Assembly (NCBI RefSeq): GCF_013359755.1
Contig: NZ_JABMCJ010000077.1
Location: forward strand, 1 to 64,000
Direction of reading: 5' to 3'
DNA length: 64,000 nucleotides
From: Tardiphaga robiniae
GTDB lineage: Bacteria > Pseudomonadota > Alphaproteobacteria > Rhizobiales > Xanthobacteraceae
The position numbers and the translations under genes were made by a program. Numbering within the stretch: position 1 is the stretch's first letter; each line of letters opens with the position of its first letter. The notes below the pieces were generated by a model that saw nothing but the letters and a program-made list of their open reading frames with translations, did not search any database and was not told the origin of the DNA. Positions 1-64,000 of the stretch are shown here, one piece after another.

Positions 1-685
1 GGCTACCCTGTCCCTCCGCCCTGGGACACTAATTTTGGTGATGGGGCCGTTCGCCAAGGCAGATGTGCAGGCAACCGAAAAAACACCGCAGGCGGAACGT
101 CGGGCAATCGCTCGGCGCCTCCGAAAGTCCTGATGCACTCTAAATTGCGGAAGACCGCATCGCATCAGGCCCAAGGGTGCAACGGGCACCCGGCGTTCCG
201 CACGCCCTCTCAACAGAGGGCGGGAATGCAAGACACGACGGCGCCCCCGCGCCGCAAACAATGGGGGCGATGACGCATGTCTGAAGAGCAGTGGCTGTTT
301 GACAGTTGAATCTGAACTAGCGTGACGCGCGCACGCTCAAACCAAACGCCGTCATGCCCGGCGCATGCCGGGTATCCACGTCTTGGCGACAAAGCAAGGC
401 GTGGATGGCCGGAACAGGTCCGACCATGACGTGGGAGAGGCCTGGGTCATTGCGAAGCTGGCTTCGCGCTGTCCGCGCATGACGACCGAGAGCGTTACGC
501 GAGATCGCAGGATCGGTAGAGCACGGGCGCATCGCTCCGGAGCGAGCCCATGCTGCGTTCCAGCGCGCAGGTGAGCGCATCATTAACCCTACCCTGCACA
601 TTCATCGCGGCCACTCTCGCCTGGCAACGTCACACGCATCATCTTGCGTTACGTCATCAGCGGACATCCACCGGGACCTTGAACC
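1..685. other. Non-coding region with repeat-derived sequence
   Basis: No convincing gene is seen here. One frame is open from the left edge to about position 270, but its translation is a low-information mix of Gln, Arg, Pro and Thr without a start or domain. The stretch around 170-235 resembles, from memory, an intergenic element widespread in Bradyrhizobium. A palindromic unit lies at 350-431. The 5' region of the Tat-exported gene starts at the right end; no clear promoter motif is visible. Confidence 0.55.
350..431. repeat. Intergenic palindromic repeat (REP-like)
   Basis: The unit is bounded by cgtcatg and catgacg and contains a second inner pair (tatccacgtcttg against caaggcgtggatgg), giving a long imperfect hairpin. 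Elements with this layout are common between genes in Bradyrhizobium and relatives. No transposase is attached. Confidence 0.6.
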
Positions 686-2056
686 ATGGACCTGCATCGC
701 CGCCATCTGCTGACTGCGTCCGGCGCGGGTCTCGCCGCCGGCGCATTCGCCGCATCGAGTGACGCGGCACGCGCCGCCACGCTCACCTCGACGCTCGGAC
801 GCGACGCCACGCAATATGGTGTGCGTGCCAATAGCCAGGACGACCAGACCCGCGCATTGCAACGCGCCATCGACGAGGCGGCACGCGCGCAGGCACCGCT
901 CGCATTGCCGCCCGGCAACTATCGCACCGGCATGCTCAGGCTCGCGCGCGGCTCGCAGATCATCGGTGTGCGCGGCGCAACGACCCTCACCTTCAGCGGC
1001 GGCGCGTCACTGCTGTCAGGCGAAGGCGCGGACTATGTCAGCCTCAGCGGCCTCACGCTGGACGGCAACTTCGCCAAACTGCCGCCGCGGCGCGGGCTGC
1101 TGCACATGGTCCAGGCGCGCGAACTCCGCATCAGCGATTGCACCGTTAGCAATAGCGGCGGCGCCGGCATCTGGCTGGACAACACGGCGGGCGCGATCAC
1201 CGGCAATACACTCGCCAACATCGCCACCACGGCGATCGTCTCGTTCGATGCGCAGGGATTGATCGTCGCGCAAAACACCATTTCCGGCACCAGCAGCAAC
1301 GGCATCGAGATCCTGCGCACCGCCATCGGCGATGACGGCACGCAAGTGATCGACAATCGTATCGAGGACATCAAGGCCGGCCCCGGCGGCTCCGGTCAGT
1401 ATGGCAACGCCATCAACGCTTTTCGTGCGGGCAATGTCATCGTCTCCGGCAATCGCATCCGCAATTGCGATTACTCGGCGGTGCGCGGCAACTCCGCATC
1501 GAACATCCACATCACGGGCAACAGCGTGTCGAGCGTGCGCGAAGTCGCGCTCTATTCGGAATTCGCCTTCGAGGCCGCGGTGATCGCCAACAACACCGTC
1601 GATGGTGCGGCGCTCGGTGTCTCCGTTTGCAACTTCAACGAAGGCGGCCGTATCGCCGTCGTACACGGCAACATCATCCGCAACCTGCTCCCGAAGCGGC
1701 CGATCGGTACGGCGCCCGACGACGATGCCGGCATCGGCATCTATATCGAGGCGGACGCCAGCGTCAGCGGCAATGTCGTCGAGAACGCGCCGTCCTTTGG
1801 CATGATCGTGGGCTGGGGCAAGTATCTGCGCGATGTCGCCATCACCGGCAACGTGGTGCGCAACAGCTTCATCGGCATCGGCGTATCGGTCGCGCCGGGC
1901 GCCGGCACCGCGCTTGTCAGCAACAACATGATTTCAGGCGCGCCGCGCGGCGCTGTGGTCGGCCTCGATCATGCAAAGCCGGTGACGCCGGACCTCACCG
2001 CCGATGGCGCACAGCGCTATCAGCAGATTGCCCTCTCCGGGAACATGGTGCGCTAA
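686..2056 (+). CDS. Tat-exported parallel beta-helix repeat protein (TIGR03808-like)
   Basis: The protein is 456 residues. It opens with a twin-arginine signal (RRHLLT at residues 5-10, then a small hydrophobic stretch and AxA-like end near 27-30), so it should be exported folded to the periplasm. The rest is a run of Asn/Gly/Ile/Val-rich units of about 22-25 residues (NNTV, GNVV, GNRI and similar), the pattern of a right-handed parallel beta-helix as in pectate-lyase-like proteins. No catalytic residues can be assigned. Length and signal fit the TIGR03808 family of Tat-translocated repeat proteins of Bradyrhizobium relatives. The stop overlaps that of the convergent gene by 4 bases. Substrate is unknown; polysaccharide binding is only a guess. 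Confidence 0.8.
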   Translation: MDLHRRHLLTASGAGLAAGAFAASSDAARAATLTSTLGRDATQYGVRANSQDDQTRALQRAIDEAARAQAPLALPPGNYRTGMLRLARGSQIIGVRGATTLTFSGGASLLSGEGADYVSLSGLTLDGNFAKLPPRRGLLHMVQARELRISDCTVSNSGGAGIWLDNTAGAITGNTLANIATTAIVSFDAQGLIVAQNTISGTSSNGIEILRTAIGDDGTQVIDNRIEDIKAGPGGSGQYGNAINAFRAGNVIVSGNRIRNCDYSAVRGNSASNIHITGNSVSSVREVALYSEFAFEAAVIANNTVDGAALGVSVCNFNEGGRIAVVHGNIIRNLLPKRPIGTAPDDDAGIGIYIEADASVSGNVVENAPSFGMIVGWGKYLRDVAITGNVVRNSFIGIGVSVAPGAGTALVSNNMISGAPRGAVVGLDHAKPVTPDLTADGAQRYQQIALSGNMVR

Positions 2057-2574
2057 AGCGCCGTCCGCAGCATCGGATAGCGCGCGCTCATCACCAGAGG
2101 ATCAAGCGCTTTCTGCCAATCCAGATCTGCCGGCGTCACCGCCGCTTGGCGTGGCGGAGCCTGCCGCAACAGGGTTTCGATCGGGATCAAGACGGGCGAA
2201 GCCGCTTCAGCCACCGGCTCGATGTCTGGCTGCAACGGCGCAACCGCGGGCGCTGCGATGGCAGGAGCCGCGACGGCAGCCGGCCGTGGTGGTTCAGAGG
2301 CGCGCGGCGCCCGGTAGATCACCCCTTCCGAAGACAGCACGCGCCTCACGGCGGCAGTCTCGCCCTCGACCATCAGCCGCCAGCGTTCAACCGCTTCCTT
2401 GGCTTCCTGAATGTTGTCGAGAAACTCGGCTTCGCTGTGAAAACGGCGCCACCGCCCACTCTCGAACAGTTCTGTCAGGTAATCCAGTCGACTCTCGGCA
2501 AGAGCGCACCAGCGCTGGGCCAGTGGCCGACCGATGCCGGCATGCGGGTAAGGAAAATTCAGGTGAGATGACAT
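2053..2574 (-). CDS. TIGR03809-like conserved hypothetical protein
   Basis: This is a 173-residue soluble protein without signal peptide. Residues 15-75 are helical and charged (the AQRWCALAESRLDYLTELF stretch and the following EAxEAVERW pattern) and are the conserved part. The C-terminal half is Ala/Pro-rich and probably disordered. It resembles the TIGR03809 family, which I recall as restricted to Bradyrhizobium relatives and often next to TIGR03808 genes, as here. The two genes converge with stop codons overlapping (TAA/TAG in 2053-2056), so they are not co-transcribed. No function is known and no strong ribosome site is visible before the ATG. Confidence 0.65.
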   Translation of the reverse strand: MSSHLNFPYPHAGIGRPLAQRWCALAESRLDYLTELFESGRWRRFHSEAEFLDNIQEAKEAVERWRLMVEGETAAVRRVLSSEGVIYRAPRASEPPRPAAVAAPAIAAPAVAPLQPDIEPVAEAASPVLIPIETLLRQAPPRQAAVTPADLDWQKALDPLVMSARYPMLRTAL

Positions 2575-2981
2575 GGAAATGTCCGCAAGAGAAAAAACGG
2601 ACGCAAAGCAACAAACGAATCACTCACCAATACTTGGAGAGTTTCTGTGGAAAAGTTTTCGGGGTCCAGCGCAATGTGGTCAAACTTGGACAATTGCGTT
2701 GGAAACACGTGAGAAAGCCCCGTCAAACCTGAGGTATTGCAGTCAAGCCTTGCTTGAGCCTTGCTCGATGCCGGGCCATGCACCGGCAATCTATGACCTG
2801 AAGGTTAAAATTTTTGGTTAACAAAAACGAAAGACCCGTCCGGGGGGACAACCGGACGGGTCAAGCTATACCGGCGCGAATGTTTGGGCGCATGCGCCGG
2901 ATATGGCCTCGTTGGGGAGGGAATGCCGCTCCCACATCCATATGTCCGGTCCACCCGGCCAAACGTTCAACGATCAGGAGA
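2575..2981. other. Intergenic region between TIGR03809-like and S8 protease genes
   Basis: About 400 bases without a supported gene. The right part holds the terminator of the minus-strand protease operon; the left part must contain the promoter of the TIGR03809-like gene, but I cannot recognise its elements. Short open frames here have no ribosome site or domain. Confidence 0.5.
2833..2862 (-). terminator. Rho-independent terminator of the sigma/anti-sigma/protease operon
   Basis: A perfect 11-bp stem (gacccgtccgg / ccggacgggtc) with an 8-base loop. Read on the minus strand it is followed by a T-rich tract (TTTCGTTTTTGTT). It lies about 120 bases after the protease stop codon. Confidence 0.8.
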
Positions 2982-4766
2982 TTATTTTTGGACGTCTGAC
3001 GCCATCGACGGCGACGATGCCTCGACCGCACGCGTCGTCGGCGCCGGCGCGGTGACGACAACAGGCGTGACAGGCGCAGGCCCTGTCGCCACGGGGTGCT
3101 GAGCGCCCTGCACTGCCGATACCGCACTATAGGCATCCGCCGCGCCGGCACCGAACAGGTCGTCACGGCCGGGCGCACCAAGATCACGCGCGGTTGTCAT
3201 CAGGATGCTGCGGATCTCGTTCGGCCGTAGTTGCGGATTGCGCTCGATCATCAATGCGGCGAGCCCGCTGATGTAAGCCGCCGAGAACGAGGTGCCCGAC
3301 GTCATCTGGTACTTGTTGTCCGGTGCGGGCAGGAAGATATCGACGCCCGGCGCAGCCACCGCGATGTGGCTGCCGCGGTTCGACGCGGTGAACAGCCTGT
3401 CATACGCATCGGTGGCGCTGACTGCGATCACGCTGGGGCTGGCAGCAGGATAAAGCGGCGGCGATTTCGGTCCGGCATTGCCTGATGCTGCGACCATCAC
3501 GATGCCCTTGCTGGCTGAGGCCGCAATACCGCGCTCGATCAGTGGATCCTGCGGGCCGGCAAAGCTCATATTGATGACCTGGGCGCCATTCATGGCCGCG
3601 TGGTTGATACCCTTGAGGATCACGAAAGACGAACTCTCGGCACCGCCCTGCGACACACCAAAAGCGCGAATGGCAAGAATGCGCGCACGCGGCGCACTGC
3701 CCATCAGCCGCGCATGCGACACGATCGCACCCGCAATGCCAGTGCCGTGCACATGCGCACCTGCCTTGCTGCCAAGCGCATCGAACGAACCCACGATGGC
3801 ATCAGCAAGTTCGGGATGCGCGACGTCGATGCCGGAGTCGATCACAGCGACCGTGACATTGGCACCGGCGGACAGCTTGTGCGCCTCGGGCAGACGCAGC
3901 TTCGCCAGCGCGTATTGTGCAGGATCGCCCTCGCCCAGCACCGGCGTTGTCACCTGGTCCTGCAACACATAGCGAAAATTGGGTTGCACAGCGCGTACGT
4001 CAGCCTCGGCGCGCATCTGGGACTCGACAGTTTCGACCGAACGATTGTCGGTGATCCGGAACAGGTTGATCGTCGCGCCGATCAGCGGAAAATCCTGCGA
4101 CGACAGACGCTCCAGGCGTAGACGGCGCGCCAGCGCAGCTGTCTGGTCGGGCGTCAGCGCGCTGTCGAGTTCGGCGACGATCTGTCGTGGGACGTAACGC
4201 GTGTTGAGGGCCGCCTGCGGGCCGTTGCTGCGCGGTCCACCACCGGCATTCTGGCTGCGGGGCGTCGGGCCGCCGCCGCCGAGATCAGCAACTAATGGCT
4301 TCTCGTTGCATTCGCCGGATGCCGCGCGATTGGCATAGGCGCAGCTCGGATAGGTGTTGGGCGAATAACGCACATAAGGAATGGTTGGCAGCACGCCCAC
4401 GATCTTCGACGGTGGCGTACGCCCTGGCCGCGAGGATATCGGCGGTGCCCGGCTGGCCGTCGTCCCGATCGCCGTACCGCGCGGGCCGACGCTGGTGATA
4501 CCGACGCGACCAGCAATGGGTCCGCGGCTCACGATATTCGGGCCACGGCCGGCGATGCGACCCGCGCCGGCAGCGATGTTCGGATTGATGCGCGGTGTTG
4601 TGCTGGGTGCGATCGTGGGAACGCGCGATCCGATATTGAGGCTCGGCGAGCGCATCATACTCTGCGCGCCAGCGACCGAAAGGCTGAACGGCCATGCGAC
4701 GGCGAGCGAAAGCACAGCGGCCGTGCATTTCATTATCGGTCCGGAGGCACCACGATCATGTCTCAT
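2982..4766 (-). CDS. Secreted S8 (subtilisin-like) serine protease with I9-like prodomain
   Basis: The product is 594 residues. A signal peptide spans about 12-35 (KCTAAVLSLAVAWPFSLSVAGAQS region). Residues 40-185 are a Gly/Pro/Arg-rich low-complexity stretch with two cysteines at 142 and 153 that could pair. Residues 190-267 look like an I9/fervidolysin-type inhibitory prodomain ending in AVQPNF. The subtilase domain carries the triad Asp310 (VIDSGID), His340 (HVHGTG) and Ser493 (GTSFSA), with Asn430 as oxyanion residue. The C-terminus is Pro/Thr-rich. The ATG at 4766 is preceded by GAGG at good spacing; a second in-frame ATG at 4733 is possible. It is the last gene of the operon with the ECF sigma and anti-sigma genes, 47 bases after the latter. 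Confidence 0.88.
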   Translation of the reverse strand: MRHDRGASGPIMKCTAAVLSLAVAWPFSLSVAGAQSMMRSPSLNIGSRVPTIAPSTTPRINPNIAAGAGRIAGRGPNIVSRGPIAGRVGITSVGPRGTAIGTTASRAPPISSRPGRTPPSKIVGVLPTIPYVRYSPNTYPSCAYANRAASGECNEKPLVADLGGGGPTPRSQNAGGGPRSNGPQAALNTRYVPRQIVAELDSALTPDQTAALARRLRLERLSSQDFPLIGATINLFRITDNRSVETVESQMRAEADVRAVQPNFRYVLQDQVTTPVLGEGDPAQYALAKLRLPEAHKLSAGANVTVAVIDSGIDVAHPELADAIVGSFDALGSKAGAHVHGTGIAGAIVSHARLMGSAPRARILAIRAFGVSQGGAESSSFVILKGINHAAMNGAQVINMSFAGPQDPLIERGIAASASKGIVMVAASGNAGPKSPPLYPAASPSVIAVSATDAYDRLFTASNRGSHIAVAAPGVDIFLPAPDNKYQMTSGTSFSAAYISGLAALMIERNPQLRPNEIRSILMTTARDLGAPGRDDLFGAGAADAYSAVSAVQGAQHPVATGPAPVTPVVVTAPAPTTRAVEASSPSMASDVQK

Positions 4767-4813
4767 GGAACAGGCCTCGCACGCACAATGCGGATCGGAT
4801 CAACCGACGGCGC

Positions 4814-5548
4814 CTACTGCGCCTGAACCGCCATGCTGACGATCTTCTCGTTCTCCAGCCGGCGGATCAGCCCGGCGATCTGGTCCTTGGTCATCACCCG
4901 ATTGCCGAACTGCAGCCGGAACAGCCCGTCCTTGCCGCTGTCAACAATCGTACCCTGATAGCCATCGAGCAGCGCCGTGATGTCAGACACCCGTGCAGTC
5001 GGCGCAAAACGGACGAACAGGCGCGTCGGGGCTTCCACCGAGGCCGGTGCCGGCGCGAGCGACCGGGTGACAGTGGTCGGTGCACTCGCCGGCGACGGCG
5101 CGGCTTCATAGGATGCGGTCTGGAATGAGTGTGTATCGCGCTGCATCAGCACGGTACCAATCACACCGGCCTGCAGCATGATAGCGAGCGCGCCAACAGC
5201 GGCCGAAGCCGCCAGCGTCCGCGGCGAAAGCGATGCGAAAAATCCGGAAATCCGCGCCGACAGACCGACCGATGTCGATCCGCTGCGCACCGGCTCGGCG
5301 TCAATCGCAGCAAACAGCTTCTGCATTGCCCGTGAGGACGGCGCACCGAGGCTCTCATTGAGGCCAATGGTCTCCGCATATTCTTCCTGGATCACGGCAT
5401 ATTGCTTCGCCAGTTCCGGATCCTTGGCCAGTGCATCATCGACGCGGCGAGCATCACGCGCGTTGAGCGTGCCCGCGGCGTGCCAAGGCAGCAATGCCTC
5501 GATCTCACCTGGCTCCTGGGTCGGCACTTTGTTGCTCATCGCCATCAT
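4814..5548 (-). CDS. Membrane anti-sigma factor with protease-propeptide-like periplasmic domain
   Basis: The product is 244 residues. Residues 10-85 form a cytoplasmic anti-sigma domain starting EIEALLPWHAAGTL, of the zinc-less kind since the usual HxxxCxxC is absent. One membrane helix lies at about 112-135. A Pro/Ala/Ser linker (147-175) leads to a periplasmic domain at 176-242 with a beta-alpha-beta-beta-alpha-beta pattern (LFVRFAP ... IVDSGKDGLFRLQF ... LIRRLENEKIVSMAV). That pattern matches the prodomain of the neighbouring S8 protease. The start codon overlaps the sigma factor stop as ATGA (5545-5548), indicating translational coupling. Role: holds the ECF sigma factor at the membrane until an envelope signal releases it (family knowledge; signal unknown). 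Confidence 0.82.
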   Translation of the reverse strand: MMAMSNKVPTQEPGEIEALLPWHAAGTLNARDARRVDDALAKDPELAKQYAVIQEEYAETIGLNESLGAPSSRAMQKLFAAIDAEPVRSGSTSVGLSARISGFFASLSPRTLAASAAVGALAIMLQAGVIGTVLMQRDTHSFQTASYEAAPSPASAPTTVTRSLAPAPASVEAPTRLFVRFAPTARVSDITALLDGYQGTIVDSGKDGLFRLQFGNRVMTKDQIAGLIRRLENEKIVSMAVQAQ

Positions 5549-6114
5549 GGCCAGCCTCGTTCAATGCCGGCTGCCTTGAGCAGATCGGCTAATTTCTTGC
5601 GCGCATAAAACAGGCGCGTCTTGACGGTGTTCTCGGGAATTCCGACGATCTCGGCCACCTCTTCCACGGACTTCTCGTGGTAGTAGACGAGATCGACGAT
5701 TTCCCGATGCTCGGGCGAAAGGGATGTCAGGCACTTTCGCAACGCGTCACTGGTATCCTTTTTCTGAACCGACACTTCGGGGTTATCGGACGTATCCTCG
5801 ATCGCGTTGGCCGTCTCGTCGTCCAGTTCGGCGTCCTTGCGCTTGCGCAGCGCGGACAGCGCCTTGAACCTCGTAATCGCCAGGAGCCAGGTCGAGACCG
5901 CGGAACGGCCCTCGAATTTGCCTGCCTGCCGCCACACATCCAGGAACACTTCGCTGATAAGATCCTCAGCAATCTGTTCGTTCCGCACCAGCCGAAGGCC
6001 GAAGCGAAACACCCGGACGTGGTGCCTGCCATAAAGCACCTGCATGGCAAGACGGTCGCCTTGCGCAATCCGGGCGATCAGAATCTCATCCGATGCCGCC
6101 TGTGTTGCACTCAC
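5545..6114 (-). CDS. ECF-type RNA polymerase sigma factor
   Basis: From the GTG at 6114 the protein is 189 residues, the usual ECF size. Region 2 is clear (LYGRHHVRVFRFGLRLV, then IAEDLISEVFLDVWRQ and the STWLLAITRFKAL promoter-melting segment). Region 4 has SPEHREIVDLVYYHEKSVEE followed by the helix-turn-helix VAEIVGIPENTVKTRLFYAR. The open frame extends upstream to 6315, but that extra part has no family similarity. The start is preceded by a weak GAG-containing site. First gene of the sigma / anti-sigma / S8 protease operon. No ECF promoter motif could be read with certainty upstream, so autoregulation is not shown. Confidence 0.88.
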   Translation of the reverse strand: MSATQAASDEILIARIAQGDRLAMQVLYGRHHVRVFRFGLRLVRNEQIAEDLISEVFLDVWRQAGKFEGRSAVSTWLLAITRFKALSALRKRKDAELDDETANAIEDTSDNPEVSVQKKDTSDALRKCLTSLSPEHREIVDLVYYHEKSVEEVAEIVGIPENTVKTRLFYARKKLADLLKAAGIERGWP

Positions 6115-6374
6115 TGCCCGTCTCGCAAGGTTGGTCTGAATGAGGATGTAAGAGGTTCGATTGACAAGATAAAATCTTCTCGAATGGGCAGGAATATACC
6201 GGTCGCGGCTGCTTTTAACCGCGCCGAACGGGCTTTTACCGCCCTTTTCTTGGGCGGAACGGGTAACAGGTAGCATAATGCTGGGGCATTTCCGACCCGA
6301 ACGCCAGCGATTCACACGGCAACCTTACCAAGTCGTGGCTTCCGGAACAGCCTTGAGACGGAGGAACCTGCATT

Positions 6375-6449
6375 TTGCAGCCATATCCCGAAACCCTCAT
6401 CAATGAATACCGTAACTTGCCCTGGCGTCTTGTCCGCCACATCAAGTGA
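6375..6449 (+). CDS. Candidate small ORF, 24 residues, directly followed by a terminator
   Basis: The frame starts TTG (or the adjoining ATT) after a GGAGGA sequence at 6359-6365 and ends TGA at 6447-6449. It encodes a basic, aromatic peptide with the segments QPYPETLINEYRNLPW and RLVRHIK. Four bases after the stop comes a strong rho-independent terminator, so a short transcript ending here is likely. The amino-acid composition (two Trp/Tyr-rich turns, amphipathic end) looks more like a real peptide than a chance frame, but no family is recognised. A small RNA that happens to contain the frame is an equally good explanation. Confidence 0.35.
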   Translation: MQPYPETLINEYRNLPWRLVRHIK

Positions 6450-6453
6450 ACTC

Positions 6454-6486
6454 GCCCGGGCTCGTCATCGGCCCGGGCATTTTTAC
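6454..6486 (+). terminator. Rho-independent terminator
   Basis: An 8-bp perfect stem (gcccgggc at 6454-6461 and 6471-6478) with a 9-base loop, followed on the plus strand by atttttactt. No annotated plus-strand gene precedes it except the candidate small ORF, so it marks the end of a short unannotated transcript. Confidence 0.75.
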
Positions 6487-6634
6487 TTAAATAACAAAGC
6501 TATTCTTGAAACCTTCTGTCAGTCTCGCTGCACGCGATCTGTCGACAGATGTCGCCGGGAGCAGCAAATGAGTAGCCGGTTACCAGATTGACTTGCGGCA
6601 ATAGATACCAAACCTAAAGGCTTTGAGCACTAGA

Positions 6635-6661
6635 GTTTCGTCAGCGAAACCCATCGATGGG
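6635..6661 (+). promoter_or_regulatory. Twin palindromes at the start codon of the diguanylate cyclase
   Basis: A small hairpin gtttcg-tcag-cgaaac (6635-6650) runs directly into the perfect palindrome cccatcgatggg (6650-6661), which contains the ATG at 6657. No Shine-Dalgarno is visible. The structure could limit translation or bind a regulator; it could also be chance. Confidence 0.35.
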
Positions 6662-7814
6662 CTCAATGACCGCAGCCGCTTCATCAGTCTTGAATCCAGT
6701 CAACGGCGACTTCGAAGCCGTCGATGGAGAGTTGCGGTCTGATATGCTGGCACGTCGCCTGAAGCGGCGACGGCAAATGCTCGCACTCGCGGCTGCCAGT
6801 CATGCCGTCAATGTCGTGCTGCTTTTCGTCTTCCTTGCAGCAGGCACTATCGATGGCACCATCGTCGCGGCCTATGCCGGCTGCGCTTTTGCCTCTGTCC
6901 TGATCTTCCTCGCGATCTCCGAGAGCGGCTTGACGGATGACTGGCGCGATCATTTCTTCGCAGCGCCCTACACGGCTGTCACGTACGCACTTCTGCTCGC
7001 CTTCGTTTACACCGCGCCCAATGTCGCCGTCGTGTTTCTCTGCGCATTGTTTCTTGTGGCTAATGTCATCGCCTTGCGTACCTCGCCCCGTGAAGGTGTC
7101 GGCGCCTGGACCGTCATGACCGGCGGCCTAGCACTGCTGTATTTCTTCGTCGATCTGCCCTTGACGCTCCCCTCCAGCAACTCGATCGAACGCTTCGGCA
7201 CATTGCTGACATTCTCGATGACCATCGCCCGCAGCATGTTCATTGGCATTTTCTCCAGCTCACTACGCGACGCGCTGTTTCGGCGCCGCGTTGAACTCGA
7301 GGCCGCCTACAAGCGCATCGAAGAGCTCGCAGAACTTGATGAACTGACGGGGTCGTTCAATCGCCGCTGCATCATGCGGCTGCTTGACGATGAAATCATC
7401 CGCGCACAGCGCAGCAACACACCCTGCACCGCCGCGCTGATCGACCTCGACTGGTTCAAGCGGATTAACGACAATTTCGGACACCCAACCGGCGACGAAG
7501 TACTGCGGACCTTCGCCATCACCATTTTCGCCAATATCCGCAGCATCGACAAATTCGGCCGCTATGGCGGCGAGGAATTCCTTTTGGTGCTGCCGGACAC
7601 GCCGCATGACAAGGCCGTGCAAATGCTCGACCGTTTGCGGGGGATTGTCGAAGCCCTGGATTGGAGCGCATTTTCCGACGGCTTGACCGTGACGATTTCG
7701 GGCGGCGTTGCCACATTGGGTCCGAACGACACGCCAGACACCTTACTCGCACGCGCCGACAGCGCACTCTATGCCGCCAAGGAGCGCGGACGAAATCGAA
7801 TTGCAAGCGCCTGA
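6657..7814 (+). CDS. Membrane-bound diguanylate cyclase (GGDEF)
   Basis: The protein is 385 residues; an alternative start is the ATG at 6666. Residues 40-205 hold about six hydrophobic membrane segments forming a sensor of unknown ligand. A short coiled helix (RRVELEAAYKRIEELAELDELTG) links to the GGDEF domain at about 230-385. The catalytic signature is GRYGGEEF, and an RxxD inhibitory site (RSID) lies exactly five residues before GGEEF, so product feedback by c-di-GMP is expected. It makes c-di-GMP from two GTP at the inner membrane. The DUF2336 gene follows 69 bases later on the same strand. Confidence 0.92.
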   Translation: MGSMTAAASSVLNPVNGDFEAVDGELRSDMLARRLKRRRQMLALAAASHAVNVVLLFVFLAAGTIDGTIVAAYAGCAFASVLIFLAISESGLTDDWRDHFFAAPYTAVTYALLLAFVYTAPNVAVVFLCALFLVANVIALRTSPREGVGAWTVMTGGLALLYFFVDLPLTLPSSNSIERFGTLLTFSMTIARSMFIGIFSSSLRDALFRRRVELEAAYKRIEELAELDELTGSFNRRCIMRLLDDEIIRAQRSNTPCTAALIDLDWFKRINDNFGHPTGDEVLRTFAITIFANIRSIDKFGRYGGEEFLLVLPDTPHDKAVQMLDRLRGIVEALDWSAFSDGLTVTISGGVATLGPNDTPDTLLARADSALYAAKERGRNRIASA

Positions 7815-7883
7815 ACGAATTTTACGACCCCTGGCCGCAACATATTAGCGGCAGGACACGATTAGAATTACGGGATTTGATTT

Positions 7884-8996
7884 ATGTCTTCGAAGTCACC
7901 GTTATCGGCAAATTTACTCGACGAACTTGACGCCGCACTGGCCCACGGAACGGTCGCACGGCGCGTGGAAACGCTGCGCCGCGTCACGGATCTGTTCGTC
8001 AACAATGCCGTGGATTACTCCGACGCGCAGATCGCAGTGTTCGACGACGTCTTCGATTGCCTGCTGACGCATATGGAAGCGTCTGCAAAGGCCCTTCTGG
8101 CCGAGCGACTGGCACCCATCCCTGTCGCACCGCCCCGGGTCGTCCGGACCCTCGCATTCGACGATTTGATCGAGGTCGCCGCCCCCGTGCTCTCACAATC
8201 GGAGCAGCTCGATGATCATGCGCTGATCGAAAATGCACGCACCAAGAGCCAGGACCATCTGCTCGCGATTTCGACGCGCAAGGTCCTGAGCGGCGCCCTG
8301 ACGGATGTTCTTGTCGAACGCGGCAACGACGCCGTCGTCACCAGCACCGTCAACAACCGCGGCGCCGACATTACAGAGCGCGGCTACAATACCCTGCTCT
8401 CCCGTGCCGAGGGCAACGACACGATTGCGACATGTGTTGGCCTGCGTCCCTCCATTCCGCGCCACCACTATCTGAAGCTCGTCGCCAAGGCGTCGGCCTC
8501 GGTCCGGGCGAAGCTGGAAGCCGCCCACGTCCACCACACCGCCGACATATCTCTGGTGGTTCAGCAGGTCGCCCGGCGGGCTCGCTCCGCACCAGGCAGC
8601 ATCAGTCAGCAGACCGTCATCGCCCATGGTCTCGTACGCTCCCTGTTTGAAGACGGTCGGCTGGATGAAAACGAAGTGGCGAAATTCGCCGAAGCCGGCA
8701 AGTTCGACGAGGCTAACGCCGCGCTCGCGTGCCTGGCCAACGTGCCAATCTCCGTCGCGGAAACCATGATGGTCGAATCCCGCAGCGAGGGCATTTTCAT
8801 TCTGTGCAAGGTCGCGAATTTTTCATGGAAGACCGTCAAGACCATCATCAACATGCGCGAGCAACTCGCTGGAACGCAAATGTCTGACAGCGCGACCGAC
8901 CGCGAGACCTATGAACGTCTGCGCATCTCCGCGGCACAACAGGTCCTGCGCTTCCACCGTATGCAGCAGGCGACGTCCGACCTACCTGCCGCCTGA
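7884..8996 (+). CDS. DUF2336 family protein
   Basis: The product is a 370-residue soluble, mostly helical protein. Its N-terminal two thirds have the pattern of DUF2336 (RRVETLRRVTDLFV, then LAFDDLIEVAAPVLSQSEQLDDHALIENAR and KVLSGALTDVLVERGNDAVV), a helical-repeat domain common in alphaproteobacteria. The C-terminal region continues as helices rich in Ala and Glu. Biochemical function is unknown; homologs often sit near signalling genes, as here after a diguanylate cyclase. The ATG at 7884 starts the conserved part. No membrane segment or signal is seen. Confidence 0.82.
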   Translation: MSSKSPLSANLLDELDAALAHGTVARRVETLRRVTDLFVNNAVDYSDAQIAVFDDVFDCLLTHMEASAKALLAERLAPIPVAPPRVVRTLAFDDLIEVAAPVLSQSEQLDDHALIENARTKSQDHLLAISTRKVLSGALTDVLVERGNDAVVTSTVNNRGADITERGYNTLLSRAEGNDTIATCVGLRPSIPRHHYLKLVAKASASVRAKLEAAHVHHTADISLVVQQVARRARSAPGSISQQTVIAHGLVRSLFEDGRLDENEVAKFAEAGKFDEANAALACLANVPISVAETMMVESRSEGIFILCKVANFSWKTVKTIINMREQLAGTQMSDSATDRETYERLRISAAQQVLRFHRMQQATSDLPAA

Positions 8997-9024
8997 CGTT
9001 TGTCAGTCGACATGTTTCCACGCG

Positions 9025-9045
9025 AATGGCCGCAGTCTGGCCATT
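9025..9045 (+). other. Short hairpin in the DUF2336 / dehydrogenase gap
   Basis: aatggcc and ggccatt form a 7-bp stem around a 7-base loop, 30 bases after the DUF2336 stop. No T tract follows, so it is at most a weak or factor-dependent terminator. The remaining gap up to 9186 shows nothing else. Confidence 0.35.
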
Positions 9046-9186
9046 GAGACGGAGCGCCGCAACGCCAATTGCGCTGAGCAGCCATTCCGTCAGCAGGCAT
9101 CGACTTGCCGGTGAAGGCGCTGATAGTGATGCCTCGATCACGGCGAATAACGCCGGAACGGGTTGGCATCAAGCAGGGCGGGATTC

Positions 9187-10161
9187 ATGCGCGTCTTGAT
9201 TACAGGCGCCGGTGGCTTCATCGGCAGAACACTCACTTCTGTGCTGCTTCAAGCAGGCGCGCTCACCAGTACTGCAGGCACAAGCGAAACAATCGAGGAG
9301 CTCCTCCTTCTCGACACACATCTGCCGCCAGCATCCGACCGATGTGTGAGGCACTTGCAAGCCGACATCGACGCACCCGATACGCTGAAGAAAATCGCTG
9401 CATGGAAACCCCATAGCGTGTTTCATCTCGCCGCTGTGCTGACCAGCGCCGCAGAACAGGACCCGGCGCGCGCGCTGGCGGTGAATGTTTCGGCACTGGC
9501 GGAATTGATCGACGCGATCGGCGCGAAAGATGCTCCGCCGCGCCTGATCTTTCCAAGTTCGATCGCGGTCTTCGGCGGCCTATTGCCTGATCATGTCGAT
9601 GACGATCATTTGCAGCGTCCACAAACCTCCTATGGCACGCACAAGGCCATCGCCGAATTGATGCTGGCGGACGCCACGCGTCACGGAATGGTCGATGCAC
9701 GCGCCCTGCGCCTGCCGATCGTGCTGGTGCACCCCGGCCCGCCAACACAGTCGGTATCTGACCGTATCGCAGGCATCGTTCGTGATGGCGTCGCCGGAAA
9801 GCCGTCGATTTGCCCATTGCGCGCGGACACCAAAGTGCCGGTCGTTTCGGTGGAGACCGTTGCGCAGAATTTGATCACGCTTCACAATGCCGATCCAGCC
9901 AAGATGCGCGGGAAACGCGCGCTCAATCAACCTGCTTTGACGATCAGCATGGAAGACATTATTGAATCGATCGCACGTGTCACCAACACCACGCCGAACG
10001 TGACATATGCCCTCGATTCCGATCTCAAGAAGATCGTCGATAGCTGGCCGAAAGGTTTCATCTCCACCCGCGCGCCATCCCTCGGCGTCGTCGCCGACAA
10101 GAGTTTCGAGGACATCGTGAGCCAGTATCGCCAGCGTCTTGCCGAAAAATCTGCTGCATGA
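9187..10161 (+). CDS. NAD-dependent sugar-acid dehydrogenase, D-erythronate dehydrogenase-like (extended SDR)
   Basis: From the ATG at 9187 the protein is 324 residues. It starts at once with a Rossmann motif (ITGAGGFIG) and carries an active-site Tyr-Lys pair in SYGTHKAIAE plus the SDR serine in FPSSIAVFGG. The overall layout (RLPIVLVHPGPP, then VPVVSVETVAQNL) matches the DenD group that oxidises D-erythronate at C2 with NAD. An upstream TTG (9163) is in frame but adds nothing conserved. The stop overlaps the start of the next gene by 4 bases (ATGA), so the two are coupled. Other DenD-pathway genes (kinase, isomerase) are absent here, so the true substrate may differ. Confidence 0.72.
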   Translation: MRVLITGAGGFIGRTLTSVLLQAGALTSTAGTSETIEELLLLDTHLPPASDRCVRHLQADIDAPDTLKKIAAWKPHSVFHLAAVLTSAAEQDPARALAVNVSALAELIDAIGAKDAPPRLIFPSSIAVFGGLLPDHVDDDHLQRPQTSYGTHKAIAELMLADATRHGMVDARALRLPIVLVHPGPPTQSVSDRIAGIVRDGVAGKPSICPLRADTKVPVVSVETVAQNLITLHNADPAKMRGKRALNQPALTISMEDIIESIARVTNTTPNVTYALDSDLKKIVDSWPKGFISTRAPSLGVVADKSFEDIVSQYRQRLAEKSAA

Positions 10162-11486
10162 CCGAGCCTGCAGTCGACATCTGCATCATTGGCGCCGGCT
10201 CATCCGGTATTGCCGTTGCCAAGGCCCTGCACGACAAGGGGCTCAGTTTCGACATCTACGAGAAGGGCTCAAATATCGGCGGGATGTGGCGCTACGGCAA
10301 TGACAATGGCCTGTCCTGCGCCTATCGCAGTCTGCATATCGACACCAGCCGCAACAATCTCGGCTACTCCGATTTTCCGATTCCAGCCGACAAGCCCGAC
10401 TTCCTGTCGCACCAGCAGTTGCTGGAATATCTGGAAGCCTATGCGGATCGGTTTGGCGCACGATCTCGCACCCGCTTCAACTGCGAAGTGACCTCGGTCG
10501 AAAAGACCGATGACGGCTGGCGCGTCACGACGAAGGAAGGCACCCGCGAATACAAGACGGTGATTGTCGCCAACGGCCATCTCTGGGATCCGCGTTGGCC
10601 GACGTTCTCTGGCACATTCAACGGCACGGCGATTCATTCCAGCCAGTATCGCACCGCGCAGCCTTTCGAGGATAAGAAGGTGCTGGTCGTCGGCATCGGA
10701 AATTCGGCCGTCGATATCGCCATCGATCTCTGCAAGCGCGCCAGCAGCGTCGTGCTGTCCACGCGAACCGGCGCCCATATCATGCCGAAATACATGATGG
10801 GCATCCCGATCGATCGCTGGTCGGCCTTCTTCGCGCGCAAGCTGAAATTCCCGACACTGCTGACACGCATGATCATGGCACGGCTGATCTATCTCGCTGT
10901 CGGCGACCAGACCCGCTTCGGCGTGCCGAAGCCGAAACATCCCATGTGGCGCGAACATGCGACATTGAGCCAGGAGCTGCTGCCTTATATCGGCCATGGC
11001 TGGATCAGCATCAAGCCAAACGTCACCGCGCTGGAGGGGGACGCCATCGCCTTCGCCGATGGCACGCAGGAGAGCTTCGACGCGGTGATCTACGCAACCG
11101 GTTACAAGACCAGCTTCCCGTTCCTCGCGCCCGAGATCTTCTCGGTGCCGGAAGATGGCGGCATGGTCGATCTCTATCGGCGCATCACGCCGCCGAACCG
11201 ACCCGGCCTGTTCTTTGCCGGATTGGTGCAGCCCATCGGGCCGACCATACCGCTGGTCGAAATCCAGGCCCGATGGATCGCATCTGTGCTGACCGGAAAG
11301 GTCGCCCTGCCCAGCCCTGGCGATATGGCGCTGGAGGTCCGCGACTTTCACCAGAGGAAGATCAGCACCTGGCTCAATTCAGCGCGCTACACGCTGGAAG
11401 TCGATTTCAAGGATTATGCCGGCGAGCTCAACGGCGACATTGCAAAGGCGGCAAGTGGGCGTCCAGCGGCCATGGCATCGGCCTGA
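10158..11486 (+). CDS. Flavin-containing monooxygenase (FMO / Baeyer-Villiger class)
   Basis: The product is 442 residues. An FAD-binding GxGxxG appears at the start (IIGAGSSGIAVAKAL), an NADPH-binding motif in the middle (VVGIGNSAVDIAIDL), the FMO signature FxGxxxHxxxY as FNGTAIHSSQY, and the late conserved ATGYKTSFPFL. Together these mark a class B flavin monooxygenase that uses NADPH and oxygen to oxidise a soft nucleophile or ketone. The gene overlaps the dehydrogenase by ATGA, so both enzymes probably act on related compounds. Convergent with osrA, 40 bases apart. Substrate cannot be read from the sequence. Confidence 0.88.
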   Translation: MTEPAVDICIIGAGSSGIAVAKALHDKGLSFDIYEKGSNIGGMWRYGNDNGLSCAYRSLHIDTSRNNLGYSDFPIPADKPDFLSHQQLLEYLEAYADRFGARSRTRFNCEVTSVEKTDDGWRVTTKEGTREYKTVIVANGHLWDPRWPTFSGTFNGTAIHSSQYRTAQPFEDKKVLVVGIGNSAVDIAIDLCKRASSVVLSTRTGAHIMPKYMMGIPIDRWSAFFARKLKFPTLLTRMIMARLIYLAVGDQTRFGVPKPKHPMWREHATLSQELLPYIGHGWISIKPNVTALEGDAIAFADGTQESFDAVIYATGYKTSFPFLAPEIFSVPEDGGMVDLYRRITPPNRPGLFFAGLVQPIGPTIPLVEIQARWIASVLTGKVALPSPGDMALEVRDFHQRKISTWLNSARYTLEVDFKDYAGELNGDIAKAASGRPAAMASA

Positions 11487-11526
11487 CCGGATTCATTTTT
11501 CGCGGAACGCGTGGCTCTCGCACCGC

Positions 11527-12165
11527 TCAATAGCGCAGTACTTTCGAACCGATGGCTGCACCCAGCGCCGCCACGACGAGGGCTGCGAGCGTGTACCAGG
11601 TCGCGACAAACAGCGGCGAGTCGTCCGCGCAATGCGCGGCGTAAAACGTCGCCCCTAGCCCGGCTGACATCAATCCCGCGAGTGCACCGGCAACGGCGGG
11701 GCGTGACGGCGCGCCGTGGCGCAGCGCGATCATCGCGCCGCCGAGGATCGGCAGCGACAGCAGCGTGATCGCCGCCGAACACAGCGACGAGTTTCTGCCG
11801 ATAATGCGCACCATCATCGGGGCGCGCTGCGGCATCGTCATTTCGACGATCAACGCCACGATGAGTATGAACGGCGACAGCAGCAACAGCCAGATCCAGC
11901 GCCCCAACGACGCCTCGGGCCGGGACAGATGGACACTGATCACGATGGCTGGAATGGCGAGCGCCAAGGTCACCAGAAACTTCGTATCGAAGAACGGATT
12001 CCGCATCGCCGACATGAAGTCCGGGCGAATGCCAAGCGTCACCAGCAACATCGCCGCCACCACCGGCAGCGTGACCAACAAGGCCATCGCGAGCTGCGTG
12101 CTCACGGGACGCGGCCTCTGATCATTGTCGGCGGCGAGCGTTTGAATCAGGCGATCGGTATCCAT
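11527..12165 (-). CDS. osrA: NrsF/OsrA-type anti-sigma factor (DUF1109)
   Basis: The product is a 212-residue integral membrane protein with six predicted helices and no zinc-finger anti-sigma domain, the layout of the NrsF (DUF1109) family. Its only two cysteines are Cys129 (SSLCSAA) and Cys179 (AAHCADD), close to membrane faces. In Bradyrhizobium OsrA and Caulobacter NrsF cysteines at corresponding places are, as I recall, needed for response to oxidants and heavy metals. The start follows the sigma gene stop by 2 bases. It should hold EcfF inactive until its thiols are oxidised or metal-bound. Confidence 0.85.
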   Translation of the reverse strand: MDTDRLIQTLAADNDQRPRPVSTQLAMALLVTLPVVAAMLLVTLGIRPDFMSAMRNPFFDTKFLVTLALAIPAIVISVHLSRPEASLGRWIWLLLLSPFILIVALIVEMTMPQRAPMMVRIIGRNSSLCSAAITLLSLPILGGAMIALRHGAPSRPAVAGALAGLMSAGLGATFYAAHCADDSPLFVATWYTLAALVVAALGAAIGSKVLRY

Positions 12166-12167
12166 GG

Positions 12168-12713
12168 TCAATCCTTTCGCAGCTTGGCTGCGAGGCTCGC
12201 GAGCCCACGATGCAACGCCACGCGCACGGCGCCTTCGGTCATCGACAATTTCGACGCCGTGGTCTTGATGGATGCGCTCTCCACCGCGATCGATCTCAAC
12301 ACGTCGCGCTGCCGCGGCGGAAGATCGGCGAGATGATTGGATATCTCGACGGTGGGCAATGTTTCGGCCGGCGGCTCGCTCGGAATCGTCTCGGCAAAAT
12401 CGTCGATATTGACGAAGACGCGACGTCCGCGGCGACGCAGCGCATCGATCAGCTTGTTGCGGGCGATCGCAAACAGCCACGGCGCGAATGGCGCGTTCGC
12501 GTCCCAGGTCTGCCGCTTCAAATGCACCGCCAGTAAAATGTCCTGCACAATATCCTCGGCCTGATCGGGCGGCTGGCCAGCCCGTGACAGGCCCTGCCGC
12601 GCTCCGGCGCGCAGCACGGGCGTAACCGACTTCAGCAGGCGATGATAAGCAACGCTATCCCCTGCATTGGCCGACCGCATCAGATCGGTCCATTCGTCGT
12701 CACGTCCGCGCAC
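12168..12713 (-). CDS. ecfF: EcfF/SigF-type ECF sigma factor
   Basis: From the GTG at 12713, which has AGGAG five bases before it, the protein is 181 residues. An in-frame TTG at 12731 lies inside the promoter and is unlikely. Region 2 has DQAEDIVQDILLAVHLKRQTWD and PFAPWLFAIARNKLIDALRRR; region 4 has DLPPRQRDVLRSIAVES with helix-turn-helix TTASKLSMTEGAVRVALHRGL. With an NrsF-type partner directly downstream this is the ECF16-like SigF/EcfF group, which drives a small oxidative and metal stress regulon including methionine sulfoxide reductase genes in relatives; none of those targets is in this window. Confidence 0.87.
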   Translation of the reverse strand: MRGRDDEWTDLMRSANAGDSVAYHRLLKSVTPVLRAGARQGLSRAGQPPDQAEDIVQDILLAVHLKRQTWDANAPFAPWLFAIARNKLIDALRRRGRRVFVNIDDFAETIPSEPPAETLPTVEISNHLADLPPRQRDVLRSIAVESASIKTTASKLSMTEGAVRVALHRGLASLAAKLRKD

Positions 12714-12731
12714 GCGCGCTCCTAAAGCCAA

Positions 12732-12756
12732 TTCGGCGGATAATTCAGTTTGTTAC
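12732..12756 (-). promoter_or_regulatory. Autoregulatory ECF16/EcfF promoter
   Basis: On the minus strand GTAACA (12756-12751), a 15-base spacer, then CGAA (12735-12732), ending 18 bases before the ecfF start. From memory the SigF/EcfF consensus is close to GTAACC-N16-CGAA, so this is a near match at the right place. Confidence 0.65.
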
Positions 12757-13043
12757 GCTAGCTGAGAGAAAAATCACGGAACCGTGAAGCCCTTACCTAC
12801 GCCCCAATCCCGAGCCGAAGATTCAAAGACATCCGGCTCATACCATCGAACCGTCAGAGTGACATCCGTCGCCTTGATTTCAAAGGCAGATTTTAGCTGA
12901 CGCCTGTGGAGACGATAATTGCGGCAGCGTTCATGCCCCGTTTTTGCCGGACTCGTCCGAAGATTCCCTTTTTTTGCCCCGGTGTGAACACCTGCGCAGT
13001 TTCCCTTGCGGCCATTGGGGGCCGGTACTTTGGGGAGATTTCC
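12757..13043. other. Divergent intergenic region upstream of the Lys-rich exported protein
   Basis: About 290 bases without a gene. A perfect palindrome ggtgtgaacacc lies at 12981-12992, 52 bases before the ATG of the plus-strand gene. The frame of that gene is open upstream, but the extra part lacks a signal sequence and ribosome site. Confidence 0.45.
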
Positions 13044-13727
13044 ATGAACATCAGAGCCAGCGGACGTGCGGCATTGGTCATCGCAGCCGGATTGTGGATC
13101 TGCACATCGGCACCGCTTCACGCGACCGAAAACGACGCTCCAGCATCCGAGCCGGCCGCAGCGGTTGGCAGCGCTGCAGACACGTCCGCCGAACCAGCAG
13201 CGAAGGCCACCAAGCACCGCAGTGCCAGGAAGAGCGAAACGAAATCGCGCAAGTCCGACCGGCAGGCAACCAAGACGTCGAAAAAATCGGCTGATGAGGA
13301 CACTGCCAAAACGGAAGACGCGAAGCCGGGAAGCAGCGATACTGCCATCCCGTCATTGGTCGCCAATGCCAATGCGCAATGGCCCTCTGAGACAGCAGCG
13401 ACCAACACCTACAACATGTCATCGCAAGCCGGCAGCGCGCTTGGCCAAATCGGCGGCCAGCAGGAACAGCCCGCAACGACGTCGCCGGATTCCGGCGCCA
13501 GCAACGCGCAGCTCGTTGCCGCTGACCAGCTCAACGACCTCGATCGTGCCATCAGCAACGATAAGCCGCCGCTGACGCTCGCAAAGGCCACCATCGACAC
13601 ACCGGCACCGGAAGTCGCCACCGAGAGCAGCACGACCTGGGACAAGACCTCCCTTGTTGGTAAGATCTTCATCGCATTTGGCGGTTTGCTGACCATGGCC
13701 TCTGCGGCCCGTATGTTTATGGCTTGA
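13044..13727 (+). CDS. Exported low-complexity hypothetical protein
   Basis: The product has 227 residues. The ATG at 13044 follows GGGGAG and opens a signal peptide (about 1-28, cleaving near LHATEN). Residues 30-110 are rich in Ala, Ser, Thr, Lys and Glu with repeated KSxKS-like basic units, likely disordered and able to bind acidic polymers. A second disordered part rich in Gln/Ser/Asn follows. The C-terminus (about 205-227, VGKIFIAFGGLLTMASAARMF) is hydrophobic and could anchor the protein in the membrane. No known domain is recognised. It stands alone between two unrelated units. Confidence 0.65.
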   Translation: MNIRASGRAALVIAAGLWICTSAPLHATENDAPASEPAAAVGSAADTSAEPAAKATKHRSARKSETKSRKSDRQATKTSKKSADEDTAKTEDAKPGSSDTAIPSLVANANAQWPSETAATNTYNMSSQAGSALGQIGGQQEQPATTSPDSGASNAQLVAADQLNDLDRAISNDKPPLTLAKATIDTPAPEVATESSTTWDKTSLVGKIFIAFGGLLTMASAARMFMA

Positions 13728-13802
13728 ACCCCATCCCCCGAGCGGGCAAATTGCGCGGGGCTGTCGATCCTGGCAGCTTCGCAAAAATCCGCGGGATGGA
13801 AC

Positions 13803-14582
13803 ATGAGCAGCTACGAACACCTCATCGTTGAGCGCAAAGACGCGGTCGGCATCATCACGCTGAATCGCCCGAAGATGCTGAATGCGCTTTCTTTCGGTGT
13901 GTTCGGCGAAATCAAGATCGCCATCGACGAGCTGGAAGCCGACACCGCCGTGGGCTGCATCATCGTGACCGGCAGCGAGAAGGCATTTGCCGCCGGGGCA
14001 GATATCAAGGAGATGCAGCCAAAGAGCTTCATCGACATGTTCTCCAGCGACTTCACCGCGATCGGCGGCGACCGTGTCGCCACCTGTACCAAACCGACCA
14101 TTGCTGCCGTCTCAGGCTATGCGCTCGGCGGCGGCTGCGAACTAGCCATGATGTGCGACATCATGATCGCCGCAGACACCGCGAAGTTCGGCCAGCCGGA
14201 AATCACTCTTGGCACCATTCCCGGCATTGGTGGCACCCAACGCCTCACCCGCGCCATCGGCAAATCAAAGGCGATGGACCTCTGCCTGACGGGCCGCATG
14301 ATGGATGCGGCGGAAGCCGAGCGCTCCGGTCTCGTCAGCCGCATTGTCCCGGCCGACAAGCTGATGGAAGAAGCCATCGCCATGGCGGAAAAGATCGCCG
14401 CCATGTCACGCCCGGTAGCGACGATGGCAAAGAACGCCGTCAATCGCGCCTTCGAGACGCCGCTCACCGAAGGCCTCAAGGTTGAACGCGATCTGTTTCA
14501 TGCGACATTCGCGCTGGAAGACCGTTCAGAAGGCATGGCCGCCTTCATCGAGAAGCGGAAGCCGGTCAACAAGAATCGCTAG
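13803..14582 (+). CDS. Enoyl-CoA hydratase
   Basis: The 259-residue protein is full-length for the crotonase family. The oxyanion-hole segments are [11 protein letters not shown] and [15 protein letters not shown], and both catalytic glutamates are present: the one in GGGCELA and the one in [19 protein letters not shown]. It hydrates trans-2-enoyl-CoA to 3-hydroxyacyl-CoA in fatty-acid beta-oxidation. It is monocistronic, and its stop overlaps that of the convergent CoA hydrolase/transferase gene by 4 bases (14579-14582). Confidence 0.93.
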
Positions 14583-16435
14583 GCTGAGCCGCTGCGCGCG
14601 AGCGCGGCGGACACCAGCACACGATAGGCGCGTTCGGCCCATGTGGCCGGACGATCGAGCCCGAGCCGCGCCAGCGCCGCCTCATCAGATGCGCTGGCTG
14701 TATGTGTCATGCCCTCCCAGAACAATCCAGCGAGCTTCTGCGGCGACGCCGATGCAGCGCTGAGGATCTGTAGTGCGGGGATCAGGCGCTGTTCTACTTC
14801 GGTGAAGTCGCTACCAAACGGGAACATGGGCAGCAGACCGGCGTCCCGCGCCGACCTGAGGACAGCGGAGATTCGCTGGGGCACGTTGTCGCGATATGCT
14901 GCAGGAATGTCATAGCTCCTGGGAAGCTTTCCGGCCTCCTTGGCTTGTCGCATCAGCTCCGGCTGAAAGCGCGAGTCGGACACCTGCAGCATGGCCGCGA
15001 TCACATCCGCATCGGATTTCCCGCGCAGATCGGCGACACCATACTCCGTCACGATGATATCGCGCAGGTGTCGCGGGATTGTGGTGTGACCGTAGCTCCA
15101 GCGAATATTGGAGGCTGGCTTCTTGCCGGCGCGCGTCGCTTCGAGAGTCAGGATCGAGCGTGCACCCTCCAGAGCAAAAGCCTGTGAGACGAAATTATAC
15201 TGCCCGCCGACCCCGCTCACGACCTGGCCGTTCTCGAGACCGTCGGAGATCGCAGCGCCCATCAGCGTCGCCATCATCGTGTTGTTGACGAAGCGCGCAT
15301 CGACGCGCGCACGGCGTTTGGCATCTTCGTCACCGTAGAGTTCGTTGGTGAATGACACCGGCATCATCTGGATTTTCGCCAGACGCTCCGGCGTCATGTC
15401 GCGCAGCGCCTGATAGAATGCCTTCGGCCCAAGAAAGAACGCGCCATGCACGATGGTGTCATCCACCTCGCGCTTGAGAATGCCCGCATCAATCAAACCG
15501 AGAAATGCTTCGAACAGCATTTCACTGACGCCGTAGAGGCCGCGTTCGAACGTCGCGACTTCTTTCGGAGGCGCGTCGGGGGCAAGACGCTGCATCAGAT
15601 TACGAAACGCCGCATTGTCGCGGTGGCGAACGATCAGGCCCTGCGCCAGCGCATCGCCCACTTGCCCAATGCCGATCTGCAGCGTGCCGCCGTCGCACAC
15701 CAGGCCGGCAGCGTGTAATCCAATCGCGTATTTGGTGTCGTTGACCGGTTCGGACGGGGGCGCAAACAGCGGAAATTCAGTCTCCGGGCTTTCGAGCACC
15801 GCGTGAAACTCATCGCTGGTAAGATCACCCTGCCCCGGCATGAAGGGCAATTCCGAATTGACCTGACCGATTAGCCTGAACGAGACGCGACCTTCATTGC
15901 GCGCCCGCATCAGATCAAGTGTGGTGTCGGTATTGCAGCTCAGACTATAGCGCGCGGCGCCATCGACCACACGCTTCGACACCAATTGCGTGATGACGTT
16001 GAGCCCGCGCGTCAGAAGATAGGACGACGCATGGGTGTAGTTCGCCGAAATATAGTGCTGCTGCGCGTCGGCAACCCGCAACCATTTTCCCGCAAGGAAG
16101 AAGAATTCGTTGACCTGAATGTTTGGCGGCAGCTCACCTTTATGCAGCGCGTTTGCATAAGCGAGATCGGGATAGCCCCCGAACAGCCGTTCGATCACCG
16201 GATTGATGAAGCGCTTCTCCAGCTCGCTGGATGGTCTCGGCTTCTCCAGTGTCAGGGCAGAGAAGAACGTCAGTCTGACATTGCGATCGGCCAGCGCGCG
16301 CTGATAGAGCGCATTGATGATATGGTTGGCCTTGCCAAGCCCGAGCGGCAGCCCGACCACGAGCGTCGTCCCGACGTCGCGAATGATGTCTTCAGCGATG
16401 GCGTCGGGATCAGTGAAGATCTTGGGCATAAGCAT
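14579..16435 (-). CDS. Acetyl-CoA hydrolase/transferase family protein
   Basis: The protein is 618 residues; either of two nearby ATGs (16435 or 16429) may start it. It has the two-domain CoA-transferase fold: an N-terminal part beginning [13 protein letters not shown] with [12 protein letters not shown], and a C-terminal AcetylCoA_hyd_C part with [14 protein letters not shown] and the closing segment [16 protein letters not shown]. The family moves CoA between acetyl-CoA and short carboxylates (succinate, 4-hydroxybutyrate, propionate). At about 618 residues it is longer than ordinary acetate:succinate CoA transferases (about 500), matching a long subgroup common in Bradyrhizobium relatives. 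Exact acceptor is unknown. Confidence 0.8.
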
Positions 16436-16759
16436 TCCGGCTGGGCAGGATCGGCAGCTCCTCAGCGCAATCGCGCAGCAAAGCCGGATAGAGTTACCAC
16501 TGCGTGCGGTTATTCAGAAATGTGCCCGACATGCAACACACGCGGCCATGTGAAGCGGGTTTATTCGTCGCATTCACGGAGCGCCCCATCCTCCCTAGAG
16601 TCCTGATCAATCAAGCAAATCGGGGCAGCCAAATGCCCTGTGGGGAAAGCGCAAAAGCCCGGAGGTTCTTCGCCGGATGGTTTGCCTGCAAAGGCAACGC
16701 CCTCTAAACATACCTAGACGTCAGCGGGGGCGGACGTCCGAAGATTGCTTTGGGATAAT
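16436..16759. other. Divergent intergenic region, CoA transferase / TolC
   Basis: This 324-base gap must contain two divergent promoters; no motif is decisive. A small hairpin ttgcc-tgcaaa-ggcaa lies at 16682-16697 and a pair of gacgtc sites at 16717-16722 and 16733-16738, just before the TolC gene start. No gene is seen. Confidence 0.45.
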
Positions 16760-18175
16760 ATGGTTCGTCACGGCATATTTGGCCTCGCCGCAAGGCGCGC
16801 GCTTCGGACAGGCATGGCCCTGAGCCTGATTGGCTATGGCATTTTTGCTGCCGTCGATGCCCGTGCCGAAACGGTGTGGGAAGCCCTTGCCAAAGCCTAT
16901 CAATCCAATCCGCAGCTGAACGGCGAACGGGCCCGCCAGCGCGCCACCGATGAGAACGTCCCACAGGCGATGGCCGGCTACCGGCCTCAGGTGGCAGCCA
17001 CGCTGAGCTATGGCCTTCAGGCCGTGCGCAACCTGCTCGTAGACAACACCATCCAGGGCGCAACGCTGAAGCCATGGACCATCGGCGTCACGGTCACCCA
17101 GACGCTTTATAACGGAAACAAGACAGCCAACAGTGTCCGCGTCGCGGAATTGCAGGTCCAGTCCGGCCGGGAAGCGCTGCGCAATGTCGGCCAGGGCGTG
17201 CTGCTCGATGCTGTCGTTGCCTATACCAATGTTCTCGCCAACCAATCGCTGGTCGAAGCGCAGCGCACCAACGTCACCTCCCTGCGCGAAACCCTCGGCA
17301 TCGCCCAGAAGCGGCTCAACGCCGGGGACGTCACACCCACCGACACCTCGCAGGCGGAGGCGCGACTGGCGCGTGGCCAGGCCGATCTCAACGCCGCCGA
17401 GGTCAATCTCGCCATCAGCCAGGCAACTTATACGCAGGTGATTGGTGCTGCACCCTCGCGGCTCAGTCCGGCGGAACCGATGGATCGGCTGCTGCCGCGC
17501 AACCGCGACGATGCCGTCAATCAGGCTTTCAAGGCGCACCCCGCCGTGCTGGCAGCCGGCTACGATGTCGACGTGGCGACCACGACCATCAAAGTGGCCG
17601 AGAGCAGCCTGTTGCCTACTCTGACGCTACAAGGCAGCGCCAGCAAATCCAGCCAGTCGGATCCGACGCTTGGCACTTTTGGCACCGACCAGGCTTCGAT
17701 CGTCGGCCAATTGACTGCGCCGATCTATGACGGCGGCCTCGGTGCTGCGCAGACGCGCCAGGCCAAGGAACTGTCGTCGGTCAGCCGCCTGGTGCTCGAA
17801 CAGGTCCGCAATCAGGCCCGCACCGCAGTCGTCGGTGCATGGGTGTCAAATGAAGGCGCGAAGACGGCGGTGAGTGCCGCTGAAGCCGAAGTACGCGCTG
17901 CCGGCGTTGCACTGCAGGGCGTACAGCGCGAGGCCCAAGGCGGTCAGCGCACCACTGTCGACGTCCTGAACTCACAGCAGGATCTCGTACAGGCAAAGGC
18001 ACGCCTGATTGGCGCGCAGCGTGACCGGGTCATCGCATCCTATTCGCTGCTCAGCGCAATCGGCAGGCTAGACGTGAAGACGCTCGGGCTGAACACGCCA
18101 GACTACCTGCCAGAAGTTCACTATCATCAGGTGCGCGATGCCTGGCACGGGCTCCGCACGCCTTCGGGGCAATAA
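16760..18175 (+). CDS. TolC-family outer membrane efflux channel
   Basis: From the ATG at 16760 the protein is 471 residues. A signal peptide ends near ARAET (about residue 37). The mature part shows the two structural repeats of the TolC type (WEALAKAYQSNPQLNGERARQRATDENV and the second repeat starting VNQAFKAHPAVLAAGYDV), with long Ala/Gln/Glu-rich coiled helices and short beta strands such as WTIGVTVTQTLYNG. It should form a trimeric outer membrane duct for type I secretion or RND efflux. No pump gene is adjacent; the RND systems at 21-25 kb and 37-41 kb lack their own channel and may use it. Converges with the phytochrome gene, 1 base between stops. Confidence 0.9.
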   Translation: MVRHGIFGLAARRALRTGMALSLIGYGIFAAVDARAETVWEALAKAYQSNPQLNGERARQRATDENVPQAMAGYRPQVAATLSYGLQAVRNLLVDNTIQGATLKPWTIGVTVTQTLYNGNKTANSVRVAELQVQSGREALRNVGQGVLLDAVVAYTNVLANQSLVEAQRTNVTSLRETLGIAQKRLNAGDVTPTDTSQAEARLARGQADLNAAEVNLAISQATYTQVIGAAPSRLSPAEPMDRLLPRNRDDAVNQAFKAHPAVLAAGYDVDVATTTIKVAESSLLPTLTLQGSASKSSQSDPTLGTFGTDQASIVGQLTAPIYDGGLGAAQTRQAKELSSVSRLVLEQVRNQARTAVVGAWVSNEGAKTAVSAAEAEVRAAGVALQGVQREAQGGQRTTVDVLNSQQDLVQAKARLIGAQRDRVIASYSLLSAIGRLDVKTLGLNTPDYLPEVHYHQVRDAWHGLRTPSGQ

Positions 18176-18176
18176 A

Positions 18177-20741
18177 TTATCCGGCTGAACTCTTCTTTGC
18201 CATCGCCGTGGTCATCGCGGCGACCAACGATGCGAGGTCGTAGGGTTTGCGTACGATCGGCACGTCATCCATCGACGCCGGGATCAGACTGGTTTCGCCA
18301 TAGCCTGTGGCGAAGACGAAGGGGATGCCCCGCTCGCGCAATGCCTGGGCTACCGGCACCGAACTGCCATTGCCGAGATTGACGTCGAGGATGGCCACAT
18401 CAGGCCTCATGATCGCCAGCGCGATCAATGCCTCCTTGACCGAAGATGCTGTCTCGACCGATGCCGCGCCCTCGTGGGTCAGCATGGTCTCGACGTCCAT
18501 GGCAATCAGAAGCTGGTCCTCGACCATCAACACCTTCAAGCCGCGCATCGACGCCATCGGCCTGTCATCCTCGCGTCGGGCGCGCACGTTGCGCGCCGCC
18601 GCCGGCGCGGGCCAGACAACGAAGCGCGCCGGGATGAGCAACCGCACGCGCGCGCCCGCCGGCTCATAATCGACATCACTTTCACCCCCGAGATCATAGG
18701 GAATGCTGCGACTGATCAGCATCGATCCAAAGCCCGGCCGCAATGGCGGTGTGACAAGGGGGCCGTCGCGCTCAAGCCAGTGGATTTCGCAGTCGCCGAT
18801 ATCGGTGCGTTTCCACTGGAGCGACAAGCGCCCCGTGCTTACGGAAAGCGCACCATATTTGGCGGCATTGGTGGCCAGTTCGTGCAGCACCAATGCGAGT
18901 ACCGAATAGGCCCGAGCGTCGAGCGAAACATCGGGGCCGGTCACCTCGATCGCTTTCACCGACTCGCGATACGGCGAAAATTCCGCATCGAGCAATCCCT
19001 TCAACGCACCGCCACCGGCGCCGCGGATGACCTGATCATGCGCAAGCGACAAGGCCTGAATACGTCCCTTCAGGGAGGCGACATAATCCTCGATGCTGCG
19101 GCCATCCTCGACCGGGTGGGAGACCAGCGATTTGATCAGTGCCAGGATATTCTTGACGCGATGATTGAGCTCTTCATTCAACATTTTCTGGCGCAGGTCA
19201 GCCTTGTGCCGCTCATCCGCCAGTAATTCGTTGTGGCGAAGCACCACTTCCACCAAAGCCGAGCGCACGGCCTCGGCGGTGTCGCGCTCGTTTTGCAACC
19301 ATGGCTGGGACTGGCGCTGTACGGTCTCCTTCCAGATCGCGAAGCTCTTGCGCGGTGTCAGCCGATCGCCCAATGGACCGATTTCGTACGTCTTGTTGGG
19401 ATCACCCGCCCAGTTCAGGGTTTGCGCAACTTCGCTACGAAAGAACAGAAGATAATCGCGCGGCAGTTGCGACAAGGGCACGGCCAGCACGCCGGAAACG
19501 GCAACGGCATAGTCTTCAGCCGCCGGCAATCGATCTGACAATGCGCTCGTCGCCCACACCCTGCCCTCGGCCACTGAATTGATGAAGCCCATGAGCGCCG
19601 GCGCTGCGGCAGCCGGTGGCGCACTGCCATAAGACGTCCAGGTCTTGTTGAGATATAGGCCAATACCGTCACACGGCATCAGTACGCTAAAATCGCGAAT
19701 GCTTTCCTTGAGCAGGTCTTCGACATCGCCGTGATGCGAAACATTGTGCAACAGCTGGTCGAGATAGCGCCGCGCGCTTTCGCTAGCAGCCAGTTTGCGT
19801 TTTTGAAGAAGCCCGGCCAGTTGCATGGAAAAGAACTCGCCAAACATCTCTGCAGCAACGCGTTTCTCCATGGAAAGCGCGCGCGGTGCATAATGATGGC
19901 AGGCGATCAGCCCCCAGAGCACGCCGTCGTGGATGATGGAAATCGACATCGACGCACCGACGCCCATATTGCGCAGATATTCGCAGTGGATCGGCGAAAC
20001 GCTGCGCAGATGTGCAAAGGACAGGTCGAGCGGTTCACCGGACGTGTCGAATTCCGGCTCAATGGCCACGCGCTCGCCGCTCGCATTCGAGACGATCCGC
20101 ACGGTGTTCTGCACGTAGAGCACCCTCGCCTGCTGCGGGATGTCGCCGGCCGGGAAGTGCTGCCCCAGAAAGCTCTCGAGATCGCCGCGGCGCGCCTCGC
20201 TGATCACCCGGCCGGAGCCATCATGAGCGAATTGATAGACCATCACCCGGTCGTAGCCGAGTGCGCCGCGCAGCAGCCGCGCCGCATTGTCAAACAACAC
20301 ATCGAGATCGTTGCACTGGCCGATGCGGCCGATCAGCAAGCGCGACAACTCCAGAGGGGGTGTCGCATCGCTGGCATCAGCCGGCTCGAATTCGATGATA
20401 TTGACGCCTTTGTGCCGATGCACAGCGACGTTGAACGCGGTCTGCGAATGCGCGACCTTGAAATCGATCAGCAATCCGGGGCGCTGCTGGTTGCCCCATT
20501 TGGCGATGGCGTTGCGAATGTCGTGCGCCGGCCCCTCGCCGATCAGATCGTCCAGCCTGCGGCCATTGATGTCGCCTGATCCCACGCCCAGCATCGCGCC
20601 GGCATTGACCGAATGGCGCCGGACCATCCCGACGGATCCGTCGCAGGCGAGCAGACAACCATAGGGTTGAACACTGCCGGGGATGTGGATTGGCTCGCGG
20701 TCGCAATTGGTCAGGTCGACAGAGGCGGTCTTGGTGAGCAT
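18177..20741 (-). CDS. Bacteriophytochrome with HWE histidine kinase and C-terminal receiver
   Basis: From the ATG at 20741 the protein is 854 residues. Order: PAS (20-120) with chromophore Cys13 (LTNCDREP), GAF (135-310) with PAGDIPQQAR in place of the usual PASDIP and the pocket His in SPIHCEYLRNMGV, PHY (330-510) with the tongue motif PRKSFAIW, HWE/HisKA_2 kinase with phospho-acceptor His527 (LNHRVKN), N-box HELATNAAKYG and the WLE element, and a receiver domain with acceptor Asp in DVAILDVNLGNG. It binds biliverdin and senses red/far-red light. An upstream ATG at 20795 adds 18 non-conserved residues. No heme oxygenase gene lies nearby, so biliverdin must come from elsewhere. Confidence 0.92.
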   Translation of the reverse strand: MLTKTASVDLTNCDREPIHIPGSVQPYGCLLACDGSVGMVRRHSVNAGAMLGVGSGDINGRRLDDLIGEGPAHDIRNAIAKWGNQQRPGLLIDFKVAHSQTAFNVAVHRHKGVNIIEFEPADASDATPPLELSRLLIGRIGQCNDLDVLFDNAARLLRGALGYDRVMVYQFAHDGSGRVISEARRGDLESFLGQHFPAGDIPQQARVLYVQNTVRIVSNASGERVAIEPEFDTSGEPLDLSFAHLRSVSPIHCEYLRNMGVGASMSISIIHDGVLWGLIACHHYAPRALSMEKRVAAEMFGEFFSMQLAGLLQKRKLAASESARRYLDQLLHNVSHHGDVEDLLKESIRDFSVLMPCDGIGLYLNKTWTSYGSAPPAAAAPALMGFINSVAEGRVWATSALSDRLPAAEDYAVAVSGVLAVPLSQLPRDYLLFFRSEVAQTLNWAGDPNKTYEIGPLGDRLTPRKSFAIWKETVQRQSQPWLQNERDTAEAVRSALVEVVLRHNELLADERHKADLRQKMLNEELNHRVKNILALIKSLVSHPVEDGRSIEDYVASLKGRIQALSLAHDQVIRGAGGGALKGLLDAEFSPYRESVKAIEVTGPDVSLDARAYSVLALVLHELATNAAKYGALSVSTGRLSLQWKRTDIGDCEIHWLERDGPLVTPPLRPGFGSMLISRSIPYDLGGESDVDYEPAGARVRLLIPARFVVWPAPAAARNVRARREDDRPMASMRGLKVLMVEDQLLIAMDVETMLTHEGAASVETASSVKEALIALAIMRPDVAILDVNLGNGSSVPVAQALRERGIPFVFATGYGETSLIPASMDDVPIVRKPYDLASLVAAMTTAMAKKSSAG

Positions 20742-20992
20742 CAAAAAGTCTCTGAAAAGATGCGGCGCTCGAAACGACGGCCGCCAGCATGGCACGGCTG
20801 CATCTTTGAAAAAAGATCAGTAAATACAGCGTTCAAGAGCACCTACCGAAACGCCACGGGGGCTGGAATAGCCCGGTGGGAAACCGGTCAACGGGCAAGC
20901 GCCGGTTTCGATCCATGCCGAGGCCGGTTTTTTGGATATGGGCCATTGGGCTGCCTCAGGGACAGCCCGAGCCGCTCCCGTCGCAAGCTGAT

Positions 20993-23900
20993 TTAACGCG
21001 CCCGGCTCGAGAAGAACGAGATCAGCACCGGCAGGGTAATCAGGATCACCAGAGGTGCCAGCATCATGCCGGTGACGACGACAACCGCCAGCGGCTTCTG
21101 GACCTGAGACCCGATTCCCTCCGACAGCGCTGCCGGCAACAGGCCGACGCCCGCGACGATGCAGGTCATGAGCACCGGCCGCAGTTGCAACTCGCCGGTC
21201 CGGATCACAGCCTTGATACGTTCATAGCCCTCGTCGATCAGCTGATTGTATTGTGACAGGATCAGGATGCCGTCCATGACAGCAATGCCGAACAGCGCGA
21301 TGAAGCCGATCGCCGCCGATACGCTGAACGGAATACCCGTGATCAGTAGACCGAGCACGCCGCCAAAGATCGCCATCGGGATCACACTCATGGCCAGCAG
21401 TGTGTCGGCCATCGAGCCAAAGTTGAACCAGAGCAGCACGCCGATCAGAGCGAGGCTGATCGGCACCACGATGGAAAGCCGTGCGATAGCGTCCTGAAGA
21501 TTGCCGAACTCACCGACCCATTCGGTCCGCGAGCCCGGCGGCAGCTGAACGAGCGCGGCGACCTTGTCCTGCGCTTCCTGAATGGCGCTGCCGAGATCGC
21601 GTTCGCGTACCGAGAACTTGATCGGCAGATAACGCTCCTGGTTCTCGCGATATATATAGGCCGCACCGGAGACGAGATTGATCGACGCCACTTCACTTAG
21701 CGGGATCTGCGCGATCGTGCCGTTCGGACCGGGTGCGCCGATGCGCAAATTCTGGATCGCCTCAGCGCTACGGCGATATTCCGGCGCTAACCGCACCATG
21801 ATCGGGAAATGCCGATCGCTGCCGGGCTCATAGAGATCGCCAGCGGAGTCGCCGCCGATGGCCACCTTGATGGTGGCGTTGATATCGCCGGGCGACAATC
21901 CGTAGCGCGCAGCCTTGGCGCGGTCGACGTCGATTTGGATGGTTGGCTGCCCCAGCGATGTGAACACGGCGAGATCCGTCACGCCCTGCACCGTCGACAG
22001 TACGGCCTTGATCTCGTTAGCGGTCTTGGTGAGTGCATCCAGATCGTTGCCGTAGAGCTTGATCGAGTTCTCGCCTTTCACGCCGGAGACGGCTTCAGAG
22101 ACGTTGTCCTGCAGATATTGCGAGAAATTGAACTCGACGCCGGGAAATTTCGTTTGCAGTTCCTTGAGCAGGCGCGCCGTCAGTGCATCCTTGTCCTGAG
22201 GCGCCGGCCATTCGGAGGCAGGCTTCAGCGGGGCGAAGAATTCCGCATTGAACAAGCCAGCTGCGTCGGTGCCGTCATCGGGACGGCCATGCTGCGAGAC
22301 GACGGATTCCACTTCGGGCTGCTGGCGGATCAGCCTGCGCATCTCGTTGACGTAAGTATTGCCTTCCTGCAGCGAGATCGTCGGCGGCAGCGTGGCGCGG
22401 ATCCAGAGATTACCCTCTTCCAGCTTCGGCAGAAATTCCAGGCCGAGGAAACGCGCCATGAAGAAAGTCACCACGACGAGACCGATCGCAATGCCCAGTA
22501 CGATCTTTCGGCTGGCGACCGCCCAGTGCAGCACCGGCATATAGAGGCGATGCAGCTGGCGCATGATCCATGTTTCGGTCTCGTGGACATGCGCCGGCAG
22601 AATGATCGCGCTCAGCGCAGGCGTGACGGTGAATGTCGCGATCAGGCCACCGGCCAGCGCATAAGCATAGGTCCGCGCCATCGGTCCAAAGATATTGCCC
22701 TCGACGCCAGACAGCGTGAACAGCGGCAGGAACGCAGCGATGATGATAGCGGCGGCAAAGAAGATCGAGCGCGACACGTCAGCGGATGCGCTGAGGATGC
22801 CATGCTTCTTCATCCCCATGATGGTCTCGGGCGAGATGTGGCTACGCTCCGCTTCGGAAAGCTCCGTTGTCTGGGTCAGCCGTCTGAAGATGGCCTCTAC
22901 CATGATGACCGTACCATCGACGATCAGGCCGAAATCGATGGCGCCCACCGATAGCAGGTTGGCGGATTCGCCGCGTAGCACCAGAATGATGACAGCGAAA
23001 AACAGGGCGAACGGAATAGTGGCGCCAACAATCAGCGCGCTGCGCAAGTTGCCGAGGAACATCCATTGCAGCAGCACGATCAGCAGGATGCCGACGACCA
23101 TGTTGTGCAGCACCGTATGCGTGGTGGTGTCGATCAGGTCCTTGCGGTCATAGATACGTTCGATCCGCACGCCGGGCGGCAAGATGCCTCCGCGATTGAT
23201 CTGCTGCACCAGCTGTTCGACACGCGCGATGGTCGGTGAACTCTTCTCGCCGCGGCGCATCAGCACGATGCCCTGGACGATATCGTCCTCCTGATTGAGA
23301 CCGGCAATGCCGAGGCGCGGCTTCTCGCCGACCGACACCGTGGCGACATCCTTGACCAGAACCGGATTGCCGTTGGTCTGGGAGATCATCGTATTGGAAA
23401 GGTCGTCGATCGAGCGAATGAGGCCGACGCCGCGCACCACGGCCGATTGCGCGCCGATATTCACGGTGTTGCCGCCGACATTGATATTGGCGTTGCCGAC
23501 GGCGGTCAGCAGTTGCGGCAGCGTCAAGCCATAGGCAACGAGCTTGCTGAAGTCGACCTGGATCTCATAGGTTTTGGTCTTGCCACCCCAACCAATGACG
23601 TCGATGACGCCAGGCACCGCACGAAAGCGGCGCTGCATCACCCAGTCCTGCAGAGTCTTGAGATCGAGTACGCTGTAGTTCGGCGGTCCCACCAGACGGT
23701 AACGGAAGATTTCACCCACCGCAGAGATCGGCGATATCGTCGGCTGCGCATTGCCCGGCAAGGTCCCGAGCTGCGACAACCGGTTCAGGACCTGCTGCAA
23801 CGCTTCGTCATAGGTGTAGTCGAACGAGAACTGCAGTTTGACGTCCGAGAGGCCGTAGAGCGAGATGGTGCGGATCGTTTTGAGGTTCTTGATGCCCGCG

Positions 23901-24115
23901 ACCTGCGCTTCGATCGGAATCGTGATGTAGCGTTCGATTTCCTCGGCAGAGAGACCGTTGCTCTGGGTCACGATATCGACCATCGGCGGGGTCGGATCGG
24001 GATAGGCTTCGATGTTCAGCTGATTGAACGCGAACAAACCGCCGACGAATACGGCGACGAACATCGCCACCATCAGGAAGCGACGGTCGACGGCCAGGGC
24101 AACAAGACGATCCAT
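20993..24115 (-). CDS. CzcA-type heavy-metal RND efflux pump
   Basis: The protein is 1040 residues, full length for RND pumps, with twelve membrane helices and two large periplasmic loops. The TM4 motif is DFGLIVDGTVIMVEA, the form of the divalent-metal (Co/Zn/Cd/Ni) CzcA/CnrA group rather than the Cu/Ag CusA group. It exchanges protons for metal ions across the envelope. The start lies 36 bases after the CzcB-type gene, with AAAGG upstream, so the two are one operon. No czcC channel and no regulator (czcRS, cnr) is adjacent. Confidence 0.9.
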   Translation of the reverse strand: MDRLVALAVDRRFLMVAMFVAVFVGGLFAFNQLNIEAYPDPTPPMVDIVTQSNGLSAEEIERYITIPIEAQVAGIKNLKTIRTISLYGLSDVKLQFSFDYTYDEALQQVLNRLSQLGTLPGNAQPTISPISAVGEIFRYRLVGPPNYSVLDLKTLQDWVMQRRFRAVPGVIDVIGWGGKTKTYEIQVDFSKLVAYGLTLPQLLTAVGNANINVGGNTVNIGAQSAVVRGVGLIRSIDDLSNTMISQTNGNPVLVKDVATVSVGEKPRLGIAGLNQEDDIVQGIVLMRRGEKSSPTIARVEQLVQQINRGGILPPGVRIERIYDRKDLIDTTTHTVLHNMVVGILLIVLLQWMFLGNLRSALIVGATIPFALFFAVIILVLRGESANLLSVGAIDFGLIVDGTVIMVEAIFRRLTQTTELSEAERSHISPETIMGMKKHGILSASADVSRSIFFAAAIIIAAFLPLFTLSGVEGNIFGPMARTYAYALAGGLIATFTVTPALSAIILPAHVHETETWIMRQLHRLYMPVLHWAVASRKIVLGIAIGLVVVTFFMARFLGLEFLPKLEEGNLWIRATLPPTISLQEGNTYVNEMRRLIRQQPEVESVVSQHGRPDDGTDAAGLFNAEFFAPLKPASEWPAPQDKDALTARLLKELQTKFPGVEFNFSQYLQDNVSEAVSGVKGENSIKLYGNDLDALTKTANEIKAVLSTVQGVTDLAVFTSLGQPTIQIDVDRAKAARYGLSPGDINATIKVAIGGDSAGDLYEPGSDRHFPIMVRLAPEYRRSAEAIQNLRIGAPGPNGTIAQIPLSEVASINLVSGAAYIYRENQERYLPIKFSVRERDLGSAIQEAQDKVAALVQLPPGSRTEWVGEFGNLQDAIARLSIVVPISLALIGVLLWFNFGSMADTLLAMSVIPMAIFGGVLGLLITGIPFSVSAAIGFIALFGIAVMDGILILSQYNQLIDEGYERIKAVIRTGELQLRPVLMTCIVAGVGLLPAALSEGIGSQVQKPLAVVVVTGMMLAPLVILITLPVLISFFSSRAR

Positions 24116-24151
24116 CCAGATCGGACCTTTCAGAAGAGCCGAAGCTGGGTT

Positions 24152-25393
24152 TTAGCTGGCGGAGGCCGCGCGATCGATAAACAGGCTGCCTTTGGTGACA
24201 ATGCGTTCGCCGGCTTTCAGGTTGCCATGGACCTCGACGAGATTGCCATTGGTCATACCGGTCTTGATCGTGCGCAGCTCGATGGTCTTGTCGTCGTGCG
24301 CGACCCAAACGCGGACCTGATCGCCTTCATAGATCAGCGCCGTTTTCGGCACGCCTATCGTCGGCTGGTCGCCAGGCGCGTAGATCGTCACGGTGGTGAA
24401 CATTTCGGGCTTCAGCAAACCGTTGCTGTTGTCCAGCGTGGCGCGGACCAGTAGACGGCGCGTCGCGGGATCGAGCGCAGTCGCGACATAGCTGATGCGG
24501 CCAGTGAGCACACGGCCCGGCAGCGCGAGTGCGGTGAAACTCATTTCCTGACCGATCTGTACGGCAGCAGCTTCGGTCTCGCGCACAAAGGCCGTGAGCC
24601 ACACCGATGAGAGATCGCCGATCACGAAGACCGGGTCGGCAGCGCCGGCGCTGATGTACTGGCCGGGGCCGATCTTGCGCTGAACAACCGTGCCGGCAAG
24701 CGGCGCGTAGATCGTCGTTTCCGGATTGATGCGGCCCTTCTCTTGAAACGCCGTGATGGCATCTTCCGAGAGGCCAAGAATACGCAGGCGATTGCGTGCG
24801 GCTTCGAGTGCCGTGTCGGCGGTGCGCAGATCGTTCTGTGCCTGCAGCAGCGTGGCCTGGCTCTGCTGATAGTCTTTCAGCGGCACAGCCTTGCCTTCGA
24901 ACAGGTCGCGGGCGCGCTTGTCCTGGATCTGTGCGAGGTCGAATTGCGACTTCGCCTTGTTGAGCGCCGTGGTCGCGGCAACGAAATCATTCTGCGCGCC
25001 GACGGTGTCGGCCGCTTCGATCACAAAGAGCGGCTGGCCCCTTTCGACGTGGTCGCCTGGCTTGGCGAGCAGCTTGGTGACGCGGCCGGCATAGGGTGAG
25101 AAGATCGGGGTCGAGCGGTCCTCATCGACGGCAATCTTGCCCTCGGTGACGTGTTCGGCGCGGAAGGCACGCACGGTTACCGGCTCGATGGTCAGGCTGG
25201 CCCATTCAGACGGCGACGTCGTATAGCGCTGCGGATTCTTCCGCGACTGGCTCGAAACGTCGGAATGCCCCTTCGACGGGGTGGACAGCCGCACGTAGCC
25301 GATGCCTGCGGCGACCAGCATGGCAGCAATGCAACCGCCCGCAATTAGGCGCTTTCCGCTAAACAGCTGAGATCGTTGATCTAAATTCGTCAC
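24152..25393 (-). CDS. CzcB-type RND periplasmic adaptor (membrane fusion protein)
   Basis: From the GTG at 25393, which has AAGGA eight bases before it, the protein is 413 residues; an in-frame GTG at 25447 is less likely. One N-terminal membrane anchor (about 17-35, LIAGGCIAAMLVAAGIGYV) is followed by lipoyl halves (IFSPYAGRVTKLLAKPGDHV and TTIYAPLAGTVVQRKIGPGQ), a helical hairpin of about 80 residues between them, then beta-barrel and membrane-proximal domains. It links the CzcA pump to an outer membrane channel. First gene of the czcBA-like operon. The extra cysteine- or histidine-rich metal-binding part found in some CzcB proteins is absent. Confidence 0.88.
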   Translation of the reverse strand: MTNLDQRSQLFSGKRLIAGGCIAAMLVAAGIGYVRLSTPSKGHSDVSSQSRKNPQRYTTSPSEWASLTIEPVTVRAFRAEHVTEGKIAVDEDRSTPIFSPYAGRVTKLLAKPGDHVERGQPLFVIEAADTVGAQNDFVAATTALNKAKSQFDLAQIQDKRARDLFEGKAVPLKDYQQSQATLLQAQNDLRTADTALEAARNRLRILGLSEDAITAFQEKGRINPETTIYAPLAGTVVQRKIGPGQYISAGAADPVFVIGDLSSVWLTAFVRETEAAAVQIGQEMSFTALALPGRVLTGRISYVATALDPATRRLLVRATLDNSNGLLKPEMFTTVTIYAPGDQPTIGVPKTALIYEGDQVRVWVAHDDKTIELRTIKTGMTNGNLVEVHGNLKAGERIVTKGSLFIDRAASAS

Positions 25394-25541
25394 TGTCCAG
25401 TCCTTGGTAGGAAACGCACTTATTCCGCGGCGATTTGTCCCATTCACGCGCTAATAGTGCGCATCTGGGCGTTCAGACAATCTAAAAACGCGTGTGCACT
25501 TACGAATCTTCGTTAAAATTTTGAAATCCTGCAAATGGGTT

Positions 25542-26939
25542 TCAATTGCCGGACGGCCATACCGCCGGATGGCTGCCGAGGGGCATGGCCGGACGCGTCC
25601 ACGATGCCGGGGTTCGCGATAACACGGCTGCATGACGGACCGCCGACAACTGGCCGAAGCCGGACGGCATATCCTCGGTAAAGGCTTTGACCATCTCACC
25701 CTTGAGGTCGTCGACCGCGAGACCTTCCGCGATTCTTCCCATATCCCACAGCCATTGACCGGTGCGGGCAAGAGAGACCTGCACGTGCCAGCTGCCGCCT
25801 TCACGCGCCTGACGTGCACGGGCGATCATGGCGCCGAATGCCATTAAGTAGCCTGTGGCGTGATCCAGCATCTGGGCCGGCAATTCCTTCGGCCCATCGA
25901 CGCCCGCCGCCTGCCCTTCGGCATGGTTGAAGCCGGTCGCGCATTGCACGAGAGAATCGAAGCCGCGGCGCCCGGCCCACGGCCCGGAACGGCCATAGGC
26001 GGAGAGCGAGACATAGACGATACCGGGACTGACACGGGCCGCCTCCTCCGGCGAGAAGCCGAGCGCCGCGAGCGATTGCGGGCGGTAGCCCTGCGAGAAG
26101 ATATCCGCCTGCGCGAGCAATCCTCGCAAGGTGTCGCGCCCCTGCCCGCTCTGGAGATCCACGAAGCTCGAGAGCTTGCCGCGGCCGGTATCGATAGTGA
26201 GCCACGGGATCGCCGGCAGATCGGGGCTGGAGACCAGCATCACCTCGGCCCCATGCGCCGCAAGCGTACGACCAGCGACCGGACCGGCGATGACGCGCGA
26301 GAGATCGAGCACGCGCAGCCCCGCGAGCGGCCGGGCGCCGATCGGCCACAGCTTCGGTTCGGCGTCGCCAATCCGGATGATCTCGACGAGCGGCAGTTCA
26401 GCAACGGCTTTGGCCTGCGGCAACCCCATCCATTCGTCATGGGAGCGCATCAGCGCCACGACGCCGCCGGCTGCATAGGCTGCGGTCTCGAAGGCCTCGC
26501 CGTTCCATTGCATCAGAGCCGCCTGCACCGCTTCACGCTCCGGCGCGCATGACAGCACCTGGCAGACAGCGTCGCGATGATGCGGGAAATTGGTATGCAG
26601 CCGCACGAACTTGCCATCGCCGGTCTTGTAGACACCAGCGATCGCATCCCAGGCGGGCGGCGGCGGATTGCCGTCGCAGCGCAGATAGCGTTCGCTGCGG
26701 CATTCGACGATGGCATGGCGCATATCGACGGAGACAGTCTGCGTCTGCCCGCTGCGTAGCCGCCAGATTTCGGCAGCCGCCATTCCGGCCGCAGCGATGC
26801 TGACCTGAGCGGCCGCACCGACATGGAATGACGATGGCAATTGCGGCTCATTGCCGGTCAGCGTGACACGCTGGAGAGCCGCAATATCACCGCCAACCTG
26901 CCGCCAGAGGTCGGCGAGCGGTTCACGAATGCCGTACAT
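25542..26939 (-). CDS. CaiB/BaiF (class III) CoA transferase family protein
   Basis: From the ATG at 26939 (GGGGAGG seven bases before) the product is 465 residues. Residues 195-460 form the class III CoA transferase core: GARPLAGLRVLDLSRVIAGPVAGRTLAAHGAEV, DLQSGQGRDTLRGLLAQADIFSQGYRP and the LGFSPEEAARVSPGIVYVSLSAYG block. The catalytic aspartate of the family would be expected in the DHATGYLMAFGAM region, but the order of the halves is permuted relative to standard CaiB, a variant seen in a subgroup of such proteins. Substrate is unknown. It is monocistronic. Confidence 0.82.
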   Translation of the reverse strand: MYGIREPLADLWRQVGGDIAALQRVTLTGNEPQLPSSFHVGAAAQVSIAAAGMAAAEIWRLRSGQTQTVSVDMRHAIVECRSERYLRCDGNPPPPAWDAIAGVYKTGDGKFVRLHTNFPHHRDAVCQVLSCAPEREAVQAALMQWNGEAFETAAYAAGGVVALMRSHDEWMGLPQAKAVAELPLVEIIRIGDAEPKLWPIGARPLAGLRVLDLSRVIAGPVAGRTLAAHGAEVMLVSSPDLPAIPWLTIDTGRGKLSSFVDLQSGQGRDTLRGLLAQADIFSQGYRPQSLAALGFSPEEAARVSPGIVYVSLSAYGRSGPWAGRRGFDSLVQCATGFNHAEGQAAGVDGPKELPAQMLDHATGYLMAFGAMIARARQAREGGSWHVQVSLARTGQWLWDMGRIAEGLAVDDLKGEMVKAFTEDMPSGFGQLSAVRHAAVLSRTPASWTRPAMPLGSHPAVWPSGN

Positions 26940-27037
26940 CAACGTCCTCCCCCTTTCCCACGCCACCGATTCAGCTCACGCTTCCAGGTGACCACATCCG
27001 TCATCGCATCATCTTGTACAAGCATGGAGGAGAGACC

Positions 27038-27325
27038 ATGGCCACCATCGATCCATTGACAGCCGGCGCCGTGGTGCTGGCCACGGCTGCCACCGACGCG
27101 GTCTATGTGATGTTCACCTCTGCGGTGGTGGCCCGTCGGCGCATCCCTGCGGCCACCTGGAGCAGCGTCTGGTATGTACTCTCGTCCTATGCCGTCATCA
27201 GCTATACCGAAAACTGGATGTATGTGGGGTTCGCCGCCGTCGGTTCATGGATCGGCGCCTATGCCACTATTACTTTCCTGCACCGGCCGCCCGGCGGACC
27301 GCCAGTCGGTGCATCACCTGAATAG
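27038..27325 (+). CDS. Small conserved membrane protein
   Basis: The 95-residue product starts at an ATG preceded by GGAGGAGA. It has two or three membrane helices (about 8-30, 42-58 and 63-85) and a Pro-rich cytoplasmic tail. It resembles small hypothetical membrane proteins common in Bradyrhizobium; no function is known. It stands alone between the CoA transferase (divergent) and dnaE2 (convergent). Confidence 0.7.
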   Translation: MATIDPLTAGAVVLATAATDAVYVMFTSAVVARRRIPAATWSSVWYVLSSYAVISYTENWMYVGFAAVGSWIGAYATITFLHRPPGGPPVGASPE

Positions 27326-27357
27326 GTAAGAACGGCTGAATGGTTTCTGAACGGCGC

Positions 27358-30300
27358 TTAATGGAAATCTCGCGAGCGCGGCAGGATCCGTACATTGCGC
27401 GGATGGCGAATGCGCTGGGCGGGATTGTCGGGATGCTCGCGGCGATCGTCATTGATCGGCTCTGGACCTGACAGCATTTGTCGGGGTCCACCAAGCGCAT
27501 CGTTGCCAAGATACTTCAGATCGTCCGAGCGATCGATCAGCCGTTCGGCAACCAGATGGACGACCTTTTCTGGACTGCTCTGGATGCGCCCCTCGACCAG
27601 GATGAGTCTGGAACCCATGACCTCCCTGCGAAACTGCTCCATCACCTTCGGCCAGACCACGATATTGGCGATGCCGGTCTCGTCCTCCAGTGTCATGAAG
27701 ACAACGCCATTGGCGCTGCCCGGCCGCTGCCGCACCAGCACGACGCCGGCACAACGCACCCGCCGTCTGTCATTGGCATGTGTGACGCTCGCGCAGGTCA
27801 CCACTTTCTCGCGAGTGAAGTTCGCCCGCAAAAACTCCATCGGATGTCCCTTCAGTGACAGCCGGATAGTCTGATAATCGGCGACCACCTGTTCGGGCAA
27901 AGGCATCTCAGGCAGAGGCTTCGCATTCTCGTCCGGCTGCTCGCGTGCGGTCGCAACTTCGAACAACGGCAACGGCACATCATCGGGCAGTCGCCTTACC
28001 GCCCATAGTGCGGCACGGCGATCGAGCCCGATCGAGCGAAATGCATCGGCATCGGCCAGCATGATCAGCGCGCGTTTTGGCAAAGCGGTATCGCGGGCGA
28101 AATCTTCCAGCGAGGTGAAAGGCTGTCGCTCTCGCGCGGCAACGATGCGCTCGCCCCAGTCTTCTCCCGGCGGCTTGCCAACTTTTTCACGTTCGCGCTT
28201 CTCATCCGGATCCGCCCATTTGAATCCATCGATCTGGCGAAAGCCGAGGCGAACGGCGCAATAGTCTCCACTGGGTTCTTCCAGCGTATTCTGCGAATGA
28301 CTGAAGGATACATCGATCTGGCGCACATCGACGTCGTTGTCGCGCGCGTCGCGCACGATCTGCGAAGGTGCGTAAAATCCCATCGGTTGCGAATTCAAGA
28401 GCCCGCAGCAGAATACATCCGGATGATAATGTTTCAGCCATGACGAGACATAGACCAATTGCGCAAAACTCGCCGCATGGCTCTCGGGAAAACCGTAGCT
28501 GCCAAAGCCCTTGATCTGATCGAAGCAACTGGTGGCGAAAGCCTTGTCGTAACCACGGTCGATCATCTTGCCGACCATCTTCTCCTCGAACGTATGCATG
28601 GTGCCGACATTGCGAAACGTCGCCATGGCGCGGCGCAGACCGTTAGCCTCCTCCGGAGTGAAATGCGCCGCTTCAATCGCGATGCGCATGGCTTGTTCCT
28701 GGAACAACGGCACGCCGAGGGTTTTGTGCAGAACCTTGCGCAACTCATTTTCATCCCCCCCTTTGGGGTGTGGATATTCGATATCTTCCGGCTTCATCGC
28801 CCGTCGTTTTAGATAGGGATGCACCATGTTTCCCTGGATCGGCCCCGGACGAACGATCGCCACCTCGATGACAAGGTCGTAGAATGTCTTCGGCTTCAGC
28901 CGCGGCAGCATATTCATCTGCGCGCGGCTTTCGACCTGGAACACGCCCAGAGATTCACCGCGTTGGAGCATCGCGAAAACCGGTGGGGCATCCTTGGCCT
29001 CCGCTTTGATGTCCTTGAGTTCGTAGCGCCTCTCCTTGTGACGAAAGATCAGATCAAAACATTTGCGGATGCAGGTCAGCATGCCCAGCGCCAGCACATC
29101 CACCTTCATCATCTTCATGGTGTCGACGTCGTCCTTGTCCCATTCGATGAAGGTACGATCATCCATTGCCGCATTGCCGATCGGCACATAGGTGTCGAGC
29201 CGGTCCTGCGTCAGCACATAGCCACCGACATGCTGCGACAGATGGCGCGGGAACTCGATCAGCTCGGTGGCAAGTTCGACGGCCCGCACGATCATCGGAT
29301 TGGACGGATCAAGCCCTGCCTGCTTCACCTGCATCTCGTTGAGGCCTTTGCCCCAACTGCCCCAGACAGTATCGGCCAGCGCCGAGGTGACGTCTTCGGT
29401 CAGTCCCAGCGCCTTGCCGACATCGCGGATCGCCGAGCGCGGGCGGTAATGAATAACGGTGGCGATGATCGCCGCGCGATGGCGGCCGTAGCGGCGATAG
29501 ACATACTGCATCACCTCCTCGCGCCGGACGTGTTCAAAATCGACGTCGATATCCGGCGGCTCAAGTCGTTCCTTGGAGATGAAGCGCTCGAACAAAAGGT
29601 CGACCTCGGCGGGATTCACCGAGGTGATGTCCAGCATGTAGCAAACTGCTGAATTGGCAGCCGAGCCCCGCCCCTGACACAGGATCTTCTGGCTGCGCGC
29701 ATAGCGGACGATATCGTGGACAGTCAGAAAATAATGCGCATAGCCGAGCTCCTTAATGAGCGCGAGTTCCTTTTCCAAGGTGGCAACAAGCTTCGGATCT
29801 TCTGTCTTAGGAAAATGCCGTTTCATTCCTTCCCAGGTCAGATCTTCAAGATGCTGCTGCGCGGTCTTTCCCGGCGGCACCGGTTCGTCGGGATATTGGT
29901 ATTGGAGTTGGTTCAATGAAAACGTGATGCGATCGGCAAAACGGATGGTTTCACGGATCGCATCGGGATAATCACGAAACAGTCTGACCATCTCGGCCGC
30001 TGACTTGAGATGCCGTTCGGCATTCATTTCCAGCACGCGGCCGGCCTGCTCGATGGTGGTCTTCTCGCGAATACAACTGACCACGTCCTGCAGGATGCGG
30101 CGATTTGGCGTGTGATAGAGCACATCATTGGTAGCAATCAGGGGCACGCGCGCAGTGGCTGCGATGCGCTGCAACTTGGCCAGACGGCGTTTGTCATCAC
30201 CCCGATGAAACGGACTGGCGCCGAGCCATACACCGCCCGTCGAAAATTGAGACAGTGCGTCGAACGTGCGAAGGACAAGGTTGCTCTCAATACGATAGGC

Positions 30301-30711
30301 CGGCATCAAAACAAGCAGCAGCCCTTCGCTAAAGTCAGCGAGATCGCCGAGCTGCAGCAGGCATTCACCCTTGTTGCCGCGCAGCTTGCCCATGCTGAGT
30401 AACCGGCACAGTCGACCATAGGCAGCACGATCGCACGGATAGGCAAGGATGTCAGGCGTGCCGTCATTGAAGACCAGCCGTGTGCCGATCAGAAGCTTCG
30501 GTTTGTAGACAAGATCCTTGTGGTCCAGCTCGGCAAAGGCACGCACCACTCCGGCCATGGTGTTGTGATCGGCAATGCCGATGGCATAAAGCCGCTCGGC
30601 ACTGGCCTGATGCACATAGTTCTGCGGATGCGACGCGCCGCGCAGGAACGAAAAATTGCTGGTAACACCAATCTCGGCATAATCAGGCGCGCCGACGCCG
30701 CCCGTGCTCAT
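27358..30711 (-). CDS. dnaE2: Error-prone DNA polymerase DnaE2 (ImuC)
   Basis: From the ATG at 30711 the protein is 1117 residues, normal for DnaE2. It has the N-terminal PHP domain (YAEIGVTSNFSFLRGASHP, GIADHNTMAGVVRAF), the polymerase core with catalytic acidic motif PPDIDVDFEHVRREEV, the finger segment QGRGSAANSAVCYMLDIT and the C-terminal OB fold (NIVVWPKVMEQFRREV). The start overlaps the imuB stop as ATGA. It is the polymerase of the damage-inducible mutasome that copies past lesions with ImuA and ImuB. The cassette is SOS-controlled through the LexA box upstream of imuA. Confidence 0.95.
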   Translation of the reverse strand: MSTGGVGAPDYAEIGVTSNFSFLRGASHPQNYVHQASAERLYAIGIADHNTMAGVVRAFAELDHKDLVYKPKLLIGTRLVFNDGTPDILAYPCDRAAYGRLCRLLSMGKLRGNKGECLLQLGDLADFSEGLLLVLMPAYRIESNLVLRTFDALSQFSTGGVWLGASPFHRGDDKRRLAKLQRIAATARVPLIATNDVLYHTPNRRILQDVVSCIREKTTIEQAGRVLEMNAERHLKSAAEMVRLFRDYPDAIRETIRFADRITFSLNQLQYQYPDEPVPPGKTAQQHLEDLTWEGMKRHFPKTEDPKLVATLEKELALIKELGYAHYFLTVHDIVRYARSQKILCQGRGSAANSAVCYMLDITSVNPAEVDLLFERFISKERLEPPDIDVDFEHVRREEVMQYVYRRYGRHRAAIIATVIHYRPRSAIRDVGKALGLTEDVTSALADTVWGSWGKGLNEMQVKQAGLDPSNPMIVRAVELATELIEFPRHLSQHVGGYVLTQDRLDTYVPIGNAAMDDRTFIEWDKDDVDTMKMMKVDVLALGMLTCIRKCFDLIFRHKERRYELKDIKAEAKDAPPVFAMLQRGESLGVFQVESRAQMNMLPRLKPKTFYDLVIEVAIVRPGPIQGNMVHPYLKRRAMKPEDIEYPHPKGGDENELRKVLHKTLGVPLFQEQAMRIAIEAAHFTPEEANGLRRAMATFRNVGTMHTFEEKMVGKMIDRGYDKAFATSCFDQIKGFGSYGFPESHAASFAQLVYVSSWLKHYHPDVFCCGLLNSQPMGFYAPSQIVRDARDNDVDVRQIDVSFSHSQNTLEEPSGDYCAVRLGFRQIDGFKWADPDEKREREKVGKPPGEDWGERIVAARERQPFTSLEDFARDTALPKRALIMLADADAFRSIGLDRRAALWAVRRLPDDVPLPLFEVATAREQPDENAKPLPEMPLPEQVVADYQTIRLSLKGHPMEFLRANFTREKVVTCASVTHANDRRRVRCAGVVLVRQRPGSANGVVFMTLEDETGIANIVVWPKVMEQFRREVMGSRLILVEGRIQSSPEKVVHLVAERLIDRSDDLKYLGNDALGGPRQMLSGPEPINDDRREHPDNPAQRIRHPRNVRILPRSRDFH

Positions 30712-32294
30712 GCGAACAGCCCATGCACGAACCATTGCGGCGAAACGGCTTGATCGTCCGCGTCTCTGATCTCACCATAAAGCCCGTCGCGGAAGAGCCA
30801 GAAACGTTGACCTGCCTCATCCTCGACGCGAAAGTAATCGCGCGTGGGCTTCGCTTCCTGCGAACGCCACCACTCCATCGACACACGCTCCGGACCTTCC
30901 ACATGAACGACATTGTGAGAGACGCGTCGCCAGGTGAACTTCTTCGGTGGCTTGTCTGGAAACTCCGCAAGCGGGACGTCGATCAGTTCGGGCTGCTCGA
31001 ACAACCGTAATGGCCGCAAAGGCGGTTCGTCTTCACGCACTGGCCATGCTGCCTGCATGGCGGCAGCCAGATGATGCTGTGCCGGCACCCCCAGCATCGC
31101 GCGTTCGGGAATGTGGCTCTCGACGGGCAGATAAACCAGCACACGCCGCGACCCGATCCGCGCAGCAATACGGTCGATCAGGTCGGCCAGTTCGTCATTG
31201 GCGTGAACATTGGCATCGAGGTCGCGCTGCTGCTGCACGACGATTTCCGTGCGGCTGGCTGACAGGCGGATCATATCGAAACCGAAGCCGGGATCGAGTG
31301 GATCTGCAATCGCGTCCAGTCGCTCGCGGAACAACCGGTCGATCACCTCGCCCTTGGTCACCGGCAGGCCGGTTTCCGCGGTGATCACCCGCACCGCGCC
31401 GTCGGTGCGGAAGAACGCCGCTTCCAGCCGCCGCGCGCCCTTGCCCTGCCTGTCCATCGCATCGATCAGCGTGCGTGCCAGCTTGGCCAGTGTCAGCGTA
31501 ATCACGCCATCGGTGGCAATCGGTTCGGCGAAACGTTGCTCGACGATATAATCCGGCAGCGGCTTGCGCGGCGAGATCGGTGCATCGCTTTGCCCCAGCG
31601 CCTGTTCCAGCAGCGTCGTGAATTCCGCGCCGAAGCGCGCAGTGATTTCAGGGCGCGACCGCGAGGCGACATCGCCGATGGTCTTCAAGCCGGCGCGGCG
31701 CAATCCGCGGATGATCGCCTCATCGGCGCCGAGCGTGAACAACGGCAGCGACGTCACTGCCTTGGCCTCCTCGCCCGCGGCGACGATCCGGCCATGTACA
31801 TATCGACTGAGCGTGCGCGCGCATGTCGATGTCCCCGCAATCGCTGCACTGACAATAAAACCCTGCCGCGACAGCGCCGCGCAGAGCTGCTCCATCAGTG
31901 CGGCCTCGCCACCGAACAGATGGGCACAGCCGGTGATGTCGAGAAACAGACCATGCGGCAGATCCAGCGCCACCAGTGGCGTGAAGCGGTCGCACCAATC
32001 GGCGATGTCGGTCAGTACCTGCGTATCGGCGACAGGATCGGCATCGAACACCTGAATGTCCGGACAGACCGCACGGGCATTGGCAAGCGGCAGACCTGGT
32101 TCAAGGCCGAGCTTCGCCGCGGCATCGTCCAGCGCGGAAATCTGCAGCGCATTGCTTTGCTTGGCGACGACAATACTTGCTTGCAGATTAGCTGGCGCGC
32201 CGTTGCGCGCGAGCTGACGTTTGATGCGATCGGTTGGCAGGCGCGGCAGCCACAGGCTGAGGATGCGCCGATGTGTCACGGAAAACGCACTCAT
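30708..32294 (-). CDS. imuB: ImuB, inactive Y-family polymerase-like mutasome protein
   Basis: The product is 528 residues from the ATG at 32294 (GGAAG just upstream). It has the Y-family palm and fingers (RRILSLWLPRLPTDRIKR, LDLPHGLFLDITGCAHLFGG, thumb HhH-like RRAGLKTIGDVASRSRPEI) and a long C-terminal region that carries the clamp and partner contacts. As known for ImuB, the catalytic acidic triad of true DinB polymerases is not conserved, so it serves as the hub of the mutasome. The gene overlaps imuA by 107 bases in another frame and dnaE2 by 4 bases, so all three are tightly coupled. Confidence 0.93.
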   Translation of the reverse strand: MSAFSVTHRRILSLWLPRLPTDRIKRQLARNGAPANLQASIVVAKQSNALQISALDDAAAKLGLEPGLPLANARAVCPDIQVFDADPVADTQVLTDIADWCDRFTPLVALDLPHGLFLDITGCAHLFGGEAALMEQLCAALSRQGFIVSAAIAGTSTCARTLSRYVHGRIVAAGEEAKAVTSLPLFTLGADEAIIRGLRRAGLKTIGDVASRSRPEITARFGAEFTTLLEQALGQSDAPISPRKPLPDYIVEQRFAEPIATDGVITLTLAKLARTLIDAMDRQGKGARRLEAAFFRTDGAVRVITAETGLPVTKGEVIDRLFRERLDAIADPLDPGFGFDMIRLSASRTEIVVQQQRDLDANVHANDELADLIDRIAARIGSRRVLVYLPVESHIPERAMLGVPAQHHLAAAMQAAWPVREDEPPLRPLRLFEQPELIDVPLAEFPDKPPKKFTWRRVSHNVVHVEGPERVSMEWWRSQEAKPTRDYFRVEDEAGQRFWLFRDGLYGEIRDADDQAVSPQWFVHGLFA

Positions 32295-32979
32295 CACACT
32301 TCCATTCCATGATCCATTGCCCGTTCGGGCCGTGGCGATTTCGAACCAGTTGCACGTCGAGCATGGGCACGCCCCATGATTGCCAGGGCCTGAATGGCGG
32401 CGAATGCGCGGAGCGGATGATCCAGCGCGTCTCTGCCGTACTTGAGACCGGAACGCCTGCAGTCCGCAGCAACAGGCACGTGACGCCCGAGCCGCGCGCC
32501 GCCAGCGTGAGCTTGCGGCTGGCGACGAGGTCGAACTGCTTGCTGTCGCCCCAGGTTTCCAGCACGACGCTGCCCAGCGCATCGCAGGCCAGCGCATCAG
32601 CCGTGGTCCGCAATGCCGTCTCGACATCGGGCGCGCGCACGGTGACCAGCAGGCGCGGATCGAGGCCGAGCTCACGCCAGCCGCTCATGGCCAGCGCGCC
32701 GCATTCGCGTTCGGAGAAATCCTGCCGGATCCACAGCAGCGGCCGCTTTGCCGAGACACGGTGCGCGAGGCCGGCGACAAAGCCCGTGGCCGCCGCGCTG
32801 TGCCGGCCTTCGGCGAACACCTCATGCATGGTGCCACGTGCTAGCCCGCCTTGCAGCGCCGCGTCCGCCTCGGCATGACCGAGCGACACGCGATCCGGCG
32901 CATAGGTATCGCTGTGGGTCTCGATGCGTTCGATGCTGCCGCGCAATTGCGCGAGCGTGGTCATGCGTGCGCCGGTCAT
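32188..32979 (-). CDS. imuA: ImuA, RecA/SulA-like mutasome protein
   Basis: The protein is 263 residues and starts at an ATG with GAGGAG six bases before. The body resembles a RecA-type core without a full Walker A (ARGTMHEVFAEGRHSAAATGFVAGL; LLWIRQDFSERECGALAMSGWRELGLDP; ACDALGSVVLETWG). It is needed with ImuB and DnaE2 for damage-induced mutagenesis. The 3' end runs 107 bases into imuB in a different frame; the last 35 residues are Ala/Arg/Ser-rich and probably unstructured. First gene of the cassette. Confidence 0.92.
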   Translation of the reverse strand: MTGARMTTLAQLRGSIERIETHSDTYAPDRVSLGHAEADAALQGGLARGTMHEVFAEGRHSAAATGFVAGLAHRVSAKRPLLWIRQDFSERECGALAMSGWRELGLDPRLLVTVRAPDVETALRTTADALACDALGSVVLETWGDSKQFDLVASRKLTLAARGSGVTCLLLRTAGVPVSSTAETRWIIRSAHSPPFRPWQSWGVPMLDVQLVRNRHGPNGQWIMEWKCDECVFRDTSAHPQPVAAAPANRSHQTSARAQRRAS

Positions 32980-33042
32980 GCGCCGCTCCTCGAAATTGTT
33001 TTGCCATCACGGGTTTTTAGTGAACCCATTGCCGGCCCATTT

Positions 33043-33057
33043 GTTCATGATATGTTC
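33043..33057. promoter_or_regulatory. LexA box between the mutasome and the radical-SAM/UdgX genes
   Basis: The plus strand reads GTTC-ATGATAT-GTTC, an exact match to the alphaproteobacterial SOS box GTTC-N7-GTTC. It lies 64 bases upstream of imuA (minus) and 85 bases upstream of the radical-SAM gene (plus), in the only gap between them, so one LexA site could repress both directions. Confidence 0.85.
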
Positions 33058-33141
33058 TAATATAAAGCTAAGATGGCAAGCCGAGTCAATCGGGATCATC
33101 AGCCACTTTTTTAGCATTTGAAATCAAAGGGATTTTTGAAC

Positions 33142-34383
33142 ATGGACCTGAAGCGCAAGCTGGAGATCCTGGCAGATGCCGCGAAATACGACGCGTCCTG
33201 TGCGTCCAGCGGTACCGAGAAACGGGACTCCCGCGACGGCAAAGGCATCGGCTCGACCGATGCAGGCATGGGGATCTGTCATTCCTATGCGCCGGACGGC
33301 CGCTGCATCTCGCTGCTGAAGATCCTGCTCACCAATGCCTGCAATTACGATTGTCTTTATTGCGTCAACCGGGCCTCCAGCAATGTGACGCGCGCCCGCT
33401 TCACCGTCGACGAAGTGGTGCAATTGACGCTGGATTTCTACCGGCGCAATTACATCGAGGGACTGTTTCTCTCGTCGGGCATCATTCGCAGCGCCGATTA
33501 CACGATGGAACAGGTTGTCGCCGTCGCGCGAAAACTGCGCGAGGAGCATCACTTCCACGGCTATATTCACCTCAAGACCATTCCGGAAGCCGACGATACG
33601 CTGATCACCGAAGCCGGCACATATGCCGACCGGCTCTCGATCAATATCGAGGTGCCCGAGGAAGACAGCCTGGCAAAGCTGGCGCCGGAGAAAGACGTCC
33701 GCGCCATTCGTCGCACCATGGGTCGATTGCGGTTGAAGCTCGATGAAGCCCGCGAGGGTCGCAAGCCGACGCCGCGCGGCAAGGTCGGGCCGCGTTTTGC
33801 GCCAGCCGGCCAGAGCACGCAGATGATCGTCGGCGCCGACAGCGCCAATGATTCAACCATCATCCGGACTTCGGCTAATCTGTACGGGTCCTACAATCTG
33901 AAGCGTGTCTATTACTCCGCTTTCAGCCCGATCCCCGATGCCAGCCGCGCACTGCCGCTGCGCGCCCCGCCGCTGCTCCGCGAGCATCGGCTGTATCAGG
34001 CTGACTGGTTGATGCGCTTCTACGGCTTCGACGCCGACGAGATCGTCGATGACAATGACGGCATGCTGTCGCTGGACATGGATCCGAAGCTCGCCTGGGC
34101 GCTGCGAAACCGCGACCGCTTCCCGCTCGACGTCAACCGCGCCAGCCGTGAAGACCTTTTGCGCGTGCCCGGTTTCGGCGCCAAGGCCGTGCAGCGGATC
34201 ATCGAAACGCGCCGCATCTCGTCTATCCGCGTTGGCGATCTCGCCCGGCTGCATATCTCGCGGAACAAGGCACTGCCTTTCATCGTTCTTCCGGATCATC
34301 GCCCGGCCGTTAATTTGCTGGACGGCGCGAGACTGGCCGAGCGGTTCAAGCCGAAGGCGACGCAATTGGGATTTGGGTTTTAG
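33142..34383 (+). CDS. Putative DNA modification/repair radical SAM protein (TIGR03916-like)
   Basis: The product is 413 residues; start ATG at 33142 with AAAGGG upstream. The radical SAM cluster motif CxxxCxxC is CNYDCLYC (Cys67, Cys71, Cys74). The rest of the barrel includes FLSSGIIRSADYTMEQ and HLKTIPEADD. Near the C-terminus a helix-hairpin-helix DNA-binding segment (DVNRASREDLLRVPGFGAKAVQRI) is seen. This architecture is the family annotated as putative DNA modification/repair radical SAM protein, distantly related to spore photoproduct lyase. It is followed 21 bases later by its usual partner, the DUF4130-UdgX gene. The actual lesion it acts on is not known. Confidence 0.88.
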   Translation: MDLKRKLEILADAAKYDASCASSGTEKRDSRDGKGIGSTDAGMGICHSYAPDGRCISLLKILLTNACNYDCLYCVNRASSNVTRARFTVDEVVQLTLDFYRRNYIEGLFLSSGIIRSADYTMEQVVAVARKLREEHHFHGYIHLKTIPEADDTLITEAGTYADRLSINIEVPEEDSLAKLAPEKDVRAIRRTMGRLRLKLDEAREGRKPTPRGKVGPRFAPAGQSTQMIVGADSANDSTIIRTSANLYGSYNLKRVYYSAFSPIPDASRALPLRAPPLLREHRLYQADWLMRFYGFDADEIVDDNDGMLSLDMDPKLAWALRNRDRFPLDVNRASREDLLRVPGFGAKAVQRIIETRRISSIRVGDLARLHISRNKALPFIVLPDHRPAVNLLDGARLAERFKPKATQLGFGF

Positions 34384-34404
34384 AGTTTCATTTCAGGAGA
34401 CCTG

Positions 34405-35868
34405 ATGCACAGTATCGTGCTGGACAGCGACACCGATTTCGAAGGCTGGCGCAAGGCGGCACGCAAACTGGCGATCAACGACATTGCTCCCACTGACGTG
34501 ACATGGACGGTTGCAGGCGCCGAGCCTGAATTGTTTCCGGCCTCGCCCGAGACGTTGCTCTCTGACGCCACGCAAGGCGCTTTCAACGTCTCGGCCAAAT
34601 TCGTCGAACTGGCGCACACCGCGATCCTGCATCGCGATCCCGAACGCTTCGCCCTGCTCTATCGCTTGCTGTGGCGGCTGCGCGACAATCCCAATCTGAT
34701 CCACGTCGCGATCGATTCCGACATCGCTAAATTGCAGGCGATGGCCAAGGCTGTCCGGCGCGACGAACACAAGATGCATGCTTTCGTGCGGTTTCGCGAA
34801 CTCGGCCGTGAGCCGAAGTCGCATTTCGTCGCCTGGTTCGAGCCCGAACATCACATCGTTGAACTCGCCGCGCCGTTCTTCGCGCGGCGCTTCGCCGACA
34901 TGGCGTGGTCGATCCTGACGCCGGATCTCTGCGCGCATTGGGACGGCCACGCGATTTCCATCACGCCCGGCGTCAGCAAGGCCGATGCGCCGACCAAGGA
35001 TCGGCTCGAAGAGGTATGGCTGACCTATTACGCCAACATCTTCAATCCGGCGCGATTGAAGACCAAGGCGATGCAGAACGAGATGCCGAAGAAATACTGG
35101 CGCAACCTGCCCGAAGCCGCGCTGATCAAGCCGCTGATCGCGCAAGCTGAACGCATCACAGGTGACATGATCACGGCAGAAGCCAGCGCGCCCAGGAAAC
35201 CGCAACGTCGGGAGGAGACGATGGTCAAGTCGCATGCAACCAAAACGGCCGAAGATACCGGGAAAGAAAGTCTTGCCGCATTGCGCGACGAAGCCGCCGA
35301 TTGCCGTGCTTGCCATTTGTGGAAAGATGCGACGCAAACCGTGTTCGGCGAAGGCCCTCAGCATGCTTCTGTGATGATGGTCGGCGAACAGCCCGGCGAC
35401 AAGGAAGACCTCGCCGGCAAGCCGTTTGTCGGGCCGGCCGGACAGATGCTTGACAAGGCGCTGAAGGAAGCCGGCATTGTCAGAGACAAAGTCTATGTGA
35501 CCAATGCCGTAAAGCATTTCAAATTCGTGCCGCGCGGAAAATTCCGTCTGCACCAGAAGCCGGCAACGCCGGAAATCAAGGCGTGCCGTCCTTGGTATGA
35601 GCGCGAAAAAGCGTCCGTGAAACCCGAGCTCGTCGTCGCGATGGGCGCGACAGCCGCGCAAAGCGTACTCGGCAAGATCACGCCGATCGGCAAGACGCGT
35701 GGCCGTATCATCGAGGCTGACGACGGCACACAGGTTCTCGTGACCGTACATCCATCCTATCTGCTACGATTACCCGACGAAGATGCCAAAGCCCGCGAAT
35801 ATGCGCATTTCGTCGATGACCTGCGCATCGTCGCCAAGCATCTGAGCGCGTCAGCGCGCGCAACCTGA
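34405..35868 (+). CDS. DUF4130 - UdgX-type uracil-DNA glycosylase fusion
   Basis: The 487-residue protein starts at an ATG behind AGGAG. Residues 1-255 are the DUF4130 (TIGR03915-like) domain that accompanies the radical SAM protein, ending YWRNLPEAALIKPLI. Residues 285-485 are a family-4-like uracil glycosylase with CRAC (Cys300, Cys303), GEQPGDKEDLAGKPFVGPAGQ and VHPSYLLR. The UdgX hallmark loop is present as GKFRLHQKP, with His383 at the place of the histidine that bonds covalently to the abasic site in UdgX. Compared with the standard KRRIH, two loop residues differ (Phe380, Leu382). Besides Cys300 and Cys303 only Cys394 is available as cluster ligand in this domain. It should excise uracil and stay linked to DNA. 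Confidence 0.88.
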   Translation: MHSIVLDSDTDFEGWRKAARKLAINDIAPTDVTWTVAGAEPELFPASPETLLSDATQGAFNVSAKFVELAHTAILHRDPERFALLYRLLWRLRDNPNLIHVAIDSDIAKLQAMAKAVRRDEHKMHAFVRFRELGREPKSHFVAWFEPEHHIVELAAPFFARRFADMAWSILTPDLCAHWDGHAISITPGVSKADAPTKDRLEEVWLTYYANIFNPARLKTKAMQNEMPKKYWRNLPEAALIKPLIAQAERITGDMITAEASAPRKPQRREETMVKSHATKTAEDTGKESLAALRDEAADCRACHLWKDATQTVFGEGPQHASVMMVGEQPGDKEDLAGKPFVGPAGQMLDKALKEAGIVRDKVYVTNAVKHFKFVPRGKFRLHQKPATPEIKACRPWYEREKASVKPELVVAMGATAAQSVLGKITPIGKTRGRIIEADDGTQVLVTVHPSYLLRLPDEDAKAREYAHFVDDLRIVAKHLSASARAT

Positions 35869-35871
35869 CGG

Positions 35872-36615
35872 TCAAATCACAAATTCACGCATTACACGCC
35901 GCGTATCCATCTCGAATTCGAGATCGACCACCGGCGGCCGCGCAAAATGCCAGGTCATGCCCTGCCGCGACGCACCGCGCTTGACCAGCTCATCGGCCAC
36001 CACGGGATGGAAGTCCTGTACCGTGTAGATCTGCGTCGCAGTCGTGTCCTGCCATGAGAAGCCGAATTCGCCCAGACGCTCCTCCATATTGCTCATGGTC
36101 ATCCTCGTTTTCTCCCGGAATGCGTCCAGCGAGGTCTCGCGATAGCGCGTGATGCGCTCGGGATATGTTCCAGGACCGCCGCGCGCTTCAGCACCACCCG
36201 CAATCACGAAAGTCGGCTTGGCACCGAGCGACGGCCGCGTGAACGAGAACGCGTAAAACGACGGTTCACTCGGCGGATCGATCTCAAGGCACACATTGCT
36301 GCGCGCGACGGGATTATTCGTGCCGTCGAAGATGCCCCATTCAGCAAGCGTCTTGACATAGTGCTCGTTGAATGTCCGGAAGCCAGCTTCGTCGACCACT
36401 GCAGGCGAGCGCAACTCGCAGGCGCAGAACGATGTCAGCGGGCGATCCGCCGCGAGAATGTAATCGGCAATACGCGCAAACCCATCGGCCAATGGCAGCC
36501 AAGTGTCGAAACGAACGCGCTCGATCTCGAAATCCGCATTGGCGGCAACGCCGCTGGAATACTGAAAAACTGCGGGAAGATAGCGATAATTGCCGGCCGG
36601 AAAATCGCGCGTCAT
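35872..36615 (-). CDS. Conserved protein, possibly CnbZ-type deaminase
   Basis: The protein is 247 residues and soluble. Conserved-looking segments are GNYRYLPAVFQYSSGVAA, FCACELRSPA, NPVARSNVCLEIDPPSEPSFYAFS and TFVIAGGAEARGG. From memory these match proteins annotated 2-amino-5-chloromuconate deaminase CnbZ, distantly related to the YjgF/Rid fold, though most homologs are uncharacterised. No aromatic-degradation genes are nearby, so that substrate is not implied. It ends only 3 bases from the convergent UdgX gene, and stands alone. Confidence 0.55.
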   Translation of the reverse strand: MTRDFPAGNYRYLPAVFQYSSGVAANADFEIERVRFDTWLPLADGFARIADYILAADRPLTSFCACELRSPAVVDEAGFRTFNEHYVKTLAEWGIFDGTNNPVARSNVCLEIDPPSEPSFYAFSFTRPSLGAKPTFVIAGGAEARGGPGTYPERITRYRETSLDAFREKTRMTMSNMEERLGEFGFSWQDTTATQIYTVQDFHPVVADELVKRGASRQGMTWHFARPPVVDLEFEMDTRRVMREFVI

Positions 36616-36656
36616 GGGATGGGTCCTGTGGAGGCCATGCGGGCCGCCAAAAGATA

Positions 36657-36685
36657 ATGGCGGATCGCATGAAGCGATCCGCCAT
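36657..36685 (-). terminator. Rho-independent terminator of the RND multidrug operon
   Basis: A perfect 12-bp stem (atggcggatcgc / gcgatccgccat) with a 5-base loop; on the minus strand it is followed by TTATCTTTTGG. It lies 58 bases after the stop of the RND pump gene. Confidence 0.75.
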
Positions 36686-36742
36686 CCAACCTCAAACCAT
36701 GTGTCCCCGCAAGCTCAGCTTCGCAAGGCTGCGTCCGTGCGA

Positions 36743-39700
36743 TCAGGCAGTCCGCGTATGCTCCAGATCGAATTCCTCGATCTGCTTGGCGCGCTCCGTC
36801 TCTTTGCCGGCGCGGTGATCGGTGGCGATGGCCACGTAAACCGCGGGCAGCACGAACAACGTGAACAGCGTACCGATCATCATGCCGGAGACGACCACGA
36901 GGCCGATCGAGAAGCGACTCGCAGCACCTGCGCCCGCCGCGGTCAGCAACGGCAACAGGCCGGTGACCATCGCAGCCGTGGTCATCAGGATCGGACGCAG
37001 ACGCACGCGGGCAGCCATCTCGATGGCCGAACGACGATCGAGACCTTCCTTGAGCTGCAGTTCGTTGGCGAACTCCACCATCAGGATGCCGTGCTTCGAG
37101 ATCAGACCGACCAGCGTCAGCAAGCCGACCTGGGTGTAGATGTTGATCGTCGCCATGCCGAAGAACAGCGGGATCAACGCGCCCAGGATCGCCATCGGCA
37201 CAGTAATCATGATCACGAGCGGATCGCGCAGACTTTCGAACTGCGCTGCCAGCACCAGGAAGATGATGATCAGCGCGAAGCCGAACGCCACTGCCAGCTG
37301 ATTGCCTTCCTGCACATACTGCCGGGAATCCGCGAGATAATCGTGGTTGAAACCCGACGGCAGTTGCTTGGCGGCACCCTCAAGGAAGTCGACCGCCTGC
37401 CCCACCGTCACGCCGGGCATCGGCACCGCCTGGAAGGTCGCCGAATTCAGCTGGTTGTAGTGCGACAGCGCGTTCGGGTTGGTGCCCGTTTCGACCTTCA
37501 CCAGCGTCGATAACGGCACCTGCTGACCCGTGATCGTCGGCACATAGTAGTTCGCCAGCGAATCCTGCGAGAGCCGCATGCCGCGCGGCACCTGCGGGAT
37601 CACCTGATAGGAGCGCCCCTCGAGGTTGAAGCGGTTGGTGTAGTTGCCGCCGAGCAGCGTCGCCAGCGTACTGCCGATGCTCGACATCGTAATGCCGAGG
37701 TCGTTGGCCTTGGAGCGATCGATGGAGACGCGCACCACCGGCTGATTGAAATCGAGATCGCTGTCGCTGACGATGAACAGGCCGCTCTTGCGCGCGGTGT
37801 CCTTCAACTTGACCATCTCCTCATAGACCGACTGGAAACCGTTGGTCGAGCTGATCACCATCTGGATCGGCAGACCGCCGGGACCGCCCGGCAGCGCCGG
37901 AAGGTTGAATGCGAAGGCGTTGACACCCTCGATCTTGCTGAGTTCGGCCTGCACCAGCGGCTTCAGCTGCGTGGACGAACGCTTGCGCTCGTCCCACGGC
38001 TTTAGCAGCATGCCGGCGATACCGTTGCTCGGACCGTTGGTGCCGTTGATGATGAAGCGCAGATCGGTTTCCGGGAACTTCTTGAACGCCTCGTCCATGC
38101 GATCGCCATAGAAATCCGCGTAGTCGATGTTGGCGTATTTCGGTGCCTTGGTCACCGCAAACAGAATGCCCTGATCTTCCTCGGGCGCCAGCTCCTTCGA
38201 CGTATTCATGTACATGAAGCCGACGAGACCGAGGATCACAACGGCGAACATGGCCGTGATGGGGCGATAGTCCAGCGAGCGATCGAGCTGCCGGCCATAC
38301 CAGCGCGTGGTGGCGCCGAACACCTTGTCCACCTTCTTGGCGAACCAGCCCGGCTCTTCCTGCTTCAACAGCACCGAGCACATCATCGGTGACAGCGTCA
38401 GCGCGATAACGCCGGATACGATCACCGAGCCCGCCAGCGTGAAGGCGAATTCGCGGAACAGCGCACCGGTCAAACCGCCGATGAAGCCGATCGGCGCATA
38501 CACCGCCGCCAGCGTGATGGTCATGGAGATGACCGGACCAACGATCTCGCGCGCGCCTTCCAGCGACGCCTGCACCGGCGATTTGCCCTCCTCGAGATGG
38601 CGGTGGATGTTCTCCACCACCACGATGGCGTCGTCGACCACGAGGCCGATGGCGAGCACCATCGCCAGCAAGGTCAGCAGATTGATGCTGAAGCCCATGA
38701 CGAGCATGAGGCTGCAGACGCCGACCAGCGACAGCGGAATCGTCACCACCGGAATGATGACCGAGCGGAACGAAGCCAGGAACAGGAAGATCACCACGAT
38801 CACGATGCCGACGGCTTCGATCAGCGTGTTCTGAACTTCCTCGATCGACGACGTGATGAACTTGGTGGAGTCGTAGGCGACCTTCATCTTCAGCGATGGC
38901 GGCAGGTTACGCTCGAGTTCGGGGAACAGCGCGCGCACGCCCTTGACGATGTTGAGCGGATTGCCGAGCGGTGTCGCCTGCACGCCGATAAAGATCGCGC
39001 GCTCGCCACTAAACGCCACGCTCGCGTCTGTACTCTGCGCGGCAAGCTCGATGGTGGCGATATCCTCCATACGGACAAAGCCGCCGTCCTTGGCTTTCAC
39101 CGTCATGCGCTTGAATTGCTCGACGTTCTGCAGGTCGGTATTCGCCGTCACATTGGAGACGATGTAATAGCCCTTGGTCTGACCGGCCGCCGCCTGGAAG
39201 TTGTTGGCGCGGATCGCCGCAGCTACATCGTCCGGAGATACACCGCGGCCCTGCATGCGCAGCGGATCGAGCCACAGGCGCATGGCGAAGGTCTGACCGC
39301 CGAGGATTTCGGCCGACGCCACGCCGTCCACCGTCGACAGGATCGGCTGCACCGCGCGCGTCAGGTAGTCGGAGATCGCCGAGCCGGATAGTTCCTCACT
39401 GGAGAAGCCGAGATACATCACCGCCGTCGTCGATCCCGTGGACTTCAGAATGACGGGGTCATTCGCTTCGCGCGGGATCAGATATTTGACCGAATTGACC
39501 TTCGACAGCACTTCGGTGAGCGCGGCATTGGGATCGACGTTGAGCTTGATATAGACCGAGATCAGGCTCTGGCCCTGCGTCGATGCCGACGTCATGTAGT
39601 CGATGCCTTCAGCAGCCGCGACGGCCTGCTCGATCGGCGTGGTGATAAAGCCCTGCATCAGGTCCGGCGACGCGCCGGGATACACCGTGGTGACGGTGAT

Positions 39701-39832
39701 CACGGTGTTCGACAGTTTCGGATACTGACGGATCGGCAGGCTGGTTGCAGCCTTGAAACCGATCAGCAGGATCAGCAAGCTGACGACCAGCGCCAGCACC
39801 GGGCGCTTGATGAAGATATCCGTGAAGACCAT
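36743..39832 (-). CDS. RND multidrug efflux permease (HAE-1 type)
   Basis: The product is 1029 residues with twelve membrane helices. The TM4 motif is AIGLVVDDAIVVVENIHRH, with the paired aspartates of the proton relay of AcrB/MexB-like drug pumps. N-terminal FTDIFIKRPVLALVVSLLILLIG and the conserved APIGFIGGLTGALFREFAFT are typical. It exports drugs or other amphiphiles from the inner membrane and periplasm. It is the third gene of the tetR - adaptor - pump operon, 116 bases after the adaptor. No outer membrane channel gene is in the operon. Confidence 0.92.
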   Translation of the reverse strand: MVFTDIFIKRPVLALVVSLLILLIGFKAATSLPIRQYPKLSNTVITVTTVYPGASPDLMQGFITTPIEQAVAAAEGIDYMTSASTQGQSLISVYIKLNVDPNAALTEVLSKVNSVKYLIPREANDPVILKSTGSTTAVMYLGFSSEELSGSAISDYLTRAVQPILSTVDGVASAEILGGQTFAMRLWLDPLRMQGRGVSPDDVAAAIRANNFQAAAGQTKGYYIVSNVTANTDLQNVEQFKRMTVKAKDGGFVRMEDIATIELAAQSTDASVAFSGERAIFIGVQATPLGNPLNIVKGVRALFPELERNLPPSLKMKVAYDSTKFITSSIEEVQNTLIEAVGIVIVVIFLFLASFRSVIIPVVTIPLSLVGVCSLMLVMGFSINLLTLLAMVLAIGLVVDDAIVVVENIHRHLEEGKSPVQASLEGAREIVGPVISMTITLAAVYAPIGFIGGLTGALFREFAFTLAGSVIVSGVIALTLSPMMCSVLLKQEEPGWFAKKVDKVFGATTRWYGRQLDRSLDYRPITAMFAVVILGLVGFMYMNTSKELAPEEDQGILFAVTKAPKYANIDYADFYGDRMDEAFKKFPETDLRFIINGTNGPSNGIAGMLLKPWDERKRSSTQLKPLVQAELSKIEGVNAFAFNLPALPGGPGGLPIQMVISSTNGFQSVYEEMVKLKDTARKSGLFIVSDSDLDFNQPVVRVSIDRSKANDLGITMSSIGSTLATLLGGNYTNRFNLEGRSYQVIPQVPRGMRLSQDSLANYYVPTITGQQVPLSTLVKVETGTNPNALSHYNQLNSATFQAVPMPGVTVGQAVDFLEGAAKQLPSGFNHDYLADSRQYVQEGNQLAVAFGFALIIIFLVLAAQFESLRDPLVIMITVPMAILGALIPLFFGMATINIYTQVGLLTLVGLISKHGILMVEFANELQLKEGLDRRSAIEMAARVRLRPILMTTAAMVTGLLPLLTAAGAGAASRFSIGLVVVSGMMIGTLFTLFVLPAVYVAIATDHRAGKETERAKQIEEFDLEHTRTA

Positions 39833-39948
39833 TGCGGTCGCTCCGTCATCGGCACCATCTGCCGGCCATCACAGGCCGCGCGACGATGCGAGAAAATTCA
39901 TTCAGATGAACCGGGACGGACCGCATGTCGCGGCCCGTCCATCGGGTT

Positions 39949-41145
39949 TCAGTTCAGCGGCGGCTTCGCCGGAATCTGCGGTAATGGATCGGTCGAGATC
40001 GACACCAGCGCGCCGGACTGCAACTTGAGCTGTCCGACCGCCACGACGCGATCACCGGCTTTCAGGCCCTGCGTGATCACCGCACGGCCATCGATGCGGT
40101 CGCCAGTGCGCACGAAGGTGCGCACCGCCGAGAGCTCGGTCTTGCCATCGTCGGTCTTCTTCTCGGTGATCAGGTAAACCGAGTCACCATAGAGCGTGTA
40201 GTCGACTGCGGTTTCCGGCACGGTGATCACAGCCGGTTTGTCCGGCAGCACGACGGTCGTGGTCGCGAACATGCCCGGCTTCAGAATGCCTTCCGGATTC
40301 TGCAGCGTCGCCTGAACACGAATGTTGCGCGTATCCGCACTGATCTGCGGCTCGATCGTGGTGATCTTGCCCTCGAACTTGCGGCCCGGATAAGCGTCCA
40401 CCGAAATGCGCACAGCCTGACCGACCTGCAGCTTGCCGGAGTCTTTTTCCGTGACCGTGAAGTTGTTGTAGACGGCGGACAGATCGGTGAGTGACACGAT
40501 CTGCGTGCCGGCCGTCAGGTACTGGCCGACCTCGACCCGACGCGTGCCGAGCACGCCGTCGAACGGCGCGCGCACCTGCTTCTGCGAAATCACCGCTTCG
40601 GTCTTGGCGATATTGGCCTGGGCCTGATCATACGCCGCCTGCGTGGTGTCGACGGTGGCCTGCGGACCAACCTGACGCTCGGCGAGCTGTTTGGCGCGGT
40701 CGAGATTGATGCGCGCAACAGTGGCAGCCGCCTTGAAGTTGGCGAGGTCGCCCTGATCCGGTCCGTCGAACAGTTGCACCAGCGGCTGGCCGGCCTTGAC
40801 GGTCGCGCCCGCGGTGAACTGGATGTCGGTAATGCGGCCGTTGACGTCGGAGGTGACGTTGACCTGATGCACGGCGGCGAGATCGCCGACGGCGCTGATC
40901 AGGTTGGGCACCACTTCGGACTTGGCATCCGCAACACTCACCACTGTCGGCGGCGGCTTCATGGTGGCGAAGAACTGCTTGATCATGTGGGCGCGGAACG
41001 CGTTGAAGCCCACCAGGCCGCCCACCAGTATCGCCAGCAGGATGCCGACGATGATGAACCAACGCACCATCCGCGGACGCGGACGGGGCTTCTCGACAGT
41101 CGCACGCGGCGCCGTAGTGCTGTTGGGTTCGGTCGTGAGTGTCAT
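39949..41145 (-). CDS. RND periplasmic adaptor (membrane fusion protein)
   Basis: The product is 398 residues with one N-terminal membrane anchor (about 27-47, VRWFIIVGILLAILVGGLVGF). Then come lipoyl halves (VTSDVNGRITDIQFTAGATVKAGQPLVQL and KQVRAPFDGVLGTRRVEVGQ), a helical hairpin, the beta-barrel (VYNNFTVTEKDSGKLQVGQAVRISVDAYPG) and the membrane-proximal domain. It bridges the RND pump and a TolC-type channel. The start is one base from the tetR stop, so both are translated from the same message. Confidence 0.9.
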   Translation of the reverse strand: MTLTTEPNSTTAPRATVEKPRPRPRMVRWFIIVGILLAILVGGLVGFNAFRAHMIKQFFATMKPPPTVVSVADAKSEVVPNLISAVGDLAAVHQVNVTSDVNGRITDIQFTAGATVKAGQPLVQLFDGPDQGDLANFKAAATVARINLDRAKQLAERQVGPQATVDTTQAAYDQAQANIAKTEAVISQKQVRAPFDGVLGTRRVEVGQYLTAGTQIVSLTDLSAVYNNFTVTEKDSGKLQVGQAVRISVDAYPGRKFEGKITTIEPQISADTRNIRVQATLQNPEGILKPGMFATTTVVLPDKPAVITVPETAVDYTLYGDSVYLITEKKTDDGKTELSAVRTFVRTGDRIDGRAVITQGLKAGDRVVAVGQLKLQSGALVSISTDPLPQIPAKPPLN

Positions 41146-41146
41146 G

Positions 41147-41854
41147 TCATGCGCTTTCTGTCGTAGTCGCTGGCATCAGGTACGCCGGAAGCTCGCGATC
41201 GATATACGTCGCGATCGCCGTGTCTTTCAGTCCGATACCGCGGAGAATAAACTCACAAAGTTGCCGCTCGTTGTCGGCGGTGCTGGCATAAGGCAAACAG
41301 GGAACCGAGGGAAGGCGCGATAATGCCGCCATCATCGCGGTGTGGTGCGCGAACCAGAAAAGACCCATCGGCTCTTTTCCGATCCGAACCGCGTCGTTTG
41401 TTCGGACAGCGTGTTCAAGTGACGCCGTAAAGGTCGGGCCAATCAGTTCGCCGATCTTGTCAAACAGCAGCCGGGCGAATTCACCGTCCTGCAATTGGCT
41501 GATGACCATTAGCCGCAGGCGCTGTGCCTCTTCATGATCGGGATCGGGATCGCGCGGAATGTCGAGGAAGTGCCCGACCATGCCGCGAATCAAAATCACC
41601 AGCGTCTCGGTCGACGGCGGCAGACCGAGCAGCTTGTTCAGTCCGGGATCGGCTTCGCATTCCTCCGCCAGGATCTCGGCATAGAGCGCCGACTTGGTCG
41701 GGAAATGCTTGAACAGCAAGCCTTCCGAAATCGACGCTGCAGCCGCCACGCTCTTCGTCGTCGTGCCGGCAAATCCGTTGCGCGCAAAGCATCGCTTCGC
41801 CGCGCTGAGGATCAGCTCGCGCCTGAGGTCATGGGTCATTCGAAGTGTGCTCAT
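41147..41854 (-). CDS. TetR-family repressor of the RND operon
   Basis: From the ATG at 41854 the protein is 235 residues. The N-terminal helix-turn-helix is clear (RELILSAAKRCFARNGFAGTTTKSVAAAASISEGLLFKHFPTKSALY), followed by a helical ligand-binding domain. The frame extends to a TTG at 41872, but that codon lies inside the palindromic operator, so the ATG is preferred and the leader would be very short. First gene of the operon with the adaptor and RND pump, which it is expected to repress until a drug-like ligand binds. Confidence 0.88.
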   Translation of the reverse strand: MSTLRMTHDLRRELILSAAKRCFARNGFAGTTTKSVAAAASISEGLLFKHFPTKSALYAEILAEECEADPGLNKLLGLPPSTETLVILIRGMVGHFLDIPRDPDPDHEEAQRLRLMVISQLQDGEFARLLFDKIGELIGPTFTASLEHAVRTNDAVRIGKEPMGLFWFAHHTAMMAALSRLPSVPCLPYASTADNERQLCEFILRGIGLKDTAIATYIDRELPAYLMPATTTESA

Positions 41855-41860
41855 AGCGTC

Positions 41861-41876
41861 GTGAGTAAGCACTCAC
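41861..41876 (-). promoter_or_regulatory. TetR operator upstream of the efflux operon
   Basis: A perfect palindrome GTGAGT-AAGC-ACTCAC beginning 7 bases before the tetR ATG. TGAGT/ACTCA half-sites are typical of AcrR/TetR-type operators. Its place over the transcription start region fits repression of the whole operon, including tetR itself. Confidence 0.75.
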
Positions 41877-42423
41877 CTCTATTCGTGTCAAGAAAATGGT
41901 GCATCGCATCCGGAGAATGACTGCAGGTGGTATCTGGCCGCCACAGTGTTGCATTCTCGCGACGCCTATGCGCCAAGCTATGCGGTCCCCTCAAGATGAG
42001 GGGTGGCAGCGCGCCGTGAGGCGCAAAGGGTGGTTTTTATCGCGATCCGCTCCACCGGAACGCCGGTAAGCTGCAACCGCGCAACGCCTCACGGCGCGCC
42101 ACACCGCAGACAAGTTTACGTAGTCTGCGACTGCTAGGGGCGATTTCTGTCCCCGGGCCGTGCTTCCTGGGACGTGGCGCCGGCAGGTTTCCCCGCTTTG
42201 CCTGTCCCAGTCCAGCCGTTTCCGGCAGAGCCCCGTAATGGGCCCGGACGGCTACCCAAGGCCTCCCGAATGCGCGAGGTACGTCCCCTCGCCGCCCGCG
42301 GGCGCCACAATCCCAGCTCCACCTCAAGACGCCTCTAGAAGCGCGCCTCGCGAACCGGATGAGCGGAGGACAATCCTTCTAGGTATATTGTCAGAATATA
42401 TAGGAAAAAATGTTTAAGCTCTA
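41877..42423. repeat. Structured non-coding element, probably a dispersed repeat
   Basis: About 550 bases between the tetR operon and the sugar operon. The stretch 41990-42380 is GC-rich and contains a 14-bp inverted repeat (gcgcgccgtgaggc at 42009-42022, its complement at 42086-42099) and several nested complementary segments. A minus-strand open frame at 42037-42327 is Arg/Gly-rich and biased like non-coding DNA. From memory similar sequences recur between genes of Bradyrhizobium. From 42380 the DNA turns AT-rich (tatattgtcagaatatata). Confidence 0.45.
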
Positions 42424-42481
42424 CCTCTCAATTGTCATTCCGGCCCGCGCAAGAGCGCGTCCCGGAATGACAATTGAGAGG
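42424..42481. repeat. Long perfect palindrome (REP-like), 20-bp arms
   Basis: Arms of 20 bp (42424-42443 and 42462-42481) pair without mismatch, and the loop holds a further 5-bp stem cgcgc-aaga-gcgcg. The inner gtcattccgg / ccggaatgac part is the usual Bradyrhizobium intergenic palindrome, extended outward here. It lies 28 bases after the last gene of the sugar operon and may also terminate it. Confidence 0.8.
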
Positions 42482-42509
42482 TTCGTGCGTTTCGGCACCA
42501 CACCGTGCT

Positions 42510-43373
42510 CTACACCACCGTTTTATGCCGCTCGATGCAGGTCGTCATCACCTCATCCATCGACTTGCTCCACCAGTTCTCCGAGAAGATCTCGATCTCG
42601 GAATAACCGGCGAAGCCCTGCGCCTCGACGGCGGCGCGGGCGGATTTGATATCGATGACGCCGTCGCCCATCATGCCGCGGTCGTTGAGGATGTCCTTGG
42701 TCGGGACCAGCCAGTCGCAGACGTGAAATGCGAGCAGACGGTCCTGCCCTGCCCGCGCGATCTGGGCATACAGTTCCGGATCCCACCAGATGTGATAGAC
42801 GTCGAGGGCGACGCCGAGCATACCGGTGCGGTTGGGATCGAGCCGGTCGCAGATATCAAGCGCCTGCTCGGTGGTGTTCACGCAGGCACGATCGGCCGCA
42901 TAGGCCGGATGCAGCGGCTCGATGGCCAGCGGCATCTTCGCCTGCCTCGCATATTCCATCATCTCGGCGATGCCATCATCGACCTGCGCACGCGCATTGA
43001 TGATGTTCTTCGACGGCGCAGAGCCCGGCCGCGAATATTGCGGCAGGCCGCCGACGACCAGCACGATGCACGGTGAGCCCAATGCCACCGCTTCATCGAC
43101 GCAGCGCTTGTTGTCGTCGCGCTGCTGCTGGCGATGGGCTTCGTCCGAGACGAACATGCCGCCGCGGCAATAGCCGGACAGTTCGAGGTCGTGATCCCGC
43201 ACCGCCTTCACGGCCTTGTCGAGGCCGACATGAGCGACCTGATCGCGCCACGGCGAGACGCCGCGGATCTTGTGGCGGGCACAGGCTTCTGCGATGGCGA
43301 CGAAGTCGCCCTGCTTGCGGACTGTCGCCGTGTTCAGCGACAGCCAGCGATGGTCATTCGAGAAGTCCCGCAT
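42510..43373 (-). CDS. Sugar phosphate isomerase/epimerase (xylose-isomerase-like TIM barrel)
   Basis: From the ATG at 43373 the protein is 287 residues; a GTG at 43391 would overlap the previous gene. It is an AP-endonuclease-2/xylose-isomerase-like barrel: RGVSPWRDQVAHVGLDKAVKAVRDHDLELSGYCRGG early, then the metal-site segments PLAIEPLHP, LDVYHIWWDPE, HVCDW and EIEIFSEN. These carry the Glu, Asp, His and Glu ligands for a divalent metal. It should isomerise or epimerise a sugar, keto-inositol or similar. Last gene of the seven-gene operon, one base after the DUF993 gene. Confidence 0.8.
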   Translation of the reverse strand: MRDFSNDHRWLSLNTATVRKQGDFVAIAEACARHKIRGVSPWRDQVAHVGLDKAVKAVRDHDLELSGYCRGGMFVSDEAHRQQQRDDNKRCVDEAVALGSPCIVLVVGGLPQYSRPGSAPSKNIINARAQVDDGIAEMMEYARQAKMPLAIEPLHPAYAADRACVNTTEQALDICDRLDPNRTGMLGVALDVYHIWWDPELYAQIARAGQDRLLAFHVCDWLVPTKDILNDRGMMGDGVIDIKSARAAVEAQGFAGYSEIEIFSENWWSKSMDEVMTTCIERHKTVV

Positions 43374-43374
43374 C

Positions 43375-44574
43375 TCAGGCTTCGATCCCACGCGTTGCCA
43401 TGATCGCCTTCATACGCTGCGTCGCCAGTTCGGGATTGGCCAAAAGACCGGCCTTGTCGGCGAGACGGAACAGTTCGGCGAGATGCTGCGTCGAACGCGT
43501 GCTCTCCTGCCCGCCGATCATGGTGAAGTGATCCTGATGGCCGTTGAGATAGGCCATGAACACGATTCCCGTTTTGTAGAACCGCGTCGGCGCCTTGAAG
43601 ATGTGACGCGACAGCGGCACCGTGGGACCAAGCACGTCGTGGAAACCGGCCTCGTCGCCTGCCGCCAGACGCGACAGCGCATAGGATGCCGCCGGCGCGA
43701 TGGCATCGAAGATGCCGAGCAGTGCATGGGAGAAGCCCTTGTCGTCGCCGGCGATCAGTTCGGCATAGTTGAAGTCGTCGCCGGTATACATCTTCACTTC
43801 GGGCACAAGGCGGCGGCGCATGTCGATCTCGCGCTGCGCATCGAGCAGCGACACCTTCACGCCGTCGACCTTGGCGGCGTTGCGGTTGATGACGTCAACG
43901 GCGATATCCATCGCGGTGTCGAGGCTCGACGTGCCCCAGTAATTCGCCAGTGCCGGATCGAACATGTCGCCGAGCCAGTGGATGATCACCGGCTGCGCCG
44001 ACTGCGACAGGATGCGGTCATAGACGCGGCCGTAATCCTCGGCGCTCTTGCCGAGCTTGGCCAGCGCACGCGACGCCATCAGGATGATGCGGCCGCCGAC
44101 CTTCTCGATCGCTTCGAACTGCTGTTCATAGGCCTTGATCACGTCGTCGATCGACTTGGCATCTTCCACCGCGAGGTGATCGGTGCCGGCGCCGGAGAAC
44201 ACAAGCGCGCCGCGCGGCTTGGCCGCCGCGACGGAGCGCGTGATGAGTTCGAGCGAGGTCGGCCAGTCCATACCCATGCCGCGCTGAGCGGTGTCCATCG
44301 CTTCTGCGACGCCGAGACCGAGATCCCAGACGTGTTCACGAAATGCGATGGTGCGGTCCCAATCGATGGTCTGATTGAGCCACGGATCGCACTCCGCCAG
44401 CGGATCGGCGACGATATGCGCCGCCGAGAAGGCGATGCGGTTCAGCGTGCCTTCCAGCTTGGCCGGAAACGTGCGCGACGCTGCGAGACGATAGGTCTCG
44501 ATCGAACGATCGGCCTTCGGCAGCTTCAGCGACAGAGACGACGCAGTCGACGTGGGCATGACTGGCTTGTTCAT
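43375..44574 (-). CDS. DUF993 family protein (DapA-like aldolase/dehydratase)
   Basis: From the ATG at 44574 (GAGG six bases before) the protein is 399 residues. It matches the DUF993 family, which is distantly related to dihydrodipicolinate synthase-type class I aldolases: DHLAVEDAKSIDDVIKAYEQQFEAIEKVGGRIILMASRALAK, VIIHWLGDMFDP, KVSLLDAQREI and MYTGDDFNYAELIAGDDKGFSHALLG. The lysine of KVSLLD is the candidate Schiff-base residue. No member has a firmly known reaction, as far as I recall. The gene lies between a Gfo/Idh/MocA oxidoreductase and an isomerase, so cleavage or dehydration of a keto sugar is likely. Confidence 0.8.
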   Translation of the reverse strand: MNKPVMPTSTASSLSLKLPKADRSIETYRLAASRTFPAKLEGTLNRIAFSAAHIVADPLAECDPWLNQTIDWDRTIAFREHVWDLGLGVAEAMDTAQRGMGMDWPTSLELITRSVAAAKPRGALVFSGAGTDHLAVEDAKSIDDVIKAYEQQFEAIEKVGGRIILMASRALAKLGKSAEDYGRVYDRILSQSAQPVIIHWLGDMFDPALANYWGTSSLDTAMDIAVDVINRNAAKVDGVKVSLLDAQREIDMRRRLVPEVKMYTGDDFNYAELIAGDDKGFSHALLGIFDAIAPAASYALSRLAAGDEAGFHDVLGPTVPLSRHIFKAPTRFYKTGIVFMAYLNGHQDHFTMIGGQESTRSTQHLAELFRLADKAGLLANPELATQRMKAIMATRGIEA

Positions 44575-44582
44575 GGCGGACC

Positions 44583-45734
44583 TCAGACCTTGAGTGTGGG
44601 AACGTCGATCCAGCGGCGCTCCTTCCAGCTTTCCAGCGCGCATTCGACGAGCTGCACGCCCTTGGCACCTTCGAGCAGCGTGTACTTGTAGGGCGCATCC
44701 TCACAGACGTGACGGATGAACATTTCCCACTGTTCCTTGAAGCCGTTGTCATAGACGGCGTTGTCCGGAACCTTCTGCCAGTCGGCATAAAAATCGTGGG
44801 TGCGCTTCTCGTCGGGATTCCAGATCGGGCGCGGCGTCGCCTGACGCGCCTGGATCATGCACTCGGTGAGACCGGCAACGGCCGAACCGTGGGTCCCGTC
44901 GACCTGGAAGGTCACGAGATCATCGCGATAGACGCGCGTGGCCCAGGACATGTTCATGTGGGCGATGACACCGCCCTTCAGCTTGAAGGTCGCATAGGCC
45001 GAGTCGTCGGCAGTGGCCGTGTACTTCTTGCCCTGCTCGTCCCAGCGCGCCGGGATGTCGGTGGTGCCAAGGCACGTCAGGCTCTCGACTTCGCCGAACA
45101 GGTTGTCGAGCACGTAACGCCAATGGCAGACCATATCGAGGATCATGCCGCCGCCGTCTTCGGCGCGGTAGTTCCAGGACGGGCGCTGGGCTTCCTGCCA
45201 GTCGCCTTCGAACACCCAGTAGCCGAACTCGCCGCGTACCGAGAGCATCTTGCCGAAGAAGCCAGAGTCACGGAGCATCGCAAGCTTCTTCAGACCGGGC
45301 AGGAACAGCTTGTCCTGCACGGTGCCGTGCTTGAGACCCTTTGCGTTGGCCTTCTTGATGACGTCGAGCGCGGCTTCGAGATTGGTCGCGATGGGCTTCT
45401 CGCAATAGATATGCTTGCCGGCCTCGATGGCGCGGTTGAGCAGACCCGGGCGTGCCTGGGTGGTCGCCGCGTCGAAGAAGATGCTGTCGTTCTTGTCGGC
45501 GAAAGCCTTGTCGAGATCAGTGGTCCAGCGCTCGATGCCATACTTCTTGGCGAGGCTTTCGATCTTCTCGGCATTGCGGCCGACCAGGATCGGATCCGGC
45601 ATCATGCGGTCGCCGTTCTTCAGGGTCACGCCGCCCTGCGCACGGATCGCGACGATCGAGCGCACGAGATGCTGGTTGAGACCCATACGGCCGGTGATGC
45701 CGTTCATGATGATGCCGAGGCGGTGGACAGCCAT
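44583..45734 (-). CDS. Gfo/Idh/MocA family oxidoreductase
   Basis: The product is 383 residues. The N-terminal Rossmann part is unusual in reading GIIMNGITGRMGLNQH instead of a plain GxGxxG, but the family motif EKPIATN (Lys as catalytic residue) and the C-terminal alpha/beta domain (DGGGMILDMVCHWRYVLDNLFGEVESL) are clear, including the catalytic-type aspartate and histidine. It oxidises a hydroxyl of a sugar, sugar acid or inositol with NAD(P). The start has AGGAG upstream; it is 2 bases after the enolase-superfamily gene in the same operon. Confidence 0.87.
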   Translation of the reverse strand: MAVHRLGIIMNGITGRMGLNQHLVRSIVAIRAQGGVTLKNGDRMMPDPILVGRNAEKIESLAKKYGIERWTTDLDKAFADKNDSIFFDAATTQARPGLLNRAIEAGKHIYCEKPIATNLEAALDVIKKANAKGLKHGTVQDKLFLPGLKKLAMLRDSGFFGKMLSVRGEFGYWVFEGDWQEAQRPSWNYRAEDGGGMILDMVCHWRYVLDNLFGEVESLTCLGTTDIPARWDEQGKKYTATADDSAYATFKLKGGVIAHMNMSWATRVYRDDLVTFQVDGTHGSAVAGLTECMIQARQATPRPIWNPDEKRTHDFYADWQKVPDNAVYDNGFKEQWEMFIRHVCEDAPYKYTLLEGAKGVQLVECALESWKERRWIDVPTLKV

Positions 45735-45736
45735 AG

Positions 45737-47155
45737 TCAGGACTCCTGGAGAACTTTAGTTTGAGAATGATCGGATGAAGCGAGCTGGAGCGGCGACAGC
45801 ACCGACCAGTCCGGATGTGCGCCGGATGCAAATCCGGCAGAGGTCAGCGATCCCGTAAGAAGATCGCCGTCGTGAATCGACAGACGGACGATATCGCCAT
45901 CGCGGCGGTAGAGATCGGGATGCGCCGTCAGGAAGGCCTCGGCCTCCTCCGCTGGTGCAGTGCCGAAACCATCGACGTAGTGATGGCCGTTGCGTTCGGC
46001 ATGGGTGACGCCGATCAGCGCGCCAAGCGCCAGATCCTGCTGCATGCCAAGGCCGGCCTGGCAGGTGAGATCCTCGCCGGTGATAAAATGATCGACGCCC
46101 TGCGCGCTCCACGCCGCAGCGCGAGTCGCATTCGCAATCGACTTGTAGAAGCCCTTGCAGGATTTCGAGGAAATGCCGCGATAGCCCAGCGCCTTGGCGG
46201 CGGGGAATGCATCCCAATTGTCGTCAGCCTCATCAATGATGAAATTGCGCGACGACAGTTTGCCGAGCGGCGATTCGCGCGTGATGTCGCGCGGCATCGG
46301 CTGTTCGATGTAAAGTAGCCTGGATGCAATCGGCGCCAGTGCGCTGTCATTGTCGAGGCGATCGACCAGCGCGCCGAGCGCGTTGAGATCGGCATATTGC
46401 TCGTTGGCGTCGAGCGTCACCTGATAATCGTAAGGCAACATCGTCAGCGCGTTGCCGATCCGGGTCAGGCGTGCGGCGTCTGCCGCGGGATCACCATTCA
46501 TCTTGAGCTTGAAGTATCGTGCGCCGCTACTCTCTCTGGGGTCGGCGACACCGCCCTCGCCTTCGATCACATCATCGAGGCCAACGGTGTGGCGCAGCGC
46601 GACGCGCCCAAGCCGGTGACGGTTGGCCAGGAACGTCGCGATATCGTCAGCGCCGAGATCGGGCGCAAGACGCGCGGTAAGACCGGCGACGTTGGCCTTC
46701 ATGCCCGTGAAGAAATCCGTGCCCAAGCCACGTAGCAGTGCGTCAAGCACAGCTTTGTCGATCTCCGCCGGCCCGAAAGCCGCCGCCAATGGTGGAATGT
46801 CCAGTTCGGCGCAGGCCTTCATCTGGTCGCCGATGCAGGCCGCATGCAGGCCGAAGGCCGAGATGAAACCGGACTGCGCGCGATAGAGCTCTTTGGCGAT
46901 GACCAGCGACTGCCGCAGCTCGTTCACGGTGTCGCCGATGGCCAGATGCGGCCGCTTGTCGAACCACTTCGGCACCATCAGTTCGGCTGAGGCGCCGACG
47001 AACACGCCCTTGCCTTCGACCTCAAGCTCGACCCGCACGAAAGCCTGCGGCGCGGCATTGACCGTCACGGCACCAAAGCGAAACGGCCGCACGAATGCCA
47101 CGTGGCGCTCGAACAGCGTAATGTCTCGCAAGGCGATCCGTGTCGACATGGACAT
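45737..47155 (-). CDS. Enolase-superfamily dehydratase (mandelate racemase / muconate lactonizing type)
   Basis: The protein is 472 residues, longer than the usual 370-400. The active-site pattern of the superfamily is present: lysines in YFKLKMNGD, first metal ligand in TLDANEQY, second in LLYIEQPMPRD, third in FIIDEADDNW and a late lysine in SSKSCKGF. This is the muconate-lactonizing-enzyme-like arrangement with a Lys on each side of the barrel. It likely dehydrates or cycloisomerises a sugar acid. The extra length lies mainly in the N-terminal domain and C-terminus. It starts 5 bases after the ABC ATPase gene. Confidence 0.82.
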   Translation of the reverse strand: MSMSTRIALRDITLFERHVAFVRPFRFGAVTVNAAPQAFVRVELEVEGKGVFVGASAELMVPKWFDKRPHLAIGDTVNELRQSLVIAKELYRAQSGFISAFGLHAACIGDQMKACAELDIPPLAAAFGPAEIDKAVLDALLRGLGTDFFTGMKANVAGLTARLAPDLGADDIATFLANRHRLGRVALRHTVGLDDVIEGEGGVADPRESSGARYFKLKMNGDPAADAARLTRIGNALTMLPYDYQVTLDANEQYADLNALGALVDRLDNDSALAPIASRLLYIEQPMPRDITRESPLGKLSSRNFIIDEADDNWDAFPAAKALGYRGISSKSCKGFYKSIANATRAAAWSAQGVDHFITGEDLTCQAGLGMQQDLALGALIGVTHAERNGHHYVDGFGTAPAEEAEAFLTAHPDLYRRDGDIVRLSIHDGDLLTGSLTSAGFASGAHPDWSVLSPLQLASSDHSQTKVLQES

Positions 47156-47160
47156 GGGCG

Positions 47161-48012
47161 CTAGTCCAGCGTGCTGTTGGTCATGAAGTGCTTGCGGATG
47201 CGCGCGACCAGATCGGTGAAGATCGGGTTCGACATCGCATCGAGCGTGCGCTCGCGGCCGAGCGGCACGTCATAGATCGCGGCAATGCCGCCGGGGCGCT
47301 CGGTCATGACCAGCACCTTGTCGGCAAGGAAAACCGCTTCCGGGATCGAATGGGTGATGAGGAGAATCGTCTTGCCGGTGGTGCGCTGGATGCGCGACAG
47401 CTCGACATTCATCTTCTCGCGCGTCATGGCGTCGAGCGCGCCGAACGGCTCGTCCATCATCATGATTTTGGGATCGTGCACCAGCGCACGGCAGATCGAG
47501 GCGCGTTGCTGCATGCCGCCGGAGAGTTGCCACGGCAGCTTCTTCTCGAAGCCTTCGAGGCCGACCATCTTCAGAAGCTCTTTCGCGCGCGGGATATATT
47601 TCTCGCGCGGCAGATTCTTCATGTCGATGGGCATCAACACGTTGTTGATGATGTTCCGCCACGGCAGCAGCAGCGCATTCTGGAACACGATACCGACATC
47701 GCCATGAGGCTCGGTGACTTTCTTGCCGTCGACGTGGATTTCGCCTGATGTCGGCGCAAGAAGGCCGGAGATCAGCTTAAGCAGCGTGGACTTGCCGCAC
47801 CCGGATGGACCGACCACGACGAAGAATTCGCCGTCATTGATGTGGAAGTCCAGGGGACGCAGCGACTGCACCTGGCCGTCGCCGGTCCCATAGGTCTTGG
47901 AGACGCCGGAGAGATTGATCCCCGACGCCTTCGATGGTGCGGACTGCTCGGATACGACGCGAAGATGCGCACTCGGTTGATCGACGCTCATGGTCCTCAT
48001 CGCTGCAGTCAT
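47161..48012 (-). CDS. ABC transporter ATP-binding protein (nitrate/taurine type)
   Basis: The product is 283 residues. Walker A is GPSGCGKST, the Q loop GIVFQNALLLPWR, the signature LSGGMQQRASICRAL and Walker B IMMMDEPFGALD, followed by the His switch LLITHSIPEA. This belongs to the SsuB/TauB/ThiY-partner group of importers. About 30 residues precede the domain; a later ATG (47991) is possible. It powers uptake with the permease and binding protein encoded just upstream in the operon. Confidence 0.92.
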   Translation of the reverse strand: MTAAMRTMSVDQPSAHLRVVSEQSAPSKASGINLSGVSKTYGTGDGQVQSLRPLDFHINDGEFFVVVGPSGCGKSTLLKLISGLLAPTSGEIHVDGKKVTEPHGDVGIVFQNALLLPWRNIINNVLMPIDMKNLPREKYIPRAKELLKMVGLEGFEKKLPWQLSGGMQQRASICRALVHDPKIMMMDEPFGALDAMTREKMNVELSRIQRTTGKTILLITHSIPEAVFLADKVLVMTERPGGIAAIYDVPLGRERTLDAMSNPIFTDLVARIRKHFMTNSTLD

Positions 48013-48062
48013 TACGGCTGGTCCTGTTGATTTCGTCAGTTCGGTCGAGATAACCGGGCCGG

Positions 48063-49055
48063 TTACTTCGGCAGATATTCGTTGGTGTAGAAGGCCTTCG
48101 GATTTTCCTTGGCCTTGGCTTCCAGACCGCCATATTCGACCATCAGCTCTACCGATTCCTTCATGTTCTGATCGGTGACCTGGAACGGGCGCTTACCCTT
48201 GGTTTCCGGCGTGGTGTAGAGCGGGATGGTGAGTTCGAAGCCCTGGGTCAGGGTCTCGATCTTGCCGCCCTTCGGGTTGGCATCGAGGATCGACTGCGCG
48301 GCAGCCTTCGGCTCCTTCGACGCAGCTTCGACGGCCTTGGTGGTGGCCGACATGAAGCGCTTCACGAGATCCGGATTGGCCTTGGCATAGTCGGTATTGG
48401 TGATGATGCCCGACGACACCAGATGAATGCCGTAATCGGCGAACTTGATCGGATACACATCCTTGCCGGTGGCATCCTTGATCTTCATGGACTGGTCCAT
48501 GACGTAGCCGAGCAGCAGGTCAGCCTGGCCGTTGATGACGGCGTTGAGCTTGGTCTGTCCGTCGCCGGCGACGGTCTTGAAATCGGATTCCTTGAGGCCC
48601 GCCTTCTTGAGGAACAGCGGCCAGATCTGGGTCATGGAATCCGCCGGCGTGATCGCCACGGTCTTGCCCTTGATGTCGTCCGGCTTCCTGATGTTCTTGT
48701 CGACGAAGCCCATCACCGACATGGCCGAGGTCTGCAGCAGCACGCCGGTGGCGATCACCGGGGCGCCCTTCACGGCTGCGCGCATCATGGTGGGAACGTC
48801 GACATAGCCGAAGTTCACGCTCTTGGCGGCAACGGCCTGCACGGTGGCCGCCGAACCGCGGCCTTCCTGGATGTCGAGATCGATGCCTTCGGCTTCATAG
48901 ATGCCCTTGGCCTTGCCGTAATAGAACGGCGAATGCTCACCATAGACATACCAGTTGAGCATCAGCGTCACCTTGTCGGCCGCAGCCGCCGGCGTGGCGA
49001 GTGCGAGCGTGACGGTGATCGCGGCAGTCGAAACAGCAGTAACCCATTTCAGCAT
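48063..49055 (-). CDS. NMT1/THI5-like ABC substrate-binding protein
   Basis: The protein is 330 residues. The ATG has GGGAGG seven bases before it. A signal peptide (about 1-26, ending PAAAADK) sends it to the periplasm. The mature part starts VTLMLNWYVYGEHSPFYYGKAKGIYEAEGIDLDI, which is the NMT1/THI5 fold used for pyrimidine, sulfonate, aromatic and similar ligands, with the conserved GSAATVQAVAAKSVNFGYVD block. The ligand cannot be read. The following catabolic genes suggest a polyhydroxylated compound, which would be unusual for this binding-protein class. Confidence 0.88.
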   Translation of the reverse strand: MLKWVTAVSTAAITVTLALATPAAAADKVTLMLNWYVYGEHSPFYYGKAKGIYEAEGIDLDIQEGRGSAATVQAVAAKSVNFGYVDVPTMMRAAVKGAPVIATGVLLQTSAMSVMGFVDKNIRKPDDIKGKTVAITPADSMTQIWPLFLKKAGLKESDFKTVAGDGQTKLNAVINGQADLLLGYVMDQSMKIKDATGKDVYPIKFADYGIHLVSSGIITNTDYAKANPDLVKRFMSATTKAVEAASKEPKAAAQSILDANPKGGKIETLTQGFELTIPLYTTPETKGKRPFQVTDQNMKESVELMVEYGGLEAKAKENPKAFYTNEYLPK

Positions 49056-49130
49056 TTTTAGCCTCCCATTGAAGCAGGTGATCGCGGCCCGTTTCGCCGG
49101 ACCGCTTGTTTGGAAATTGCGCGTCCCCGA

Positions 49131-49940
49131 TCAGGACCCGATGAAGACATCCGCGCGCTGACTGACGTGCCAGGGAATCGCAAAACGTTCGATGCGATCG
49201 ACCAGCCAGAACAGAATGACGCCGAGCAGCGCGAGGATCACGAGAGCCGCAAACATCGTCGGCAGATCGAAGGTGCCGATGGAGCGCTGCAGCACATAAC
49301 CGATGCCGGAATTGGAGCCGACGAATTCACCGACCACCGCGCCGACGACGGCGAGCGTGACGGACACCTTGAGACCGGAGAAGATCGCCGGCAGTGCGTG
49401 TGGCAGGTTCACCGCGCAGAACACGCGCAAGCGGCTGCCCTTCATGGCGCGGGCGAGATCGACCATATCGGGATCGACCGACTTGAACCCCTGCACCGCC
49501 GACACGACGACGGGAAAGAAACCGAGCAGAAATGCCGCGATGATCTTCGGCACGATGCCGAAGCCGAACCACACCACGAACAAGGGCGCGATGGCGACTT
49601 TGGGAATCGACTGCGAGAACACCAGCAGCGGATAGACATAGCTTTCGACGGTCCGCGAACCGGCGATCAGCATGGCAATCGGGATGCCGAACACGGCGGA
49701 TGCAAGGAAGCCGAGCAGTGTCGCGTAAGTCGTCGGCCCTGACTGCGCGAGCAGCTCGGGCCAATCGGTGTAGAGCACCTTCACGACGTCGCCGGGCGCA
49801 GGGATTTGATAGGCGGGAATGTTGAAGATGCGGATCGCGAGATCCCAGCCGACCACGATCATCACCAGCAACAGGAATGGGCGCAGCCATGAGGCGTTCA
49901 GCAGCTTCGATATACTGCCGGGTGCTTTCTTCTCACTCAC
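49131..49940 (-). CDS. ABC transporter permease (SsuC/TauC type)
   Basis: From the GTG at 49940, preceded by GGGAGACGAGA, the protein is 269 residues, the usual size; the frame runs on to 50021 but the extra part is not conserved and lies over the promoter. It has about six membrane helices and the EAA loop (DLARAMKGSRLRVFCAVNLPHALPAIFSGLKVS). It forms the inner membrane channel of the importer. It is the first gene of the seven-gene operon. Confidence 0.9.
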   Translation of the reverse strand: MSEKKAPGSISKLLNASWLRPFLLLVMIVVGWDLAIRIFNIPAYQIPAPGDVVKVLYTDWPELLAQSGPTTYATLLGFLASAVFGIPIAMLIAGSRTVESYVYPLLVFSQSIPKVAIAPLFVVWFGFGIVPKIIAAFLLGFFPVVVSAVQGFKSVDPDMVDLARAMKGSRLRVFCAVNLPHALPAIFSGLKVSVTLAVVGAVVGEFVGSNSGIGYVLQRSIGTFDLPTMFAALVILALLGVILFWLVDRIERFAIPWHVSQRADVFIGS

Positions 49941-49992
49941 GCGTCTCGTCTCCCAGATGCCGGCTTCGCGGTCGCATTTAACTCGTTGGATA

Positions 49993-50021
49993 AATACAGC
50001 GCATGGCTTCACCGTTGTCAA
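49993..50021 (-). promoter_or_regulatory. Sigma-70-type promoter of the seven-gene operon
   Basis: On the minus strand TTGACA (50021-50016), a 17-base spacer and TGTATT (49998-49993), about 50 bases before the permease start. The -35 box is perfect; the -10 matches four of six bases. It lies after the stop of the upstream TetR gene, so the operon can be transcribed separately. Confidence 0.55.
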
Positions 50022-50056
50022 TTGGCCGCTTAACTAGCGAAAATTACACAATGATT

Positions 50057-50779
50057 TCAGGCGCTTTGGCGGGCCGAGGTGTGGACAACCGTCGCCGGCG
50101 GGAGCTGGAATTCGGCCACGGATCGGCCGGTGAGCGCCGCCAGGACGAGCGCCACCATATGCGCCAGCCGCTCGTCCCTCGCCTCCTTCGCCAGGAGATC
50201 CCTGCCGAAAATCACGCTGAGCGTGGCATTGTTGCCGATATAGAAAAAGCTCAGCGCGGCGATGGAAATGTAGAGCTGCACCGGATCCATCGCGACCTTG
50301 AAATCGCCTGACGCGACGCCGCGCAAAACCACCGTGCGGATCATCTCCACGAAGGGCGAATGCATCGACTTCACCTTCGTGGAGCGCTTGATGTGCTTCG
50401 CGCGCTCCAGATTCTCGGTGTTGAGCAGCGCGAGGAATTCCGGGTTGCGGATAAAATAGTTCCAGGTGAAGGCGATCAGGCTCTCGATGGCCTCAGGCGG
50501 ATCGAGATGTTCGAGATCGAGCGTGCGTTCTTCGGCGCGGATCTGCTCATAGGCACCTTCGAGTACCGCAAGATAGAGCGCATCCTTGTTGCCGACGTGA
50601 TAGTAGAGCATGCGTTTGTTGGCGCCGGCCTGCGCAGCGATGCGATCGACGCGCGCACCGGCTAGGCCCTTGCTCGCGAATTCCTTCTTGGCAGCCTCGA
50701 GAATGCGCAGACGCATCCCTTCCGGGTCACGCTGCCACTTCAATGCTTTCTTCGGCGCTTTTTTAGTTGTTTTTGCCAA
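50057..50779 (-). CDS. TetR-family transcriptional regulator
   Basis: The helix-turn-helix is clear: RLRILEAAKKEFASKGLAGARVDRIAAQAGANKRMLYYHVGNKDALYLAVL. From a TTG at 50779 the protein is 240 residues with a Lys-rich N-terminus (AKTTKKAPKKALKWQRDPEG). The frame is open to 50935, and an ATG at 50839 is possible, but the intervening DNA looks like intergenic palindrome sequence. It is on the same strand just upstream of the ABC/sugar operon, so it is the best local candidate for its regulator. Ligand unknown. Confidence 0.82.
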   Translation of the reverse strand: MAKTTKKAPKKALKWQRDPEGMRLRILEAAKKEFASKGLAGARVDRIAAQAGANKRMLYYHVGNKDALYLAVLEGAYEQIRAEERTLDLEHLDPPEAIESLIAFTWNYFIRNPEFLALLNTENLERAKHIKRSTKVKSMHSPFVEMIRTVVLRGVASGDFKVAMDPVQLYISIAALSFFYIGNNATLSVIFGRDLLAKEARDERLAHMVALVLAALTGRSVAEFQLPPATVVHTSARQSA

Positions 50780-50947
50780 ACCCGGATCCCGTCGCTCAGC
50801 GGAATGACGCAACAGCCGCACGTCTATCGCGTGTAGCATGCGTTTGCCCGCTTGAGAACAAAGCATGTTCCGGGCCATATACGCAAACGGGCATCGCCTT
50901 TTGCAGGTGCCGTCGCTATCACTGCCCTGCCCCAACCGGACCTGCTT

Positions 50948-51709
50948 GTGCCTGCCATCATCACAGACCCGTTCTTCTATGCCGTCGCCATTCCGGCGGT
51001 GATTTTCCTTGGCCTCTCCAAAGGCGGCTTCTCCGGCGTCGGCATTGCCGCCACGCCGCTACTGGCGCTGTATCTGCCACCGCTGGAAGCGGCCGCCTTG
51101 CTGCTGCCGGTGCTGATCACGCAGGACCTGATCTCGATCTATGTCTATCGCCGCGAGTGGGACGCCTCGAATCTGAAGATCATGTTGCCGGGCGCCGTCG
51201 CCGGCATGACGCTGGCGTGGCTGCTTGCCTCTTATATTTCCGACAATGCCGTGCGTATCACCGTCGGTCTGATCGGCCTCATCTTCGTGATCGACGTCTG
51301 GCGCAAGCGCGCCAGAATCGAACCGACCCGCATGGGCCCGGCCGGTGGCGTATTCTGGGGCGCGGTATCGGGTTTCACATCCTTCATGACTCAGGCCGGC
51401 GGCCCGCCATTTCAGGTCTATGTGCTGCCGCAGCGGCTGCCGAAGCTGGTGCTGGTCGGGACCACGACGATCTTCTTCGCCGTCGTCAATGCGCTGAAGA
51501 TCGTGCCCTATTTCGCACTCGGCCAATTCCACGCCGGCAATTTCGCGACATCGCTGGCGCTGCTGCCGATGGCCATCATCGCGAACTTCATGGGCATCTG
51601 GCTGGTGAAACACACGCCCACCAATCTGTTCTACAACATCGCCTATGCCCTGCTGCTGGTGATCTCGCTGGTGCTGCTGTGGCAGGGCTGTTCGATGTTG
51701 TGGCGGTAG
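50948..51709 (+). CDS. TauE/SafE family exporter
   Basis: From the GTG at 50948 the protein is 253 residues, normal for the family; the frame is open from a TTG at 50852. It has eight predicted helices with the family segments IFLGLSKGGFSGVGIAATPLLALY and the second-repeat GFTSFMTQAGGPPFQVYVLP. Members move sulfite, organosulfonates or other anions across the inner membrane, generally as exporters. It is divergent from the TetR gene and monocistronic; a long palindrome follows the stop. Confidence 0.88.
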   Translation: MPAIITDPFFYAVAIPAVIFLGLSKGGFSGVGIAATPLLALYLPPLEAAALLLPVLITQDLISIYVYRREWDASNLKIMLPGAVAGMTLAWLLASYISDNAVRITVGLIGLIFVIDVWRKRARIEPTRMGPAGGVFWGAVSGFTSFMTQAGGPPFQVYVLPQRLPKLVLVGTTTIFFAVVNALKIVPYFALGQFHAGNFATSLALLPMAIIANFMGIWLVKHTPTNLFYNIAYALLLVISLVLLWQGCSMLWR

Positions 51710-51719
51710 GTGGCAATAC

Positions 51720-51802
51720 GTAGGATGGGTAGAGCGCAGCGAAACCCATCGCTTTCATGCGTTTAAATGATGGGTTTCGCGAAGACGCTCTACCCATCCT
51801 AC
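51720..51802. repeat. Long hairpin repeat (MITE/REP-like)
   Basis: Outer arms of 17 bp (gtaggatgggtagagcg, 51720-51736; complement 51786-51802) and inner arms of 12 bp (gcgaaacccatc, 51739-51750; complement 51769-51780) pair perfectly. The motif tgggtagagcg is a familiar intergenic repeat of Bradyrhizobium relatives. It lies between two convergent genes and could also act as a terminator. Confidence 0.8.
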
Positions 51803-51806
51803 ACCT

Positions 51807-52652
51807 CTACACATCCTTCCCCGTCCGCTCGATCAGCAGCGTCGGAATTCCGCAGGTGCCATCGCGGAGGCTGACAACACGGGTGCCCGGCTTGCGGCCA
51901 CTACGCACCTCCGACACGTTGACATGCGCGGCGAGCAAGCGCTCGCGGACGGCATCCGCGTCAGCGACGCGCCAGGTCATGCCCCAGAGCTTGTCGCGAT
52001 TCTTGTCGGCCTTGTCGTCGGGGCGATGCACGACCTCGACGATCAGATCGCCGCAGCGGAAGAACATCAGATGGCCCCACTCCGGATTGGAGCGATCCAG
52101 TGCCATGTCGAGGCCCAGTCGCGCGCCATAGAGCGCAGCGGCGCGCTCCGGATCCTGCGTGGCGACAACGATATGGTCGAGGCCAAGGAACGGCGCATCG
52201 CCCACCGGGGGCGACACCGGACGCTCGTCGGACAGTTCGAGAAAGAATTGCCGGACACCGCGCGTCGCGTCCGTCGCCGCACGGGTACGCTTCCAGGAGA
52301 GTGTGGCGCCGGTCTCGGTATCCCTGCTCTCGACCTCGGCGATGGGATCAGGCTTCAGCGCCAGGCGATCGAGCCGGCGATGCATCCCAGCGATATCGCC
52401 AGTCCGGAAACAGATACTGGCCAGCGTCGCACCCTGCTCCGGCAGCACGGCCCTGATGCGATCGGCGGCCGGGCCGTGACCGACAGGCGCCATCAGCTCG
52501 ACCGACATGTTGGCCACCGTGAAGATCGCCATGGCCGCACCGTCGCTGGTGCTGCGCCAGGCGGGCGCGCGGGCGAACAGGGTCTGATAGGTGGCGATCC
52601 CCACCTCCAGGTCCTCCAGCAAAATGACGACGTGATCCAGCCCGGCGATCAT
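51807..52652 (-). CDS. VOC (glyoxalase/dioxygenase superfamily) protein
   Basis: From the ATG at 52652 (GGGGAGGG six bases before) the protein is 281 residues. It has two VOC modules: residues 1-130 starting MIAGLDHVVILLEDLEVGIATYQTLFARAP, and 145-280 starting FLGLDHIVVATQDPERAAALYGARLGLDMAL. Possible metal residues are the early histidine of each module and the glutamate in DLIVEVVHR. Function (dioxygenase, lyase or binding protein) cannot be chosen. Monocistronic. Confidence 0.78.
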   Translation of the reverse strand: MIAGLDHVVILLEDLEVGIATYQTLFARAPAWRSTSDGAAMAIFTVANMSVELMAPVGHGPAADRIRAVLPEQGATLASICFRTGDIAGMHRRLDRLALKPDPIAEVESRDTETGATLSWKRTRAATDATRGVRQFFLELSDERPVSPPVGDAPFLGLDHIVVATQDPERAAALYGARLGLDMALDRSNPEWGHLMFFRCGDLIVEVVHRPDDKADKNRDKLWGMTWRVADADAVRERLLAAHVNVSEVRSGRKPGTRVVSLRDGTCGIPTLLIERTGKDV

Positions 52653-52855
52653 CGCATCCCTCCCCTCTTCGTGGCGTTGTTGTGATCGAACTATGCCAGT
52701 TTTCGAGCCGCAATGCTGAAAACCGACTCCGCCCGGCTGCGGCATCCTGCGGCATCGCACAATTTCGGTGGTGACCTCGTCGCAACCGCTGTTAAGCTGA
52801 CTGATGCGCCGTCTCCGGACGGTGCAGCCATCCCTCAGGCGAGACGGACGGATTC

Positions 52856-53749
52856 ATGAAGGCACTCTTTATCGGACAGACCTATATCGACGTCACGTTC
52901 ATTACCGACCATATGCCGACCGGCGACGAGAAACATGTCGCCTCCGACTATGCCGTGTCGTTCGGCGGCAATGCGGTCACCGCCGCCTTCTGCTGCGCCA
53001 AGCTGGGCATCGTGCCCGATCTTATCGCCACCGTCGCCAATGACTGGCTCGGCCGCATGTTCATGGACATGTCGGCGAAATACGCCATCGAGGTCCATCC
53101 GCGCAAAGTGGCGAGTTCGTCGCTGTCCTTCATCATGCCGAAAGACGGCAAGCGTGCCATCGTCCGCTGCCGTGACGACGAACATATCCATCCCTTCCCG
53201 CTGCTCAATCTCGGCGCCTGCCGCGCGCTGCATATCGACGGCCATCAGCCCGATGCCGCGATCCACTACGCGAAGCTCTGCCGCGAGGCTGGCATCCTCA
53301 CCTCACTCGATGGCGGCGGCTTGCGCACCAACACCCATGAGCTGCTGGAGTTCATCGACGTCGCCATCGTCGCCGAACGTCTGTGCGAGCAGATGGATCT
53401 GACGCCGGAGAAAATGCTCGACTATCTCAAGAGCCGCGGCTGCCGCGTCGGCGGCGTCACGCTCGGCGAGAAGGGCCTGCTCTGGTATGACGAAGCCGGC
53501 ACCGTACATACACTGCCCGCGCTGCCGATCCCGCGCGAGAAGGTGATCGATACCAATGGAGCCGGCGACGTGTTCCACGGCGCTTACGTCTATTCGTATC
53601 TGGCCAATCCCGGCCATAGCTGGGCCGAGCATTTCAAATTCGCGCGGGCCGCATCGACCTTCAAGATCCAGCGACTTGGTAACGAAGCGGGACTACCGAC
53701 ATTGGCTGACATCGCAGCGGTGCGTGAGGAATATCGGGCGCAGGTGTGA
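52856..53749 (+). CDS. PfkB-family sugar kinase
   Basis: The 297-residue protein starts LFIGQTYIDVTFITDHMPTGDEKHVA and has the PfkB layout, including VSFGGNAVTAAFCCAKLG in the substrate lobe and the catalytic anion-hole motif DTNGAGDVFHGAY near the C-terminus, whose aspartate is the general base. It phosphorylates a sugar or sugar acid with ATP. The stop overlaps or adjoins the start of a second PfkB gene, so both form an operon. Substrate is not known; a ketogluconate-type sugar would fit the neighbouring uronate genes. Confidence 0.86.
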   Translation: MKALFIGQTYIDVTFITDHMPTGDEKHVASDYAVSFGGNAVTAAFCCAKLGIVPDLIATVANDWLGRMFMDMSAKYAIEVHPRKVASSSLSFIMPKDGKRAIVRCRDDEHIHPFPLLNLGACRALHIDGHQPDAAIHYAKLCREAGILTSLDGGGLRTNTHELLEFIDVAIVAERLCEQMDLTPEKMLDYLKSRGCRVGGVTLGEKGLLWYDEAGTVHTLPALPIPREKVIDTNGAGDVFHGAYVYSYLANPGHSWAEHFKFARAASTFKIQRLGNEAGLPTLADIAAVREEYRAQV

Positions 53750-53754
53750 CCACC

Positions 53755-54666
53755 ATGGGCCGGATTATCGTTGCCGGCAGCATCAATATGGATGTGGTCG
53801 CGACCGCCGACCGCCATCCGGCGACCGGCGAAACCGTGGCAGGGCGCGAGGTATTGTATTTTCCCGGCGGCAAGGGCGCCAATCAGGCCGTGGCTGCGGC
53901 GAAACTTGGTGCAGCGACCATGCTGATCGGCTGTACCGGCGCGGATGCCTTTGGCCACGACACCAGGGCATTTCTGGCCATGCAGGGCGTCGATCTCGCT
54001 CACGTGCGCGAAGTCACTGGCGTTGGCACCGGAGCGGCGATCATTACCGTCGCAAATGCCGACAACACCATCATTGTCATTCCCGGCGCCAACGCGCTGG
54101 TGAGTGCGGCCGATGTCGCCGCGCCCGCACTCCGAAAAGGCGATGTCGCCGTCAGCCAATTCGAGATTCCGCTGCCGGCCATCACGGCTTTCTTCACGCG
54201 GGCGCGCGCATCCGGTGCAACGACAATTCTCAATCCGGCACCGGCGATGCCGATTGACCGTGAGCTGATGGCTCTGGTGGATATTCTGATCCTCAATGAA
54301 AGCGAACTCGGCCTGCTTGCAAGTCTCGAACTGCACGACACCGATCCCGATGCGCGCTTCATCGCCGCCGCATCGACATTGCAAACCGATCATCGGCCGA
54401 ACATCTGCATCACGCTGGGCAAGCGCGGCGCGATCGCGCTGATCGATGGCCGGGTCCACCTCGAAGCCGCCCGCATCGTGAAGGCCATTGACACCACCGG
54501 TGCCGGCGACTGTTTCGTGGGGGCTGTTGCCGCAAAGCTTGCGGATGGACATTCACTGCAGAGCGCCATTGGCTATGCTAATGTCGCCGCCTCGCTTTGC
54601 GTACAGCGGATGGGCGCCGGGCCGTCGATGCCGACAGCGAAAGAGGTGTCGGCGGCTGCCGGCTAG
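53755..54666 (+). CDS. Ribokinase-like PfkB-family kinase
   Basis: The product is 303 residues from the ATG at 53755 (AGGTG upstream); a GTG at 53746 overlapping the previous stop as GTGA is an alternative. The N-terminal IIVAGSINMDVVATADRHPATGETVAG, GGKGANQAVAAAKLG and the catalytic DTTGAGDCFVGAVAAKL are those of ribokinase. It likely phosphorylates ribose or a nucleoside/sugar relative. Together with the upstream kinase it makes an unusual tandem of two different PfkB enzymes. It converges on the IlvD/Edd gene with 2 bases between stops. Confidence 0.87.
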   Translation: MGRIIVAGSINMDVVATADRHPATGETVAGREVLYFPGGKGANQAVAAAKLGAATMLIGCTGADAFGHDTRAFLAMQGVDLAHVREVTGVGTGAAIITVANADNTIIVIPGANALVSAADVAAPALRKGDVAVSQFEIPLPAITAFFTRARASGATTILNPAPAMPIDRELMALVDILILNESELGLLASLELHDTDPDARFIAAASTLQTDHRPNICITLGKRGAIALIDGRVHLEAARIVKAIDTTGAGDCFVGAVAAKLADGHSLQSAIGYANVAASLCVQRMGAGPSMPTAKEVSAAAG

Positions 54667-54668
54667 CG

Positions 54669-56375
54669 TCAACCCTTCCCCTTCGCCGTCATGAAGTCGA
54701 AATCGCAGCCGTCATCGGCCTGCAGGATCGTGGTGTGAAACAGATGCGCATAGCCGCGCTTCGCCCAGTCCGGCGTCTTCGCTGGCGGGAGCGCAGCCTG
54801 GCGCTTCGCAAGCTCGGCATCGTCGACCAACAGATCGATCGACCGTTTCGCCACATCCAGACGGATCATGTCGCCGTTCTTCACAAGCGCCAGCGGGCCA
54901 CCCACGGCGCTCTCCGGCGTGATGTGCAGCACAATGGTGCCGAAGGCTGTACCGCTCATGCGCGCGTCTGAAATACGCACCATGTCCTTCACGCCGGCAC
55001 GCGCCAGCTTCATGGGGATTGGCAGATAGCCGGCCTCAGGCATGCCCGGTGCGCCCTTGGGACCGGCATTGCGCAGCACCAGCACGTCATCCGCAGTGAC
55101 ATCGAGATCAAGGTCATCGACGCGGTTGGTCATGTCCTCGACGGACTCGAACACAACAGCACGGCCGGTGTGCTGCATCAGCTTGGGCGACGCAGCGGAA
55201 TGCTTGATGACCGCGCTGCGCGGCGCCAGATTACCGTGCAGGATTGCCAGCCCGCCTTCGCGCTTGATCGGATTGTCCTTCGAGCGGATCACGTCCTGGC
55301 CCGGCACTTCTTCGGCATTCGCCACGATCTCGCGCAACGTCTCGCCGGTGACGGATTTCGCGTCGAGATCGATGAGATCGCCGAGCTGCGCCATCAGCTT
55401 GGGCACGCCGCCCGCGTGATGGAAGTGCTCCATATAGTGATCGCCTGACGGCTTCAGATCGACCAGCACCGGCACGTCGCGGCCAAGCTCGTCGAAAGCG
55501 GCGAGATCGATCCGGTTCGGCGTGCGGTTGGCCATCGCGGTGAGATGAATGAGGCCGTTGGTCGAGCCGCCGATCGCCTGCAGCACCACCTGGGCATTGC
55601 GGAACGAACCCGGCGTCAGAAATTCACTCGGCTTCGGCCCCTTGTTCTTGGCGAGCGTCGCGGCAACCTTGCCGCTGGCTTCGGCGGACCGGAAGCGCTC
55701 GGCATGGGGCGCCGGGATTGTCGCGCTCATCGGCAACGACAGGCCCATGGCTTCGGTGATGCAGGCCATGGTCGAGGCCGTGCCCATCACCATGCAGGTG
55801 CCGACCGACGGCGCGAGGCGCGCATTGACGTCGTCGATTTCCTGCTGGTCGATCTCGCCGGCACGGAACTTGCCCCACATGCGTCGGCAATCGGTGCAGG
55901 CGCCGAGCACCTCGCCCTTGTGATGGCCGACCACCATCGGGCCGACCGGGATCACGACCGTCGGCAGGTCCACTGAGAGCGCCGCCATGATCTGCGCCGG
56001 CAACGTCTTGTCGCAGCCGCCGATCACGACGACCGCATCCATCGGCTGCGCCTTGATCATCTCCTCGGTATCCATCGCCATCAGGTTGCGCAGATACATC
56101 GAGGTCGGATGGGCGAAGCTTTCGCCGATCGAGATGGTCGGAAACACCATCGGTAGCGCGCCGGCCAGCATCACGCCGCGCTTCACCGCCTCGATGATCT
56201 GGGGCGAATTGCCGTGGCACGGATTGTAATCGCTATGGGTGTTGGTGATGCCGACGATGGGTCGATCCAGCGCATCGTCGGAATAGCCCATGGCCTTGAT
56301 GAAGGCCTTGCGCAGGAACAGCGAGAACCCGGCATCGCCGTAACTGGTCAGCCCCTTGCGCAATCCGTCGGCCAT
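54669..56375 (-). CDS. IlvD/Edd-family sugar-acid dehydratase
   Basis: From the ATG at 56375 the protein is 568 residues. It has the three iron-sulfur cysteines of the family: NPCHGNSPQI, GGCDKTLPAQ and GACTDCRRMWGKFRAGEI. The TDCRRxWxxxRAGEI form is that of pentonate/hexonate dehydratases (for example L-arabinonate or D-xylonate dehydratase) rather than of the valine-pathway enzyme, whose cluster segment differs. The late SDARMSGTAFGTIVLHITPESAVGG is also conserved. It removes water from an aldonic acid to give a 2-keto-3-deoxy acid. It lies downstream of uronate dehydrogenase on the same strand, 88 bases away. Confidence 0.87.
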   Translation of the reverse strand: MADGLRKGLTSYGDAGFSLFLRKAFIKAMGYSDDALDRPIVGITNTHSDYNPCHGNSPQIIEAVKRGVMLAGALPMVFPTISIGESFAHPTSMYLRNLMAMDTEEMIKAQPMDAVVVIGGCDKTLPAQIMAALSVDLPTVVIPVGPMVVGHHKGEVLGACTDCRRMWGKFRAGEIDQQEIDDVNARLAPSVGTCMVMGTASTMACITEAMGLSLPMSATIPAPHAERFRSAEASGKVAATLAKNKGPKPSEFLTPGSFRNAQVVLQAIGGSTNGLIHLTAMANRTPNRIDLAAFDELGRDVPVLVDLKPSGDHYMEHFHHAGGVPKLMAQLGDLIDLDAKSVTGETLREIVANAEEVPGQDVIRSKDNPIKREGGLAILHGNLAPRSAVIKHSAASPKLMQHTGRAVVFESVEDMTNRVDDLDLDVTADDVLVLRNAGPKGAPGMPEAGYLPIPMKLARAGVKDMVRISDARMSGTAFGTIVLHITPESAVGGPLALVKNGDMIRLDVAKRSIDLLVDDAELAKRQAALPPAKTPDWAKRGYAHLFHTTILQADDGCDFDFMTAKGKG

Positions 56376-56463
56376 GTCGCGTTCCCATTCCAAGCTTGTT
56401 TTGAATGCTTCTTATGAAGCCGCCAAAATTCTTGTCAATGCGCGGGACGGACTGGCTGGGCCC

Positions 56464-57279
56464 CTATTTCGGCTCCCACACCTTGCTGAAATCGCCGGCG
56501 AATTCGGCGCTGCAAAATGCGCCGCCCTGATAGAAATCACCGACCGGATCGGGTTTCATCTTCGCCTGTTCCGCCATCGCGTGTTCGCGGTGATCCTCGG
56601 CTTTACCGATCGGGCGATAACCGAGTTCATAGGCGCGGGAGTTATCCCACCAGGCGCGCTCGTTATAGGATGCGCCATACAGCACCTCGAAATGGATCGC
56701 GGGATGTTCGAGCCCGATCTGGCAGAGCTGCACCAGATCCTCAGGCTTCAGCCAGATCGACAGCCGGCGCTGATCCAGCGGCCGATCACCGAAATTGCCG
56801 ATCCGCAGACATGTCACCGACAGCCCGTATTTGTCGGCATAGAGCGAGCCCACCGCCTCGCCGAACACCTTGCTGACGCCGTAGCGGCTGTCCGGTCGCG
56901 CCGTGACATCCGGCGGGATCTTGCTGTGGCGTGGATAGAAGCCGACCGCATGGTTCGACGACGCGAAGACGATGCGCTTGACGCCCTTCTTGCGCGCGGC
57001 CTCGAACAGATTGTAGCCGCCGATGATATTGGCCTGCAGGATGGTGTCCCAAGGTCCCTCCACCGAGAAGCCGCCGAAATGCAGGATGCCGTCCACGCTC
57101 TCGCAGATCGCCTCCACCGCGGCGAGATCGGCCAGATCGGCCTGCTTGAAATTTTCGTTTGGCTTGAGATTTGGCGGCGTTGTGAGATCGCTCAGCACGA
57201 GGTCCGGATAGATCAGCGGGAGCAATTCCCGCAAGCGCGTGCCGATTCCGCCAGATGCGCCCGTCATCAAGATCTTCAT
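56464..57279 (-). CDS. udh: Uronate dehydrogenase
   Basis: From the ATG at 57279 (GAGGGA upstream) the protein is 271 residues, close to the characterised Agrobacterium and Pseudomonas enzymes. The Rossmann motif TGASGGIGTRLRELL opens the protein; the active-site Tyr-Lys pair is in SRYGVSKVFGEAV; and the SSNHAVGFYPR segment is typical of uronate dehydrogenases. It oxidises D-glucuronate or D-galacturonate with NAD to the aldarolactone. The SMP-30 lactonase is divergent next door and would open the lactone. A palindrome lies 24 bases upstream of the start. Confidence 0.88.
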   Translation of the reverse strand: MKILMTGASGGIGTRLRELLPLIYPDLVLSDLTTPPNLKPNENFKQADLADLAAVEAICESVDGILHFGGFSVEGPWDTILQANIIGGYNLFEAARKKGVKRIVFASSNHAVGFYPRHSKIPPDVTARPDSRYGVSKVFGEAVGSLYADKYGLSVTCLRIGNFGDRPLDQRRLSIWLKPEDLVQLCQIGLEHPAIHFEVLYGASYNERAWWDNSRAYELGYRPIGKAEDHREHAMAEQAKMKPDPVGDFYQGGAFCSAEFAGDFSKVWEPK

Positions 57280-57302
57280 TCCGTCCCTCGTAATGTTGTC
57301 AG

Positions 57303-57313
57303 TTGTCAGACAA
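57303..57313. promoter_or_regulatory. Candidate operator TTGTC-A-GACAA in the udh / lactonase divergent gap
   Basis: A perfect palindrome with a TTGTC copy just before it (57296-57300). Such TTGTC-N-GACAA sites are typical of GntR/FadR-type (FCD) regulators of sugar-acid genes. It is 24 bases from the udh start and 113 from the lactonase start, so it could serve both. No regulator gene of that class is in the window. Confidence 0.5.
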
Positions 57314-57425
57314 GTATGGCGCGGTACAGGCGCAACGGCAAGGCAGTGGAACCGGCATTGCTTGCCGCCTACCCTCGCCGATGTTAGCAAACGCATCCGA
57401 GGAAACGACAGAGAACGAGACGCCA

Positions 57426-58385
57426 ATGTCCGACATAACATCGCGCGGCTGGCAGCCAGCGACCTATTATCCCGACCCCGCCATTCACGCCCTCGATCCC
57501 CGCTTCGAAAAATACTGGATCAAGCTCGGCGCCATTGAACGCATCGCCACCGGCATGCGCTGGGCCGAAGGGCCGGTCTATTTCGGTGACGGCCGCTATC
57601 TGTTGTGTTCGGACATTCCCAACAACCGCATTATCAAATGGGAAGAGGAAACCGGCGCGATCAGCGATTTCCGCAAACCATCGAATTACGGCAATGGCAA
57701 TACGCGGGATCGCCGGGGGCGCCTGATCACCTGCGAACACGGGCGCCGCATCACCCGCACTGAATATGACGGTTCCATCACGGTGCTGATGGATAATTTC
57801 GAAGGCAAGAAACTGAACTCGCCGAATGACGTCGTGGTGAAGTCCGACGGCTCGATCTGGTTCACGGATCCCCCCTTCGGTCTGATGAGCGACTATGAGG
57901 GCAACAAGGCGCCATCCGAAATCGGACAGAACATCTACCGTATCGATGGCGACACGCTGAAATCCACCATTGTTGTCGATGATGTGCTGGGTCCTAACGG
58001 GTTGTGTTTTTCGCCGGATGAAAAGCTGCTCTATGTCGTGGAATCCCGCGGCGTGCCGAACCGCAAGATTCTCGCTTACGACGTCGCCGCCGACAGCAAG
58101 ACGTTGAAGAACAAGCGCGTGCTGATCGATGCGGGCCCGGGCACGCCCGACGGCATGCGTTGCGATATCGATGGCAATCTGTGGTGCGGCTGGGGCATGG
58201 GCAAGCCGGAGCTAGACGGTGTCTTCATCTTCGCGCCCGACGGCGAACAGATCGGCCGCATCGCGCTGCCCGAGCGCTGTGCCAATGTCTGTTTCGGCGG
58301 CGTGAAACGCAACCGGCTGTTCATGGCATCGAGCCAGTCGATCTATGCGGTGTATGTAAACACGCAGGGGGCGTTGGGGGGCTGA
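57426..58385 (+). CDS. SMP-30/gluconolactonase/LRE-family lactonase
   Basis: The product is 319 residues. It is a six-bladed beta-propeller with the family segments MRWAEGPVYFGDGRYLLCSDIPNNRI (metal ligand Glu), NSPNDVVVKSDGSIWFTDPPFG (Asn ligand) and GTPDGMRCDIDGNLWCGW (Asp ligand), giving the Glu/Asn/Asp site for a divalent cation. No signal peptide is seen, so it acts in the cytoplasm. It hydrolyses an aldono- or aldarolactone; next to udh it should open the product of uronate oxidation. The frame upstream of 57426 is open but without conserved sequence. A bidirectional terminator lies beyond its stop. Confidence 0.87.
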   Translation: MSDITSRGWQPATYYPDPAIHALDPRFEKYWIKLGAIERIATGMRWAEGPVYFGDGRYLLCSDIPNNRIIKWEEETGAISDFRKPSNYGNGNTRDRRGRLITCEHGRRITRTEYDGSITVLMDNFEGKKLNSPNDVVVKSDGSIWFTDPPFGLMSDYEGNKAPSEIGQNIYRIDGDTLKSTIVVDDVLGPNGLCFSPDEKLLYVVESRGVPNRKILAYDVAADSKTLKNKRVLIDAGPGTPDGMRCDIDGNLWCGWGMGKPELDGVFIFAPDGEQIGRIALPERCANVCFGGVKRNRLFMASSQSIYAVYVNTQGALGG

Positions 58386-58405
58386 CGGGTACACCGCCCT
58401 CTCAA

Positions 58406-58492
58406 CGTCATTGCGAGCGTAGCGAAGCAATCCAGTCTTTCCACGCTTGTGGCCTTCTGGATTGCCGCGTCGCTTCGCTCCTCGCAATGACG
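58406..58492. repeat. Intergenic palindromic repeat (REP-like)
   Basis: Outer arms cgtcattgcgag (58406-58417) and ctcgcaatgacg (58481-58492) are perfect complements, and inner segments gcgaagcaatccag / ctggattgc...gcttcgc also pair. This is the well-known Bradyrhizobium type intergenic palindrome. It lies 20 bases after the lactonase stop. Confidence 0.85.
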
Positions 58493-58514
58493 GCGGAGAG
58501 ACCATCGTAGAAAC

Positions 58515-58552
58515 AAAAACGCCGGCATGGATGGCTCCATGCCGGCGTTTTT
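58515..58552. terminator. Bidirectional rho-independent terminator
   Basis: Arms of 17 bp pair perfectly (aaaaacgccggcatgga against its complement) around a 4-base loop tggc. The GC stem is flanked by A5 on one side and T5 on the other, so it terminates both the plus-strand lactonase and the minus-strand aldehyde dehydrogenase transcripts. Confidence 0.9.
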
Positions 58553-58584
58553 AGTCACGAAGCTTGCGCTTCAACGACGCGGTC

Positions 58585-60015
58585 TTACGCCGCGGTGTAG
58601 CCAGCGATTGCCTTGACCTCGAGGAAGTCCTCAAGACCGTGCTTACCCCATTCGCGGCCGTTGCCCGACTGCTTGTAGCCGCCGAACGGCGCGGTGCGGT
58701 CGTTCGGAGCACCCTGCAGGTTGACGTTGCCGGCGCGGATGCGGCGGCCGAACTTGCGGGCGTTCTCGACCGTGTCAGCTGAGACGTAGCCAGCGAGGCC
58801 GTACGGGGTGTCATTTGCGATGCGGAGCGCATCGGCTTCGTCCTTGGACCCCATGATCACGAGCACCGGCCCGAAGATTTCCTCGCGCGCGATGGTCATG
58901 TTCTCGGTGACGTCGGCGAAGATCGTCGGACGCACATAGAAGCCCTTGTTGACGCCTTCCGGCAGACCGGGGCCACCGGCGACCAGCGTGGCGCCTTCCT
59001 CGATGCCCTTCTGGATCAGGCCCTGGATCTTGTCCCACTGGCCGCGATTGACCACCGGACCGATGACGGTGCCATCAGCGCGCGGATCGCCGGCCTTAGT
59101 CTTGTCCGCCTGGGCCTTCGCGATGGCGGCGATTTCCTTCATCTTCGCCTGCGGCACGATCATGCGGCTCGGCGCGTTGCACGACTGTCCGGAATTGTTG
59201 AACATGTGCGCGACGCCGCCGGTGACGGCCTTCACGAAGTCGGCGCCGTCAAGGATCACATTCGGCGACTTGCCACCGAGCTCCTGGCTGACGCGCTTCA
59301 CGGTATTCGCGGCGCGCTTGGCAACGTCGATGCCGGCGCGGGTCGAACCGGTGAAGGAGATCATGTCGATATCGGGATGTTCGCTCATGGCGACGCCGAC
59401 GTCGGGGCCGAGACCGTTGACGAGGTTGAACACGCCCTTCGGCACGCCGGCTTCATGGAGGATTTCCGCGAAGATCAGCGCTGAGGTCGGGGTATATTCC
59501 GACGGCTTCAAGAGCATGGTGCAGCCGGCGGCGAGCGCAGGCGCGACCTTGCAGGCAATCTGGTTCAGCGGCCAATTCCACGGGGTGATCATGCCAACGA
59601 CGCCAATCGGCTCCTTCGTGATCATGGCGGCATTGTGCGCCTCGTCGAACTTGTAGGTCTTCAGCACGTCGAGCGTGGCGACGAGATGACCGAGGCCGGC
59701 ACCGGCCTGCAGCTTCTCGGCCATCGGCAGCGGAGCGCCCATTTCGTCGGAGACCGACGCACCGATATCCGACATGCGGGTCTTGTAGACCGCGATGATC
59801 TTTTCGAGCAGCGCGATGCGCTCTTCACGGGTGGTCTGGGAGAATGTCTCGAAAGCGCGCTTGGCAGCGGCGACAGCCTTGTCGACGTCGGCCTTGGAGC
59901 CCAGCGCAATGTCGTACATCGCATCTTCAGTCGCCGGATTGACGACAGGGGTGGTCTTTTTGACGACGGGATCGACCCAGGCGCCATCGATGTAGAATTG
60001 CAGGCGGTTGACCAT
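58585..60015 (-). CDS. NAD(P)-dependent aldehyde dehydrogenase
   Basis: The protein is 476 residues, start behind AAGAGG. Catalytic Cys is in FNNSGQSCNAPSR and the general-base Glu in SQELGGKSPNVI; the cofactor site includes ITPWNWPLNQIACKVAPALAAGC and FTGSTRAG. It oxidises an aldehyde to the acid. In the setting of uronate and pentonate genes it could be the 2-oxoglutarate semialdehyde (2,5-dioxopentanoate) dehydrogenase closing an oxidative route, but the sequence does not prove this. It is monocistronic, convergent with the lactonase. Confidence 0.88.
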   Translation of the reverse strand: MVNRLQFYIDGAWVDPVVKKTTPVVNPATEDAMYDIALGSKADVDKAVAAAKRAFETFSQTTREERIALLEKIIAVYKTRMSDIGASVSDEMGAPLPMAEKLQAGAGLGHLVATLDVLKTYKFDEAHNAAMITKEPIGVVGMITPWNWPLNQIACKVAPALAAGCTMLLKPSEYTPTSALIFAEILHEAGVPKGVFNLVNGLGPDVGVAMSEHPDIDMISFTGSTRAGIDVAKRAANTVKRVSQELGGKSPNVILDGADFVKAVTGGVAHMFNNSGQSCNAPSRMIVPQAKMKEIAAIAKAQADKTKAGDPRADGTVIGPVVNRGQWDKIQGLIQKGIEEGATLVAGGPGLPEGVNKGFYVRPTIFADVTENMTIAREEIFGPVLVIMGSKDEADALRIANDTPYGLAGYVSADTVENARKFGRRIRAGNVNLQGAPNDRTAPFGGYKQSGNGREWGKHGLEDFLEVKAIAGYTAA

Positions 60016-60290
60016 TGGTAACCTCTTTGATTGCGGGAACGTCTGTCGTCAGAAAATTCTGTGCAGCCGGGTCTATCTGGGAAGGAACGACACGTCCGGC
60101 AAGCACCCTTGCGCGGTCATTTCGCCTCATGAGCCCGTCATGCACGGGGTGCCGCGTGAAAGCAGCAAATGCATATAAATCCAGCCGCGTGGCAGGAGCA
60201 AGGCCCCGTGTTTTGCGCGCGTTCTAAAATCGAAATGGCACAGCTTGCCAGCAAAGCGCAGTGTGCATTGCAACAAAATTGAGCGAAAAA

Positions 60291-61265
60291 TCAGCGTGAC
60301 TTTGCGCGGACAGCGATGGGCGCATCCGGGTCGGCTTCATCGTCGGCCATGGTGGAAATCGGCGACATTGGCGTGTCGCGCAGCCGCTTCAGGCCGAGAT
60401 GGCGCTCGCGCAGGATGACGAAGATGCCTGCGCCCGCGACGATTACCGCGCCGCCGACCACGTAAGGCGTCGGCACTTCGCCGAACATCCAGAAGCCGAG
60501 CAAGAAGGCCCACAACATCGCCGTGTAGTCGAACGGTGCAAGGAAGGACGCCGGCGCATAGCGATAGCTCTCGGTGAACAGCATCTGCCCGAGCCCACCG
60601 GAAATGCCGATGCCGATCAGCAGCGCCAATTCGAAACTCGTCGGCCAGCGCCAGCCGAATGGCGCCGTGAGCAGCGACGCCGCCATCACGATCAGCGTCA
60701 TGAAGATGACAATCGCGGATGAGGACTCCGTTGCGGTCAGCCGGCGGATCTGGATGGTCGCACCGCCCGACGAGAAGGCATTGAGCAGCGCCAGCGACAG
60801 ACCGATGATCATCGACGTGGTCAGCACTGCGTGATCGTGGAAATACGGCGACAGCATCAGGATCACGCCGGAAAAACCGATTGCCACCGCTGACCAGCGA
60901 TAGGCATGGACCTGCTCTTTCAGGAAGATCGCGGCGAACACCACGGTGATCAGCGGCGCGATGAAGGCAATGGCGGTCACATCCGCGATCGGCAATCGCG
61001 CCAGCGCGCCGAAGGTGCAGAACGTCCCGATCACGCTGAACGAACCGCGCACCAGATGCGCGGAGACGCGGTTGGTACGCAGCGCGCCGTGCAATTGACC
61101 GCGCCAGCCGAAAAAGAGCACGATCGGGATCAGCGCAAACAACCCGCGGGCAAACACGATCTCGCCGAGCGGCACGTCGCTGCCGAGATAGCGACCCTGC
61201 GCGCCCATGATGGCAAACGCCATGGTGCTGGCAATCTTCAGCGACACGGCTTTGAAGATGTTCAT
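60291..61265 (-). CDS. EamA/DMT-family transporter
   Basis: From the ATG at 61265 the product is 324 residues; an in-frame GTG at 61319 is an alternative, neither having a strong ribosome site. Ten membrane helices form two EamA repeats (LKIASTMAFAIMGAQGRYLG ... and the second starting near LALLNAFSSGGATIQIRRL). The C-terminal tail is charged and cytoplasmic. It is a drug/metabolite-superfamily exporter; substrate unknown. Monocistronic. Confidence 0.85.
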   Translation of the reverse strand: MNIFKAVSLKIASTMAFAIMGAQGRYLGSDVPLGEIVFARGLFALIPIVLFFGWRGQLHGALRTNRVSAHLVRGSFSVIGTFCTFGALARLPIADVTAIAFIAPLITVVFAAIFLKEQVHAYRWSAVAIGFSGVILMLSPYFHDHAVLTTSMIIGLSLALLNAFSSGGATIQIRRLTATESSSAIVIFMTLIVMAASLLTAPFGWRWPTSFELALLIGIGISGGLGQMLFTESYRYAPASFLAPFDYTAMLWAFLLGFWMFGEVPTPYVVGGAVIVAGAGIFVILRERHLGLKRLRDTPMSPISTMADDEADPDAPIAVRAKSR

Positions 61266-61422
61266 GAGTTCGGGGAAATGGAGATCAGGGGAATCGTGGG
61301 GGTCTTCATGTTGCAGCACACAATCACGTGAGCCTCCTCACGAAAACCGCCGATGCGACATGGCTTGGCGGGTTTCCATGCAAGGCTGCACCTCGCCACA
61401 ACCCAACCTTGCGCGGACGGTT

Positions 61423-62349
61423 TTAGCCCTTTTTGGCGGGCCTAATGGGCCCCTCCACCGCAGGGAGCGATTTCAGATAGAGCGCCATCGCCGAGCGGTC
61501 GTCTGCGCTCAACTGGGAGGTATTGCGGATCACACGGGCCATGGAGCCACCGGCGGTGTCGCCGTCCGGCGTCTGCCCGGTTTCGAGAAAATACGCGATG
61601 TCCTTTTCGCTCCAGTCACCGAGACGCTTCTGGGTGATGTTGGGCACCCAACCCTCGCCGTCGGGGTTCGGACCGCCGGCAAAGCGCTGTAACGTCACGA
61701 TGCCGCCCAATGCATTGCGCGGGCTGTGGCACTCGGCGCAGTGGCCCAGCGCATTCACCAGATAGCTGCCGCGATTCCACTGCGGCGACTTCGAAGCATC
61801 CGCCTCGAAGGGTTTGCCATCGAGGAACAGCAGCTTCCAGACGCCGAGGTTGCGGCGGATGTTAAATGGAAATGGCACCGCATGATCCGGCGCCTTGCTG
61901 GCTACCGGTGGCAGCGTCTTCAGAAAAGCGAACAGGTCCCTGATATCCTCCACCTTCATCTGCTGGTAGGACGTGTAGGGAAAAGCCGGAAAGTAATGCG
62001 AGCCGTTCGGCGACGTGCCCTTCAGCAGCGCCGTCACAAAATCAGCCTCGCTCCAGCGGCCGATACCGGCCGTGGGATCGGGCGAGATGTTGGGCACATA
62101 GAACGTACCGAACGGCGATGTCAGCGGGAGCCCGCCCCCGAGCTTGAGCCGATCCTGCTGCGCCGGCGTCGCATGGCATGACGAGCAGCCACCGGCATTG
62201 AAGACCACTGCGCCATTGCCGGGATTGGGCGTGTGCGGCGGGAGCGTGCTCGCAGCCACCGTTACGGGAATCGTCAGCCACCAGAACACGCCGAGGCCGA
62301 TGACAGCCGCGACAAATGCGAGAATGAAAAGCCGTTTCAGCACGTGCAT
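61423..62349 (-). CDS. Diheme class I cytochrome c
   Basis: From the ATG at 62349 the protein is 308 residues with an N-terminal membrane anchor or uncleaved signal (about 6-28, LFILAFVAAVIGLGVFWWL). Two heme sites CSSCH (residues about 56-60) and CAECH (about 200-204) divide it into two cytochrome c domains, with axial methionine candidates in later segments such as YTSYQQMKVEDI and GGSMARV. It resembles membrane-anchored cytochromes that take electrons from sugar or alcohol dehydrogenases. No such dehydrogenase gene is adjacent, but a molybdopterin hydroxylase begins 1.2 kb away and often has a cytochrome partner. Confidence 0.88.
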   Translation of the reverse strand: MHVLKRLFILAFVAAVIGLGVFWWLTIPVTVAASTLPPHTPNPGNGAVVFNAGGCSSCHATPAQQDRLKLGGGLPLTSPFGTFYVPNISPDPTAGIGRWSEADFVTALLKGTSPNGSHYFPAFPYTSYQQMKVEDIRDLFAFLKTLPPVASKAPDHAVPFPFNIRRNLGVWKLLFLDGKPFEADASKSPQWNRGSYLVNALGHCAECHSPRNALGGIVTLQRFAGGPNPDGEGWVPNITQKRLGDWSEKDIAYFLETGQTPDGDTAGGSMARVIRNTSQLSADDRSAMALYLKSLPAVEGPIRPAKKG

Positions 62350-62507
62350 GTCCAATTGGTATCCGGGTCAAACTTCAGCACATAAAGCGCGTCGAACAGC
62401 CGCTGCCGGAACGAAACCGTGATCCATCCCTTAGGCTCCCGGGGGAATGAATTGGCGTCTCGGATGTTTCCAGCCATGACGACCTCACCATCATCAGGGA
62501 GAAAACC

Positions 62508-62930
62508 ATGTCACCTCGTTCGATCATGCTCGCGTCCCTCGCGCTCGGCACCAGCATCGCCCTCGCCGGCCCCGCTTGCGCCGACAAGATGAAGGCGACC
62601 CTCAACAGCGCTTCCGAAGTGCCCGCCAATACCAGCGCCGGCAAGGGCACCGCCGATATCGACTTCGATCCCGCTACCAAGAAGCTGACCTGGAAGCTGA
62701 CCTATTCCGGCCTCACGGGTCCTGCGACCATGGCGCATTTCCACGGCCCCGCCGAAGCCGGCAAGAATGCCGGAGTGGCCGTACCGATCACACCAGCCAC
62801 ATCCGGCTCCGAAGGCAGCGCCACGCTGACCGACGCACAGGCCGCCGACCTATTAGCCGGCAAGTACTATGTCAACGTCCACACTGAGGCCAACAAAGGC
62901 GGCGAGATCCGCGGACAGGTGACGAAGTAA
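62508..62930 (+). CDS. CHRD-domain exported protein
   Basis: The 140-residue protein has a signal peptide (1-25, LASLALGTSIALAGPACADK) followed by one CHRD domain: KMKATLNSASEVPANTSAGKGTADIDF, LTWKLTYSGLTGPATMAHFHGPAEAGKNAGV and YYVNVHTEANKGGEIRGQV at the end. CHRD is named after chordin; in bacteria such single-domain proteins are secreted or periplasmic with unknown role, with a possible metal site at HFHGP and NVHT. It starts with GGGAGAAAACC before ATG. Confidence 0.88.
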   Translation: MSPRSIMLASLALGTSIALAGPACADKMKATLNSASEVPANTSAGKGTADIDFDPATKKLTWKLTYSGLTGPATMAHFHGPAEAGKNAGVAVPITPATSGSEGSATLTDAQAADLLAGKYYVNVHTEANKGGEIRGQVTK

Positions 62931-62957
62931 CATTCGAACCAACGATGGTTGAACAAA

Positions 62958-62983
62958 AGGGCGAGCGCTACGGCGTTCGCCCT
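62958..62983. terminator. Bidirectional hairpin terminator between CHRD and cytochrome c' genes
   Basis: An 11-bp stem with one G-T pair (agggcgagcgc / gcgttcgccct), 4-base loop. The minus side is followed by TTTTGTTC, fitting termination of the cytochrome c' gene; the plus side has only a weak T content. Confidence 0.65.
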
Positions 62984-63007
62984 CTCATTCAGAGTTCACA
63001 ATCGAGC

Positions 63008-63454
63008 TCAGATCTTCAGCCTGAACGTCTCGTGGCAGCCGCCGCATGCCTTGCCGATGCCGCCGACATTCGCCTTGAGGCTGTCGAGATCCTTGATCTT
63101 GGCCTTGGCGTCGGTGACGGCCTTGGCGAAGGTGACGATGTGGGCATCGAAACCGGCCTTGTCTTCCCAGACCTTCGGTGACGTCGAATAGTCACCTTCA
63201 GCCTTCAGGCCCTTGGTGCTGTCCGGAAACAGCGTCGGCAGCTTCTTGGCGGTTTCGTCCAGCACGGTCAGCGCGGCCTCGACCGCGGCCTGATCATAGG
63301 GCTTGTCGCCCTTGGCCATCGCGCTGAGCGTGCCGCCAAGAGCGCGACCATTGGACTTCATCAGCGTCTGGCGTTCCTTGACGATCTCCTGCTGGGCCGA
63401 GACCGCCCCCACACCCAACAGCAAAGCTCCGACAACGAGAAGCGCACGTTTCAT
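63008..63454 (-). CDS. Cytochrome c' (class II)
   Basis: From the ATG at 63454 the product is 148 residues with a signal peptide (1-21, ending VSAQQ). The mature part is a four-helix bundle with the heme-binding CGGCH near the C-terminus (GKACGGCHETFRLKI), the hallmark of class II cytochromes. The first helix has a QTLMKSN segment, with Met or other residues near the distal heme face. These periplasmic proteins bind NO and protect against it or shuttle electrons. It is monocistronic. Confidence 0.92.
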   Translation of the reverse strand: MKRALLVVGALLLGVGAVSAQQEIVKERQTLMKSNGRALGGTLSAMAKGDKPYDQAAVEAALTVLDETAKKLPTLFPDSTKGLKAEGDYSTSPKVWEDKAGFDAHIVTFAKAVTDAKAKIKDLDSLKANVGGIGKACGGCHETFRLKI

Positions 63455-63546
63455 CAACCAATACCCCTGTTTGGAATTCAATTAGGACTAGTTCGCAACA
63501 TGTAGATGAACCCCGCCGCCATCCGGCTATTCCCGGCGGCGGCGCT

Positions 63547-64000
63547 TTACAGCGTGTGGAGCCGTTCGTGCTCGCGGATCGCCATCCACACCCGCTCAGG
63601 AGTTGCAGGCATGTCGACGTGCTCGATTTTGTATTCGCGATAGAGACCATCGATGATGGCGTTCATCACGGCCGGACAGGAGCCGATGGCGCCAGCCTCG
63701 CCAGCCCCCTTCACCCCCAGCGGATTGGTCACGCAGGGGATGTTGTGGGTCTCGAACGAGATCGGCGCGCCGTCGGCCGCGCGCGGCAGCGCATAGTCCA
63801 TGAAAGTGCCAGTGACGAGCTGGCCGTCCTCGGGATCATAGACCGCCTGCTCCATCAGCGCCTGGCCGATGCCCTGCATGGTGCCGCCATGCACCTGGCC
63901 GGCCAGCAGCAACGGATTCAGCGTGACGCCGAAATCGTCGACGATGACGTAATTGACAATGGCGATCTTGCCGGTCGCAGGATCGATCTCGACCTCGACC
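63547..64000 (-). CDS. Xanthine dehydrogenase family molybdopterin-binding subunit (partial, C-terminus)
   Basis: The frame enters from the right edge and ends at 63547, so only about 150 C-terminal residues are seen. The sequence GGTMQGIGQALMEQAVYD, the SFETHNIPCVTNPLGVKGAGEAGAIGSCPAVMNAI block with the catalytic glutamate in GAGEAG, and the final DMPATPERVW are typical of the CoxL/XdhB large subunit. Such enzymes oxidise CO, purines or aldehydes. The rest of the operon lies outside the window. Confidence 0.9.
   Translation of the reverse strand, partial: VEVEIDPATGKIAIVNYVIVDDFGVTLNPLLLAGQVHGGTMQGIGQALMEQAVYDPEDGQLVTGTFMDYALPRAADGAPISFETHNIPCVTNPLGVKGAGEAGAIGSCPAVMNAIIDGLYREYKIEHVDMPATPERVWMAIREHERLHTL

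Follow-up and report, generated by a model that had tools for sequence, protein, structure and literature searches.

A subtilase prodomain-like domain on a membrane anti-sigma factor of Tardiphaga robiniae: a likely sensor of envelope proteases

In Tardiphaga robiniae, an ECF sigma factor, a membrane anti-sigma factor and a secreted S8 subtilase are encoded in that order as one operon, all on the minus strand of the window (the whole stretch of 64,000 nucleotides that was analysed). Computational analysis revealed a sensor domain on the anti-sigma factor whose homology with subtilase prodomains is very probable, an association of this domain with S8 genes across relatives, and one promoter motif at both this operon and an alpha-2-macroglobulin operon. 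By analogy with RsiV, the system is most likely a sensor of proteases at the cell envelope.

Organization of the operon and its products

The features of the region are as follows.

2833..2862, minus strand: terminator-like hairpin 3′ of the protease gene, 11-pair stem followed by a T-rich tail
2982..4766, minus strand: S8 subtilase gene, 594 aa (Peptidase_S8 match)
3144..3866, minus strand: S8 catalytic domain, residues 301-541 (Pfam Peptidase_S8)
3963..4214, minus strand: protease prodomain, fervidolysin type, residues 185-268 (PF22148, AF2 fold, Foldseek)
4814..5548, minus strand: membrane anti-sigma gene, 244 aa (sub-threshold zf-HC2 and anti-sigma matches)
4817..5041, minus strand: C-terminal periplasmic prodomain-like domain of the anti-sigma factor, residues 170-244 (profile and structure evidence; PF22148 in orthologues L199 and L201)
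5144..5218, minus strand: single transmembrane segment of the anti-sigma factor, residues about 111-135 (hydropathy maximum)
5545..6114, minus strand: ECF sigma gene, GTG start, 189 aa (PRK12515 above the NCBIfam cut-off, Sigma70_r2 and r4_2)
6131..6160, minus strand: ECF-type promoter motif TCGAACC-N17-GACCAA upstream of ecf, conserved in relatives

The start of the anti-sigma gene overlaps the stop of the ECF sigma gene (ATGA), and 47 bases separate the anti-sigma gene from the start of the S8 gene. A terminator-like hairpin follows the S8 gene and none was found on the minus strand between the genes of the operon. The coupling of the three genes claimed in the sequence-only reading is thus borne out. 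The number of terminator-like sites in the region as a whole (5, against 3.8 in shuffles) is not above chance.

The sigma factor matches PRK12515, a family of RNA polymerase sigma factors, at 352.6 bits (E 3.9e-106; cut-off 236). The protease belongs to the S8 family (Peptidase_S8, E 3.8e-44, 151.6 bits, cut-off 21.8), with the triad D310 (motif DSGID), H340 (HGTG) and S493 (GTSFSA from 491) in place; it carries an N-terminal signal sequence, recognized by eye, and a Gly/Pro-rich linker. In the anti-sigma factor, which is matched in 65 of 100 genomes of the family, its own included, a single hydrophobic stretch at about residues 112-135 is followed by the C-terminal domain. Matches to zf-HC2 at E values up to 5 were obtained for 36 of 38 family-level anti-sigma factors (best 4.2e-5). 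The window's protein scored 13.9 bits, below the cut-off of 22.2, and has no cysteine across its N-terminal domain; assignment to the zinc-binding zf-HC2 anti-sigma factors was therefore rejected.

Comparison of the periplasmic domain with subtilase prodomains

The anti-sigma domain and the protease prodomain had been claimed to have a common beta-alpha-beta-beta-alpha-beta pattern, and their predicted secondary structures agree. The order is E6-12 H18-27 E30-35 E40-45 H52-64 E68-73 in the anti-sigma domain (pLDDT 86.6) and E9-18 H24-33 E36-44 E49-56 H62-70 E75-83 in the AF2 model of the protease prodomain, where pLDDT is mostly 88-94 in the blocks and 66.7 on average over the model. The prodomain model resembles pro-subtilisin E and fervidolysin in Foldseek, and against PF22148 (cut-off 21) the prodomain scored 18.6 bits (E 0.0025) in the whole-protein scan and 22.8 in the genome scan. 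The predicted fold of the anti-sigma domain is like that of solved prodomains, as expected of a prodomain or an I9-like inhibitor.

Profiles of 62 anti-sigma C-terminal domains and 45 protease prodomains were aligned with hhalign (score 29.6, probability 77.5, E 1.9e-5). Shuffled profiles averaged 10.5 and 10.2 and reached at most 18.2 and 17.9, none of 200 being as good either way (0/400), and the reversed-profile control scored 19.1. The alignment pairs RLFVRFAP with QIVAELDS, GLFRLQF with INLFRIT and EKIVSMAVQ with ADVRAVQP, and it reproduces in register the residue pairings first proposed by inspection (VRFAP/VAELDS, LFRLQF/LFRITD and IVSMAV/VRAVQPNF). The cut-off of PF22148, the fervidolysin-type prodomain family, was passed by two distant anti-sigma orthologues, L199 (22.3) and L201 (27.0), among 8 scanned. 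At E up to 1, this family was matched by 9 of 35 distant domain members and any other family by at most 2; LAEP endings were seen by eye in 6 of these 35. No match to PF22148 at E up to 5, and none at its gathering threshold, was obtained with the 38 family-level anti-sigma factors, the window's included. Searching PDB sequences with domain profile A5 gave 10 rows at E 0.15-0.3, none of them meaningful and no prodomain among them.

Among the 50 of 1092 Foldseek matches listed for the anti-sigma domain, subtilase prodomains had the top TM-scores (TMq 0.70 for 9fie_B, 0.62-0.63 for three 9fid chains, 0.58 and 0.61 for 1spb_P; probability 0.99-1.00). By E-value, ribosomal protein S6 came first in this list, with lower TM, and no match had an E below 0.001. 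Ferredoxin-like folds are common, RRM and ACT domains likewise stand beside S6 among the matches listed, and SPOR is weakly matched in 2 of the 38 anti-sigma factors. These observations would fit a domain that converged on the fold, it and its operon being unrelated to prodomains, but the lead of the prodomains in TM-score, the two orthologues above the PF22148 cut-off, the in-register profile match that no shuffle equalled and the LAEP endings argue against it. Pure convergence of fold is ruled out on the profile, Pfam and structure evidence, and we consider this account as a whole very improbable. SPOR identity was rejected as well, its matches being weak. The fold is thus common to the anti-sigma domain and subtilase prodomains, very probably through homology.

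In true subtilase prodomains, the C-terminal segment fills the active site of the protease in solved complexes. The anti-sigma domain stops a median of 3 residues (range 2-10) past V241, within the last strand, in 142 sequences, and the active-site tail of a subtilase prodomain or I9-like inhibitor is missing. A docking handle is therefore likelier than an active-site decoy. Stand-alone propeptide-like inhibitors of subtilases are of the I9 type, e.g. POIA1. The fold of POIA1-type inhibitors and fervidolysin-type prodomains is common to the anti-sigma domain; unlike these inhibitors, the domain is fused here to a transmembrane anti-sigma factor and ends without the tail.

Linkage to S8 and its loss in relatives

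A survey of relatives, suggested as a check in the sequence-only reading, found the three-gene order conserved: within the family it occurs in 45 of 63 stretches, among named loci in 71 of 80 and at class level in 10 of 10 loci. Phylum-wide, S8 adjoins 22 of 26 domain-bearing loci compared to 1 of 14 that lack the domain (Fisher 2.4e-6, kinship ignored), an association that is not fully independent because 25 of the 27 anti-sigma factors on which the domain HMM was trained have S8 neighbours.

On the family tree, 12 S8-less rows need 7 changes, 4 of them forced by starred branches. The S8-less genomes retain the sigma factor, the anti-sigma factor and the promoter motif. That the domain relaxes once S8 is lost was rejected, as residuals in 23 S8-less proteins were higher rather than lower (Mann-Whitney p 1e-5, kinship ignored), the domain being if anything more conserved there. 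Genome-wide searches covered 19 genomes in which the adjacent S8 is missing or uncertain. No S8 protease match at 1e-5 was obtained in 7 of these 19, namely G072, G028, G067 and G093 (all four at least 99% complete) and G076, G099 and G007 (90, 84 and 74% complete). Good unlinked matches were present in G053, G021, G009, G079 and G096, those of G053, G079 and G096 sitting in very long exoprotein-like ORFs, and G089, G050, G046 and G002 had distant matches only. In G012 and G036 the following gene, on the far side of a contig end, is S8, and the adjacent S8 is broken in G043. Eight named loci are S8-less; in the 6 genomes searched, 5 had distant matches only (best 2.5e-14) and 1 had none. Routine absence of S8 with an unchanged domain, named beforehand as the observation that would overturn the idea, was thus found in part: S8 is missing with the domain kept, but only in a minority of genomes.

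The anti-sigma factor had been proposed to carry a tethered decoy propeptide. The prodomain-like fold and very probable homology hold up, but a pure decoy for the neighbouring protease is too simple, since S8 is lost in several lineages while the domain stays and since the active-site tail is absent. The unrelaxed domain where S8 is missing, the absent tail and locus L259, where the domain adjoins a caspase-like peptidase instead of S8, would suit an ancient prodomain that has been recruited as a general sensor of the envelope, or as a protective lid on the anti-sigma factor, and no longer contacts a subtilase. S8 and macroglobulin would then be outputs of the sigma factor, and the promoter evidence given below permits both. 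A generic sensor does not, however, predict S8 beside the loci with the domain and its near absence from those without, and we regard this explanation as possible but rather unlikely. Co-transcription and the conserved gene set would also agree with an S8 that acts as the site-1 protease and cuts the anti-sigma factor, recognizing the domain by sequence as a substrate or degron and not as a prodomain; proteases naturally cut their own prodomains. This leaves the prodomain nature of the domain unexplained, and as the S8-less genomes keep the rest of the system, another protease would be needed there, so that we judge it improbable.

The linker between the transmembrane segment and the domain has a mean of 25 (range 20-42) in 71 loci with S8 and measures 32-46 in 9 loci where no S8 was found (one at a contig end), a contrast confounded by clade.

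Promoter motif, alpha-2-macroglobulin and the proposed circuit

The strict promoter motif is found upstream of ecf in 124 of 138 loci, with a spacer of 17 in 123 of the 124, and TCGAACC-N17-GACCAA is probably the autoregulatory promoter of the operon. It recurs upstream of an alpha-2-macroglobulin gene in 18 of 37 system-bearing genomes (15/22 and 3/15 in the two genome sets) versus 0 of 13 without the system (0/4 and 0/9), and is missing there in 19 of the 37. When the window's genus and G059 are removed from the first set of 22, 11 of the remaining 18 genomes carry it, against 0.07 expected, with spacer 17 in 10; the macroglobulin pattern tolerates A at one -10 position, a loosening made after the first look. 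With the C/T-form pattern, only L341, L346 and L348 of 18 independent loci match (chance about 3e-5, by hand). Adjacent S8 and the macroglobulin motif tend to occur together (16/24 with S8, 2/12 without; p 0.012, G043 left out), an association that is only suggestive because the Fisher tests ignore phylogeny.

The macroglobulin gene has bMG3/5/6/10, MG2, bait-region, A2M and TED matches above cut-off and a GCSEQ thioester-type motif, and PBP1C is next. The gene order downstream of the motif is that of the bacterial alpha-2-macroglobulin-PBP1C operon, which we take to be of the yfhM-pbpC type; control of this operon by a prodomain-bearing ECF system was not reported among the open-licence PubMed Central matches listed. 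Alpha-2-macroglobulin is a protease trap. Protease sensing at the cell envelope is therefore probable for a switch that appears to control such a trap. The promoter link, which is not part of the sequence-only reading, is stronger support for a role connected with proteases than the domain by itself.

We infer, as set out here, contact of the domain with a protease, cleavage, intramembrane proteolysis, sigma release and the direction of the response. The sensor domain would have arisen from the fervidolysin-type prodomain of subtilases, or have an ancestor in common with it, and would be a receptor for mature subtilase, either the operon's own or, in S8-less lineages, another envelope protease. 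Docking by the protease, or cleavage near the domain, would make the anti-sigma factor a substrate for regulated proteolysis, and the freed sigma factor would raise production of the receptor and the subtilase and bring on the macroglobulin trap. Promoters of the [TC]GAACC-N17-GACYAA type would allow it to drive both its own operon and alpha-2-macroglobulin-pbpC in the window's genome and many relatives. The outcome would be an autoregulated, self-limiting protease response, as RsiV gives for lysozyme. The chances that the model is correct as a whole, with a subtilase-receptor anti-sigma factor, release by regulated proteolysis and a macroglobulin response, appear about even. More tentatively, a captured propeptide may serve as the receptor of a protease-surveillance circuit spread across Proteobacteria, in which a subtilase, the cell's own or an attacker's, frees the sigma factor. 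With similar reserve, such a circuit could induce, besides the macroglobulin trap, a cell-wall synthase and further receptor, making it the protease counterpart of the RsiV switch.

To our knowledge, the signals of many ECF sigma factors are unknown. Here the sensor domain, a candidate ligand (subtilase) and a promoter-defined output (macroglobulin, PBP1C) can be read together from sequence, and the hypothesis is testable at once in Bradyrhizobium and Tardiphaga. If true, proteases would join the enzymes directly sensed by anti-sigma factors, and a route of bacterial alpha-2-macroglobulin regulation is suggested. No paper on this system was found among the open-licence PubMed Central matches listed, as judged by titles and abstract starts.

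In Bacillus subtilis, the anti-sigma factor RsiV is a receptor for lysozyme and the sigma V regulon protects against lysozyme, according to PMC5014341. By analogy with that account (PMC5014341), the system here would share a membrane anti-sigma factor with an inhibitor-like receptor as its outer domain, an autoregulated ECF sigma factor and a regulon that guards against the sensed enzyme. RsiV senses lysozyme (PMC5014341), whereas the candidate enzyme here is a co-encoded subtilase; the likeness drawn here is one of proposed mechanism, and RsiV is absent from the 50 Foldseek matches listed of 1092 for the anti-sigma domain. A single-span anti-sigma factor and proposed proteolytic release of sigma are found in RseA-DegS/RseP and other regulated-proteolysis systems as here; unlike RseA-DegS/RseP, the operon is without a DegS-like protease and its sensor domain is prodomain-like. 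ECF54-type systems likewise have an ECF sigma factor with a nearby subtilase gene but, as reported in PMC8999054, are proposed to act without an anti-sigma factor, through proteolysis of sigma itself, unlike the system described here.

The anti-sigma domain and the subtilase prodomain

The operon carries the following features.

5545-6114, reverse strand: ECF sigma factor gene, above the NCBIfam PRK12515 cut-off
4814-5548, reverse strand: anti-sigma factor gene, in ATGA overlap with the ECF sigma gene
2982-4766, reverse strand: S8 subtilase gene, 47-base gap after the anti-sigma gene
2862-2833, reverse strand: terminator-like hairpin, 3' of the subtilase gene

Peptidase_S8 was located at residues 301-541 of the protease, and residues 188-263 gave a weak match to the fervidolysin prodomain in a protein-level family scan. 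In the genome scan this prodomain was the sole PF22148 match in the genome (22.8 bits, over the cut-off), and at 1e-5 a genome search for this protease found the operon S8 gene alone. Of the named relatives found, Tardiphaga sp. P9-11 is the closest, its anti-sigma being 99% identical. A small protein without Pfam match is encoded directly downstream of the operon (2053-2574, reverse strand). By eye, look-alikes of it come after the anti-sigma in two S8-less loci (L037 and L046), an arrangement suggesting that S8 was cleanly lost or gained there.

With hhalign, a profile of the C-terminal domains of 62 orthologous anti-sigmas was compared with a profile of 45 prodomains from the operons. They aligned in register over 63 columns (probability 77.5, E 1.9e-5, score 29.6); none of 200 column shuffles of each profile reached this score (maxima 18.2 and 17.9), and a reversed profile scored 19.1. 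AlphaFold2 modelled the domain (anti-sigma residues 170-244) confidently as beta-alpha-beta-beta-alpha-beta (pLDDT 86.6). The protease model was weaker overall (66.7), its prodomain part being confident with the same order of elements, and in a structure search it matched pro-subtilisin E and fervidolysin. Foldseek with the domain gave no match at E < 0.001, and ribosomal protein S6 ranked first by E-value. Among the 50 matches listed, out of 1092, the highest TM-scores belonged to subtilase prodomains (9fie_B, 0.70; three 9fid chains, 0.62-0.63), and 1spb_P scored 0.58/0.61.

PF22148 was not matched by the window anti-sigma or by 37 other family-level anti-sigmas in the family scan. Two of eight distant orthologues scanned (L199 and L201) exceeded the Pfam cut-off for Fervidolysin_NPro-like; PF22148 was matched by 9 of 35 distant members at E up to 1, and any other family by at most two. 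An LAEP ending, typical of prodomains, was seen by eye in 6 of the 35. In known prodomain complexes, the C-terminal tail fills the protease active site. The anti-sigma stops a median of 3 residues past V241 (range 2-10, 142 sequences), and the active-site-filling tail is therefore missing from the domain.

A candidate subtilase receptor

On the best reading, the anti-sigma presents a subtilase receptor derived from a prodomain, leading to sigma release. Engagement of the exposed receptor by subtilase would lead to proteolysis of the anti-sigma, and the freed sigma would then raise the levels of receptor, subtilase and a protease trap. Domain-protease contact and cleavage are putative parts of this reading, as is the feedback sign. 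RsiV, an anti-sigma described as both receptor and inhibitor of lysozyme, and whose operon is described as autoregulated with a resistance gene included, provides a precedent (PMC5014341); the candidate enzyme here is a subtilase instead of lysozyme. Subtilases are also mentioned near ECF54 sigma factors, which are proposed to act with no anti-sigma (PMC8999054); the window operon has one. The arrangement was absent from the open literature searched by titles and abstract starts, a scope outside which most subscription papers fall.

Association with S8 and its absence

Matches to the anti-sigma came from 65 of 100 Xanthobacteraceae genomes, the window's own included. Of the 64 others, 63 contributed one stretch each, the weakly matching G029 being omitted; S8 adjoins the anti-sigma in 45 of the 63, one of the 45 S8 being broken. 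Two further stretches (L056 and L066) are cut at a contig end, yet S8 pieces come next in line. In L035 both the adjoining S8, split over several frames, and the ecf gene are disrupted; the split S8 is probably a pseudogene or an assembly error. Among the best 80 of 277 named loci, mostly Bradyrhizobium, 71 hold the triad; 8 lack S8 although there is room for it, and 1 breaks off too early.

At class level, where 11 of 289 genomes had a match (the own genome among them), ECF and S8 lie within the same 10-kb stretch in all 10 other loci, with the anti-sigma on the opposite strand in L207. At phylum level 48 of 398 genomes matched, and 40 stretches from 38 genomes were sampled, omitting the own genome, eight of one genus (g25) and the already sampled G136. 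The domain is present in 26 of the 40, with S8 in the stretch for 22; S8 occurs in 1 of the 14 stretches without the domain, divergently placed (Fisher 2.4e-6). S8 precedes the sigma gene in L238 and L239, and the anti-sigma is on the opposite strand in L256. This frequency of an S8 neighbour in distant lineages favours a protease sensor over the main rival, in which the repurposed prodomain is a general envelope sensor and S8 one output of the sigma factor.

The rival gains from persistence of the domain without S8, as in L258, L259, L263 and L264 of the phylum sample. When 58 rows of the family are placed on a tree, the 12 S8-less rows need 7 changes, 4 of them forced by well-supported branches; these are read as losses because distant relatives have S8. 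In 19 genomes where an S8 neighbour of the anti-sigma was absent or in doubt, genome-wide search found no S8 match in 7 (G072, G028, G067 and G093, all 99% complete or more; G076, G099 and G007, less complete), whereas 5 have an S8 of this subfamily at an unlinked site (G053, G021, G009, G079, G096). Six S8-less named-locus genomes gave distant matches only (5) or none (1). The domain is retained in S8-less lineages, where its conservation relative to the cytoplasmic part is not lower (phylogeny ignored). Together with the missing tail, this retention makes it less likely that the domain is simply a decoy for the active site of the neighbouring S8; the sequence-only reading had proposed a tethered decoy propeptide.

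In L259 (2219-5400) the genes after ECF and a prodomain-type anti-sigma encode a caspase-like peptidase (Peptidase_C14) and a protein containing an M23 peptidase domain; a swap of S8 for caspase as partner is possible. In L258 and L264 the prodomain-like anti-sigma domain has as neighbours another small protein that also carries this domain and a sulfate-permease-like gene, with no S8. Very long exoprotein-like ORFs (>1600 aa in frame) ending in the same prodomain and an S8 catalytic domain were seen in L177, L180, L181 and L183, the one in L181 adjoining, by eye, an outer-membrane-transporter-like ORF.

The operon promoter motif and alpha-2-macroglobulin

Family-wide, S8-less loci included, the region upstream of ecf has a conserved two-part motif, [TC]GAACC-N17-GACYAA. 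Its strict form lies within 150 bases of ecf in 124 of 138 loci, with spacer 17 in 123. In the own genome TCGAACC-N16-18-GACCAA occurs at 7 places, versus 1 for the reversed control. One copy starts 260 bases before the following gene.

462-5678 of L293 (own genome C6:196500-204500): alpha-2-macroglobulin gene, then PBP1C

The 1739-aa bacterial protein has macroglobulin, bait-region and thioester domains and a GCSEQ motif. In two sets of genomes, the macroglobulin gene was present in 22/22 and 15/18 with the system and in 4/10 and 9/18 without it (no anti-sigma match in the family-wide search). The motif was found within 500 bases upstream in 15/22 and 3/15 system-bearing cases (18/37 in all), and in the same 500 bases in 0/13 genomes without the system. 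When the window's genus and G059, both of which had contributed to motif discovery, were removed from the first 22, the motif was at macroglobulin in 11 of 18 (spacer 17 in 10; background 0.0037 per 500 bases), using a pattern loosened by one base after the first look, the stricter form leaving 3 of 18. The motif tracks S8 presence (16/24 with S8 vs 2/12 without, p 0.012, phylogeny ignored), a co-occurrence that would fit macroglobulin as protection against the cell's own subtilase. The macroglobulin link likewise favours the protease-sensor reading over a general envelope sensor.

The motif also lies a short way ahead of secreted proteins that have, by eye, TPR/SEL1-like repeats, both in the own genome and in a congener (L286, L289, L292, L325), where ORFs span the motif and start sites are thus uncertain. 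In L308 (genome G016) it starts 76 bases before an ORF resembling, by eye, a secreted caspase-family protein.
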